Source: a bacterium (GTDB lineage: Bacteria > Patescibacteriota > Minisyncoccia > Minisyncoccales > UBA10102). Taken from it: a stretch of DNA of 39,665 nt. The notes beneath the pieces are model-generated. The model worked only from the letters and a program-made list of their open reading frames with translations. It had not been told where the DNA came from and made no database searches. Location: positions 1-39,665 of the forward strand of contig JAUYMI010000014.1 in the NCBI GenBank assembly GCA_030698665.1, in the 5' to 3' direction. Both the position numbers and the translations under genes were made by a program. This document shows, piece by piece, positions 1 to 39,665 of this stretch (the stretch's first letter is position 1; each line of letters starts with the position of its first letter).

Positions 1-138
1 CGGCCAAAGGAACTTCCTCCAATGACCGCAGCTGAGCGCCGGATTGTTCACATGGAGCTTGATTCCAGGGAAGACGTGGCAACGGAGAGTATTGGTGAGG
101 GTCTTGAGCGCAAGGTGATCGTGAAGGTGCGGGAATAA
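1..138 (+). CDS. jag: Jag / R3H domain RNA-binding protein, C-terminal fragment (5' truncated by window edge)
   Basis: Frame 1 translation RPKELPPMTAAERRIVHMELDSREDVATESIGEGLERKVIVKVRE* matches the R3H signature (PM...ERR.IH..L.....V.TES.GEG..R.V). Confidence 0.8.
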   Translation, partial: RPKELPPMTAAERRIVHMELDSREDVATESIGEGLERKVIVKVRE

Positions 139-146
139 AAAGAGGA

Positions 147-170
147 CGCCACTGGGGAAGTGGCGTTTTG
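147..170 (+). terminator. Rho-independent terminator-like hairpin
   Basis: acgccact-gggga-agtggcg followed by ttttg, just after the jag stop. Confidence 0.7.
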
Positions 171-187
171 TTTGGCGGCTCGTTCTT

Positions 188-1030
188 CTACTTGGCGGCG
201 AAAATCCTGAGTGACCGAGCAACCTTGTCAACTTCTGACGCGTAGTGGCCAAGTCCGTTTATCTCAATGAGGTATCCGTTGACGACGACGAGGTAGATTG
301 GAGACTCGTCCCCGAGAACCTCCTCGCCGCGTTCAGCAATCACGAAACGAACAGCGGCGATTCCCGAAGGGAGCGTGACCCACTCTTCAGAAATCAGGCG
401 CCCGGAAAGCGTGCCCGAGCTAGCTGCCTTCTCCCACTGGCCTTTTATGGCCTTGGCCGCCGCCGATAAAGATGATTCAGGGGGGAGCGGTTCCCACTTG
501 GTATCAATTTTCGGACCAGGGAGAACTACTTGGTCTCTGGCAGAGCCCTCTCCCTCGTCGAACCCCATGAGCACCAGGAGGCCTTGGTCTTCAAACTCAG
601 TTACCTCCGCGAATGGCCAGTCCCCCGGGTAGTCCAGCTCAAACCCGACAGCATCGTTTCGATAGGTGCTTTTTTGCTTCCCGGGAGTCGGGGTGCTCGT
701 AGCGTTTGGCGTTGAAGTCGGAGATGATGTCGGATCCGGAGTTGCGGTTGCAACAACGGTCTCGGCAGGAGTGGCTTCCGCCCGGCTCTCAACAGGGGCC
801 GGACTGGGCGTGGTGGGCGCGGAGGTGGTCGGTGGAGACGCCAGAGCTTCCTCCCCTGGGGTTGCTAAAGACCCCTGTGTTTGTGGGGACTCAGACGCCT
901 GTTCCGAATCTCCCCTAGCGAGAAGGCCTAGGAGAACTCCCCCGAGCAGGAGAATGAGACCCACAAGAACGCCAATAAGGACCATGAGCCACCGAGGGGC
1001 AGCTCGACCCGAACCTGATTGTTGCTGCAC
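188..1030 (-). CDS. Membrane-anchored hypothetical protein: N-terminal TM, Thr/Pro/Ser-rich linker, C-terminal globular domain
   Basis: 280 aa ORF; TM WLMVLIGVLVGLILLLGGVLLGLLA, then STPTSTP-rich linker. Confidence 0.75.
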   Translation of the reverse strand: MQQQSGSGRAAPRWLMVLIGVLVGLILLLGGVLLGLLARGDSEQASESPQTQGSLATPGEEALASPPTTSAPTTPSPAPVESRAEATPAETVVATATPDPTSSPTSTPNATSTPTPGKQKSTYRNDAVGFELDYPGDWPFAEVTEFEDQGLLVLMGFDEGEGSARDQVVLPGPKIDTKWEPLPPESSLSAAAKAIKGQWEKAASSGTLSGRLISEEWVTLPSGIAAVRFVIAERGEEVLGDESPIYLVVVNGYLIEINGLGHYASEVDKVARSLRIFAAK

Positions 1031-1123
1031 GAGTAACCCCTTCCGTGGATGTGCGGCGCGCTTGGATAGTAGCTTCTAGTCTTTCAATATCAAAAACACC
1101 TTAGGTAAGCAAGCGCCCGAAGT

Positions 1124-1747
1124 TTAGAGCGCGGAGTTTATGATGGGAAGCAGTTCCTGGGGTGACAGAAAAAAGGATTCTGCCGTGTAGTACGCTGTTC
1201 GCTCGTCCACCTCTTGCGTTTTGAATACGACAAGGGAGTTTGCGACACCCACGCCCCTAAACACCCAGGCCTGCGCCTCTTCTCCATTTGCAAGCTGGAG
1301 CGTTTGGTCTGGGGGGCCGAAGCTTTCAGGGTAGAACGCCGTCATTACCCCTACTGAGAAGTGGTCCCGCTCGCTGTTTTCGTAGTGCGCGAGCGCCCCG
1401 CTTGTCAGCCCTTCTTCATCCCATGCGATAAGACGCACGAGTGCAAACCCCGAGGGAATGCTTGAGGGGTAAAGTATCGGGAAAGGAACCAGATCCTGGG
1501 CTTGAGCAAAGACTTCCTGGTATTGAGGGTCTATCGGCTCCAGTGGAGAAGTAATTTGCGCGACGAACGAGCCTTCTGCCCCTAGCTCTTCCCCCGCGTA
1601 CCTTGACTCTTTGATGATTTCCGGAAGCCCCACTTCTTCCTTAGCAGGAGCTTCCGGCTGCTCTCGGAAAAACAGCAGGTATACGACAACAAGGGAAAAG
1701 AGAACCGTTGCAGTAATGAGGAGGAATAAGAGAAGGTTTTTGTTCAT
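1124..1747 (-). CDS. Membrane-anchored hypothetical protein
   Basis: 207 aa ORF with N-terminal TM (LLLFLLITATVLFSLVVVYLLFF). Confidence 0.7.
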   Translation of the reverse strand: MNKNLLLFLLITATVLFSLVVVYLLFFREQPEAPAKEEVGLPEIIKESRYAGEELGAEGSFVAQITSPLEPIDPQYQEVFAQAQDLVPFPILYPSSIPSGFALVRLIAWDEEGLTSGALAHYENSERDHFSVGVMTAFYPESFGPPDQTLQLANGEEAQAWVFRGVGVANSLVVFKTQEVDERTAYYTAESFFLSPQELLPIINSAL

Positions 1748-1755
1748 GGTAGCTA

Positions 1756-2685
1756 TTATTGTATAGGAGTTACCGAAAATCCATTAGCACATGTTTGTGA
1801 GCCGCATACCCCCCATGCGGGCACGTTCGTGTTCTGTTGGAGACCGGAGCTTTTTGATATGACTTCGTAGTGCAAGTGGTATCCGGTTACCGCTCCAGAG
1901 TTGCCGACTATCCCTATGCGGTCTCCCCTTGAGATGTTGGGCTGGAGTCGGCTGACGAAAAAGAAGCTCATATGGGCGTACCGGGTTTTGTAAGTTCCGT
2001 GGTCTATAACCACGCTGGATCCGTATCCTCCGTCAGTTCCCACATACTCAATAACACCAGAGGCTGGCGCATAAATCGTTTTTCCTTTGTTGCCAGCTAT
2101 GTCAATCCCCGTGTGACACGGGCTGCTGCGGACCCCGCTTCGGTACAGAGCTTCATCAATACCAAAGGGGCTGGTTACAATTCCCTCCACTGGGCTTGCA
2201 AGAGGGTATCCCGACGCCCATGAGGAAGGGAACTGGTTTGCATCACAGGAAGCCGTGTTTGCCGCTACTCCAGAGCCTCCGCCCGGCAGTCTCACCACAT
2301 CAGGAATATTCGCCTCCGTGAGCTCCGGATTTCTCAGGATGGTGAGTTCTGGGTTGAGAATCTGAAGGATGATGAAAGAGCCCAGAACGAGGAGGAGACC
2401 CAGGAGCGCGCTCTGAATTCGGTCTTTGGCATCGGCTATCCTGCCCGGACTCCCCGCAGAAGAGAGCCAGGAGATGCCTCCCCAGACAAGCATAGCAAAG
2501 GCCGCAAATCCCGAGATTCCCACGATGAAGTAGTAGAACCAGGCGACAACATCGTTGAGTTGTTGGTTCTGGTTCAAGTCAAATCCTCCAAACGCAGGAT
2601 ACTCCAGATTCAGCTTGATCTGCGCGTGCGCCAGTACGGGGAGCAGGAGAAGAGCGACGAGGAGAATAAATGATATCTTCTTCAT
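1756..2685 (-). CDS. VirB2/pilin-like two-TM domain fused to M23 (LytM-type) metallopeptidase
   Basis: Signal peptide + TM pair at N-term; C-term has HTGIDIAG and HLHYEV (HxxxD and HxH zinc motifs) and M23-type segments. Confidence 0.8.
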   Translation of the reverse strand: MKKISFILLVALLLLPVLAHAQIKLNLEYPAFGGFDLNQNQQLNDVVAWFYYFIVGISGFAAFAMLVWGGISWLSSAGSPGRIADAKDRIQSALLGLLLVLGSFIILQILNPELTILRNPELTEANIPDVVRLPGGGSGVAANTASCDANQFPSSWASGYPLASPVEGIVTSPFGIDEALYRSGVRSSPCHTGIDIAGNKGKTIYAPASGVIEYVGTDGGYGSSVVIDHGTYKTRYAHMSFFFVSRLQPNISRGDRIGIVGNSGAVTGYHLHYEVISKSSGLQQNTNVPAWGVCGSQTCANGFSVTPIQ

Positions 2686-2704
2686 TTCTTTATACTACCA
2701 TCTT

Positions 2705-3124
2705 TTAGGCGGCCTGCGGAAGTGGTTCTTGCTCCTCTTGTTGAGGTTCAGGCTCTTTTCCACTGTCTCTCAGCGTGCTAACCACCGCAAGGAGCCAGAA
2801 GGGAAAGAGGTTCAGAATAGGGATGAGCTCCGCTATGAACACGAGAACGCCTCGTCTCAATGCTCTCATAGCAAGCTTTTTTGAGGCCCTCTTTGCTACC
2901 CTCCGTTCTCCGCTCCTAATCTGCTGAACCTGAGATTTTGCCTGACTTAGGTTGCCGGCCTTCCATACCATCCAGAGAATGATGGGGGCGCCGATGATGA
3001 GGCTCACAACCGTTCCGATTTCTAGGACGTAGTCCAAAATATCAATGAGGAGGGCAAAGGGCAGGGCGAAGATGAGTACGTCAGGGTCAAGGATGCTGGC
3101 TCCCTTTTGGGTTTCCTCAGGCAT
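2705..3124 (-). CDS. Conserved hypothetical membrane protein of the T4SS-like locus
   Basis: 139 aa ORF with several hydrophobic segments, overlaps the VirB4 ORF end by 8 nt. Confidence 0.65.
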   Translation of the reverse strand: MPEETQKGASILDPDVLIFALPFALLIDILDYVLEIGTVVSLIIGAPIILWMVWKAGNLSQAKSQVQQIRSGERRVAKRASKKLAMRALRRGVLVFIAELIPILNLFPFWLLAVVSTLRDSGKEPEPQQEEQEPLPQAA

Positions 3125-4919
3125 CTTCTTTTTGTTCGCTTGCAGTTCTTCTGCGCTCCAGGAGTTCTTTGGGCGAGCTTGTCACGATCTCGTGTTCCAT
3201 GGGAGAGGCGACCACCTTAATGGCTACGTGCTTTTGCCCGGCAAAGAAGATGCCTTCTCCAATGTCGGTCTCCAAGAGGAGGGAGCGTTCCTCGGTCGTC
3301 AGGTTAAAGGCCTTCTGTACGATGTCTATGGTCGCCGGGCTCTGCTTCATAAGCAGCTGAATGGAGGAGTTGGTGATGATGGGTTTTCCATACTCTGATT
3401 TCATAAAGTCCCCTACGTCCTGAGTGATGGTGGTAACGCCGAGGTAGTACTTGCGCGATCTCTTTGCCATGCCAAAGAGGAACGAGGCGCCATCCTCCGT
3501 CTTCATGATCCACCAGGCCTCGTCCACCACGAGAATGCGCTTTTTAAGTTCAGAGCGCACGGCGCTCCAGATGTATCGCATGATGACGAACATGGCGATG
3601 GGGCGCAGGGACTCTTCCATGTCCCTGATGCCAAAAGCCACCACGTTTTTATCTAAGGTCAAGTTTGACTTTTGGTTAAAGAAGTTGGCGTAGGTCCCCT
3701 TCGTGAACTTCTGGAGGCGCCGGACCAAAGAGTCGGCTCCCTCCATGCCGAGCAGAACTTCCTCAAGGTCACTCATAATGGGAATGTTCTGGCTCCAGAG
3801 TTTTGGGTCGGAGCTTGCCGTAATATCCTTTGCCGCGTAGGTTTCATTGAGCGCCCGGTCCATGACGGCATCCTCCTCCGGGGTCAATCCCCCAAGCATG
3901 ATGCGCATGAGTCCCACCAGGTTGATGACGTTGGATCTCAGAACGTCGTCTGGCTTCTCGTCCTCTCTGGGGGCCGGGAGGTCAAAGGGGTTGATGTGAT
4001 TGTCTGATCCCAGGGAGATGTCAAAGAAGGCGCCGCCCACCCCTTCAACCAATGGCTTGTACTCGTTTTCGGGGTCTAAGATAATGACGTCTATCCCGGT
4101 CATGAGAGAGCGGATGACCTGGAGTTTGACGTAGTATGACTTCCCGGATCCCGACTTTGCGAATACCACCTCATTGGCGTTTTCCAACGAGAACCTGTCA
4201 AAGAGAATAAGAGAGTTGTTGTGCCGGTTGATGCCATAGAGGATTCCCTCAGAAGAGGAGAGGTCAAAGGAGACGAAGGGGAACATGGAAGACAGGGGCC
4301 CCGTGTTGAGGGAGGTGTGAATGGAGAGAAGGTCTTTGCCGTAGGGGAGGGCGGAGTTGAACCCCTCTTTCTGCTGGTAGGTTGCGGGCTTTACATAGAT
4401 GAGGCGGGATTCAAAGATGGAGCGGAGGGTTGTTTCAATCTGGCGGAGTTCTTCCTGGCTTTCGCCGTACACGGTGATGTACAAGCCAAAGCGGAACATC
4501 TTCTCTTGCGCCGTCTGGAGGCGGTCACGGAGCCCCTCTAAGTCCCGGTACGCCGTTTCAAGCTCAGGGTCCCGGACCAGCCCCTTGCCCTCACGTTCCA
4601 TAATCTCTGACTGTACCTCCGTTACCCTGCGCCTGAGCTGCTTGAGCGTGATTCCAGTGTCCACGGGATGCACGAACATGGCAATGTCCATTGGCACGTC
4701 CAGGTTGACGACAGAGGAGAGCCAGGCGGACACCAAGTACCTCGGGTATGAAAAGACAAAGAAGGACTTGGCCAGGCGTCCTGAAAGATCAAGGTACTCA
4801 GTGTCAATGCGAACGGAGGCAGGAGCAATGATGTCTTTGGCAGTGGTAACCTCGCGCTCAAAAACCTTGTTCTGCCCCTGCTGCTTTTGCTTGCTGAAGA
4901 TTTTGGAGAGCGGATTCAT
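3117..4919 (-). CDS. VirB4/TraC-family conjugation-type ATPase
   Basis: Walker A FAKSGSGKSYYVK, ILDPENEY, Walker B RILVVDEAWWIM. Confidence 0.92.
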   Translation of the reverse strand: MNPLSKIFSKQKQQGQNKVFEREVTTAKDIIAPASVRIDTEYLDLSGRLAKSFFVFSYPRYLVSAWLSSVVNLDVPMDIAMFVHPVDTGITLKQLRRRVTEVQSEIMEREGKGLVRDPELETAYRDLEGLRDRLQTAQEKMFRFGLYITVYGESQEELRQIETTLRSIFESRLIYVKPATYQQKEGFNSALPYGKDLLSIHTSLNTGPLSSMFPFVSFDLSSSEGILYGINRHNNSLILFDRFSLENANEVVFAKSGSGKSYYVKLQVIRSLMTGIDVIILDPENEYKPLVEGVGGAFFDISLGSDNHINPFDLPAPREDEKPDDVLRSNVINLVGLMRIMLGGLTPEEDAVMDRALNETYAAKDITASSDPKLWSQNIPIMSDLEEVLLGMEGADSLVRRLQKFTKGTYANFFNQKSNLTLDKNVVAFGIRDMEESLRPIAMFVIMRYIWSAVRSELKKRILVVDEAWWIMKTEDGASFLFGMAKRSRKYYLGVTTITQDVGDFMKSEYGKPIITNSSIQLLMKQSPATIDIVQKAFNLTTEERSLLLETDIGEGIFFAGQKHVAIKVVASPMEHEIVTSSPKELLERRRTASEQKEDA

Positions 4920-5563
4920 TTTAAAATCTCAGGAGGTATCTCAGGATAGTACCCGACCTCGGCCTCAGCTGGGTGATGCCAGCTCCACAAGAGTTCAATT
5001 AAATCCTCTGTGTTGAGCGCTGCTACCGTGAGTCCCACCCTACGAAGTCCCAGGGCAACAAACTCCATTCTCTGCCAGAGTTGGTTTTTCATGCGCGCGA
5101 ACTCCTGATCGGAGAGCGCCCCTACGAGCTTTGGGCTTCGGCTTAGAATGTTTCCCTGAGTTGCCTCAGCCCTCGTTTCAAGACGGGAGAAGGGCACAAC
5201 GATAAAGAAGTTTTTTGCCATGATGCTTCCTCCGCCAATAAGCTTTTCAATAAAGGCGCGGTAATCTGCTGTTTGTTGTTTGAGAAGTTCATTCTCTTGC
5301 CGCTGTTCCAGGGTCTTTAGGTTGTCTAAGTATCCGGTGATGTTGAGGCGCCGTGACTGCAGCACAATCTGCAGGGGAAAGTCCAGGGAGTTTAAGAAGT
5401 TCTGGAACTGGAAAATGGTTGCATCCTGTTCTTCCTGGGACTTGAGGGCGAAGTTCTGGGAAGAAGCCAGCATTACTCCCCGGATGCTCTTGTCTCGCAT
5501 AACAAGGGCTGCGTCCCGAATCTCTTCAACCTCTAAGAATTGTTGTGTGGATGCTTCAGCCAT
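4916..5563 (-). CDS. T4SS-associated protein resembling the TraC N-terminal domain
   Basis: 215 aa ORF overlapping the virB4 start; sequence style and position typical of PrgI-TraC-VirB4 modules. Confidence 0.6.
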   Translation of the reverse strand: MAEASTQQFLEVEEIRDAALVMRDKSIRGVMLASSQNFALKSQEEQDATIFQFQNFLNSLDFPLQIVLQSRRLNITGYLDNLKTLEQRQENELLKQQTADYRAFIEKLIGGGSIMAKNFFIVVPFSRLETRAEATQGNILSRSPKLVGALSDQEFARMKNQLWQRMEFVALGLRRVGLTVAALNTEDLIELLWSWHHPAEAEVGYYPEIPPEILK

Positions 5564-5565
5564 TT

Positions 5566-5970
5566 CTATCTCGTCTCAACTCTCAGTGCCAGGTTCTTTA
5601 TTCTTCCCTTTCCATCGCTCTTGACTCGGGTTACCACGGGAGCTTTTTTCTCTTGCACGAAGGTTGTGGGTCGGACCACTCGTAGGGTCCGCATCTCCCG
5701 TCTCCAGATGTATGTTTTCGCTCCAACGCTGAAGCTAAAGAGATTCAGTACCACGGTTGGCAGAGAGCGTCCGCTCACCCTCACGAAGGCCAGAGCAGAT
5801 CCGCTCCCGATACAGAGAATCCCCAGAACGAGAGCTAGGAAGAATGGGAGAGTGAAGTAGAAAAAGAGGGATGCCGCTACTCCGACGCCAACGTACACGA
5901 ACTGAATGAAGGTAAGGGGGCCTACGATCTTTGACTCACGCTCTATGAATTGGGGAAGTTCAAACTGCAT
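5566..5970 (-). CDS. PrgI-family protein
   Basis: MQFELPQFIERESKIVGPLTFIQF then two TMs; position next to TraC/VirB4. Confidence 0.75.
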   Translation of the reverse strand: MQFELPQFIERESKIVGPLTFIQFVYVGVGVAASLFFYFTLPFFLALVLGILCIGSGSALAFVRVSGRSLPTVVLNLFSFSVGAKTYIWRREMRTLRVVRPTTFVQEKKAPVVTRVKSDGKGRIKNLALRVETR

Positions 5971-6422
5971 TACTCAATGGTCTCTCTATAACTATCGGGT
6001 CCCTTATGCTCCTCAAGCGCCTCTTTTGGGGCTGCCTCTTTTGCCTGCTCAATGCGTGTTTTTGCTTCCCCTTCTTCTGTCTCGGGTTTTTTGGCAGCAG
6101 GCATTTCGTGAAGCTGTTCCAACGCTGCCTTCACGGGATAGAAGACAAAGCGGTTGATCTGGCGAGCAATCTCCTTGGCAGCAGGCTCCTCAATGCCCAG
6201 CGCATACACTTCTTGTTGGAATTCTTCTGGAGTCATGAGGCCCATGAGAACGTATCCTGTGCCTTTAGAGATTGCGTTTCCGCGCTCGTCCATAACGTCA
6301 AAGGCCTCACAAGCGCCCTGAACAACCTCTGCTGTTTCGAGCGAAAAGAGAGCATCTTTGAGCTCATCTGAAAGGCCCTCAATCGCCTGGTCTATTTGAT
6401 TTTGCGTATATTCCTTTGGCAT
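5970..6422 (-). CDS. Hypothetical protein at head of the T4SS-like gene set
   Basis: 150 aa ORF abutting the PrgI-like ORF. Confidence 0.6.
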   Translation of the reverse strand: MPKEYTQNQIDQAIEGLSDELKDALFSLETAEVVQGACEAFDVMDERGNAISKGTGYVLMGLMTPEEFQQEVYALGIEEPAAKEIARQINRFVFYPVKAALEQLHEMPAAKKPETEEGEAKTRIEQAKEAAPKEALEEHKGPDSYRETIE

Positions 6423-6432
6423 GGAAGGGCTA

Positions 6433-6461
6433 TTGACAATTTAGAATTTATGATGTATAAT
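6433..6461 (+). promoter_or_regulatory. Sigma70-type promoter
   Basis: TTGACA (6433-6438) - 17 nt - TATAAT (6456-6461). Confidence 0.8.
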
Positions 6462-6531
6462 GCTATTGTTACAGAGTGGATAGAGATTCTATTCTGGAGC
6501 ACCCACCAGTAAAGGAACGAGGAGGATCAAC

Positions 6532-7026
6532 GTGGACTTTTTTGGGCCAATCAGCATTCTGGCCATCGTCGCGGTCCTGGGCATCACCCTGTGGAGGTAC
6601 CTGGCTCCTCGTTTGAGAAGCCGGCGTCAGGACAACCAGGATGACTGCGACACTTCGGGTCTCGAGGACCGCTTGCGTGCGGCCCGCGAGATCGCGGCCC
6701 CGTTTCGGCCCCGCCCGCCGGTAGCGCCGACGACCAGCGCCAGAGGTCATGGGCCGCTTGCGTTCCGGGTTCCCGAGATTCCCGAAGGCGTCTCGGACGA
6801 TGAGATCCGGGACCTCAACGGATTCGCGGAAGCCGTGGTCTGTGCCGAGGAGCACGCAGCGCTTACCGCTCAGATTGCCCGCGAGGCGGTCCGTGGCGGT
6901 GAGGCTATCGTGGCCTCACGCGATCGTGCAGTCGGGCACAACGTCGTCACCGAGGAACGGCACGGGCATCTTCACGAGATGTTCGCTCCCGAGGGCGAGC
7001 CTGAGCCCGTAGCGACGACGGCCTAG
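6532..7026 (+). CDS. GC-rich hypothetical single-TM protein, GTG start
   Basis: 164 aa ORF; consensus promoter upstream and aaaggaacgaggagg SD 6 nt before GTG; N-terminal TM. Confidence 0.7.
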   Translation: MDFFGPISILAIVAVLGITLWRYLAPRLRSRRQDNQDDCDTSGLEDRLRAAREIAAPFRPRPPVAPTTSARGHGPLAFRVPEIPEGVSDDEIRDLNGFAEAVVCAEEHAALTAQIAREAVRGGEAIVASRDRAVGHNVVTEERHGHLHEMFAPEGEPEPVATTA

Positions 7027-7175
7027 TCCATCTAGTAAGGGAAGGGGGAAACTCCTTCTTCATCCAGGGGAGAGCGTGTGGCGAGAAGGATATCTTATCC
7101 CGATCGCCGCCGCCCTCCCCTGTTCTATTTTAAGGTGCTTGTTTTTGTTCTCTGCAACTCATCCGGATTTCCATG

Positions 7176-10100
7176 CTACTCTCGTGAAAAATCATTTGCT
7201 CTTCCCCATGCTTGCTGGGGAGTCATGTTGGCGATTTCATCGTTCGTGATTCCGCGGGCATTTAGGTACTGGCGTAGTCTCTGCGTAGTTTGACTCGGGA
7301 CTCCCTTCCCACCCTCAAGGTCAGTTAAGCCCTTGATGAGCCAAGTGGGAGTTCCAGAGCGTCTTTGTGTGGGTCTCAGAGCGGCTGAGGAAGCTGGCGG
7401 AGAAGATTGAGGGGGTGGAGAGGGAGCTGTGCTTGAAGGGGGCGGTGTTGCGCTTGCCGCTGATCCGCCACCAGAGCCTGAGGGGGGAGGCGTTGCTGTT
7501 CCTGACCCGCCACCCGTCCCCGGTTGAGGCCTTCTTGGGGTTGGCGGGGCCGTTGGCGGCGTTCCTCCGGAGGGAGGATTCGGGGGCCGTCTTCTTGTTG
7601 TGGTTCCGCCTCCCTGGTTTCTCGCGGCGCTTACCTCTTGTTCCCACCGGCTTCTGCTTTGGCGGATTTCGTCTACTCTTCTTCGGGCCCTCAGAATCTC
7701 TTCTGGGCTCATCTTCATGACCCTCAACTTCGCCACCGCTTCCATTGCAAGTGCCTCATCCTGTTCTGCGGCTTTCAGGTTTTCTTCAATGATCTGAGTG
7801 GTTGTTTTTTGTGGAACTTCAGAGCGCGACTCCTTTATTCCCTTCCACGCCTTTATTTCTTCAGCGACCCGCTGTTGGTCGCGCCCAAGCGATTCGCGCA
7901 GCTGGGCGAGAGTTTTCTCGGACTCCTGTTTTCTCTGCTGGAGTTCCTGAAGACCACTTCGTATCTCTGCAACCCGCTGATTGGAAGAGGGTAGGCTGCT
8001 AAGCCCCTGAAGCTCGGCGGTGATTTGCCGCTCATTGGTTGAAAGGTTTGCGATCCCTTTCTCCAGGATGCCAATAGTAGAGCCCTTTGCTCGGATTCTC
8101 GTCCGGTCCTCCAGTATTAGGTTTTCAAACGTACGTAGAGCAGGGGATTGGTTTTCTTGCTCTTTTCTGAGTTTCTGAATATCTGTCCTAATCTCCTTTA
8201 CGCTTTTCCTTGCTCGGGCTCCGGGCTGGTAGAGCATTCCTCCTCCGGGGATAGAAACTCCGGTTTCCCTGCTGACTCTCGCTCTCACTCCTCCTCCTGC
8301 TCTTGGCCCGAGGGCTGTTGCTTGAGCTTCAAGGTCGGCTATCTGGACGGTGAGGGGTTGATCCTCTAGCGATTGCGGTTCTGCCTTTCTTAGGGTGCTC
8401 TGGAAGCGCCTGATACTTTCCTGGTATTCTTTTCTTCTGGCAAAGAATGTGGTGTCGTCAGCCTTCCCAAGCCTCCTGCTACTCGTGAGGCGATTGAGGT
8501 TTGCCTTCGTTATTTCCATAGCTTCCCTGAGCTGGTCTGGAGACATGGATCTGATGTTCAGCTCAGTTTCAATCTTGGTAATCTCCCTTTCCGCTGAATT
8601 CTTGATGCCTTGGTCTCCTCTCGTAAGCTGGCCCTTTGGGTTCGCTCGTCTGCGCTCCTCCACCTCAGCGAGTGCCACTTTATGTTCTTCCTGGGACTTC
8701 TCCAAATCAGCCATGCTTTTTCCCGAAAGCTGATGATCATTAATGAATGCGTTTACCTTTGCCCTTGTGTCGAGCCCTCCGATTCCGCGGATTCCGATTG
8801 ACTGAGCCGCTGGGCTCATAGACCAAACAAGGACATCTTCTGCGTTCTTTTTGATGAACCATTCTGGATCCATAGCATCAATGTGGCTGCCAATCTTCAG
8901 CCGCACATCCCGATCAGGTATTCGAGCAATTGCCGGCATGAGGGTGTTCCCCTGAGTTTCTATGAGGGCCTCAAAGGCCCGGGCGCCTTTTTCGGTCGTG
9001 GGGTCAAGACTTCTCGGGTCAATGAGTTTACTTGAGACATCCTGCGGGAGCACCTTCTCCCTGATAGAATTTTGATGTTCTGCACTTACCCCAAGCCAGT
9101 TTTGCTCAGTGATTTTTCCGTTCTCGTCTACCTCGTCGAAGACATCGTCTATAAACATCTTTTCCATGTGGCGTCGGTATGGGGTGCCTCTTTGCTTTAC
9201 GGCATCGTATACTCGTCTCATATTGTCCTGTTGGAGTTTGCCGCCGGGTTTCAGTTCATCATGAAGGTCGTCAGTATCCCCATTGTCTCCTATTGCCATC
9301 ATGCGGCCGATCACAGTGTTCATATTAGCAACCCTCCCTTTTCCAAGCTCAGTCGCCATGTCGTTGATGTTGTCTAAGGCGGCAACATTTTTCCCGTCGC
9401 TTCTGGCTTTTGATATTTCTGTGTCGTCTTTGGTGCGAGTAGCGCTTGAGATCTGTCCCAGTCCGAGCCCATATCCGGCAGCAGCAAGCTTGGCTGCCCC
9501 AAACAATCCCCTCTGTGCATATCCCCGGACAAAGCCAAGCTGTCCCGTCCCCATTTTTTCTGCAGCCAAGCCCTGTCTTTGAGCCGCCCATCCCCGTATG
9601 GCTTTCGCCCTATCTTCAAGCGGTTGGCCAACTCTTCTCCATAGCCCGGTTCCAGCCGCCAAGCCGAGTCCAATCCCAGCCTTTTTACCGAAGTTTATGA
9701 CTCCCTGAGCTCCGGCCGGGGCCAGAGTTAAGCTGAGCCCGATACCAACAGCCATCATGACGAGCACGACAAAGGGCCCGATGAGGCTGATGATGATTCC
9801 GGTCAATGCCGTACTTGCAGCCTGGGTTATATCGTTTATGTCTGTAACGGGAGCAAACTCAAAGAGACCACTGATGTTTGTCATCTTCTCTGCGACCCTG
9901 CTTGAGATATAGAGGAAGAAAGAAATAGGAACTCCGATGATCGACCACTGAATGAGGTTTTTCCACCATTGACCCCAGAATTGTTTGGTTGCGGGGAATA
10001 CATAAGCAACAAAAGCAAGCGGAGCCAGCATCGCAAGGATCCAGAGAACGATGATTCGTGCAAAGAAGAGGAACATTACGATGAAAAGCACTAGGGCGAG

Positions 10101-10931
10101 GAGCAGGTAGTATATGAAGTAGACGACGAGACGAGCAATAAGAGAAACAGTATTGGGGAGAATATTCTCAAATCCACCGAACAGAAGACTTTGAATGTCT
10201 CCCAGCCCCCCTTTCGCCTGGTCAGCTAAAGTATGAATACTTACCGTTTTTTCGAGGAAGAAGCTGGCTACAACGTTTCCAATATCAACAACGAATCCTA
10301 CTAAAACCCCACTGAAGTTAACGAGTAAAGCGATGATAACCAGGGTCGGCAACAGCTTGTTCATCTGATAGTTTTGGAGCCGCAGAATAGTGGCTAGTCC
10401 AATGATGACAAACATGAGTACAAGGATCATGTTTGCGAGATTTAGGGAGACAGCATATCCAATCTGCACGATTTCTTGGTTGCCGGGTATAACCCCAATG
10501 CTCATAGTGCTTTTGACAAACTCCACCATTACGTAACCCAAGAACGTTGAGGTTGCCGCAAGAGCCCCAACTACGACAAAGAGCGGGAGCAGCACGAACA
10601 TGATCGGCAGAGAGATGATGAAGCCAAATATACTGCTGATGAGGTTCCGTACCTCTTGAGCCGTACTGCCGAGAGTTTTGCTGAATATACCCTCTACGGC
10701 ATCGCCTACGCAGTCAGCGCCAAACACTATCGTGGAAGCCCCTTCTATGAGACAGCTAAGCGGTTTGAAGATGTCTCCGATTCCAAATGCCTGTGCGGCT
10801 ACGGGATACAAGGAGAGAAAAAGTGTGGCAATCAAAAGTAGGCTTGCGAATAGGAGCTTCCCTTTGAACCTTTGCAAAGGCCTACAGGCCGCGAAAAAAT
10901 GCATTACATGATTATACCAGAACTTTGTCAA
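7176..10931 (-). CDS. TrbL/VirB6-like polytopic membrane protein with long coiled-coil and Pro/Gly/Ser-rich C-terminal region
   Basis: 1251 aa ORF; many TM segments in the first ~400 aa, then charged helical region, low-complexity PPSGG..PPP region and short C-terminal domain. Confidence 0.75.
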   Translation of the reverse strand: MTKFWYNHVMHFFAACRPLQRFKGKLLFASLLLIATLFLSLYPVAAQAFGIGDIFKPLSCLIEGASTIVFGADCVGDAVEGIFSKTLGSTAQEVRNLISSIFGFIISLPIMFVLLPLFVVVGALAATSTFLGYVMVEFVKSTMSIGVIPGNQEIVQIGYAVSLNLANMILVLMFVIIGLATILRLQNYQMNKLLPTLVIIALLVNFSGVLVGFVVDIGNVVASFFLEKTVSIHTLADQAKGGLGDIQSLLFGGFENILPNTVSLIARLVVYFIYYLLLALVLFIVMFLFFARIIVLWILAMLAPLAFVAYVFPATKQFWGQWWKNLIQWSIIGVPISFFLYISSRVAEKMTNISGLFEFAPVTDINDITQAASTALTGIIISLIGPFVVLVMMAVGIGLSLTLAPAGAQGVINFGKKAGIGLGLAAGTGLWRRVGQPLEDRAKAIRGWAAQRQGLAAEKMGTGQLGFVRGYAQRGLFGAAKLAAAGYGLGLGQISSATRTKDDTEISKARSDGKNVAALDNINDMATELGKGRVANMNTVIGRMMAIGDNGDTDDLHDELKPGGKLQQDNMRRVYDAVKQRGTPYRRHMEKMFIDDVFDEVDENGKITEQNWLGVSAEHQNSIREKVLPQDVSSKLIDPRSLDPTTEKGARAFEALIETQGNTLMPAIARIPDRDVRLKIGSHIDAMDPEWFIKKNAEDVLVWSMSPAAQSIGIRGIGGLDTRAKVNAFINDHQLSGKSMADLEKSQEEHKVALAEVEERRRANPKGQLTRGDQGIKNSAEREITKIETELNIRSMSPDQLREAMEITKANLNRLTSSRRLGKADDTTFFARRKEYQESIRRFQSTLRKAEPQSLEDQPLTVQIADLEAQATALGPRAGGGVRARVSRETGVSIPGGGMLYQPGARARKSVKEIRTDIQKLRKEQENQSPALRTFENLILEDRTRIRAKGSTIGILEKGIANLSTNERQITAELQGLSSLPSSNQRVAEIRSGLQELQQRKQESEKTLAQLRESLGRDQQRVAEEIKAWKGIKESRSEVPQKTTTQIIEENLKAAEQDEALAMEAVAKLRVMKMSPEEILRARRRVDEIRQSRSRWEQEVSAARNQGGGTTTRRRPPNPPSGGTPPTAPPTPRRPQPGTGGGSGTATPPPSGSGGGSAASATPPPSSTAPSPPPQSSPPASSAALRPTQRRSGTPTWLIKGLTDLEGGKGVPSQTTQRLRQYLNARGITNDEIANMTPQQAWGRANDFSRE

Positions 10932-10998
10932 ACAAGAAAAGAGAAGACGCCGATTTTATGATTCGGCGCCTCTCGGATTCGTTTCCTGGACGAATCCC

Positions 10999-11655
10999 TT
11001 AGTTGGCCTTCCATAGGTCTAGGGAGACGATTTCCCAGACGCCCCGCTCGGCAACATTGAGCACGACGAGGTACCTCACGGTCCTCTCCGTGCCGTAGAC
11101 GTTATCCCTACTACGCAGGGCAACGACGAGCGGAACCATTTCGTTGGTGATCCGCATGCCATTGGCTGGCTCCACGGTTACGCCCAGGATCTCTTCCTCT
11201 TGAAGTTGCGTGCGGTAGACTCCCCTGGCTACTTCTTCAGAGCCAGAGGTGTTTCCTGCGACCGCAACGAACTCCTTGGACAGCGAGCGGTCCCGATCGT
11301 ACTCCCGGTAGTCCCAAGAATACTTGTGTTGGAATCGCCGGCTGGTGTTGAGCCAGAAGAAGCTCGCTACCATCTCCGCAGGGTCTTTGATCTGCGGAAG
11401 TGGTGTCGTGCTGGGTCGGCTGTACTCCCCGAACTTGTAGTTTTGGGTCGTTGCACCGGCCAGTTGAGCCTGCGACGGAACCTGGGCCGTGGTGTTCGCT
11501 GCCGTGTTGACGCCGGAGGTTTGCTCAGACCCCGAGCTTCTTGTGAGTAGTATGATGCCTGCGAGGACTATGAGCGTTATGGCCACGCCGAGCAGAAGCC
11601 ACGTGCCATTGTGCTGAGGAGCAGGTCGCCTCTCAGCTCTCTGAGTAGTTGCCAT
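10999..11655 (-). CDS. Hypothetical single-TM membrane protein
   Basis: 218 aa ORF with N-terminal TM; SD gagggagg before ATG; TTGACA..TACTAT promoter-like sequence around 11700-11745. Confidence 0.65.
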   Translation of the reverse strand: MATTQRAERRPAPQHNGTWLLLGVAITLIVLAGIILLTRSSGSEQTSGVNTAANTTAQVPSQAQLAGATTQNYKFGEYSRPSTTPLPQIKDPAEMVASFFWLNTSRRFQHKYSWDYREYDRDRSLSKEFVAVAGNTSGSEEVARGVYRTQLQEEEILGVTVEPANGMRITNEMVPLVVALRSRDNVYGTERTVRYLVVLNVAERGVWEIVSLDLWKAN

Positions 11656-11746
11656 GGAACCCTCCCTCGGGTTTTCGTACGATATTGAGGCGAGAAGAGC
11701 GCCTAACTAGCCATATAGTACCCTATTTTAGGGCACTTTGTCAAGT

Positions 11747-14128
11747 TCATTGAAGGGGAATTTCGTACCAGCGCCCAAAGATGTTTACGTCAAAGCCAAG
11801 AAGTCCTAAGAGGAGGTTGAGGAGAAGCCAGGAAAGGAGAAGCACGAGCACCCCTGCTCCAACCGCCTTCCATATGCTTTTTATCTGGGCGAGAAGGTCG
11901 GATCCACCGAACGAGAGATAGAACATGGCTCCTGTTGCTATGGCAAAAAGAACAACAATGATGAGGGAGAGCTTCCACAAGGCAAAGTCAATGAGGTTGC
12001 GTACTAGCAAGAGCATGTGTTCAAAGCCGCAGGGCTGGCGCTCATCCCAGGGCGTATTCGGATTGTTCACTCCAACCCCACAGGGAACCAAGCCAAAGAC
12101 CCCGGACGTGTCGGGTTCCTTAACGCTAAAGTTCTGTTGTGAGCTCCAGGGCCCGGCGTCCTTGCACTCCTCATCCGTGCATCCTTGAATTCTCACTTGA
12201 TATGTTCCCGTGCACAAAAGAGAAAGGAGCGCCGAGTCTCCGGTTGCAGTTCCCCTACTCGTGACCTTCCCGAGTGAGTTTCTGCAGGAAGAGCTTACTT
12301 CTTCTGTCCCCAGAGCGGCGTAGGTGAGTTCGTAGCGATAGAAGCTTGCTCCAAAGACGGTTTTCCAAGAAAGGTTGTCAGACGGGGTGGTGAGCGTCTG
12401 GTCTGGGATGATTTGAGGAGCAACGAGGAATGCTGTGCGAAAACTACTCTGGCTCCATGCGCTACATATTTCTTCCTTTGCGTCTGCGCACGTTCTTACG
12501 CGCCAGGCATATTGGGTATTTTGGCGTAGCTCTTTTCCTATTTCCACCCGAGAGTCTCCACCGCTCGTTACACCTCGTATTATGGAGTTGGCGCCCTGCA
12601 TCACATCGTAGGAATAGGAAGCTGCTCCGGGCATATCGTTCCATTCAAGTGTTGTGGGTATGGCAACGCTACCATTTTCCGTTGGAACCGCACGCAGCCC
12701 AGTTGGTGGCGCCCCGGTCGTTCTGAATCTCCACTCTTCGCTGAACGAGGTGTTTCCGCTTCCGGTTTTTTGGCACCGATCCAAGCTTTCCCCGGTGCAA
12801 GCCGCAACCCTCCAAGTATAGGAGCTGTCAAGAGAGAGATTCCCCTGCCAGACGTCCGATAGCGAAAGAAAGTTTCGTTTGATGAAAAAGCTTCTCGTTT
12901 TCGAGGCATCTCTGATTTGAACGAGGTAGATTTGGGCGTAGGAAGACACGTCCCACTCAAGTCGGCTTAGCATATTTACGGCAGGTTCTTGCTGGCCAGG
13001 AACATACTTTGGGCTTTTCAGTATCGGGGTTTTAAGCTCAAGTTCTCCCGGCACAAAGCTCCAGAGCTGACTCAAGGATCCACAGCCACTGATTCCGCCA
13101 GTGCAGAGGGCAACCTCCCAGAAGTACCGGACCCCTTTGTTGAGAATTCGGTGTACAAGCTCATCATTGTACTGGGTGGTTCCGCCACCAACGGCGTCTG
13201 TGGTAATTTCCTTCTTTTCATCTCCCGTTGCTTCGTAGATGCGGTAGAGATAGGAAGGGGCTTGTGGTACGGGGCACCACTCCAGAATCGTCGGGATTGG
13301 TACGGAAGCATCTTTTTTGTTCTCAAAATCCTCATCAAACGGAGAAAGGAGTTCTGGGGCGTCGCTTGTCTCAAAGCCTGCCTTTTGGCTCCACGCTCCG
13401 CAGTCCTGTCCCCCAGCGTCTAGGCAAGCTCTCACTCTCCACTCATAACTCTTGTCTGGGGTAAGCTGGCATTCGCCCACGATATCCTCCAGATTCTCTT
13501 GTTCAAGCCCGGTTATAGTTTTTCCGTTACCCGTCACTTCATAGTTGTATGACCCTATGGAACAGGCGTATCCAGGGGCAATGTCCTCAACAAGCTTTTT
13601 TACATTGTCCTTCCAGCCCAGGTTCACGGGAAGCTTTGGATTTCTCGACTCGTCCAATACGTTAGCGGGATCAAGTGATGGGTCGCTTACCTCTTTTGTG
13701 TCGGGAGCCGGGTAGCAGGACCCGGAACACTCGCACGTCGCCTGTTCATACCACCCGCTCCCATCCTCATCTGGGCTGTAGGCATCGGGCCGCCTGTAGT
13801 CCCCGCAGGTAAAGTACAGAGTGGGAGTTGTGTAGTGGGGGCCCGCGATAACCGAGGTTCCGGCTTCCTCACAGCCCCAGAGGGCGTTCCCGTCTTCATC
13901 CTCGCCGATCACCACGGAGTCATACGAGGTCTCGCAGGTGTAGCTCTTTAAGGCACTCAAAAGATTCCCTCCGCACTCGTTGCTCTCTTCTCGGAACACG
14001 GGCTTGAGGTTGCAGCTAAATGTGACAGATCCGCACCCCCCTTGTGCCTGCACTTCTCTGAGAGGAGTATTCTGGAACACGACAAACAGGCCGACAAGGA
14101 GAAAAGCAAAAGCGAGAATTTTCAGCAT
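11747..14128 (-). CDS. Secreted/surface FN3-like repeat protein with C-terminal VirB2-like membrane segment
   Basis: Signal peptide; roughly five repeats with LEW...Y.W.V..C....C..WS pattern; C-term GLVPCG...CGFEHML.LVRNLIDF + two TMs. Confidence 0.7.
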   Translation of the reverse strand: MLKILAFAFLLVGLFVVFQNTPLREVQAQGGCGSVTFSCNLKPVFREESNECGGNLLSALKSYTCETSYDSVVIGEDEDGNALWGCEEAGTSVIAGPHYTTPTLYFTCGDYRRPDAYSPDEDGSGWYEQATCECSGSCYPAPDTKEVSDPSLDPANVLDESRNPKLPVNLGWKDNVKKLVEDIAPGYACSIGSYNYEVTGNGKTITGLEQENLEDIVGECQLTPDKSYEWRVRACLDAGGQDCGAWSQKAGFETSDAPELLSPFDEDFENKKDASVPIPTILEWCPVPQAPSYLYRIYEATGDEKKEITTDAVGGGTTQYNDELVHRILNKGVRYFWEVALCTGGISGCGSLSQLWSFVPGELELKTPILKSPKYVPGQQEPAVNMLSRLEWDVSSYAQIYLVQIRDASKTRSFFIKRNFLSLSDVWQGNLSLDSSYTWRVAACTGESLDRCQKTGSGNTSFSEEWRFRTTGAPPTGLRAVPTENGSVAIPTTLEWNDMPGAASYSYDVMQGANSIIRGVTSGGDSRVEIGKELRQNTQYAWRVRTCADAKEEICSAWSQSSFRTAFLVAPQIIPDQTLTTPSDNLSWKTVFGASFYRYELTYAALGTEEVSSSCRNSLGKVTSRGTATGDSALLSLLCTGTYQVRIQGCTDEECKDAGPWSSQQNFSVKEPDTSGVFGLVPCGVGVNNPNTPWDERQPCGFEHMLLLVRNLIDFALWKLSLIIVVLFAIATGAMFYLSFGGSDLLAQIKSIWKAVGAGVLVLLLSWLLLNLLLGLLGFDVNIFGRWYEIPLQ

Positions 14129-14137
14129 TGTCCCATT

Positions 14138-14938
14138 TTATCCGCTTTTGAGGTCCTTTGCCAGTTTCATCCACTCTTCAAGCGAGAGCGTTTGAGCTCT
14201 TCTTACAGAATCAATACCATGCCCGCTGAGCCATGAGCCGGCCTCCTCTCTTTCCATGGTAAGCTGGGAGGCGATGTTGTTGCGTAGCTGTTTTCTGGGC
14301 TGGCTGAATCCCGCCTTGAGAACCCGGAAAAAGGACCTTGATTCCGTTTCGGTCTTTGTTTTGATTTTTGAAAGGAAGATGATGGCGGAATCCACATTGG
14401 GCTGCGGCCAGAAGGAATTCCGTTTGACCACAGCAATAAAGCTTGGGCTTGCGTAGAACTGGATAGAGGCCGCCAGCAGGTTCATCTTTGGGGGTTGGGC
14501 CATGATGCGCAAGGCAACCTCAAGCTGGAGCATGACGGTGATGGATTCGGGCTTGTTCTTCTCCTCCAGGAACTTCCTGACGATGGGAGTTGCCACGGCG
14601 TAGGGAAGGTTTCCCACCACCTTGTACTTCCCTGAGGGGGGTTTCCACGTTAAGGCGTCCTGGGCTATGACATTGAGGTTTGGCTCCTTGAGTTGTTCTG
14701 CGAGAAGGCCTGCCAGCTTCTCATCTTTCTCAAGCGCAATAACCCGGCCTGCTTTTCGTACGAGTTCTTTGGTGAGGGCACCCAGCCCGGCCCCTATTTC
14801 AACCACGACGTCTTCTTTTGTTATGCCAGCTGCCTCAAGGAGAAGGCGGACGGGCTTCTCATCCGTCAAAAAGTTCTGAGAGAGTGATCGCTTGGGTTGT
14901 GCCTGGAGGATTTTAAAGTCTTTTTGGGGCTTGTTCAT
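14138..14938 (-). CDS. ksgA: 16S rRNA (adenine1518-N6/adenine1519-N6) dimethyltransferase
   Basis: QNFLTDEK, VEIGAGLGALTKEL, VVGNLPYAVATPI motifs. Confidence 0.93.
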   Translation of the reverse strand: MNKPQKDFKILQAQPKRSLSQNFLTDEKPVRLLLEAAGITKEDVVVEIGAGLGALTKELVRKAGRVIALEKDEKLAGLLAEQLKEPNLNVIAQDALTWKPPSGKYKVVGNLPYAVATPIVRKFLEEKNKPESITVMLQLEVALRIMAQPPKMNLLAASIQFYASPSFIAVVKRNSFWPQPNVDSAIIFLSKIKTKTETESRSFFRVLKAGFSQPRKQLRNNIASQLTMEREEAGSWLSGHGIDSVRRAQTLSLEEWMKLAKDLKSG

Positions 14939-14996
14939 TGCGGAAGAGGGGGGCTTGACTCAGTATGGATTGAGCGTATCATAAAAGAATTGGGAC

Positions 14997-16028
14997 ATGA
15001 AATCTCAGGGCACGCAAGACGATTCTTCACATTCTAGAAACCGCAGGTACCGCCCGTACTGGTACCTGCTCTTGGTAGCGGTTTTTGTGTTGCCTGTGTT
15101 GGGGTTCAGGTCCATGCAAGGAGGCCCGAGCCTCTTTCTACTTGAGGACGCGCCAGCTTCAAGCGCGCCCGAGCTGGTATCGCGCAGAACTTCTTTTCCG
15201 GAGATCCCAGAGCTCGTGGTCTTCCAGGGCAGTTCCCTGTCGGCACCAACACCGCCCATGACCGTCACGCCTCAGGTGCTGGGAGCCATTATCGGCAGCA
15301 TGGATTCTGATATCAGGGCCGAGGTCACCAAGTACATTGTTGAGCAGGGAGATACGCCAACTTCTTTGGCCGAGCGCTTTGGCATCTCTCTCAATACCGT
15401 GCTCTGGGCAAATGACCTATCCTCCTCCAGTTCCTTGAAGCTTGGCCAAGAGCTCGTTATCCTCCCGGTTTCAGGAGCGCTTCACCTTGTGCGCCCCAGC
15501 GACACCCTTTCTGAGATCGCCTCCTGGTACCAGGCCTCAACTGAAGAGATTATGAGTTTCAACGGGTTGTCTTTGGCCCAGGAGATTTACGCGGGTGACC
15601 TTCTCGTTGTCCCTGGCGGGATTCAGCCAAAGTCCCTCCCGCAGGGCCGCTTAACTCCCATTGCGAACTCCTACTTTATCTACCCGATTCCAGCTCCCCA
15701 CCGAGTCACGCAGGGTTTGCATCCCTTCAACGCCGTGGACTTTTCAAACGGTGTGTGCGGAGACTCCGTGTATGCGGCTGCCGGAGGTACTGTCCAGCTG
15801 ACCGGGTACACGAGCGTCGGGGGAAGGTATGTTCGTATTCTGCACCCGAACGGAGTCGTTACGTACTACGGTCATCTTTCCTCGATTCTTGCCCAGCCAG
15901 GAAGCAAGGTGTACCAGGGCCAGGTCATTGGCTACACGGGGTACACCGGTTACACCATTCCGGCCGGTCCCGCTGGATGCCATGTGCACTTTGAGGTGCG
16001 GGGAGCTGCTAATCCATTCGCAAAATAA
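14997..16028 (+). CDS. LysM-repeat M23 family metallopeptidase
   Basis: Two LysM repeats (VEQGDTPTSLAERFG, VRPSDTLSEIASWY), C-terminal M23 (HVHFEV). Confidence 0.88.
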   Translation: MKSQGTQDDSSHSRNRRYRPYWYLLLVAVFVLPVLGFRSMQGGPSLFLLEDAPASSAPELVSRRTSFPEIPELVVFQGSSLSAPTPPMTVTPQVLGAIIGSMDSDIRAEVTKYIVEQGDTPTSLAERFGISLNTVLWANDLSSSSSLKLGQELVILPVSGALHLVRPSDTLSEIASWYQASTEEIMSFNGLSLAQEIYAGDLLVVPGGIQPKSLPQGRLTPIANSYFIYPIPAPHRVTQGLHPFNAVDFSNGVCGDSVYAAAGGTVQLTGYTSVGGRYVRILHPNGVVTYYGHLSSILAQPGSKVYQGQVIGYTGYTGYTIPAGPAGCHVHFEVRGAANPFAK

Positions 16029-16031
16029 CAA

Positions 16032-16054
16032 AACACCGCGTTTGGCGCGGTGTT
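16032..16054. terminator. Bidirectional terminator-like hairpin
   Basis: aacaccgcg-tttgg-cgcggtgtt between convergent genes. Confidence 0.7.
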
Positions 16055-16069
16055 CGTCTTCCTCTTTCT

Positions 16070-16432
16070 TCAAGCGTCTCCCTGGCACGAGAGACAGATT
16101 CTTGTTTCTGGATACGCGAGGAGTTTTTCCTTCTCAATCTGCTTGCCGCAGGTCTCGCATATTCCATAGCTTCCCTTTTTGATCCTCTCTAGGGCTCCCT
16201 TGACCTCCTGGAGTTGTTTTTCCAAGCTGAACTCGATGGGCAGCATGGTTGAGTACTGTTCCACCTCATCAGCCGCGTCTTCAAGATCCCCTTCTTTGGT
16301 TCTTGGGTATTTGGTGTCCCAGTCACCCTCGATGTCCTTGTCTTTTTTTGCAAAACGAGAGAGTTCGCTCTCCAGATTTGTTTTCTTCCTTTCTAGTGCT
16401 TCTTTGATTTCAATTTCGGTTTTCTTGTCCAT
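16070..16432 (-). CDS. DksA/TraR-family C4 zinc-finger protein
   Basis: ICETCGKQIEKEKLLAYPETRICLSCQ. Confidence 0.85.
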   Translation of the reverse strand: MDKKTEIEIKEALERKKTNLESELSRFAKKDKDIEGDWDTKYPRTKEGDLEDAADEVEQYSTMLPIEFSLEKQLQEVKGALERIKKGSYGICETCGKQIEKEKLLAYPETRICLSCQGDA

Positions 16433-16450
16433 GGTCGTGAGTATACAGGG

Positions 16451-16894
16451 TTAGCGGTTCTGGAGCCAGATACCAAGGATAATGAGGTTGGCTGCGGCAA
16501 AAAGTGCGATTGCCCCAATCAGGATGCGGGTGATGATTTGACGGGTTCTGGAAGGGGGAATGGGAAGAGGGGCTCCGCCGTTCCGCTGCGCGTGGTCACC
16601 CTGGAGCAGGGTGTCTGCCATGCGTTCCGGGACTTCCTGTTGCGGAACGTTTTTAGATATGGCTCCGATACGGGCTTGTTCCTCTGTGGCTTGTTTGGCC
16701 CTGAGGAGAGCGAGATCTTTTTCCATGGTTCTTACATCTTCTCGTTTGAGAAGCTCAAGCTTCTGTCCCTGCGGGCGCTTGGTCTGCTGTTCTCGCAGTC
16801 CTTCCAGTTCCCGCTCAATGTTTGCTGTCGCAGGTGACTCTGGCTGCTGGGTCGGCTGATGTTGAGGACTTGTTTGCGGCTGTTCCTCTTCCAT
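16451..16894 (-). CDS. Hypothetical protein with C-terminal TM
   Basis: 147 aa ORF, Gln/Pro-rich N-term, TM IITRILIGAIALFAAANLIILGIWL. Confidence 0.6.
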   Translation of the reverse strand: MEEEQPQTSPQHQPTQQPESPATANIERELEGLREQQTKRPQGQKLELLKREDVRTMEKDLALLRAKQATEEQARIGAISKNVPQQEVPERMADTLLQGDHAQRNGGAPLPIPPSRTRQIITRILIGAIALFAAANLIILGIWLQNR

Positions 16895-16895
16895 G

Positions 16896-18995
16896 CTATG
16901 TTGCCTGCTTTACCGACAGACGTATCTTACCCTGCTCATCAATGCCGATGACCCGTACGGTGACCATGTCTCCGTGCTTGAGAACGTCCTCCACCCTTTC
17001 TACTCGTTTGTCCGAGAGCTCTGAGATGTGTACGAGGCCCTCTTGGCCGGGCGCAATCTCAATGAAGGCTCCAAAGGCAGCTACTTTTTTGACCACGCCC
17101 TCAAAGACCTCGCCCACCTCGATTTCGCGCGTGATGCCGCGGATCCACTCTAGGGCCTTTCCGGCTGATTCAGGACGGTCGGCCGTCACGAATACCGTAC
17201 CGTCATCCTCAACGTCAATCTCAACCTCACACTCCTCTATGATTTGTCGGATCATCTTGCCGCCAGGTCCGATGAGTCCTCCGATCTTGTCCGGGTTAAT
17301 GTGAAGAACGTGGATCCGCGGAGCCCACTCGGACAGCTCGGGCCTCGGGGCTGCAAGCGTAGGAAGTATGGCGGTTTCCAGAATCTGGAGGCGAGCCCTT
17401 TTTGCCGTCTCAAGAGCCTCAGCGAATATCGCTTTGGTGATGCCCCTGAGCTTCACGTCCATCTGGATGGCGGTGACGCCTTCCGTGGTTCCGGCCACCT
17501 TAAAGTCCATGTCGCCGTGGTGGTCTTCCGGGCCTTGGATGTCAGCTAACAGCTTGTACTCAGAGCCCTTGGCTATGAGTCCAACTGCGATGCCCGCGAC
17601 CGGACGCGTGATGGGTACCCCGGCATCCATTAATGCCAGGGAGGAAGAGCAGGCGGATGCCATGGAGGAGGATCCGTTGGAAGAGGTTACCTCTGTGACG
17701 ATGCGGATGGTATACGGAAACTCATCTATCGTGGGAATGACCGGAAGCAGTGCCTTTTCAGCGAGCATTCCATGACCGATATCGCGTCTTCCAGGACCCC
17801 GGAGGGGGCGTACCTCTCCAACAGAGTATGGAGGAAAGTTGTAGTGGTGCATGAAGCGCTTCTTTCCCCTTATCTCCATGCCCTCCTGGAGGCGCTGGTC
17901 CCCCGGCGTTCCCAGTGTGAGAATGGAGAGCGTGGTCGTTTCACCCCGCCTGAATACCCCAGATCCATGGGTGCGCGGAAGGAGCGCGGCCTCGCCCGCA
18001 ACCTCCCGGATCTCCTCGGGTTTTCTCCCGTCCACACGCTCTCCCTTGGTCAGGATCGCTTCTCGCATGGTCGCATCCAGCATCTCTTCAAAGATATCGC
18101 CGGCCTCCCTGCCCTTGAAGGTGTTGGGGTATGCAGAGGAGATGGCATCTTCAACTTTGTGCCTGAGATTCTGAACCTGCTCCATGCGCTTTGCTTTCTC
18201 AGCCTCAAAGAACGCCTCTTGCAGGTGTTTTCCCACCAAGGCCTTCACCTCTTCTCTCAGAGAAGCGTCGGGAGCTGGTTTGGCAAGTTCAAGCTTGGCC
18301 GTGCCCCGTTTCCCCGCGATTTCCTTTTGAAACTCAATGAGCCGCTTGATTTCAGGGAGCCCCATGCTGACGGCTTCTTCCCATACATTCTCTGCGACCT
18401 CGTTGCCCTCAGCCTCAATCATGTTCAAGAACACCTCTCCTTCTTCCTCCACTCCGGCCATGAGAAAGTCCAGGTCGCTGAGCTTCCGTTCTTCGTAGGT
18501 GGGGTTGGAGACGAGCTTTCCGTCTACGCGTCCGATGCGTATGGCTCCCACGGGTCCTGCCCAGGGAATGTTGGATACCGACAGGGCGAGTGAAGTTCCG
18601 ATGAGCGAGATGACGTCAGCGTCGTTGGTTCCGTCCCACGAGAGTACGGACGCTATCGCCTGTACCTCGCGCCTGAGGTGTTTTGGAAACAGCGGGCGGA
18701 TGGCCCGGTCAATGACGCGAGAGGTGATGATGGCCTCGTCAGACGGTCTTCCTTCCCGTCTCATGAAGCGCGAGCCCAGGATCTTGCCTGCGGCGTAGTA
18801 CTTCTCTTCGTACTCTACCATCAAGGGGAAGAATCCCTGATGCGCGCTCTCAAGGCCCGACATGGTGGCGCAGCACAGCACCATGGTATCTCCCATGCGG
18901 ATGAGAAGGTTGCCTGAGGCCTGGGGGGCCAGGTCCTTGAACTCAACTGAGATGGTCTTTCCCTGAACTTCTAATTTAAAATCTTTATCGGCCAT
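16896..18995 (-). CDS. pnp: Polyribonucleotide nucleotidyltransferase
   Basis: Duplicated RNase PH domains, KH (IGGLIGPGGKMIRQI), S1 (GQEGLVHISEL). Confidence 0.96.
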   Translation of the reverse strand: MADKDFKLEVQGKTISVEFKDLAPQASGNLLIRMGDTMVLCCATMSGLESAHQGFFPLMVEYEEKYYAAGKILGSRFMRREGRPSDEAIITSRVIDRAIRPLFPKHLRREVQAIASVLSWDGTNDADVISLIGTSLALSVSNIPWAGPVGAIRIGRVDGKLVSNPTYEERKLSDLDFLMAGVEEEGEVFLNMIEAEGNEVAENVWEEAVSMGLPEIKRLIEFQKEIAGKRGTAKLELAKPAPDASLREEVKALVGKHLQEAFFEAEKAKRMEQVQNLRHKVEDAISSAYPNTFKGREAGDIFEEMLDATMREAILTKGERVDGRKPEEIREVAGEAALLPRTHGSGVFRRGETTTLSILTLGTPGDQRLQEGMEIRGKKRFMHHYNFPPYSVGEVRPLRGPGRRDIGHGMLAEKALLPVIPTIDEFPYTIRIVTEVTSSNGSSSMASACSSSLALMDAGVPITRPVAGIAVGLIAKGSEYKLLADIQGPEDHHGDMDFKVAGTTEGVTAIQMDVKLRGITKAIFAEALETAKRARLQILETAILPTLAAPRPELSEWAPRIHVLHINPDKIGGLIGPGGKMIRQIIEECEVEIDVEDDGTVFVTADRPESAGKALEWIRGITREIEVGEVFEGVVKKVAAFGAFIEIAPGQEGLVHISELSDKRVERVEDVLKHGDMVTVRVIGIDEQGKIRLSVKQAT

Positions 18996-19501
18996 TTTCC
19001 TTTCCTTAACAGATATTTCTCAACGCTTGTCTCCAGGTCCGTGAACTCGTCTGCTTCCTCGCGGAGACGGGAAGAGGTGGACTTGCCAAAGGCAATCACC
19101 TCAACTCGCTTACCGTGGTTTTTGAGATACTCCACGAGGGGAACATAGTCGCCGTCTCCTGAAACCAGGACAATGGAGTCCACCGCCAGGGATACCTTGA
19201 TGGCGTCCACGGCGATTCCCACGTCCCAGTCAGCCTTTTTGATGCCCCCGTAATACTCCTGGAGATCCTTGACACGCATTTCAATCCCCAGAGCCGTGAG
19301 GGCGTCAAAGAAGGGCCGTTCCTCTCCGGTTTTCGTGCGTACCACGTAGGCAAAGGCCCGGATGAGCTGGCGTCCCGCGACCGCGGTCTTCAAGACCTCC
19401 CGGAAGTTGACCCGGGCCTGGTAGATGTTTTTAGCTGAGTGGTAGAGGTTCTGAACGTCAATGAAGACGGCAACCCTCTGGTCTTTGTTTTTGAGATTCA
19501 T
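18971..19501 (-). CDS. NYN domain (LabA/DUF88-like) protein
   Basis: [50 protein letters not shown]. Confidence 0.88.
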
Positions 19502-19764
19502 TTCTTGAGTCCGACCTTCCGCACGAGGGAGTTATAGCGCTTTTCATCCTCGCGCTTGAGGTAGGAGAGGAGGGCTCGGCGCTGGGAAACCATCTTCAGC
19601 AATCCCCGTTTTGAGTGAAGGTCCTTTTTGTGCTTCTTTAAGTGCGAAAGTAGCCGTCTGATTTCCTCGGTCAAAAGAGCCACCTGGACCTCAGCTGACC
19701 CGGTGTCTTTGTCGTGCAGTTTGTACTGTTCGACGGCTTTTTCCTTCTCTTTTTGAGTGAGCAT
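19498..19764 (-). CDS. rpsO: 30S ribosomal protein S15
   Basis: [39 protein letters not shown]...[12 protein letters not shown]. Confidence 0.96.
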
Positions 19765-19805
19765 ACAGGCACTATATCATAGAAACTAAAAAAGGCAAGA
19801 AGCTG

Positions 19806-19880
19806 TGGTGCCCCGCGGAGGACTCGAACCTCCAACCAACTGCTTAAGAGGCAGCTGCTCTACCATTGAGCTAGCGGGGC
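19806..19880 (-). tRNA. tRNA-Lys(CTT), CCA encoded
   Basis: Cloverleaf by eye: loop CTCTTAA, acceptor GCCCCGC/GCGGGGC, T arm GTTCGAGTC. Confidence 0.93.
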
Positions 19881-19920
19881 CGGCACTGAGGTTATACCAA
19901 ACTCTTCTCCTTTTTCAACC

Positions 19921-20370
19921 CTAGCGGCACTGCAGCTCCCAGTACTGAGCACCCGCCTTGAACTCTACTACCCCGAGCTTCTCAAAGCCGAAGTTGAGGA
20001 AGAGCCAGGATCCATAGATGATGATGAGGCCGACAACCGCGGCTGTGATGATTGCCTTGCCTCGCTTGAGGCCCGCAGGATCCCCGCTCCCACCTCCCTG
20101 GAGGAGCTCGGCCGGAGAGGCGCCCCCCGTGATGAAGAAGAATCCTCCGATAACGAGCATGAGCGTTGCTATGGCGGGAACGATGGCAATTCCTCCATTG
20201 AGCGAAGGAGATGGAATGAGAAAGAACTTGATAACGTTGTTGACGAGCACGAAAACGTCGCAGAGTCCGCAGGCAGGTTGATTGGCTCCTCCACAGGGAA
20301 CCAAGCCCTGTGCCCACGCGGTAAGAGGGACGAGAGCGAGGACTGCTAGTATGAGAAGTGTTTTTTTCAT
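19921..20370 (-). CDS. VirB2/pilin-like small membrane protein
   Basis: MKKTLLILAVLALVPLTAWAQGLVPCGG...; signal peptide + TMs; start chosen at MKK rather than the longer ORF. Confidence 0.7.
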   Translation of the reverse strand: MKKTLLILAVLALVPLTAWAQGLVPCGGANQPACGLCDVFVLVNNVIKFFLIPSPSLNGGIAIVPAIATLMLVIGGFFFITGGASPAELLQGGGSGDPAGLKRGKAIITAAVVGLIIIYGSWLFLNFGFEKLGVVEFKAGAQYWELQCR

Positions 20371-20378
20371 CCTTTTTG

Positions 20379-20450
20379 TGCCCCCGGCAGGACTCGAACC
20401 CACAATAACGGCTTCGAAGGCCGTCGTGATATCCATTTCACCACGGGGGC
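20379..20450 (-). tRNA. tRNA-Arg(TCG), CCA not encoded
   Basis: Loop CTTCGAA, stem ACGGC/GCCGT, acceptor GCCCCCG/CGGGGGC. Confidence 0.93.
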
Positions 20451-20515
20451 CCGCCTCCTTGAGAAATCATACCACAGAAATTGAAAAACTCAACGAAGTC
20501 AGATACGATGGGTTA

Positions 20516-21976
20516 ATGAAGGCGATTCCCAAAGAAGTCAGGGAGGTGGTCAAGGATCTAGAGAGAGGCGGATATGAGGCCTTCATTGTGGGCGGATGCG
20601 TGAGAGATCTTCTGCTCGGGCGAGAGCCCAAGGATTGGGACGTTGCCACCTCGGGGAAGCCAGAAGAGGTCCAGAAGCTCTTCCCCGACTCATTTTACGA
20701 AAACCGTTTCTTCACCGTTACGGTGCTCAAAGAGAGCAGAAAGAAAAATCTCAAGGAGATTGAGGTGACCACGTACCGTTCTGAGTCAGGATATGCCGAC
20801 TACCGGCGCCCGGATGAGGTTAAGGCGGTCAAGACCATTGAGGAAGATCTCTCAAGGAGGGACTTTGCCATCAATGCCATGGCGCTGAGGGTCAAGGCGC
20901 GAGGATCTGAGATGATTGACCCCTTTGGTGGGCAGGCTGACGTTGGCAACAAAATCATCCGGGCGGTTGGCAAGCCTAAAGAGCGATTTGAGGAAGACGC
21001 CCTGCGGATGATGAGGGCGGTGCGGTTGGCTTCGGAGCTTGGATTTGAAATTGAGAGTGAAACGAGAGACGCCATATCAATCTCCTCTCATTTGCTAGAG
21101 AAGATCTCAGCTGAGCGTATCCGGGACGAGTTTTGCCGCATCCTCATGTCGGATCTCGCCATGGAGGGGGTTGAGCTTCTGCGGGAGCTTGGTCTGCTCA
21201 GGAGATTTCTTCCCGAGCTGGAAGAGGGGTATGGCGTAGGTCAGAATAAGCATCATGTGTACACGGTGTGGGAGCACAATCTTTTGGCCCTTCAGTACGC
21301 ATGCGGTCAGAAGTGGTCTCTTGAAGTCCGGCTGGCCTCCCTGCTCCACGATGTGGCAAAGCCGAGGGTGAAGAATGGAGACGGGTACAATTCCACTTTC
21401 TACAACCATGAGGTGGAGGGAGGCAAGATGGCAAAGACGATACTGAACCGCCTAAAGTTTTCCAAAAAGCAGGTGGAGAAGATCTCAAAGCTCGTGCGCT
21501 TCCACCTTTTCTACTACAACGTGGATGAGGTGTCGGAGTCCTCGGTCAGGCGTTTGGTGAGAAACGTGGGAGCAGAAGACATGGACGACCTCCTGCGCGT
21601 GAGGATGGCTGACCGCATCGGCTCTGGGGTTCCCAAGGCTGAACCCTATAAGCTCAGACATCTAAAGTATCTCATTGAAAAGGTATCTCAAGACCCGATA
21701 TCCGTTTCACGGCTCAAGATCAGAGGAGAGCGCATCATGGAGCTTCTCAAGATTTCCCCGGGCCCACAGGTAGGGCAGATATCAGATATCCTTCTATCTG
21801 AGGTTGTGGAGAATCCTAAGAGCAACACCGTTTCATATTTGGAGCAAAGGATAGCTGAATTGAGCCAACTGAGCGGTAAGGAACTTTCGCAAACGGCTCT
21901 GAATGCGCGCTCCCAGGTAGGGAAGCTGGAAACGAAGTCAGATGAGATGATAAAACAGAAGTACTGGGTGAGTTAA
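20516..21976 (+). CDS. cca: CCA tRNA nucleotidyltransferase with HD domain
   Basis: FIVGGCVRDLLLGREPKDWDVATSG, RRDFAINAMAL, HVYTVWEHNLLAL, LASLLHDVAKP; start taken at ATG 20516. Confidence 0.93.
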   Translation: MKAIPKEVREVVKDLERGGYEAFIVGGCVRDLLLGREPKDWDVATSGKPEEVQKLFPDSFYENRFFTVTVLKESRKKNLKEIEVTTYRSESGYADYRRPDEVKAVKTIEEDLSRRDFAINAMALRVKARGSEMIDPFGGQADVGNKIIRAVGKPKERFEEDALRMMRAVRLASELGFEIESETRDAISISSHLLEKISAERIRDEFCRILMSDLAMEGVELLRELGLLRRFLPELEEGYGVGQNKHHVYTVWEHNLLALQYACGQKWSLEVRLASLLHDVAKPRVKNGDGYNSTFYNHEVEGGKMAKTILNRLKFSKKQVEKISKLVRFHLFYYNVDEVSESSVRRLVRNVGAEDMDDLLRVRMADRIGSGVPKAEPYKLRHLKYLIEKVSQDPISVSRLKIRGERIMELLKISPGPQVGQISDILLSEVVENPKSNTVSYLEQRIAELSQLSGKELSQTALNARSQVGKLETKSDEMIKQKYWVS

Positions 21977-21979
21977 TCT

Positions 21980-22564
21980 ATGGAGTACACGTCTGAAACA
22001 TATGCGAAGCTGAATCGCGACGACCAGAGGCACCTGCAGGAGTTGGAGGAGTTTCTGCGGCCCCTGAGAGGAGACAAGATACTGGAGGTCGGGTGCGGCC
22101 GCGGGTTCATCGCCCGCGAACTCCAGAAGACAGTTCCCCACACGTACGGAGTGGATGTGAATCCTGGGGCAATCAAGAACGGAGTGGCCTTAAACCTCCA
22201 GATCATGGATGCTGAACACCTGGAGTTTGAGGACGACAGCTTTGACAAAATCTACTCCTTCCATATGATTGAACACGTGCCCAGTCCGGGGAAGGTGATA
22301 CGTGAGATGGAGCGGGTCCTGAGGCCGGGAGGAGAGATTCTGCTCGTGTATCCTGCAGAACCGGTCCGCGGTCTCTTTTCCATCATCTCTTCCATCATCA
22401 TCTTTAAGACCCCATTCAAGGCACGCAAGATTCATCTGCACAAGCTGCGCCCATCGGATATACAGGTTCTGATCCGAGGCACGAAGCTTGAACACGTAGA
22501 GAGCAAGTTCGCGCTTCTCTCTACTCCTCAGTTCTTCACCCACCTTCAGAAGAGAACGTCATAA
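21980..22564 (+). CDS. Class I SAM-dependent methyltransferase
   Basis: ILEVGCGRGFIARELQK, FHMIEHVPSPGKVIREMERVLRPGGEILL. Confidence 0.88.
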   Translation: MEYTSETYAKLNRDDQRHLQELEEFLRPLRGDKILEVGCGRGFIARELQKTVPHTYGVDVNPGAIKNGVALNLQIMDAEHLEFEDDSFDKIYSFHMIEHVPSPGKVIREMERVLRPGGEILLVYPAEPVRGLFSIISSIIIFKTPFKARKIHLHKLRPSDIQVLIRGTKLEHVESKFALLSTPQFFTHLQKRTS

Positions 22565-22637
22565 CGGGGTGTGGCCTAGTAGCTAAGGCGCCGCGTTCGG
22601 GACGCGGAGATCGCAGGTGCAAGTCCTGTCGCCCCGA
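22565..22637 (+). tRNA. tRNA-Pro(CGG), CCA not encoded
   Basis: Stem CCGCG/CGCGG, loop TTCGGGA, acceptor CGGGGTG/CGCCCCG. Confidence 0.93.
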
Positions 22638-22650
22638 CATATATGTAGAG

Positions 22651-22669
22651 TCGCTCAAAGAGCGATTTT
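22651..22669 (+). terminator. Hairpin terminator after tRNA-Pro
   Basis: tcgctc-aaa-gagcga-tttta. Confidence 0.55.
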
Positions 22670-22688
22670 ATGTTAAAATTATATAATT

Positions 22689-23561
22689 ATGTTTGTTCAA
22701 TGTGTTGTATGCAAGAAGCACTTTTCCCGGAAGAAGAGTCAGGTTCAAGAGGCTGAAAGGTTCGGGTGGAGGGCATTCTGTTCATCAGAGTGTCAATCGT
22801 GGGCAAGGCGAAGAGGAAAAATACTTGTCTGTGAACGGGGCCAGTGCACGAAGACATTCTATCGGCCCCCAAACGATATTTCTCTCCACAACTACTGTTC
22901 GTGGTCGTGTGCCGCACGAGTGAATAACAGGAAGTTTCCGAAACGAGGGCAAGGGTTTCGTTTTTGTGCTGGTCGTCACTGCAGTAAAAAATTCTCTGGG
23001 CGTCAGAAGTACTGTTCTTTTACGTGCCGGAAAGCCGCACGGTTTTCCTACACAAAAGAAGAAGCATCGGAAATGATACGGAAAGCAAGCGAGAAACTTG
23101 GGAGGGTTCCCGCAAAAAGGGAAGTGGCGTTTGCTGACGCTTGCGCAGCCCTGTTTGGTTCTTGGAATAATGCCGTGCTTGCTGCTGGGTTAATGCCAAA
23201 TCGTTCTCATGACCATAGGATGTATAAACGCACCAATACGAAAGCGAGAGATGGGCACCTCTGCGATTCAGTCTCTGAGGCGCTCGTAGACAATTGGCTG
23301 GCAAACAGAAGCATTGCTCATAAGAGAAACGTACCCTACCCGAACACAGGTCATTTGGCTGATTGGTCTGTTGGCAGAGGAGTTTTTGTAGAATACTTTG
23401 GTCTCGCAAAGGATAGTCCACGGTATGATAGATCTGTAGTAAAGAAAAGGTTGCTTTGTCGTCAGAGCAACATCCAGCTTATTGAAATTTATGCCGAAGA
23501 CCTGTATCCTAAGCGTCGTCTGCAACAAAAGCTTAGATTCCTGATACCTTTGGGCCGTTAG
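22689..23561 (+). CDS. Putative homing-type endonuclease: CxxC zinc-finger-like repeats + homing-endonuclease-associated repeat + PD-(D/E)XK-like nuclease
   Basis: Three Cys-pair modules; LGRVPAKREVAFADACAALFGSWNNAVLAAGL; SEALVDNWL...ADWSVGRGVFVEYFG...YDRSVVKKRLL; between two tRNAs, stop codon inside tRNA-Ala. Confidence 0.7.
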   Translation: MFVQCVVCKKHFSRKKSQVQEAERFGWRAFCSSECQSWARRRGKILVCERGQCTKTFYRPPNDISLHNYCSWSCAARVNNRKFPKRGQGFRFCAGRHCSKKFSGRQKYCSFTCRKAARFSYTKEEASEMIRKASEKLGRVPAKREVAFADACAALFGSWNNAVLAAGLMPNRSHDHRMYKRTNTKARDGHLCDSVSEALVDNWLANRSIAHKRNVPYPNTGHLADWSVGRGVFVEYFGLAKDSPRYDRSVVKKRLLCRQSNIQLIEIYAEDLYPKRRLQQKLRFLIPLGR

Positions 23562-23627
23562 CTCAGTTGGTAGAGCGCAGCATTCGCATTGCTGAGGTCG
23601 GGAGTTCGACTCTCCCACGGTCCACCA
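23552..23627 (+). tRNA. tRNA-Ala(CGC), CCA encoded
   Basis: Stem CAGCA/TGCTG, loop TTCGCAT, G3-U70 acceptor pair. Confidence 0.94.
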
Positions 23628-23645
23628 AAGAATGGCAAGCAACAG

Positions 23646-24185
23646 ATGTATATTCCAGTCATATTAGGAACAGCGAGGGAGGGAAGGCAGTCAGAAAAGG
23701 CTGCCCGTTACGTGCTGACGGAGTTTCAAAAAACTGGAACCGAAACAGAGCTTTTGGACGTGCGGGACTATCGTTTGCCGGCCACGGATGCCTCGGGAGA
23801 ATCTGAAACAGCACAGCGCTGGATTGAGAAGATTACGAAAGCCAGCGGCTACATCATTGTCTCCCCGGAGTATAACCGCGGCTACCCGGGAGAGCTCAAG
23901 ATGGCTCTGGATATGGCATATTCAGAGTATGCCAGAAAGCCCGTTGGCATCTGCGGAGTCTCCTCTGGAGCTATGGGAGGAGCGAGAGCCGTGGAACAGC
24001 TGAGACTTCTTGCCGTTGCTTTTGGTATGGTGCCCCTCCAGCAGGCCCTGTACTTCCCCAATATTCAGGACGCCTTTTTAGAGAGCGGGGAAACGAAAGA
24101 CAAAGAGTACGCAAAGCGCGCACAGAAACTTTTTGAAGAGCTCTTGTGGTATGCTGAAGCTCTCAAGAAGGCACGAACGGCATGA
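23646..24185 (+). CDS. NAD(P)H-dependent FMN reductase family protein
   Basis: MYIPVILGTAREGRQSEKAA; IIVSPEYNRGYPGELKMALDMAY; GICGVSSGAMGGARAVEQLR. Confidence 0.87.
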   Translation: MYIPVILGTAREGRQSEKAARYVLTEFQKTGTETELLDVRDYRLPATDASGESETAQRWIEKITKASGYIIVSPEYNRGYPGELKMALDMAYSEYARKPVGICGVSSGAMGGARAVEQLRLLAVAFGMVPLQQALYFPNIQDAFLESGETKDKEYAKRAQKLFEELLWYAEALKKARTA

Positions 24186-24583
24186 TACTCCTCCTCATCA
24201 CACTCGCCCTCATCGGTTTAGCTGACTCTTCCTACATCCTTTACACCAAGACGAAGGGAAAGAAGCTCGTCTGTCTCATTGGCAAGGACTGCGACAAGGT
24301 GGTGAAGAGCAAATACAGCCACATTTTCAAGGTTCCCAACGAGGTCCTTGGCATTCTCTTTTATCTTTCGGTTTTTGGCTTTATCCTGCTGACCTTCCTC
24401 AACATCGGATCTTTTCTTGGACTTTCCATCCTTTCCCTCTTTCAGGCCATCGTCTTTTTGGCCCTTCTTTCCTCAGCGTTCCTCACGGGTATTCAGATTT
24501 TCAAACTCAAGGAGCTCTGCGAGTACTGCCTGGCTACGGCCGCGATAAATCTGTTCATCGCCGCTATCGTTTTCCTGCTTTGA
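24182..24583 (+). CDS. Vitamin K epoxide reductase (VKOR) family membrane protein
   Basis: Cys pair CLIGKDCDKVV, GIL, CEYCLATAA CxxC and TM pattern. Confidence 0.85.
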   Translation: MILLLITLALIGLADSSYILYTKTKGKKLVCLIGKDCDKVVKSKYSHIFKVPNEVLGILFYLSVFGFILLTFLNIGSFLGLSILSLFQAIVFLALLSSAFLTGIQIFKLKELCEYCLATAAINLFIAAIVFLL

Positions 24584-24656
24584 CAGGAGTCTGAGTACGT
24601 GGGAGGGTGAGGATAGAGAGTGGAGAGTCCGCCCAATATATCTGAGGGAGGGAGAA

Positions 24657-24770
24657 ATGCCAGAACTGGTGGAGGCAATCCTTCGCCTGGTGGTCGCGGG
24701 GCTGGTGATCTCCGGCCTCATCCTTTCAGACGAGCTCGCCGGAAGATTTTTATGGCCCCCAAGGAGGTGA
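24657..24770 (+). CDS. Putative 37-aa single-TM small protein
   Basis: gagggagggagaa-ATG; MPELVEAILRLVVAGLVISGLILSDELAGRFLWPPRR*; terminator follows. Confidence 0.45.
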   Translation: MPELVEAILRLVVAGLVISGLILSDELAGRFLWPPRR

Positions 24771-24807
24771 GCCGCAGGCCAGAAAGCGCACGCAGAATCC
24801 CGGTAGC

Positions 24808-24836
24808 CTCTGCCCGAAAAAGGCAGAGTTTCTTTT
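24808..24836 (+). terminator. Rho-independent terminator-like hairpin
   Basis: ctctgcc-cgaaaaa-ggcagag-tttcttttt. Confidence 0.75.
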
Positions 24837-24842
24837 TGAAAC

Positions 24843-24871
24843 TTGACAGAGAGAAGGAGGGCTGATATACT
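24843..24871 (+). promoter_or_regulatory. Promoter for nusA-tig-clpP
   Basis: TTGACA - 17 nt - TATACT. Confidence 0.7.
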
Positions 24872-24928
24872 GCAAGCGAAGAATGAGGATGTCCGTGGGA
24901 ACGGGCATTGTATTTTATCAAAACCGAT

Positions 24929-26119
24929 ATGATAGACATTAAAAATCTTAATCTCTTGGTGGGCCAGATTGCTGAAGAGCATGGCATCTCTCCTGAAAAG
25001 ATCATAGAAAGCATTGAGCAGTCCTTGGCCGCCGCCTACAAAAAAGAGTACGGCACGAGGGGCCAGATGATCAAAGCCCATTTGGATTCCAAGACCGGCA
25101 CAACGCGTTTCTGGCAGGTGAAGTTGGTCGTGGACAAAGATCAGCTCTATACGGAAGAAGAGCTGGAAGAGCTCAAAGAGTCCAAGGAGTCCGGGCAAGA
25201 GCAGGAGATTCCCGAAGAAGAGCGTAAGATTCGCTTTACGCAAGAACGTCACATCCTTGTAGAGGACGCAAAAAAGGAAAAGAAAGAAGCCAAAGCGGGA
25301 GATGAGATGGAGACCGAGCTCCCTGTCAAGGAGGATTTTGGCAGGATTGCCGCCCAGACGGCAAAGCAGGTGATTTTGCAGAAGATCAGGGAGGCCGAGC
25401 GGGAAGCGATCCTGATCGAGTTCCGTGACAAGGAAGGGGAGCTTGTTTCTGGCATCGTGCAGAGAGTTGAAGGGAACGCGCTCCTCGTGGATTTGGGTAA
25501 GACCTTGGGCATCATGCCCAGAGAAGAGCAGGTTCCAGGCGAGTTCTACCGGACCGGCCAGCGTTTAAAGTTCTATGTGTTGCGTGTGGAGGAAAGCAAC
25601 CGCGGGCCCACGATCGTCCTGTCCCGCGCACACCCGAAGTTCATCTCCAAGCTTTTTGAGCTTGAGGTTCCGGAGATTGGGGCAGAGTCTGTGCACATAA
25701 AAGCCATAGCTCGTGAGCCCGGGTCGCGTTCTAAAATCGCGGTTGAGTCAACCGAGAATGGTGTGGATCCTGTCGGTTCCATGGTGGGCCAGCGAGGTAC
25801 GCGCGTTTCAGCCGTCATCAACGAACTCGGGGGCGAGAAGATAGACATCATCGAGTGGGCAGGAGACCCCGAGGACTTCATAGCCAACGCCCTCTCGCCT
25901 GCCAAGGCGCAGGAGGTTAAGTTGTTAGATGGCAATAGAGCTGAAGCCTATGTTGCAGAAGATCAGCTTTCTCTGGCCATCGGGCGCGAGGGGCAGAACG
26001 TCAGGCTTGCCGCCAAGCTCACCGGTTGGAAGATAGACGTGAGGAAACCCGACGGGGAGAAGGTGGAGACGCAAGAAGCTGAAGAGTCAGAGCCCGAGAA
26101 AGAGAACGATGAAGCTTGA
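24929..26119 (+). CDS. nusA: Transcription termination/antitermination factor NusA
   Basis: N-domain, S1 and KH domains (MVGQRGTRVSAVINELGGEKIDIIEW, AIGREGQNVRLAAKLTGWKIDV). Confidence 0.95.
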   Translation: MIDIKNLNLLVGQIAEEHGISPEKIIESIEQSLAAAYKKEYGTRGQMIKAHLDSKTGTTRFWQVKLVVDKDQLYTEEELEELKESKESGQEQEIPEEERKIRFTQERHILVEDAKKEKKEAKAGDEMETELPVKEDFGRIAAQTAKQVILQKIREAEREAILIEFRDKEGELVSGIVQRVEGNALLVDLGKTLGIMPREEQVPGEFYRTGQRLKFYVLRVEESNRGPTIVLSRAHPKFISKLFELEVPEIGAESVHIKAIAREPGSRSKIAVESTENGVDPVGSMVGQRGTRVSAVINELGGEKIDIIEWAGDPEDFIANALSPAKAQEVKLLDGNRAEAYVAEDQLSLAIGREGQNVRLAAKLTGWKIDVRKPDGEKVETQEAEESEPEKENDEA

Positions 26120-27134
26120 GCTCAATGAGCACAAGAAAGGGGTAGCTGAGGTCGCAGTGGAGGTTTCTCCGGAAGAACTACGCACATATCAAGAGCACGC
26201 GGCCGTCACTGTGGGTAAAGAGCTTGAGGTTGAAGGATTCAGAAAGGGAAAGGCTCCCCTTGACGTTGTCGTTCGGAAGGTGGGAGACCGTACTATCCTA
26301 GCTGAGGCGGCTCAGCTTGCCATCTCTGACGCTTTTCGCCAGGCGACAAAAGAGCATAACCTAGCCCCGATTTCAGATCCTGAGGCCGTCATCACCAAGC
26401 TTGCTCCGGGGAATCCTTTGGAGTTCAAGCTGAGAATTCCCGTGATGCCAGAGGTCTCACTTTCAGATTATGCCTCCATCGCTGGCAAGATTGAACGCCG
26501 TACAGTTGAGGTGAGCCAGCAGGAGGTGGAGGACGCTCTGAGATGGCTGGCAAAGAGTAGGGTTCAAGATGGGAAAGAGGCCCCGGAGCCCACGGACGAG
26601 CTCGCTCGTTCCATTGGGGCGTTTGAAAATCTGGACGCCCTCAGGGCCAGCATCAAAGAAGGTCTTGAGTCAGAGAAGGTTCTCGGAGAAACCCAGCGCC
26701 TGCGCCAGGAGGTATTAGAGAAGGTCGCTGAGGCCTCGCGCCTTGACCTTCCTTCACAGCTCGTGTCTTCTGAACAGCGCAGCATGGCAGAGAACCTCAA
26801 GGAAGGGGTAAAGATGAGTTTGCAGATTCCGTTTGAAGAGTATCTCAAGAGGGTTAAGAAGTCAGAAGATGAGATTATCTCGTCGTTTGAAGAGGAGGCA
26901 AGAAAGCGGGTTCGCAACTACCTTGTGCTTCGCGCCATAGCTGCACAGGAGGGCATTGAGTCAACCAAAGAAGAGATTGAAGAGGAGGCAAGCCGAGTGC
27001 TCAGTCAATATCAGAACAAAGAGAAAGCAGCCAAGTCCATTGACCCGCTCCGTCTCCGGGAATATACTGAGCTTGTTGTGCGCAACGAAAAAACCTTAGC
27101 ATACCTTGAATCACTGACGAAAAAGCCGGCATGA
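26109..27134 (+). CDS. tig: Trigger factor-like ribosome-associated chaperone
   Basis: VEVSPEEL..., [15 protein letters not shown] signature; upstream of clpP. Confidence 0.87.
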
Positions 27135-27718
27135 ACCTCATTCCAACCGTTATTGAAAAAGGACAGTATGGAGAGCGGGCCTACGATATCTACTCCCGTC
27201 TCCTCAAAGAGCGCATCATCTTTCTGGGATCAGCGGTGAATGACGCCGTTGCCAATGCCGTTATCGCCCAGATGCTGTTTTTGGCGTCTCAGGATCCCAA
27301 GAAGGAAATTCAGCTCTACATCAACAGCCCCGGGGGAATCGTGACCTCAGGTCTTGCCATCTACGACACCATGCAGTACGTCAAGCCCCAGGTTTCCACC
27401 GTGTGCGTGGGCGTGGCGGCCTCCATCGCCGCCCTTTTGCTGGCCGGCGGGGAGAAGGGAAAGAGATTCGCTCTCCCCAACTCGCAGATCATGCTCCACC
27501 AGCCCTTGGGAGGCGTGCAGGGTCAGGCAACTGAGATTGAGATTACCGCAAAGCAGATTGTGAAGATCAAGCAGAGGCTCAACAGTATCATGGCCCACCA
27601 TACGGGGCAGCCCCTCGCGCAGATTGAAAAGGATACCGATCGAGATTTCTATCTGGATCCCAAGGAAGCCGTAGAGTACGGGGTTATCGACAAAGTCATC
27701 TCGTCAAAAGAGCGCTGA
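27131..27718 (+). CDS. clpP: ATP-dependent Clp protease proteolytic subunit
   Basis: [56 protein letters not shown]. Confidence 0.97.
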
Positions 27719-27731
27719 GAGGCGCTCTTTT
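27706..27731 (+). terminator. clpP terminator overlapping its stop codon
   Basis: aaaagagcgc-tgagag-gcgctctttt. Confidence 0.75.
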
Positions 27732-27758
27732 GACAGGAGGACTCCCTCGTGCTATCTT
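27730..27758 (+). promoter_or_regulatory. Promoter for rny
   Basis: TTGACA - 17 nt - TATCTT, -35 overlaps the preceding terminator T-tract. Confidence 0.6.
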
Positions 27759-27824
27759 GTAATTGAGAAATTCGTAACCTTGGAACTTGGATGGTCAACC
27801 TCCCATATTCCATACATCAATACA

Positions 27825-29354
27825 ATGATTACACCAATGACGGGAGCCGTCGCGCTTCTGCTGTTTCTCGTCGGAACAATTCTTGGGTACTACGTTCGCC
27901 AGTCCTTGGCAACGAGGCGCTTGGGAAGCATCGAGCGCAAGGTCAGAGAGCGCACTGAGCAGGCCCAGAAAGAGGCCGAGTCTCTTGTAGAAAAGGCGAA
28001 AGAGGAGGCACGAGGTCTCCTTGCAAAAACCGAACAGGAAGAAAGCGAGCGGAGAAAGGCGCTGTTGAGCTCAGAGGAGCTTTTGCTTAGGCGCGAGAGC
28101 TCTCTGGATGAACGGGCTACCGAGTTTGAAAAGAAGGAGGCAGAACTGGCAAAGTCCCAATCCCAGCTTGCGAAAGGAAAAGAAAAGCTGGAAGAAGAGC
28201 GTGGCACCATTCTTGGGAAGCTGGAGAAAGTAGCGGGTTTTTCCAAGGAACAGGCAAAAGATGAGCTCATGACTGGAGTTGAGAGAGAATATGAGCAGGA
28301 GATCACCTCGCGCATGCGCAAGCTGGAGGCCGAGGGAGCCGAGCGATTTGAGAGGAGGGCAAAGGAGATTGTGGCATACGCTGTGCAGAAGACCGCGGTT
28401 TCCCAGACCCAGGAGATCACTACCACCATGGTTTCTCTTCCCTCAGAGGATCTCAAGGGAAAGATCATCGGGAAGGAAGGGCGGAACATCAGGTCGCTCG
28501 AGCGTCTGACAGGATGTGAAATTATTGTGGACGAGGCGCCGGAAGCCGTTGTTATCTCGGGATTTGATCCCCTAAAGCGCCACATTGCCAAGGTCGCCTT
28601 AGAGCGCCTTATCGCAGACGGGAGAATCCATCCTGCTCGCGTGGAGGAGGAGGTTGCAAAGGCGGAGTCCGAGATTGACGCTCAAGTCAAAGAGGCCGGA
28701 GAGGCCGCTGTCTATGAGCTTGGTGTCGTCGGGCTGGATCCTCGCCTCATTCAACTGCTTGGGCGTTTGAGATTCCGTACCTCGTACGGCCAGAACGTGC
28801 TCTTGCACTCCATTGAGGTTGCGTATCTGTGTTCCGCTCTAGCAGCTGAGATCGGGGTTGACGTGAGCGTGGCTAAGAAGGGCGGGTTGTTTCATGATAT
28901 CGGCAAAGCTCTGGACCATCAGTTGGAGGGTTCCCACGTTGACATTGGAGTTCGCATCTTGGAAAAGTTTGGGGTTGAAAAGGAGGTGGTCTCCGCAATG
29001 AAGTCGCACCACGAGGACTACCCTTATGAGTCCATTGAGGCTGTCATTGTGCAGACGGCTGACGCCATTTCAGCTTCAAGGCCCGGCGCCAGAAAGGACA
29101 CTTTGGAAAACTACCTCAAGCGTATCTCGGAGCTTGAGAATCTGGTCACGGCGTTTGAGGGCATTGAGAAGGCCTACGCCATCCAGGCGGGCCGTGAGAT
29201 TCGGGTCTTCGTCAAACCGCAAGAGATTTCAGACCTTGAGGCTCAGCAACTGGCTCGGGACATCGCAAAGCGCATTGAGGAAGAACTCAAGTACCCGGGA
29301 GAAATAAAAGTTACCCTTATTCGGGAAAACAGGTTTGTGGAAGTGGCGAGATAA
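27825..29354 (+). CDS. rny: Ribonuclease Y
   Basis: N-terminal TM, coiled coil, KH (IGKEGRNIRSLERLTG), HD (GLFHDIGKALDH); start taken at ATG 27825. Confidence 0.94.
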   Translation: MITPMTGAVALLLFLVGTILGYYVRQSLATRRLGSIERKVRERTEQAQKEAESLVEKAKEEARGLLAKTEQEESERRKALLSSEELLLRRESSLDERATEFEKKEAELAKSQSQLAKGKEKLEEERGTILGKLEKVAGFSKEQAKDELMTGVEREYEQEITSRMRKLEAEGAERFERRAKEIVAYAVQKTAVSQTQEITTTMVSLPSEDLKGKIIGKEGRNIRSLERLTGCEIIVDEAPEAVVISGFDPLKRHIAKVALERLIADGRIHPARVEEEVAKAESEIDAQVKEAGEAAVYELGVVGLDPRLIQLLGRLRFRTSYGQNVLLHSIEVAYLCSALAAEIGVDVSVAKKGGLFHDIGKALDHQLEGSHVDIGVRILEKFGVEKEVVSAMKSHHEDYPYESIEAVIVQTADAISASRPGARKDTLENYLKRISELENLVTAFEGIEKAYAIQAGREIRVFVKPQEISDLEAQQLARDIAKRIEEELKYPGEIKVTLIRENRFVEVAR

Positions 29355-29373
29355 GAAGCATACCCTGAGAATA

Positions 29374-29406
29374 GAGAGAAAGCCGCCTGTCTAGGCGGCT
29401 CTCTCG
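29374..29406 (+). terminator. Terminator-like hairpin after rny
   Basis: gagagaaagccgcct-gtct-aggcggctctctc. Confidence 0.7.
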
Positions 29407-29407
29407 T

Positions 29408-29482
29408 TGGAGCGGGCGATGGGAATCGAACCCACATCTTCACCTTGGAAGGGTGACATAATGGCCACTATACGACGCCCGC
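29408..29482 (-). tRNA. tRNA-Gly(TCC), CCA encoded
   Basis: Stem TCACC/GGTGA, loop CTTCCAA, acceptor GCGGGCG/CGCCCGC. Confidence 0.93.
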
Positions 29483-29491
29483 GCTTTCCGG

Positions 29492-29562
29492 TCGGGGTAC
29501 CCAGATTCGAACTGGGACTAAATCCTCCCAAAGGACTCGTGCTACCGTTACACTATACCCCG
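29492..29562 (-). tRNA. tRNA-Pro(TGG), CCA not encoded
   Basis: Stem AGTCC/GGATT, loop TTTGGGA, acceptor CGGGGTA/TACCCCG. Confidence 0.92.
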
Positions 29563-29678
29563 AAGACGCAGTACTTTCTGTATCATTATCTCGACCTTTG
29601 GTCAATCGTTTCTTTGTCATGCCATTTACAAGGTCGAACCATGATAGTATACTATAAAAACAATATACCTATTCTATC

Positions 29679-30341
29679 ATGAAGTTAAAAGAAAGGAGAA
29701 AAGCTATTCGGCTAAGACGTTTAGGCAAGAGCTACGGTGAGATACTTAAGTATACCCCGGTCTCGAAAGGCACCTTGAGTTTGTGGTTACGCGATATTGA
29801 AGTGAATCCTAAGTTTCTCGCAGAGCTTCGTGGAAGAGAGATATCACGATATGCGGGTGCGAAGGCAAGACAGAGACAAAGAATTGAAAAAACAGAGCTT
29901 ATCATTAGGGATGCAAAAAAAGAGGTATGGTCCCTCTATCGCGACCCTTTATTTCTAGCGGGTTTGATGCTATATTGGGCGGAGGGAGATAAATCGGACG
30001 AAAACGAACAGATAAAGTTCACCAACTCTGATCCTGAGATGATTAGAGTAATGATGTGTTGGTTTCGTAAGGTTTGCGTAGTGCCCGAGGAAAAGTTTAG
30101 AATCTCTCTCCATGTCCACGAACTTCATTGTCGTAGTGATATGGAGGATTACTGGTCAAGGGTGACCAAAGTCCCCCTCACGCAGTTTCATAAGACCTAT
30201 ATTAAGCAAACGTCGTTGCGGTATCGGAAGAACCATCTGTATAATGGGACCTGTGCAATTCGGGTATCAAACAGAGATCTTTTTAGAAGGATGAAGGGGT
30301 GGCGTCTCGCCATCGTTGAGAGTGAGTCGTTAAGGAAGTGA
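29679..30341 (+). CDS. HTH + LAGLIDADG-like putative homing endonuclease (family A, copy 1)
   Basis: HTH LRRLGKSYGEILKYTPVSKGTLSLWLRD; FLAGLMLYWAEGDKS...FTNSDPEMI; DYWSRVTKVPLTQFHKTYIK; between tRNA genes. Confidence 0.7.
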   Translation: MKLKERRKAIRLRRLGKSYGEILKYTPVSKGTLSLWLRDIEVNPKFLAELRGREISRYAGAKARQRQRIEKTELIIRDAKKEVWSLYRDPLFLAGLMLYWAEGDKSDENEQIKFTNSDPEMIRVMMCWFRKVCVVPEEKFRISLHVHELHCRSDMEDYWSRVTKVPLTQFHKTYIKQTSLRYRKNHLYNGTCAIRVSNRDLFRRMKGWRLAIVESESLRK

Positions 30342-30357
30342 GTGAATGAATATGTAT

Positions 30358-30434
30358 GCCCCCGTGGCTCAATTGGATAGAGCAACTCCCTTCTAAGGAG
30401 TAGGTTGCAGGTTCGATTCCTGCCGGGGGTACCA
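30358..30434 (+). tRNA. tRNA-Arg(TCT), CCA encoded
   Basis: Stem ACTCC/GGAGT, loop CTTCTAA, T arm GCAGGTTCGATTCCTGC. Confidence 0.93.
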
Positions 30435-30444
30435 GGTTCCTCAT

Positions 30445-30516
30445 GGGGGCATTGGTGTAGTGGCAGCACAAGAGTTTGTGGAACTCTCGGGAGGGGTTCA
30501 AATCCCCTATGCCCCC
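30445..30516 (+). tRNA. tRNA-His(GTG), encoded G-1 and C73
   Basis: Stem AGAGT/ACTCT, loop TTGTGGA, acceptor GGGGCAT/ATGCCCC with G at -1. Confidence 0.93.
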
Positions 30517-30522
30517 CAGCAA

Positions 30523-30553
30523 AACAAAAACCCGGCTTTGCAGCTGGGCTTTT
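30523..30553. terminator. Bidirectional terminator-like hairpin
   Basis: aaaaacccggc-tttgca-gctgggctttt between tRNA-His (+) and minus-strand small ORF. Confidence 0.6.
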
Positions 30554-30564
30554 GTCAAAAGAGA

Positions 30565-30705
30565 TTATGTCACCTCGTCTACGTCGGTGTCGTCATCGTT
30601 CGCGTCATCCTCTTTCTTTTCCGTGTCGCTGTCTTCTCCTGTGTCGTCTTCCGTCTCGTCCTCCTCCTGATTGAAGATAGTAGCCTTGAGTTCTTCTGTG
30701 ATCAT
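30565..30705 (-). CDS. Putative 46-aa very acidic small protein
   Basis: MITEELKATIFNQEEDETEDDTGEDSDTEKKEDDANDDDTDVDEVT*; near-consensus promoter upstream, terminator downstream; no SD close to this ATG. Confidence 0.45.
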   Translation of the reverse strand: MITEELKATIFNQEEDETEDDTGEDSDTEKKEDDANDDDTDVDEVT

Positions 30706-30758
30706 TTTGTGTTTGCATGAGGTCTTGAATCTCCTGCGACCTTTTTTGATACAAGCAC

Positions 30759-30786
30759 ATTATAGGGAGTCAAAAAGGTCTGTCAA
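30759..30786 (-). promoter_or_regulatory. Sigma70-type promoter on minus strand
   Basis: Reverse complement TTGACA - 16 nt - TATAAT. Confidence 0.75.
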
Positions 30787-30854
30787 TACTCGCAATTCAC
30801 AAGAAGAAGATGGATTGCGGAGGCCGAAAGTTCATGGTAGTATTCTCGTGTGCT

Positions 30855-30926
30855 GTCCTCGTAGTTCAACGGATAGAACAAGACACTCCTAACGTCTAAA
30901 TGCAGGTTCGATTCCTGCCGGGGACA
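30855..30926 (+). tRNA. tRNA-Arg(CCT), CCA not encoded
   Basis: Loop CTCCTAA; stem AGACA/CGTCT with A-C mismatch at 31-39; acceptor GTCCTCG/CGGGGAC. Confidence 0.85.
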
Positions 30927-30965
30927 CAGAAATGAAGGAAGTGTTGCACATTATAGGAGGCATAA

Positions 30966-31697
30966 ATGCAAAGGACGTCCCAGGTGTCAAATACCCGGGT
31001 GGACCGTCGGGCCATGCTTCTTGCATGGACGGTCGGATTTCTCATAGGAGTTCTGCTCTGGACGTTTCGTCTTGTGGGGCTTGTGAAAGTAGTGGGATCC
31101 GCCCCCTGGAAGTTTCGCGCAGATCCGGGACAAGGGCTTCTCGTTATCTATCGGCATCCCTCCATGAAGGAGGTGCTCGCGGTACCCTCGCTCTTCTTCC
31201 CCTGGTACTTGCTGAATCGGGACCGGATTCCCTTTCAGACACCTGATCTGGGCAACTACTACGCTCCATGGTGGATGGCTCCGCTCCGATCAGTCCTCAT
31301 TCCCGTAGAGAGAGGGAGCCCGGTGAGGGAGGCAAGATCGTTCGTCCGCATGCGTTCTCACCTGAGGAGCGGAGGAACTCTCGCTATTGCTCCAGAAGGC
31401 GGACGTACCTGGAAGGGGGAGGAGTTCAAGATGCTCACCCGGGAGGGAGAAATCATCATCGTCCCCGCCCTTGAAGGAGCCCGGCCGAACCTGAAAAAAC
31501 CCATTCTCCGGCGCTTCAAGTCCGGGGTCGGGAAGCTGGCGGCTGACGGAGTTCCCGTTCTTCCAATATGGGTGGAGCCCAGGTGGAAGTACGGACTCCG
31601 CATCGTCGTCGGGGAGCCAGTCACTTTTGATGTTCTCCCGGGGCGGGAGATTACAGAGCACCTGGAGGACATCATGCTTCAGCTCGCAGAGAGGTAA
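30966..31697 (+). CDS. PlsC-like 1-acyl-sn-glycerol-3-phosphate acyltransferase family protein
   Basis: SD taggagg 5 nt before ATG; RHPSMKEV (HX4E in place of HX4D), APEGGRTWKG motif. Confidence 0.72.
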   Translation: MQRTSQVSNTRVDRRAMLLAWTVGFLIGVLLWTFRLVGLVKVVGSAPWKFRADPGQGLLVIYRHPSMKEVLAVPSLFFPWYLLNRDRIPFQTPDLGNYYAPWWMAPLRSVLIPVERGSPVREARSFVRMRSHLRSGGTLAIAPEGGRTWKGEEFKMLTREGEIIIVPALEGARPNLKKPILRRFKSGVGKLAADGVPVLPIWVEPRWKYGLRIVVGEPVTFDVLPGREITEHLEDIMLQLAER

Positions 31698-31713
31698 CTT
31701 TCTGCGCTTTCTT

Positions 31714-31786
31714 GACCTCATAGCTCAATGGATAGAGTTCCTTTTGAAAATAAGGGAGGACGCAGGTCCGATTCCTGCCGAGGTCC
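31714..31786 (+). pseudogene. Degenerate tRNA-like sequence (Arg-family-like body)
   Basis: GACCTCA TA GCTC AATGGATA GAGT T CCTTT TGAAAAT AAGGG AGGAC GCAGG TCCGATT CCTGC CGAGGTC C: A7-C66 mismatch, no U33 in a 7-nt loop, C55, C73. Confidence 0.65.
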
Positions 31787-31794
31787 AAGACCGA

Positions 31795-31823
31795 TTGCAC
31801 GTTGAAAAGCTCTGTGGTACAAT
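31795..31823 (+). promoter_or_regulatory. Promoter positioned for leaderless transcription of the 31830 ORF
   Basis: TTGCAC - 17 nt - TACAAT, 6 nt before ATG. Confidence 0.55.
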
Positions 31824-31829
31824 TCTACA

Positions 31830-32513
31830 ATGTATTCACAGTACTATAACCTTAAGGCTCGGGCTACGGCTTTGCGAGAGAAGGGCAAGACGTATGGGGA
31901 AATCCGGAAAGTCCTCGGGAAGCCAATCTCCAAAAGCACACTCTCCTATTGGTGCAGAAACACTCCTCTTCCTTCCCATTACGAGGAACGTATTGCTAAG
32001 ATAGTTGGGCAGGCAAGTAGCAGAGGGAGGAAGACCGCTTTAGCGCTGAACCGAATACGATTTGAAGAGCGAATAGAAGAAATTAGATCAAGGGCACATC
32101 AACTTTCTTCTTTCTTCAAAGACGAACGTACTGCAAAAGTTGCTCTCGCGATGCTGTACTTAGGGGAAGGAGCAAAGTGGAAGAGACATAGAGGGTTGCA
32201 CCTTGGTAGCTCAGACCCCGATATTGTGCAGATATACATTAGATTACTCGACAGATGTTATGGAATTCCCAGAGAAAAGCTTTCTGCGCGAATCTCGTAC
32301 CGCGTAGATCAAGATATCCAAGCGCTTACCAGATTTTGGTCTCGAGTAACCGGAATACCGAAATCAAGATTCTATAAGACGAAACCAGATTCCAGAACAA
32401 AGGGTAAAAAAACATTAATAAAAGATTACAAAGGAGTGTGCAGTATTACTTGCGCCGGGACGGATGTGCAGCTTGAACTGGATTTTATTGCGAGAATGTT
32501 TTTGGAAGATTAG
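31830..32513 (+). CDS. HTH + LAGLIDADG-like putative homing endonuclease (family A, copy 2)
   Basis: LREKGKTYGEIRKVLGKPISKSTLSYWCRN; ALAMLYLGEGAKW...LGSSDPDIV; RFWSRVTGIPKSRFYKT; alignable with 29679-30341. Confidence 0.7.
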   Translation: MYSQYYNLKARATALREKGKTYGEIRKVLGKPISKSTLSYWCRNTPLPSHYEERIAKIVGQASSRGRKTALALNRIRFEERIEEIRSRAHQLSSFFKDERTAKVALAMLYLGEGAKWKRHRGLHLGSSDPDIVQIYIRLLDRCYGIPREKLSARISYRVDQDIQALTRFWSRVTGIPKSRFYKTKPDSRTKGKKTLIKDYKGVCSITCAGTDVQLELDFIARMFLED

Positions 32514-32518
32514 ATTCC

Positions 32519-32589
32519 GGGCCCGTGGTATAACGGTAATATATCTCCATGGCATGGAGAAGTCCGGGGTTCGATTCCCCGCGGGTCCA
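32519..32589 (+). tRNA. tRNA-Ala(GGC), CCA not encoded
   Basis: Stem TCTCC/GGAGA, loop ATGGCAT, G3-U70. Confidence 0.92.
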
Positions 32590-32595
32590 CAGAGG

Positions 32596-32677
32596 GGAGG
32601 GTTGGCAGAACGGCAATGCACTGGTTTCGAAAACCAGCGGGAGCAATCCCTTGGGGGTTCGAATCCCTCACCCTCCG
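32596..32677 (+). tRNA. tRNA-Ser(CGA), long variable arm, CCA not encoded
   Basis: Stem CTGGT/ACCAG, loop TTCGAAA, acceptor GGAGGGT/ACCCTCC. Confidence 0.92.
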
Positions 32678-32684
32678 CACAATC

Positions 32685-33047
32685 ATGTTTAACCCACTTA
32701 AATCAAAACAAAAACCCCCGGCTACGCCAAAGCAGCTGGCAAAGGAGATTGAGGCTCTTGAAAAGGAGGTTGTTTCCTTGACAAAGGAAGTGGAGGGTCT
32801 CAAGCAGGAGATGCGCCAGGCGGTGAGTAGGGTTGGCCTGGTCCGCTTCAATCCGTTTCACGAGATTGGAGGGAACCAGAGCTTTTCCTTGGCCCTGCTG
32901 AACGAGGATACAAACGGAGTTGTGGTCACCTCTCACTATGGCAGAGAGTCAAACCGTGTCTACGGCAAGCGAATCGTGAAGGGAAAAGCTGAGAGCTCGC
33001 TCTCAGAAGAAGAGGAGAAGGCGATTCAGGCGGCAAAGAAGCGGTAG
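32685..33047 (+). CDS. DUF4446-like protein
   Basis: Coiled coil then VGLVRFNPFHEIGGNQSFSLALLNEDTNGVVVTSHYGRESNRVYGK; start taken at ATG 32685. Confidence 0.8.
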   Translation: MFNPLKSKQKPPATPKQLAKEIEALEKEVVSLTKEVEGLKQEMRQAVSRVGLVRFNPFHEIGGNQSFSLALLNEDTNGVVVTSHYGRESNRVYGKRIVKGKAESSLSEEEEKAIQAAKKR

Positions 33048-33058
33048 CATGAAATCAT

Positions 33059-34546
33059 ATGGTACGTTCATCAACACAACAGAAGATATCTCTCAGGCCG
33101 CCCGTGGCGGTGGTGCTGGGTCACGTGGACCACGGTAAGTCCTCTCTTTTAGAGGCGATCCGGGAGGATTTTCGCATTACGGCAAAAGAGTCAGGCGGGA
33201 TCACCCAGCACATCGGAGCCTATCAGGCTGAAGTGGACGGTAAAAAGATTACGCTGTTAGACACTCCTGGGCATGAGGCGTTTTCAGCCATGAGATCTCG
33301 GGGAGCGCTTGTGGCTGACATCGCCATTCTCGTGGTTGCGGCGGACGATGGCGTGAAGCCTCAGACCAAAGAAGCCATTGAGCAGGCAAAGGCAGCCGGT
33401 GTTCCCTTGCTGGTCGCCATCAATAAGATTGACACGCCGGGCGCCAACCCTGAAAAGGTGAAGGGCGAACTTGCCCAGGCAGGGGTTCAGGTGGAATCGT
33501 ACGGAGGAAGCGTTCCCTGTGTTCTCACATCGGCCAACACCAAGCAGGGCATCAAGGAACTTCTTGAGATGATTCTGCTCATGGCCGAGGTTGAGGAGCT
33601 TGAGAGCGAGAGCGAGGGCGCAGCCGAGGGAGTGGTCATTGAATCCTCCATGGACGTTCGGAGAGGGGCCGTGGCAACGCTCCTGGTTCAACAGGGTCAA
33701 CTCAGGCCGGGAGATGCCGTAGGAACCCCCACGGCTACCGGGAAGATCAGAATACTGGAGGACTTTGAGGGGAATCAGGTCTCTTTTGCCGGTCCCAGTA
33801 TGCCCGTAGTCGCCCTTGGGTTTCAGGAAGCTCCCCATGTTGGGGAAAAGTTTCAGGTGTTTTCGGACCTCCCTGAGGCCGAGTCTGGCCTTCAGGATTC
33901 TCCTGCGGTCCAGGAGGAGGCGGGAGAACAGGAACACCAGCTCCCCATTGTTTTGCGAGCTGACGTGACAGGATCCCTGGAGGCGGTGCAGGGAATCCTC
34001 AACCGCATCCAGTCAGAGAAGGTTGCCCTCAAGATTATCTTCTCGGGCGTGGGAAGTATTACGGAAAGCGACGTGAAGATGGCGCGGGGAGCAGGGGCTC
34101 GTATCATAGGTTTCAATACGAAAGCCGCCGCTAAGGTTTCCGCCTTAGCCGAACGGGAAGAGGTGAAGATTGAGACCTTCCAGGTAATCTACGAGTTAGA
34201 GAAGCGAGTCAAGGAGCTTTTGGAGGGTTCCCTGGAGCCCGAGATCGTGAGGGTGGATCTAGGAGCTTTGCGGGTGCTCGCCGTCTTCAGGACCGAGAAG
34301 AGCAGGCAGATTATCGGGGGTAAGGTGATTGAGGGAGAGATTAGGAAAGGGGCAAGGATTGAAGTTGAGCGCGATGGAGAGATAGTTGGAAAAGTCCGCA
34401 TCGTCAGCCTTCAACAGAACAAGAAGGATACGGGTTCCGTCCAGAAGGGAAACGAGGCGGGGCTTGTTATTGAAAGTGAAACCAGGGCCGCGCAAGGAGA
34501 CATACTCAGGTTCTTTGTGGAAGAGAAGCAGGAGGCAAGCTTGTGA
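33059..34546 (+). CDS. infB: Translation initiation factor IF-2 (short form)
   Basis: [49 protein letters not shown]. Confidence 0.96.
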
Positions 34547-34875
34547 GAGACCGCATCCTCAGCATTCAAGAAATACTCAGAGAGGAGATTAGCAAGATTC
34601 TCTTGCACGAGCTTGATCTGTCCCGGGGAGTGCTCGCCACACTTACCAGAGTGGAGGCCTCGGGCAACTTGCAACAGGCCAAGGTTTATATTAGTGTGAT
34701 CCCAGAAACCGAGAGCAAGCAAGTGTTCTCCCAGCTCAAACATGGTATCTTTGCCATTCAGCAGAAACTCAACAAGAAGCTCCGAATGCGCCCGGTTCCC
34801 AAGATTATCTGGATGGCAGAGACCAAGACCAAGGAGGCGGCAAGAATAGAGGAGCTTTTAGAGGAGAATAGATAG
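34543..34875 (+). CDS. rbfA: 30S ribosome-binding factor A
   Basis: Follows infB with 4-nt overlap; KVYISVIPE, LRMRPVPKIIW. Confidence 0.88.
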   Translation: MRDRILSIQEILREEISKILLHELDLSRGVLATLTRVEASGNLQQAKVYISVIPETESKQVFSQLKHGIFAIQQKLNKKLRMRPVPKIIWMAETKTKEAARIEELLEENR

Positions 34876-34883
34876 TGTTTGGC

Positions 34884-34955
34884 GGTCTGGTGCCCGAGCA
34901 GCTAGGGAACGGTCTGCAAAACCGTTTTACGCGGGTGCAAATCCCGCCCAGACCT
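34884..34955 (+). tRNA. tRNA-Cys(GCA), CCA not encoded
   Basis: Stem ACGGT/ACCGT, loop CTGCAAA, acceptor GGTCTGG/CCAGACC, U73. Confidence 0.92.
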
Positions 34956-34962
34956 CAAAGGA

Positions 34963-35616
34963 ATGGTGAGTCAGTACCACAGCCGTAGACACAAGATAAA
35001 CGAGGAGTTTTTTGATGCTTGGTCTCCGACCATGGCGTACGTGTTGGGCTTTTGGTTTGCGGATGGCTATATGCGCAAAGACAGGTCTTACAGAGTCTCC
35101 TTTAATTCCGTGGATAGGGATCACCTGGTCGCAGTTCGGAGCGCAATGGGTTCAGAACACCGAATTTTTAAACACCAACGAGACCGGTCTTGGGATATGA
35201 TTTTGTTCTCAAAGCATCTCTATGAGAGGATGCAGGAACTTGGTTGTTTGAGAAGGAAAAGCAGGGTTGTCAGATTTCCAAAAGTCCCTCCGCCTTACCT
35301 GCGCGACTTCATCCGTGGTTACTTTGATGGAGACGGAAGTGTTTTTCGCGTGCACTACATCATGACAAAAAATAACAAACCGACAAAAGAACTAAGAAGC
35401 AACTTCACTTCAGGGAGCAAAGAATTTTTAGAGGAGTTAATGAAAGTGCTCGCAAAAGAGCTTGGTTTCAAGAGAAAGTCGCTTGGGAGTTATAATGACG
35501 GGGGTTCCCTCAAGCTTGGATATGGAACCAAAGACACACGCAGTCTTCTCTTATATATGTACTATCCAGGATGTTCCCTTGCGCTAGAAAGAAAGAGAGC
35601 GTTTTTGACAGAATAG
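34963..35616 (+). CDS. Two-motif LAGLIDADG homing endonuclease
   Basis: AYVLGFWFADGYM and DFIRGYFDGDGSV motifs; starts 7 nt after tRNA-Cys. Confidence 0.88.
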   Translation: MVSQYHSRRHKINEEFFDAWSPTMAYVLGFWFADGYMRKDRSYRVSFNSVDRDHLVAVRSAMGSEHRIFKHQRDRSWDMILFSKHLYERMQELGCLRRKSRVVRFPKVPPPYLRDFIRGYFDGDGSVFRVHYIMTKNNKPTKELRSNFTSGSKEFLEELMKVLAKELGFKRKSLGSYNDGGSLKLGYGTKDTRSLLLYMYYPGCSLALERKRAFLTE

Positions 35617-35646
35617 GTAGCAGGAAGTATAAATGTAGTGTTTCCA

Positions 35647-35731
35647 GCCCGGGTGGCGGAACTGGCATACGCGCATCGCTTAAAACGATGTGCCGCAAGG
35701 CTTGTGGGTTCAAATCCCACCCCGGGCACCA
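35647..35731 (+). tRNA. tRNA-Leu(TAA), CCA encoded
   Basis: Stem CATCG/CGATG, loop CTTAAAA, long variable arm, acceptor GCCCGGG/CCCGGGC. Confidence 0.93.
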
Positions 35732-35735
35732 AAAC

Positions 35736-35761
35736 AAAACCACCTTTTGAAAGGTGGTTTT
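35736..35761 (+). terminator. Terminator after tRNA-Leu
   Basis: aaaaccaccttt-tg-aaaggtggtttt. Confidence 0.8.
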
Positions 35762-35773
35762 GTGCCCCCTGGC

Positions 35774-35830
35774 CGTGTTCTCGCCTCGCTGTCCTTCGGC
35801 AAGCTCAGGACATCGCTCGCAGAGAACACG
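35774..35830. repeat. Long imperfect inverted repeat (REP-like candidate)
   Basis: cgtgttctc...ctgtccttcggcaagctcaggacatcg...gagaacacg; outer 9-bp arms perfect, inner GTCCT/AGGAC. Confidence 0.65.
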
Positions 35831-35834
35831 CCCC

Positions 35835-35860
35835 TGAAAAGCAAAGCAGTTTGCTTTTCA
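35835..35860. terminator. Hairpin overlapping stop of the 3D-domain gene
   Basis: tgaaaagcaaa-gcag-tttgcttttca, 11-bp perfect arms. Confidence 0.7.
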
Positions 35861-36337
35861 GCCCTCCAGAACTTCAATGATGATTCTCTTCGCTCCAAAG
35901 TTGACGGCGTCTGTGGTGGAGGCGAACCAGACGTCCACCTGCCACTTCTTCCTCGGATGCATGCGGTCTTCAACGATGAAGATTCTGTTTCCAAAAACTT
36001 CGGGGAGCCTCACCTTTGTGCCAAAGGGGAGGAAGTTGGCGGCAATGATGCCGTCTCGAACCCTGGACCCCGAGGCCGTGGTGAACGGCGTTGAGTCGGT
36101 CTGGTCCGGAGTTGAAGAGTACGCGGTCGCAATGACCGGAATCTCTTGTACCACTTGGTATTCTGAGACGGGAAGGAGGGCGGTGTCAGACACGAGGGCG
36201 CTCCTTCCCTGGGTACTCAGGGGATCCTCTGCCATCTGGAGGCTGCTGCCTGAGGGGATTGACTCAAACAGGGGGGAAGATGTGAGAACAGCTAGGGTCA
36301 GAACGACCGGAACTGCCCTAAATGTGATGTGCTTCAT
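35858..36337 (-). CDS. 3D (Asp-Asp-Asp) domain secreted protein
   Basis: ATAYSSTPDQTDSTPFTTASGSRVRDGIIAANFLPFGTKVRLPEVFGNRIFIVEDRMHPRKKWQVDVWF; start taken at MKHITF. Confidence 0.83.
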   Translation of the reverse strand: MKHITFRAVPVVLTLAVLTSSPLFESIPSGSSLQMAEDPLSTQGRSALVSDTALLPVSEYQVVQEIPVIATAYSSTPDQTDSTPFTTASGSRVRDGIIAANFLPFGTKVRLPEVFGNRIFIVEDRMHPRKKWQVDVWFASTTDAVNFGAKRIIIEVLEG

Positions 36338-36366
36338 AATAAAATCCCAGATTCTGGGACGCTTGC

Positions 36367-36394
36367 AGTATAGCATACCCGTCAGAAAAGTCAA
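36367..36394 (-). promoter_or_regulatory. Promoter for the 3D-domain gene
   Basis: Reverse complement TTGACT - 16 nt - TATACT. Confidence 0.6.
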
Positions 36395-36449
36395 GAGGGG
36401 TGTCAATAGATGGTATGGAGGCCCCGATTTTTTCCACAGGTGGCAAAAT

Positions 36450-36477
36450 TTGACAGGGGTGGGTCGGGGTGTACAAT
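36450..36477 (+). promoter_or_regulatory. Promoter for nrdR / nrdJ
   Basis: TTGACA - 16 nt - TACAAT. Confidence 0.7.
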
Positions 36478-36494
36478 GAGAGGTGCGAGTCGCG

Positions 36495-36515
36495 GAATAC
36501 CATTGTATGGTATTC
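36495..36515. promoter_or_regulatory. Perfect palindrome in nrdR leader
   Basis: GAATACCAT-TGT-ATGGTATTC. Confidence 0.75.
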
Positions 36516-36525
36516 TTCCTATCTG

Positions 36526-36537
36526 TACTATATATTG
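36526..36537 (+). promoter_or_regulatory. NrdR-box-like sequence
   Basis: tactatatattg resembles the NrdR box ACACTATATATTGT. Confidence 0.5.
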
Positions 36538-36547
36538 ATGCCTCCTC

Positions 36548-37000
36548 ATGAAGTGCCCAATTTGTCAAGGCGAAACCAGAGTGGTCAATTCCAGGTCAGC
36601 TGAGCTAGGAGTAACGGTCAAGCGGAGGCGTGAGTGTGTAGCGTGCAGCCAGCGGTTCAGTACTTATGAGCGCATGAGCCTCACCGATCTGAGGGTCCGC
36701 AAGCGAAATGGCCAAAAAGAGCCATACTCCCGCCATAAGCTGGAGGGAGGGATCAGGAAGGCTACGGAAAAGCGTCCGATCTCAGGGCGGGACTTTGCCA
36801 AGCTCATCTTCGCCATTGAGCAGGACATTTTCAACCTGGGAGCTGAAACGGTTCCCTCCGAGCAGATAGGAAAGATTGTCCTCTCACACCTGAGAGCAAC
36901 AGATAAGGTCGCATATTTGAGATTTGCTTCCGTCTACCGCAACTTCAAGAGCCCCAAGGCCTTTGAGCGGGAGATTCAGAAGCTGGAAAAAGTATCATAA
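36548..37000 (+). CDS. nrdR: Transcriptional repressor NrdR
   Basis: MKCPICQGETRVVNSRSAELGVTVKRRRECVACSQRFSTYER + ATP-cone. Confidence 0.95.
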   Translation: MKCPICQGETRVVNSRSAELGVTVKRRRECVACSQRFSTYERMSLTDLRVRKRNGQKEPYSRHKLEGGIRKATEKRPISGRDFAKLIFAIEQDIFNLGAETVPSEQIGKIVLSHLRATDKVAYLRFASVYRNFKSPKAFEREIQKLEKVS

Positions 37001-37012
37001 CCCCATACCTAA

Positions 37013-39394
37013 ATGTTCAAACCGTCTCCAGAAGTTTCAGAAAAGGTAAATAGCAGATTCTCAGAGAACGCCCTGCGCATGATGCGCAAGCGATACCTCG
37101 TGCCGCTGGACAACGGAGGGCAGGAGATGCCAGCTGACATGTTTGAGCGGGCGGCAAACACGTTAGCTAAAGTAGAAACAAGATATGGGAAAGATGAGGC
37201 CTTTGCGGACAAGACCGCCAAGGAGTTTTTTGAGATTATGGCCAGCCGCGAGTACACGCCAGCGGGGCGCACGCTCACGAATGCCGGAGGCGAGACTCCC
37301 GTTGTTGCAAACTGCATTGTGCTCCCCATTGAGGATTCCATGGAGAGTATTTTTCAAACCTTAAAGGACGCCGCCCTTCTTCAGCAGGCAGGGTGCGGAC
37401 TCGGCTTTGACTTGTCCCAGATGAGGCCCGCCTACTCCCCCACCAAGAAATCCCGAGGAGTGGCGTCGGGACCCGTTTCTTTTTTGCGCGTATACGATGC
37501 GGCGTTCGGCACGATCAAACAGCAGGGCCGGCACGGAGCCAACATGGCCATGATGCGAGTGGATCACCCGGACGTTCTGGACTTCATACGAAGCAAGCAT
37601 CAGGAGGGGGATATTCGAAACTTCAACATCACCGTGACCGTTACAGACCGCTTCATGGAGCAGCTGGAAAAGGATCCCGACTCTTTATGGATGTGTGAGT
37701 TCAACGGCACAATGATGAAGCCCCATGACGTGAAGAGGCATCCGAACGGCTCTGTGTATGAGTTTAAGGAGGCGGATGTCACGGTCAGGGAGCTCTTTGA
37801 CGAACTCGTGGAATCAGCCTGGCTCAACGGAGAACCCGGGATCGCCTTCATTGATACCATCAACAGGACCAACCCGCTTCCGGGCCTGGGTCCAATCGCG
37901 GCGTCCAACCCCTGCGGAGAGCAGTTCCTCCACCCGTATGACAACTGCAACTTGGGGTCCGTCAACCTCGCTATGTTCGTGAAAGGAGGAGAGGTGAACT
38001 GGGAGCGTTTGGGTTTCGTGACCCGTACAGCCACGCGCCTCATGGACAACGTCATTGATATATTTGACTTCCCTGTTCCCCAGGTGACAGAGCTTGCTTT
38101 CAAGAACAGGAGGATTGGTCTGGGCATCATGGGATTTGCTGACATGCTGTTTCAGCTCGGCATCCGGTATGACTCAGAACAGGGCCTCAAGATGGGCGAG
38201 AAGGTTATGGGCTTCATCCAGAAAGAATCCCATGCCATGTCTCGCCAGCTGGCCGAGGAAAAGGGAGTGTTCGGGAACTGGGACAAGTCCGTGTATGGAA
38301 AAGAGGGAGTGAGGATGCGGAACGCCGCCCTCACAACCGTTGCCCCGACCGGCTCCATCTCCATGATGTTTGACTGTTCTTCCGGCGTTGAGCCAAACTT
38401 CGCCCTAGCCTATATCAAGCAGGATAAAGACGGCCAGCAGTACCGGTATCTCAATAAGTACTTTGCCTCGGCCATAGATAGGCTTGGGCTTTCAGAGGAG
38501 GACAAGGAAGAGGTTACTAGGGAGGTAATCGACAAGGGATCAGTTCAGCACATAGACAAGCTGCCAGAGGAGATTCGCAACACCTTTGTCGTCTCCATGG
38601 ACATTGCAGGGCATGACCACATGCGCATGCAGGCGGCTTTCCAGTCCCAGGTGGACAATTCCATCTCCAAGACCATCAACTTTAAGAACTCGGCCACCAA
38701 AGACGACGTCGCCTCCAGCTTCATTGAGGCCTGGAAGCTTGGGTGCAAGTCGTGCACGGTATACCGCGACGGAAGCCGGACAATCCAGATTTTGAACGTC
38801 GGAGACGGCAAGAACATCGTCTCAACGACCGAGGCTCCCTCAAAGAATGCCCGGGAAAAACAGGAGCCCGGCAAAGTCATCCCAAGAAAGAGGCCCGAGG
38901 TGATGTCAGGGAAGACCTATCGCATCAAGACGGGATACGGAAAACTCTACGTGACGATCAACGATGATGAAAAGGGCCAGCCCTTTGAGATGTTTGCGAC
39001 CATTGGCAAGTCAGGAGGGTTTTTTCAGGAGCAGTCAGAGGCCATCACCCGTCTCATCTCCTTGTCCTTGAGGTCTGGCATCTCCGTCGGGGAGGTCACA
39101 GGACATTTAAAGGGTATTCGGGGCCCCATGCCTGTGTTTACTGAAAAAGGAACCGTACTTTCTCTTCCTGACGCCTTAGGCCAGATACTAGAAGAGCATG
39201 TGGGTGTCATGCGGGAGGTGGAGGAGATCATTGAGCGTCCAGAAGACCAGAGTGTGCTTCCTCTTCACCGAAGTTCTCCAAAATCAGTTGCTGACTTTGG
39301 CTTCATGCCCGGATGTCCTGACTGCGGAGCTCCCCTCGTGATGGGAGAAGGATGTATCTCCTGCAAAGAGTGCGGGTTTTCCCGTTGTAGCTAA
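37013..39394 (+). CDS. nrdJ: Adenosylcobalamin-dependent (class II) ribonucleotide reductase
   Basis: EYTPAGRTLTNAG, GCGLGFDLSQMRP, NPCGEQFLHPYDNCNLGSVNL, TVAPTGSISMM; C-terminal zinc ribbon CPDCG...CKECG. Confidence 0.93.
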   Translation: MFKPSPEVSEKVNSRFSENALRMMRKRYLVPLDNGGQEMPADMFERAANTLAKVETRYGKDEAFADKTAKEFFEIMASREYTPAGRTLTNAGGETPVVANCIVLPIEDSMESIFQTLKDAALLQQAGCGLGFDLSQMRPAYSPTKKSRGVASGPVSFLRVYDAAFGTIKQQGRHGANMAMMRVDHPDVLDFIRSKHQEGDIRNFNITVTVTDRFMEQLEKDPDSLWMCEFNGTMMKPHDVKRHPNGSVYEFKEADVTVRELFDELVESAWLNGEPGIAFIDTINRTNPLPGLGPIAASNPCGEQFLHPYDNCNLGSVNLAMFVKGGEVNWERLGFVTRTATRLMDNVIDIFDFPVPQVTELAFKNRRIGLGIMGFADMLFQLGIRYDSEQGLKMGEKVMGFIQKESHAMSRQLAEEKGVFGNWDKSVYGKEGVRMRNAALTTVAPTGSISMMFDCSSGVEPNFALAYIKQDKDGQQYRYLNKYFASAIDRLGLSEEDKEEVTREVIDKGSVQHIDKLPEEIRNTFVVSMDIAGHDHMRMQAAFQSQVDNSISKTINFKNSATKDDVASSFIEAWKLGCKSCTVYRDGSRTIQILNVGDGKNIVSTTEAPSKNAREKQEPGKVIPRKRPEVMSGKTYRIKTGYGKLYVTINDDEKGQPFEMFATIGKSGGFFQEQSEAITRLISLSLRSGISVGEVTGHLKGIRGPMPVFTEKGTVLSLPDALGQILEEHVGVMREVEEIIERPEDQSVLPLHRSSPKSVADFGFMPGCPDCGAPLVMGEGCISCKECGFSRCS

Positions 39395-39397
39395 CCT

Positions 39398-39665
39398 ATG
39401 CTCTTTTACACGGGCAAAGGGGATAGGGGGACCTCACAGGTTGGGAACAGAAAGATTCCCAAGGACGCCCCGATCCTGTCTGCCCTGGGAGAGTTAGATG
39501 AGCTCAATTCCTTCCTGGGTCTCGTGAGGTCGCAGGTCCCCTCAAAGAGCCTCAGCGCCTCCTTGAGAGGGGTGCAGGAGACTCTCTTCATTGTCCAGGC
39601 CCAGGTGGCCGGGTTGATGTTTTCTGGAGCCAAAACCCCTGTGCTTTCTCCAGATAAGGTGCGGG
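39398..39665 (+). CDS. PduO-type cob(I)alamin adenosyltransferase, 3' truncated by window edge
   Basis: MLFYTGKGDRGTSQVGNRKIPKDAPILSALGELDELNSFLGL. Confidence 0.9.
   Translation, partial: MLFYTGKGDRGTSQVGNRKIPKDAPILSALGELDELNSFLGLVRSQVPSKSLSASLRGVQETLFIVQAQVAGLMFSGAKTPVLSPDKVR

What the first reader, a model, noticed from the sequence alone, without database searches (positions are those of the whole stretch)
22689..23561. Zinc-finger / homing-associated-repeat / PD-(D/E)XK-like protein whose stop codon lies inside the downstream tRNA-Ala
Seen directly: the final codons ...CCT TTG GGC CGT TAG run into tRNA-Ala(CGC), which starts at 23552, so the ORF and tRNA share 10 nt and the TAG uses conserved tRNA bases (UAG at positions 8-10). 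Three Cys-rich modules, an LGR.P....FGSWNNAVLAAGL repeat and a C-terminal SEA...DW....VFVEYFG...K..L pattern are visible. Inference: the overlap would arise naturally if insertion abutted the tRNA 5' end and the tRNA now supplies the stop codon. RNase P cleavage would separate the last codons from the mRNA.
Basis: partly seen in the sequence, partly recalled or inferred. Interest (0 to 1): 0.72.

Follow-up and report, generated by a model that had tools for sequence, protein, structure and literature searches.

The report
tRNA-gene-linked homing endonuclease in Patescibacteria
The gene is most likely a selfish DNA-cutting gene parked next to a proline tRNA gene; its relatives in other ultrasmall bacteria each sit beside one particular tRNA gene, and several have visibly broken the resident tRNA at its anticodon while leaving an intact replacement copy.

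Summary
Observation confirmed: ORF 22689-23561 (290 aa) overlaps tRNA-Ala(CGC) 23552-23627 by 10 nt, and its TAG is tRNA positions 8-10. The overlap itself is a by-product. Only one clear homologue shares it, and ordinary genes upstream of tRNA-Ala(CGC) do the same. In relatives without the gene, tRNA-Pro(CGG) abuts tRNA-Ala(CGC) with a 0-1 nt gap, so the gene sits exactly in that junction.

The larger finding is the family. The ORF has three Cys modules, an HNH_repeat and a restriction-endonuclease-like core whose closest solved fold is the homing endonuclease I-Bth0305I. The family is patchy in Patescibacteria, and each clade is tied to one tRNA: Pro(CGG), Pro(GGG) on the 3' side, Pro(GGG) on the 5' side, or His. 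Beside many members lies a displaced half of that tRNA broken at the anticodon, while an intact, different copy is present. Unoccupied loci show no such halves.

I infer free-standing homing endonucleases that cut tRNA genes in the anticodon region and spread with a replacement tRNA, a natural 'home-and-rescue' element. For the window gene, clade, position and empty sites are shown. No tRNA-half scar is detectable there, and cleavage is untested.

The parts
22689..23561 (+). ORF, 290 aa: free-standing homing-endonuclease-like protein of the tRNA-Pro(CGG) clade
22701..22793 (+). Cys module 1 (C5, C8, C31, C35), treble-clef/zinc-ribbon-like
   Evidence: all four Cys invariant in 9 close homologues; zinc-finger hits weak
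22830..22910 (+). Cys module 2 (C48, C53, C70, C74)
22965..23027 (+). Cys module 3 (C93, C98, C109, C113)
23049..23192 (+). homing-endonuclease-associated repeat (HNH_repeat PF18780), residues 121-168
   Evidence: Pfam 1.6e-10, above the curated cut-off
23271..23492 (+). PD-(D/E)XK/Vsr-like nuclease core, residues 195-268 (alpha-beta-beta-beta-alpha-beta); candidate catalytic E197 (23277-23279), D225 (23361-23363), E235 (23391-23393), K253 (23445-23447)
   Evidence: AlphaFold2 mean pLDDT 86.6; Foldseek best 3r3p I-Bth0305I, prob 1.00; the four residues invariant over 18 diverse members
23552..23561 (+). 10-nt overlap of ORF and tRNA-Ala; TAG stop = tRNA positions 8-10
23552..23627 (+). tRNA-Ala(CGC), downstream neighbour of the element
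22565..22638 (+). tRNA-Pro(CGG), the tRNA to which this clade is tied; carries the A18/G55 loop variant
22639..22688 (+). spacer between tRNA-Pro and the start codon, with hairpin tcgctc-aaa-gagcga + tttt seen by eye and a TATAAT-like box close to the ATG; no tRNA-half remnant detectable
   Evidence: p = 0.84; terminator scan negative
20282..21976 (+). CCA tRNA nucleotidyltransferase, syntenic anchor upstream of tRNA-Pro(CGG) used to find empty sites
   Evidence: NF009814 7.8e-86
30358..30517 (+). tRNA-Arg(TCT) - 11 nt - tRNA-His(GTG): the unoccupied form of the site used by the HNH-like and tRNA-His clades in other genomes

Best explanation
The ORF is a free-standing homing endonuclease gene of Patescibacteria that is tied to the tRNA-Pro(CGG) gene. 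Proposed working: (1) Cys modules and the HNH_repeat bind the tRNA-Pro gene, and the C-terminal PD-(D/E)XK/Vsr-like domain makes a break in its anticodon region (inferred). (2) The break is repaired from a copy of the locus that carries the element; element-bearing tRNA and endonuclease gene are copied together (inferred). (3) The cell keeps an intact tRNA because the element brings one, while the native gene is split and its half is left as a scar (shown by sequence in related loci, not in the window). (4) In the window, the right-hand boundary is the neighbouring tRNA-Ala(CGC), so the ORF runs ten nt into it and borrows its TAG (shown). The stop overlap is a by-product of this tight junction, not the function.
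For: Patchy gene: 20 of 100 relatives and 51 of 387 genomes of the class have a family match. Empty sites: five relatives have tRNA-Pro(CGG)|tRNA-Ala(CGC) with 0-1 nt, where the window has 913 nt. Fixed partner: all 31 rows of its clade lie directly at tRNA-Pro(CGG), in either orientation and in different gene neighbourhoods (L030 read by eye and nhmmer). Other clades lie at Pro(GGG) 3' side, Pro(GGG) 5' side and His. Eight relatives outside Patescibacteria have no tRNA in the fetched DNA. Scars: 29 tRNA-half hits at E <= 1 in tRNA-masked flanks of 79 regions, 13 of them below 0.01, against 4 in the reversed control, best 0.2, and 0 in 25 unoccupied tRNA-Pro(CGG) loci. Breaks fall at anticodon positions about 34-37. 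Intact tRNA and scar come from different tRNAs, and L070 keeps both a 5' and a 3' scar. Nuclease fold.
Against: No cleavage or transfer has been observed. The window's own spacer shows no tRNA-half remnant (p = 0.84), so the anticodon cut is inferred for it from relatives. In eight codirectional members the 3' remnant lies between tRNA-Pro and the gene, which the simplest insertion model does not predict. The canonical (D/E)XK lysine and the EDxHD histidine are not conserved in place. Best PDB E-value is only 0.019.
Confidence: 0.68

Rival explanations
1. An ordinary gene (domesticated nuclease or DNA-binding regulator) that merely ends in a tRNA because the genome is compact; the tRNA linkage is inherited synteny.
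For: Overlaps of other genes with tRNA-Ala(CGC) occur in relatives; the upstream methyltransferase also abuts tRNA-Pro directly.
Against: Patchy presence with clean empty sites; the same tRNA is kept in different neighbourhoods and in both orientations; each clade has its own tRNA; displaced tRNA halves.
Confidence: 0.12
2. The protein acts on tRNA (anticodon nuclease, toxin or tRNA-processing factor) and sits beside its substrate gene.
For: One-to-one clade-tRNA pairing and anticodon-position breaks in neighbouring tRNA halves would also fit an RNA target; weak PADLOC matches to PD-DEXK defence candidates.
Against: Genomic tRNA halves at insertion boundaries are DNA events; the fold matches a DNA homing endonuclease; HNH_repeat is a homing-endonuclease-associated domain; no antitoxin-like partner in the junction.
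Confidence: 0.08
3. A passenger of an integrase-type element that uses the tRNA anticodon loop as attachment site.
For: Integrases also use tRNA anticodon loops and restore the tRNA (established knowledge); the scar geometry is similar.
Against: The insertion in the window is one gene of 0.9 kb with no integrase gene between tRNA-Pro and tRNA-Ala; the intact tRNA is wholly different from the scar, not one half exchanged.
Confidence: 0.06
4. The tRNA-supplied stop is itself functional: RNase P cleavage of a shared transcript removes the stop, so mRNA and tRNA are exclusive products and endonuclease output is limited.
For: Ten-nt overlap in the window and L053, 15 nt in L035, L092 and L093; family overlap rate 7/19 against 6/98.
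Against: Most members end before or away from the tRNA, and the last residues lie outside the conserved core.
Confidence: 0.1

Closest known systems
I-Bth0305I and the EDxHD (Vsr-like) homing endonucleases
   Same: Nearest solved fold to the C-terminal domain (3r3p, prob 1.00, TM 0.71 over the target); multi-domain layout with separate DNA-binding modules, as described in PMC3943268.
   Different: No conserved His of the EDxHD motif in the alignment; not in an intron; tied to tRNA genes.
Phage T4 SegB, free-standing homing endonuclease in the T4 tRNA region (PMC2988022)
   Same: Free-standing endonuclease gene inserted between tRNA genes and driving inheritance of the tRNA region.
   Different: SegB is GIY-YIG and its listed target is a tRNA intergenic region; here the nuclease is PD-(D/E)XK-like, in bacterial chromosomes, with tRNA halves broken at the anticodon.
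Mobile endonuclease ORFs (mORFs) of fungal mitochondria, e.g. Allomyces atp6 and Glomus atp6/cox2/nad3 (PMC3630166)
   Same: Endonuclease ORF inserts in an essential gene, brings a replacement part and leaves the native 3' part displaced beyond the ORF.
   Different: Those are protein genes and LAGLIDADG/GIY-YIG enzymes in mitochondria; here the target is a tRNA gene and in L070 the whole tRNA appears replaced.
LAGLIDADG homing endonucleases in rRNA introns of Patescibacteria (PMC11809585, PMC10714607)
   Same: Homing endonucleases invading RNA genes in the same bacterial group.
   Different: Those lie in introns that are spliced; no intron is present here.
I-Ssp6803I, PD-(D/E)XK homing endonuclease of a cyanobacterial tRNA-fMet group I intron (family per PMC3943268; tRNA-fMet location from general knowledge)
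   Same: PD-(D/E)XK nuclease acting on a tRNA gene.
   Different: Intron-encoded and compact; here free-standing with Cys modules and HNH_repeat.

Membership tests
PD-(D/E)XK (restriction-endonuclease-like) superfamily | alpha-beta-beta-beta-alpha-beta core | tested here: met
   H195-206, E212-216, E223-227, E232-237, H244-259, E263-268 in the AF2 model
PD-(D/E)XK (restriction-endonuclease-like) superfamily | canonical D...(D/E)-x-K motif | tested here: not met
   D225 and E235 invariant, but E-Y-F instead of E-x-K; an invariant K253 lies in the next helix. A migrated lysine is inferred, not shown.
EDxHD/Vsr-like homing endonucleases (I-Bth0305I) | catalytic-domain fold | tested here: met
   best PDB match 3r3p, prob 1.00, TMt 0.71, but E = 0.019
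EDxHD/Vsr-like homing endonucleases (I-Bth0305I) | E, D, H, D catalytic residues | tested here: not met
   no invariant His after D225 in 18 members
Homing endonuclease genes (functional class) | present/absent in related genomes with clean empty sites at a fixed place | tested here: met
Homing endonuclease genes (functional class) | site-specific cleavage of the empty allele and copying into it | not testable with these tools
   needs protein and crosses/transfer assays
Group I intron-encoded homing endonucleases | ORF lies in a self-splicing intron interrupting the gene | tested here: not met
   Rfam scan of the window finds only tRNAs; both flanking tRNAs are intact
SegB / GIY-YIG free-standing endonucleases | GIY-YIG domain | tested here: not met
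   only HNH_repeat found in Pfam
HNH endonucleases | HNH nuclease domain in the window protein | tested here: not met
   no HNH domain in Pfam; best stretch of the PHROG HNH match covers only the first Cys modules

The most novel reading that the evidence does not exclude
A family of natural 'home-and-rescue' elements in bacteria: each clade's endonuclease destroys one essential tRNA gene at the anticodon, and the element supplies a differently coded, intact tRNA in its place; some members have the tRNA-His gene entirely inside their own reading frame, and the codirectional members carry a fragment of the tRNA target (TTCRA-N11-CCGA) at their promoter that may serve as an operator for self-repression.
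Probability: 0.45. Interest if true: 0.85.

Novelty: new variant of a known kind. Interest (0 to 1): 0.7.

Why it matters
tRNA genes are well-known landing sites for integrases, but free-standing nucleases that appear to break a tRNA gene at the anticodon and replace it have, in the open-access papers searched, no description in bacteria. The architecture resembles engineered home-and-rescue gene drives, in host genomes of 0.5-1 Mb with little spare DNA. It also means that some tRNA genes in Patescibacteria have been swapped by selfish elements, which bears on tRNA evolution and on tRNA-based phylogeny or annotation. The predicted target (tRNA-Pro(CGG) DNA) makes it directly testable in vitro.

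Tried and rejected
BLAST with the tRNA-Pro gene itself to find empty sites failed because tRNA-Pro is too divergent; anchoring on the cca gene worked. Single-protein scan of genome contigs found nothing; the alignment A2 gave 38 loci. Alignment A1 was too divergent for that tool, and the viral-contig searches gave no answer, so phage carriage was checked only in the annotated phage collection: one weak Geobacillus virus E3 match. Idea that the A18/G55 tRNA variant is a resistance allele marking occupied loci: occupied 14/31 against unoccupied 6/25, p = 0.16, not supported as stated. A tRNA-half remnant in the window spacer: looked for, not found. Smith-Waterman search for tRNA fragments was too insensitive; half-tRNA profiles worked. 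nhmmer on short spacers lost weak matches, replaced by a gapless score matrix with shuffles. Sequence search of the PDB gave no nuclease; only the fold search did.

Full report
1. The observation. The ORF at 22689-23561 (+) encodes 290 aa and ends CCT TTG GGC CGT TAG. tRNA-Ala(CGC) runs 23552-23627 by ARAGORN and starts at the same base in the Rfam model. The ORF and tRNA share ten nt, and TAG is tRNA positions 8-10. The second half of the observation also holds: the twelve Cys of three modules are invariant in nine close homologues, residues 121-168 match Pfam HNH_repeat (1.6e-10), and the C-terminus shows a conserved E...D...E...K pattern.

2. Is the overlap special? Family members that end within 120 nt of a same-strand tRNA end inside it in 7 of 19 cases; other ORFs of at least 130 aa in the same loci do so in 6 of 98 (Fisher p = 0.0009). 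But three of the six others also stop ten nt inside tRNA-Ala(CGC). tRNAs commonly read TAG at positions 8-10, so they readily supply a stop to any frame that enters there. Among homologues, the same TAG of tRNA-Ala is used in L053 (Patescibacteria bacterium Bin_194; the same locus is L003); L039 overlaps by 1 nt, L035 by 15 nt into tRNA-Pro(GGG), and L092 and L093 by 15 nt into tRNA-His. The conserved part of the protein ends before the overlap. The overlap is therefore real, somewhat enriched, and not a conserved function.

3. The empty site. The gene upstream of tRNA-Pro(CGG) is, past a small methyltransferase, the CCA tRNA nucleotidyltransferase gene. Anchoring on it in relatives, five genomes have tRNA-Pro(CGG) directly followed by tRNA-Ala(CGC) with 0-1 nt between (L103, L110, L111, L126, L115); the window has 913 nt there. 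The ORF thus occupies exactly the Pro|Ala junction.

4. A family with tRNA partners. Homologues occur patchily: 20 of 100 relatives and 51 of 387 genomes of the class, plus 38 loci from named genomes, 30 of them Patescibacteria (mostly Parcubacteria-type, some Microgenomates-type). The tRNA scans and coordinate table show the pattern. The window's clade (31 rows in the tree) lies next to the 3' end of tRNA-Pro(CGG) in every case, codirectional in 17 and convergent in 13 (L030's tRNA was missed by ARAGORN but is visible). A second clade lies 3' of tRNA-Pro(GGG), a third 5' of tRNA-Pro(GGG) in divergent orientation (including the paralogue in this genome, L002), and a fourth contains tRNA-His. 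A few rows at contig ends could not be assigned. The labels need 12 changes on the tree against 31 in shuffles. The neighbourhood differs between members (cca, tRNA-Val or tRNA-Arg upstream) while the tRNA stays the same, which points to the tRNA gene as the target. Eight more distant relatives outside Patescibacteria have no tRNA in the fetched DNA. A related zinc-module + HNH-like group sits between tRNA-Arg(TCT) and tRNA-His; its HNH assignment is weak (Pfam HNH_3 0.039).

5. Displaced tRNA halves. Reading the flanks by eye showed pieces of tRNA. Profiles of 5' and 3' halves (split at the anticodon) were run against tRNA-masked flanks of 79 regions (a few redundant): 29 hits at E <= 1, 13 below 0.01, against 4 hits (best 0.2) in the reversed sequences, and none around 25 unoccupied tRNA-Pro(CGG) genes at matched database size. 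Positions fit an insertion at the anticodon. Convergent Pro(CGG) members have the tRNA-Pro 3' half beyond the start of the endonuclease gene (L033 4e-6, L070 4e-5, L045 1e-3). L032 has a 3' half 9 nt after its stop (5e-6). The HNH-like group has the tRNA-His 5' half upstream (L092 8e-6, L093 4e-4, L019 9e-3). L070 has both a 5' half (2e-4) and a 3' half around an intact tRNA-Pro. The intact tRNA and the scar are different tRNAs by their loops and stems. So a native tRNA was split and a different intact one is in use.

6. Codirectional members like the window. Of ten with a spacer of at least 40 nt between tRNA-Pro and the start codon, eight have a degraded tRNA-Pro 3' end 16-25 nt before the start codon (p <= 0.003 each); the exceptions are the window (p = 0.84) and L051 (p = 0.03 with a poor absolute score). 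In seven of the eight the T-stem no longer pairs (12 of 35 pairs, my count from the sequences, about the random rate) while TTCRA-N11-CCGA is kept. I read this as a possible protein-binding site, by analogy with the I-TevI operator that mimics its homing site (PMC2988022); this is inference, and the positions counted as kept are also those that the score matrix looks for. Alternatively they are repair scars.

7. tRNA inside the gene. In four genomes (G059, G041, G069, G496) a ~410-aa ORF reads straight through a complete tRNA-His gene, and its profile matches tRNA-His genes of many genomes by translation, the window's own included. In G496 a 5' half of another tRNA-His lies directly behind tRNA-Arg(TCT). 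G492 has a frame-broken relative. Whether the protein is really translated through the tRNA is unknown.

8. The protein. AlphaFold2 with 27 sequences gives mean pLDDT 86.6 (pTM 0.47, so domain arrangement is uncertain) and an alpha-beta-beta-beta-alpha-beta core. Foldseek against the PDB ranks the catalytic domain of homing endonuclease I-Bth0305I first (prob 1.00, TM 0.71 over the target, E 0.019); viral matches include DUF559, mismatch-endonuclease and zinc-finger proteins. The canonical (D/E)XK lysine and the EDxHD histidine are not conserved, so membership in either named homing family is not claimed.

9. Mechanism and certainty. Shown: insertion in the Pro|Ala junction, patchiness, one tRNA per clade, tRNA halves broken at the anticodon next to relatives, a different intact tRNA beside them. 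Inferred: DNA cleavage of the tRNA gene, copying by break repair, protection by the replacement tRNA, use of tRNA-Ala as right-hand boundary in the window. Known analogues are fungal mitochondrial mobile endonuclease ORFs that replace the 3' part of a gene and displace the native one (PMC3630166) and T4 SegB (PMC2988022). Five literature searches found no description of tRNA-linked homing endonucleases in Patescibacteria; only open-access papers were searchable, so novelty is provisional.

Noticed in passing
window 22565-22638 and 34884-34956; tRNAs of many fetched loci: Some tRNAs have G55 instead of U55 in the T-loop (TGC), always together with loss of the D-loop GG (A18): 30 of 30, while all 203 parsed TTC/TCC/CTC tRNAs keep GG. 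Seen in Pro(CGG), Pro(GGG), His, Arg(CCT) and Cys, not in Ala(CGC), Arg(TCG) or Lys. Suggests an A18-G55 tertiary pair replacing G18-U55.
   Followed up: partly
L026/L129, L015/L127, L016/L128, L130: A complete tRNA-His gene lies in sense inside a ~410-aa open frame in four genomes; the frame is kept through the tRNA.
   Followed up: partly
L002 (own genome contig C13:10972-11424): A paralogue with an HTH-like N-terminus and the same HNH_repeat and nuclease core sits divergently beside tRNA-Pro(GGG).
   Followed up: partly
window 31714-31786: ARAGORN calls a tRNA with a four-base anticodon (gaaa) and weak Rfam score (38 bits), possibly a tRNA-Phe with an enlarged anticodon loop.
   Followed up: no
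L104, L109, L119: Unrelated ORFs upstream of tRNA-Ala(CGC) also end exactly 10 nt inside the tRNA.
   Followed up: partly
L029:3870-3945 and L031:3880-3942: Convergent members run antisense into tRNA-Pro for its whole length or for 63 nt, so their C-termini are encoded by the antisense strand of the tRNA.
   Followed up: partly
upstream of the start codons in L026, L130, L038, L039 and others: TATAAT-like box 6-9 nt before the start codon, suggesting leaderless transcripts for the endonuclease genes.
   Followed up: no
L047 about 300-560 nt after the ORF: Several tRNA-Ala 3'-end-like fragments lie downstream of the ORF, outside the annotated tRNA-Ala(CGC).
   Followed up: no
window 21980-22564: A methyltransferase gene, whose stop codon directly abuts tRNA-Pro(CGG), lies between cca and tRNA-Pro; in several relatives cca is followed directly by tRNA-Pro.
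   Followed up: no

What the first reader, a model, noticed from the sequence alone, without database searches (positions are those of the whole stretch)
29679..32513. Two paralogous HTH + single-LAGLIDADG-like proteins inserted at two different tRNA spacers 1.5 kb apart
Seen directly: the two ORFs align along their length: HTH (GKSYGEILKYTPVSKGTLSLW / GKTYGEIRKVLGKPISKSTLSYW), LAGLIDADG-like (LAGLMLYWAEGDK / ALAMLYLGEGAK), SDP(E/D)(M/I)(I/V), and (Y/F)WSRVT..P...F.KT. Substantial divergence suggests independent arrival or old duplication. Inference: a compact DNA-binding nuclease family in which a recombinase-like HTH supplies specificity and a single LAGLIDADG motif implies a homodimer.
Basis: partly seen in the sequence, partly recalled or inferred. 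Interest (0 to 1): 0.75.

Follow-up and report, generated by a model that had tools for sequence, protein, structure and literature searches.

The report
Homing endonucleases dedicated to tRNA genes
Two small genes in a Patescibacteria (CPR) genome belong to a large, so far unnamed family of probable selfish DNA-cutting enzymes whose lineages each sit at the front end of one particular tRNA gene, so that half of the genomes sampled carry at least one of these tRNA-linked elements.

Summary
ORFs 29679-30341 and 31830-32513 are paralogues (32% identity, E=1e-21) with an N-terminal HTH and a YWxEGxK motif. Each ends 5-16 bp before a same-strand tRNA: tRNA-Arg(tct) and tRNA-Ala(ggc). They belong to a family with no Pfam or NCBIfam model, found in 191 of 384 genomes of the class. 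Of 116 distinct members, 91 end at or inside the 5' end of a same-strand tRNA and 1 on the opposite strand; the base rate is 2%. Nine more precede a tRNA with a likely group I intron. The protein tree follows tRNA isotype (17 changes), not host family (84). The two window genes therefore fall in different isotype clades and are not a local duplication. Same-genus genomes show empty sites of 4-12 bp. The C-terminal profile matches one natural family in the PDB, I-DmoI, placing the near-invariant E and K on E117 and K120. True LAGLIDADG_3 genes and an HNH_repeat gene occupy the same niche. I read them as free-standing, single-motif LAGLIDADG-like homing endonucleases, each lineage addressed to one tRNA gene. 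Fold searches did not confirm the LAGLIDADG saddle. Cleavage, dimerisation and general co-conversion of the tRNA are unproven. New variant of a known kind.

The parts
29679..30341 (+). P0001: HTH plus single-LAGLIDADG-like protein, 220 aa, of the tRNA-Arg(tct) lineage; putative catalytic E102 and K105
31830..32513 (+). P0002: HTH plus single-LAGLIDADG-like protein, 227 aa, of the tRNA-Ala(ggc) lineage; E and K of GEGAK retained
30358..30434 (+). tRNA-Arg(tct), the tRNA abutted by P0001 (gap 16 bp)
32519..32590 (+). tRNA-Ala(ggc), the tRNA abutted by P0002 (gap 5 bp)
29625..29653 (+). promoter-like site of the P0001 leader: TTTACA, 17 bp, TATACT; hexamer TCGAAC at 29634-29639 lies in its spacer
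   Evidence: leaders of the family are enriched in such sites and in the hexamer
31795..31823 (+). promoter-like site of the P0002 leader: TTGCAC, 17 bp, TACAAT, ending 6 nt before the ATG (possible leaderless transcript)
   Evidence: the same layout in L014
31714..31786 (+). degenerate Arg-like tRNA (38 bits, 8-nt anticodon loop) 43 bp upstream of P0002, where relative L014 has tRNA-Arg(cct); possible pseudogene
34963..35616 (+). P0003: LAGLIDADG_3 endonuclease-like ORF between tRNA-Cys(gca) and tRNA-Leu(taa), same niche, different family
22689..23561 (+). P0004: zinc-finger protein with 'homing endonuclease associated repeat' (HNH_repeat) between tRNA-Pro(cgg) and tRNA-Ala(cgc); its stop codon lies at positions 8-10 of the tRNA gene

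Best explanation
The two ORFs are free-standing homing endonuclease genes of an undescribed family: an N-terminal helix-turn-helix, a long linker helix and one LAGLIDADG-like catalytic domain of the I-DmoI second-motif type (LYWxEGxK). Each lineage is dedicated to one tRNA gene. The element is minimal, a leader of about 45-115 bp with its own promoter plus one ORF. It sits exactly at the 5' end of its tRNA, on the same strand, often borrowing its stop codon from the tRNA sequence. Proposed cycle (inferred): the enzyme, presumably as a homodimer, cuts the tRNA gene or its 5' junction in a genome lacking the element. Repair from the carrier copies the ORF, and at times the linked tRNA, into the site. 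The insertion breaks the target, and because the element is co-directional with its own promoter, the single-copy essential tRNA is still transcribed. Where the adjacent tRNA-Phe carries a small ORF-less group I intron, enzyme and intron may home together. Shown: motifs, position, orientation, isotype-specific lineages, empty sites, promoter enrichment, purifying selection in close pairs. Inferred: cleavage, dimer, homing, cut site, role of the HTH.
For: 1) 91 of 116 members end within -110..+60 bp of a same-strand tRNA 5' end, 1 on the opposite strand; the base rate is 39/1864 ORFs. Nine more precede a tRNA with a group I intron or intron candidate. In three genomes, fetched whole as assembled, all 7 HTH-family and all 3 LAGLIDADG_3 full hits sit so. 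2) Tree: 17 isotype changes (25 with the unlabelled group; shuffled mean 82.7, 0 of 200 as low) against 84 for host family; Gln, Val(gac), Ile(tat) and Arg(tct) are each one clade over many host families. 3) In a second collection, all 19 hits at 48% identity or more to the Arg(tct) clade in Patescibacteria-type records (L281-L299) precede tRNA-Arg(tct); some are genomes already sampled. 4) Empty sites: occupied Ile-Val spacer 740 bp, 12 and 4 bp in same-genus genomes. 5) The C-terminal profile hits only I-DmoI in the PDB up to E=10 (0.007); a second profile, mostly from other phyla, finds it again (0.003). E is kept in 113/114 and K in 107/114. 6) Known LAGLIDADG_3 and HNH_repeat proteins occupy the same niche. 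7) Group I introns in 8/9 tRNA-Phe genes with the ORF directly 5' against 9/33 without, p=0.0014. 8) dN/dS 0.08-0.12 in two pairs. 9) Sigma70-like promoter in 70% of leaders against 20% of shuffles.
Against: Foldseek gives no significant match and no LAGLIDADG protein in the top 50 PDB hits for either model (pLDDT 93-94). In the viral library LAGLIDADG or intein proteins have the best TM-scores (0.44-0.45), but E is near 1. The model has an extra helix and strand between the third and last sheet strands of the standard fold. No Pfam LAGLIDADG model passes its cut-off; 1 of 110 members matches weakly. Profile comparison with the LAGLIDADG_3 family is weak (E 0.03 and 0.01). Divergence of the linked tRNA, as co-conversion would give, was seen at one site but was not significant in three same-genus genomes (p=0.17). 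Three Omnitrophota relatives of the Arg(tct) clade (L300-L302, 48-50% identity) and one Saganbacteria relative (L303) instead lie just 3' of tRNA-Arg(cct) or tRNA-Lys, with no tRNA seen downstream. Loci were taken from high-scoring matches. No activity data exist.
Confidence: 0.74

Rival explanations
1. Host tRNA-linked regulators or tRNA-biogenesis factors: each protein is translated from the 5' part of a joint transcript and acts on the tRNA encoded just downstream (processing, modification or expression control), without DNA cleavage.
For: Same-strand abutment, coding frames that run into the tRNA, isotype-specific lineages and purifying selection would also fit a cis-acting partner of one tRNA.
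Against: Patchy occurrence, 191 of 384 genomes with 0-7 copies; empty sites in same-genus genomes whose tRNA still looks intact; tree not following hosts; unrelated endonuclease families in the same position; catalytic-type E and K near invariant.
Confidence: 0.13
2. Domesticated, nuclease-dead LAGLIDADG-HTH transcription factors (WhiA-like in principle) that regulate tRNA promoters.
For: HTH plus LAGLIDADG-like domain; a hexamer TYGAAC in 27% of leaders suggests DNA binding and autoregulation.
Against: The acid and lysine are kept in 113/114 and 107/114, the reverse of a dead enzyme; the domain order is opposite to WhiA; presence is sporadic; the ORF sits at the tRNA 5' end rather than at distant regulated genes.
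Confidence: 0.07
3. A small site-specific integrase or transposase-type element that uses tRNA genes as attachment sites.
For: The HTH is of the HTH_23/Sleeping Beauty/resolvase type, and tRNA genes are common integration sites.
Against: No integrase, serine recombinase or DDE domain found; the element is just leader plus ORF; integrases usually use tRNA 3' ends, this uses the 5' end.
Confidence: 0.04

Closest known systems
I-DmoI (archaeal LAGLIDADG homing endonuclease, 23S rRNA intron)
   Same: Best and only natural PDB family matched; LYVAEGDK of its second motif aligns with LYWAEGDK here, E117 with E102 and K120 with K105
   Different: I-DmoI is an intron-encoded monomer with two LAGLIDADG motifs and no HTH; here one motif, an N-terminal HTH, free-standing at tRNA genes
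Phage T4/T6 SegB and its relatives
   Same: Free-standing homing endonuclease located in tRNA arrays; segB lies between tRNA-Arg and tRNA-Ile in T4 (PMC2988022), and segB genes are enriched near tRNAs in phages (PMC13096335)
   Different: SegB is GIY-YIG and phage-borne, and its tRNA association was reported not to favour particular isotypes (PMC13096335); here LAGLIDADG-like, on bacterial chromosomes, isotype-specific and fixed at the tRNA 5' end
LAGLIDADG proteins of rRNA-gene insertions in CPR bacteria (PMC11270868)
   Same: Same host group, single-motif LAGLIDADG proteins
   Different: Those sit within rRNA genes (introns or insertion sequences) and match Pfam LAGLIDADG_1/2/3; the paper does not mention tRNA
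Collaborative homing (free-standing endonuclease plus ORF-less group I intron, reviewed in PMC2988022)
   Same: ORF next to tRNA-Phe genes that carry small ORF-less group I introns
   Different: The target is a tRNA gene in a bacterial chromosome; no cleavage shown
WhiA
   Same: Combines a LAGLIDADG-like fold with an HTH (own knowledge)
   Different: Opposite domain order, two degenerate LAGLIDADG repeats, a host regulator with conserved gene order (own knowledge)

Membership tests
LAGLIDADG homing endonucleases | LAGLIDADG helix motif ending in a catalytic acid | tested here: met
   xxLYWGEGxK; E in 113/114; two profiles align it with I-DmoI E117
LAGLIDADG homing endonucleases | alpha-beta-beta-alpha-beta-beta-alpha saddle fold | tested here: inconclusive
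   Confident models, related order of elements with an extra helix and strand; no significant Foldseek match, but LAGLIDADG/intein proteins have the best TM-scores in the viral library
LAGLIDADG homing endonucleases | match to a curated Pfam LAGLIDADG model at cut-off | tested here: not met
   none; single members at E 0.008 and 0.02
LAGLIDADG homing endonucleases | two motifs, or a homodimer with one motif | not testable with these tools
   One motif per chain; no multimer prediction available
LAGLIDADG homing endonucleases | site-specific DNA cleavage | not testable with these tools
   needs bench work
Free-standing homing endonuclease genes | ORF outside intron or intein, in an intergenic position next to a conserved gene | tested here: met
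Free-standing homing endonuclease genes | occupied and empty alleles at one site in close relatives | tested here: met
   Ile-Val site: 740 bp in G004, 12 bp in G002, 4 bp in G005; tRNA-Phe site in G027 against G193/G145
Free-standing homing endonuclease genes | site fidelity of lineages across hosts | tested here: met
   17 isotype changes against 84 host-family changes
Free-standing homing endonuclease genes | co-conversion of flanking sequence | tested here: inconclusive
   One clear case (tRNA-Val 68-69% against 94-97%); no general effect, p=0.17
SegB-type tRNA homing endonucleases | GIY-YIG nuclease domain | tested here: not met
   no such match in Pfam or PHROGs
Group I intron-encoded homing endonucleases | ORF lies inside the intron | tested here: not met
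   ORFs lie 6-29 bp 5' of the intron-bearing tRNA, outside the intron
WhiA | N-terminal LAGLIDADG-like domain followed by C-terminal HTH_WhiA | tested here: not met
   HTH is N-terminal; only 1 of 22 members weakly matches HTH_WhiA, E 0.04

The most novel reading that the evidence does not exclude
Patescibacteria and some other small-genome lineages carry a population of tRNA-gene drives. Homing endonuclease lineages have partitioned the tRNA set among themselves (one lineage, one isotype), several unrelated nuclease families compete for the same 5'-end niche, and their homing replaces tRNA genes by horizontally acquired, cleavage-resistant alleles. The tRNA complement of these bacteria would then be shaped by selfish nucleases, with the HTH reading a T-loop-like sequence both in targets and in the element's own promoter.
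Probability: 0.3. Interest if true: 0.88.

Novelty: new variant of a known kind. Interest (0 to 1): 0.72.

Why it matters
Single-copy tRNA genes of reduced genomes would be a whole class of homing targets in cellular chromosomes, with isotype-addressed enzymes that could serve as ready-made site-specific nucleases for conserved tRNA sequences. It would explain much anonymous coding sequence beside tRNA genes in CPR bacteria, offer a route by which tRNA genes move between lineages, and give a testable system for how a selfish gene inserts next to an essential RNA gene without breaking it. It also gives function-like annotation to a family without a Pfam or NCBIfam model, found in half of the sampled genomes of one class.

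Tried and rejected
Local duplication of the two window genes: rejected by the tree. ORFs inside tRNA introns: rejected, they lie outside. Known Pfam/NCBIfam/PHROG family: none. Relatives in sequenced phages: none by tblastn with P0001; four viral contigs found, not pursued. General replacement of the linked tRNA: tested in three same-genus genomes, not significant. The hexamer TYGAAC as a plain remnant of a tRNA T-arm: unlikely, since the position paired in the T-stem is not conserved. Papers on I-DmoI E117/K120: none held, so their catalytic role rests on my own knowledge (published I-DmoI structures). Papers describing tRNA-linked LAGLIDADG genes in CPR: none found, in an open-access subset only. 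The first genome-contig query failed for lack of conserved stretches.
Full report
What is there. The window lies in a 572-kb genome (29 contigs). Family searches by relatedness and named hits in Parcubacteria-type genomes place the protein family mainly in Patescibacteria, so I take the host to be one. ORFs 29679-30341 (P0001) and 31830-32513 (P0002) are intact, 32% identical over about 200 residues, E=1e-21. P0001 ends 16 bp before tRNA-Arg(tct), P0002 5 bp before tRNA-Ala(ggc), both on the same strand as the tRNA. The genome has two further full copies, before tRNA-Met and before tRNA-Val(gac), the latter ending inside the tRNA.

Family. Neither protein passes a cut-off in Pfam or NCBIfam, and neither has a convincing PHROGs match. 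A profile of 22 relatives finds matches in 191 of 384 genomes of the class, 1-7 copies each, patchily even within a genus. Relatives also occur in contigs labelled Omnitrophota, Myxococcota, Planctomycetota and others, and in four viral contigs; binning errors are possible for single contigs.

Position. Of 116 distinct members, 91 end within -110 to +60 bp of the 5' end of a same-strand tRNA and one ends at an opposite-strand tRNA. The commonest offset is a stop codon at tRNA positions 8-10 (TAG); frames can run further, so that some protein tails are translated tRNA sequence. Nine of the exceptions precede a tRNA that ARAGORN had missed because it carries an intron: eight tRNA-Phe and one tRNA-Thr, most supported by Rfam group I intron matches. 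In three genomes fetched whole, 39 of 1864 ORFs (2.1%) end so near a tRNA, the family members among them, while all 7 family hits and all 3 LAGLIDADG_3 hits do; one of these tRNAs is an intron candidate. Apart from two doubtful ORFs, ordinary genes stop 7-60 bp short of the tRNA; only the endonuclease-type genes run into it.

Isotype lineages. On a tree of 114 members the neighbouring isotype changes 17 times (25 when members without a label form a group; shuffled mean 82.7, none of 200 as low), whereas host family changes 84 times. Gln(ttg), Val(gac), Ile(tat) and Arg(tct) are single well-supported clades spanning many host families (quick tree, SH-aLRT only). P0001 is in the Arg(tct) clade and P0002 in the Ala(ggc) group, so the two are not a local duplicate pair. 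In a second collection, the 19 nearest relatives of the Arg(tct) clade (L281-L299, 49-62% identity) all precede tRNA-Arg(tct); several are genomes sampled before, so this is only partly independent. The next ones, three Omnitrophota (L300-L302, 48-50%), lie instead just 3' of tRNA-Arg(cct) with no tRNA seen downstream, so the rule weakens outside Patescibacteria.

Empty sites. In G004 a 740-bp insert separates tRNA-Ile(tat) and tRNA-Val(gac); in same-genus G002 and G005 the spacer is 12 and 4 bp, in three other family members 1-4 bp. At this site tRNA-Val(gac) is 94-97% identical among the empty congeners but 68-69% to G004, while tRNA-Ile and tRNA-Val(tac) of G004 and G002 are 96-97% identical. 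A wider test in three same-genus genomes was negative (mean 78.6% against 81.5%, p=0.17), so co-conversion is suggestive at one site only. In G027 both the ORF and a tRNA-Phe intron are present, in congeners G193 and G145 both are absent; the G027 leader holds a 17-nt inverted copy of the tRNA-Phe 3' end, and G145 has its tRNA-Phe inverted relative to the same gene, compatible with replacement of the tRNA gene. tRNA-Phe genes with the ORF directly 5' carry an intron in 8 of 9 cases against 9 of 33 without (p=0.0014).

Protein. The HTH is of the HTH_23/Sleeping Beauty type. A profile of the C-terminal domain searched against the PDB sequences returns up to E=10 only I-DmoI (0.0069), aligning LYWAEGDK with LYVAEGDK of its second LAGLIDADG motif. 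A second profile, mostly from other phyla, again finds I-DmoI (0.0032) as the best hit in which a single stretch passes; the top row is a designed repeat protein built from summed weak repeats. The acid is kept in 113 of 114 members and the lysine in 107. That E117 and K120 are active-site residues of I-DmoI is my own knowledge. AlphaFold models are confident (pLDDT 92.7 and 93.8), with order helix, strand, helix, strand, helix, strand, strand, helix. Foldseek gives no significant match to anything; LAGLIDADG and intein proteins appear in the viral library with the best TM-scores (0.44-0.45) but poor E-values. I therefore call the domain LAGLIDADG-like.

Element anatomy. Leaders carry sigma70-like promoters (at least 9 of 12 positions in 70% against 20% of shuffles), with a peak 6 nt before the start codon. 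A hexamer TYGAAC occurs in 47 of 171 leaders against 12 of 411 other upstream regions and 0 of 26 leaders of the LAGLIDADG_3 family. It is the reverse complement of the tRNA T-loop core GTTCRA, which may mean the HTH reads the same sequence in both places; this is inference. dN/dS of two close pairs is 0.12 and 0.08.

Niche. P0003 (34963-35616) is a LAGLIDADG_3 protein whose relatives sit in the same way before tRNA-Asp, Cys, Leu and Phe. P0004 (22689-23561) has a homing-endonuclease-associated repeat and stops at positions 8-10 of tRNA-Ala(cgc). Unrelated endonuclease families in one position are the strongest contextual argument for homing.

Comparison with known systems. Free-standing homing endonucleases in tRNA arrays are known from phages: SegB of T4 lies between two tRNAs (PMC2988022), and SegB relatives are enriched near tRNAs without isotype preference (PMC13096335). 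CPR rRNA genes hold LAGLIDADG insertions (PMC11270868). I found no description of isotype-specific endonuclease genes at tRNA 5' ends in bacterial chromosomes, but only open-access papers were searched.

Verdict. A free-standing, HTH-bearing, single-motif LAGLIDADG-like homing endonuclease family with tRNA-isotype-specific lineages is the best reading (0.74). Cleavage, dimerisation, fold and general co-conversion remain open.

Noticed in passing
window 34963-35616; L114-L143: LAGLIDADG_3 endonuclease-like ORF between tRNA-Cys and tRNA-Leu(taa); relatives in 47 of 188 genomes, those examined mostly directly 5' of tRNA-Asp, Cys, Leu or Phe on the same strand.
   Followed up: partly
window 22689-23561: Zinc-finger protein with a homing-endonuclease-associated repeat (HNH_repeat) between tRNA-Pro(cgg) and tRNA-Ala(cgc); stop codon inside the tRNA.
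   Followed up: partly
window 31714-31786: Degenerate Arg-like tRNA (8-nt anticodon loop, 38 bits), where a relative (L014) has tRNA-Arg(cct) the same 43 bp before its ORF; perhaps left by the arrival of P0002.
   Followed up: partly
leaders of 171 family members, e.g. window 29634-29639: Conserved hexamer TYGAAC (27% of leaders against 3% of controls), mostly 36-45 nt before the start codon; equals the reverse complement of the tRNA T-loop core. Candidate operator.
   Followed up: partly
L017, L034, L036, L045, L055, L059, L070, L032, L092, L312, L313: Small group I introns or intron candidates in tRNA-Phe, Thr, Met and Lys genes of Patescibacteria and Myxococcota-labelled contigs, several next to family ORFs.
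   Followed up: partly
L055, between the upstream gene and the ORF: 17-nt inverted copy of the tRNA-Phe 3' end between the upstream gene and the ORF; congener G145 has tRNA-Phe inverted at this site.
   Followed up: partly
L331, L333, L334, L339-L344: Short members (about 110-195 aa) that appear to lack the HTH, mostly in Omnitrophota, near tRNA-Tyr or tRNA-Leu(taa): the catalytic-type domain may occur alone.
   Followed up: no
L345-L348 (viral contigs of 11.7-447 kb): Four viral contigs encode family members beside tRNA-Glu or tRNA-Val(tac); possible vehicles for transfer.
   Followed up: no
G347:C2:167185-167829: HNH-type zinc-finger ORF (by eye) 7 bp before tRNA-Ser(tga) on the same strand: another nuclease type in the same niche.
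   Followed up: no
L049, L052, L012: Two family ORFs in tandem before one tRNA (or with an intron-bearing tRNA between them), suggesting repeated invasion of one site.
   Followed up: no
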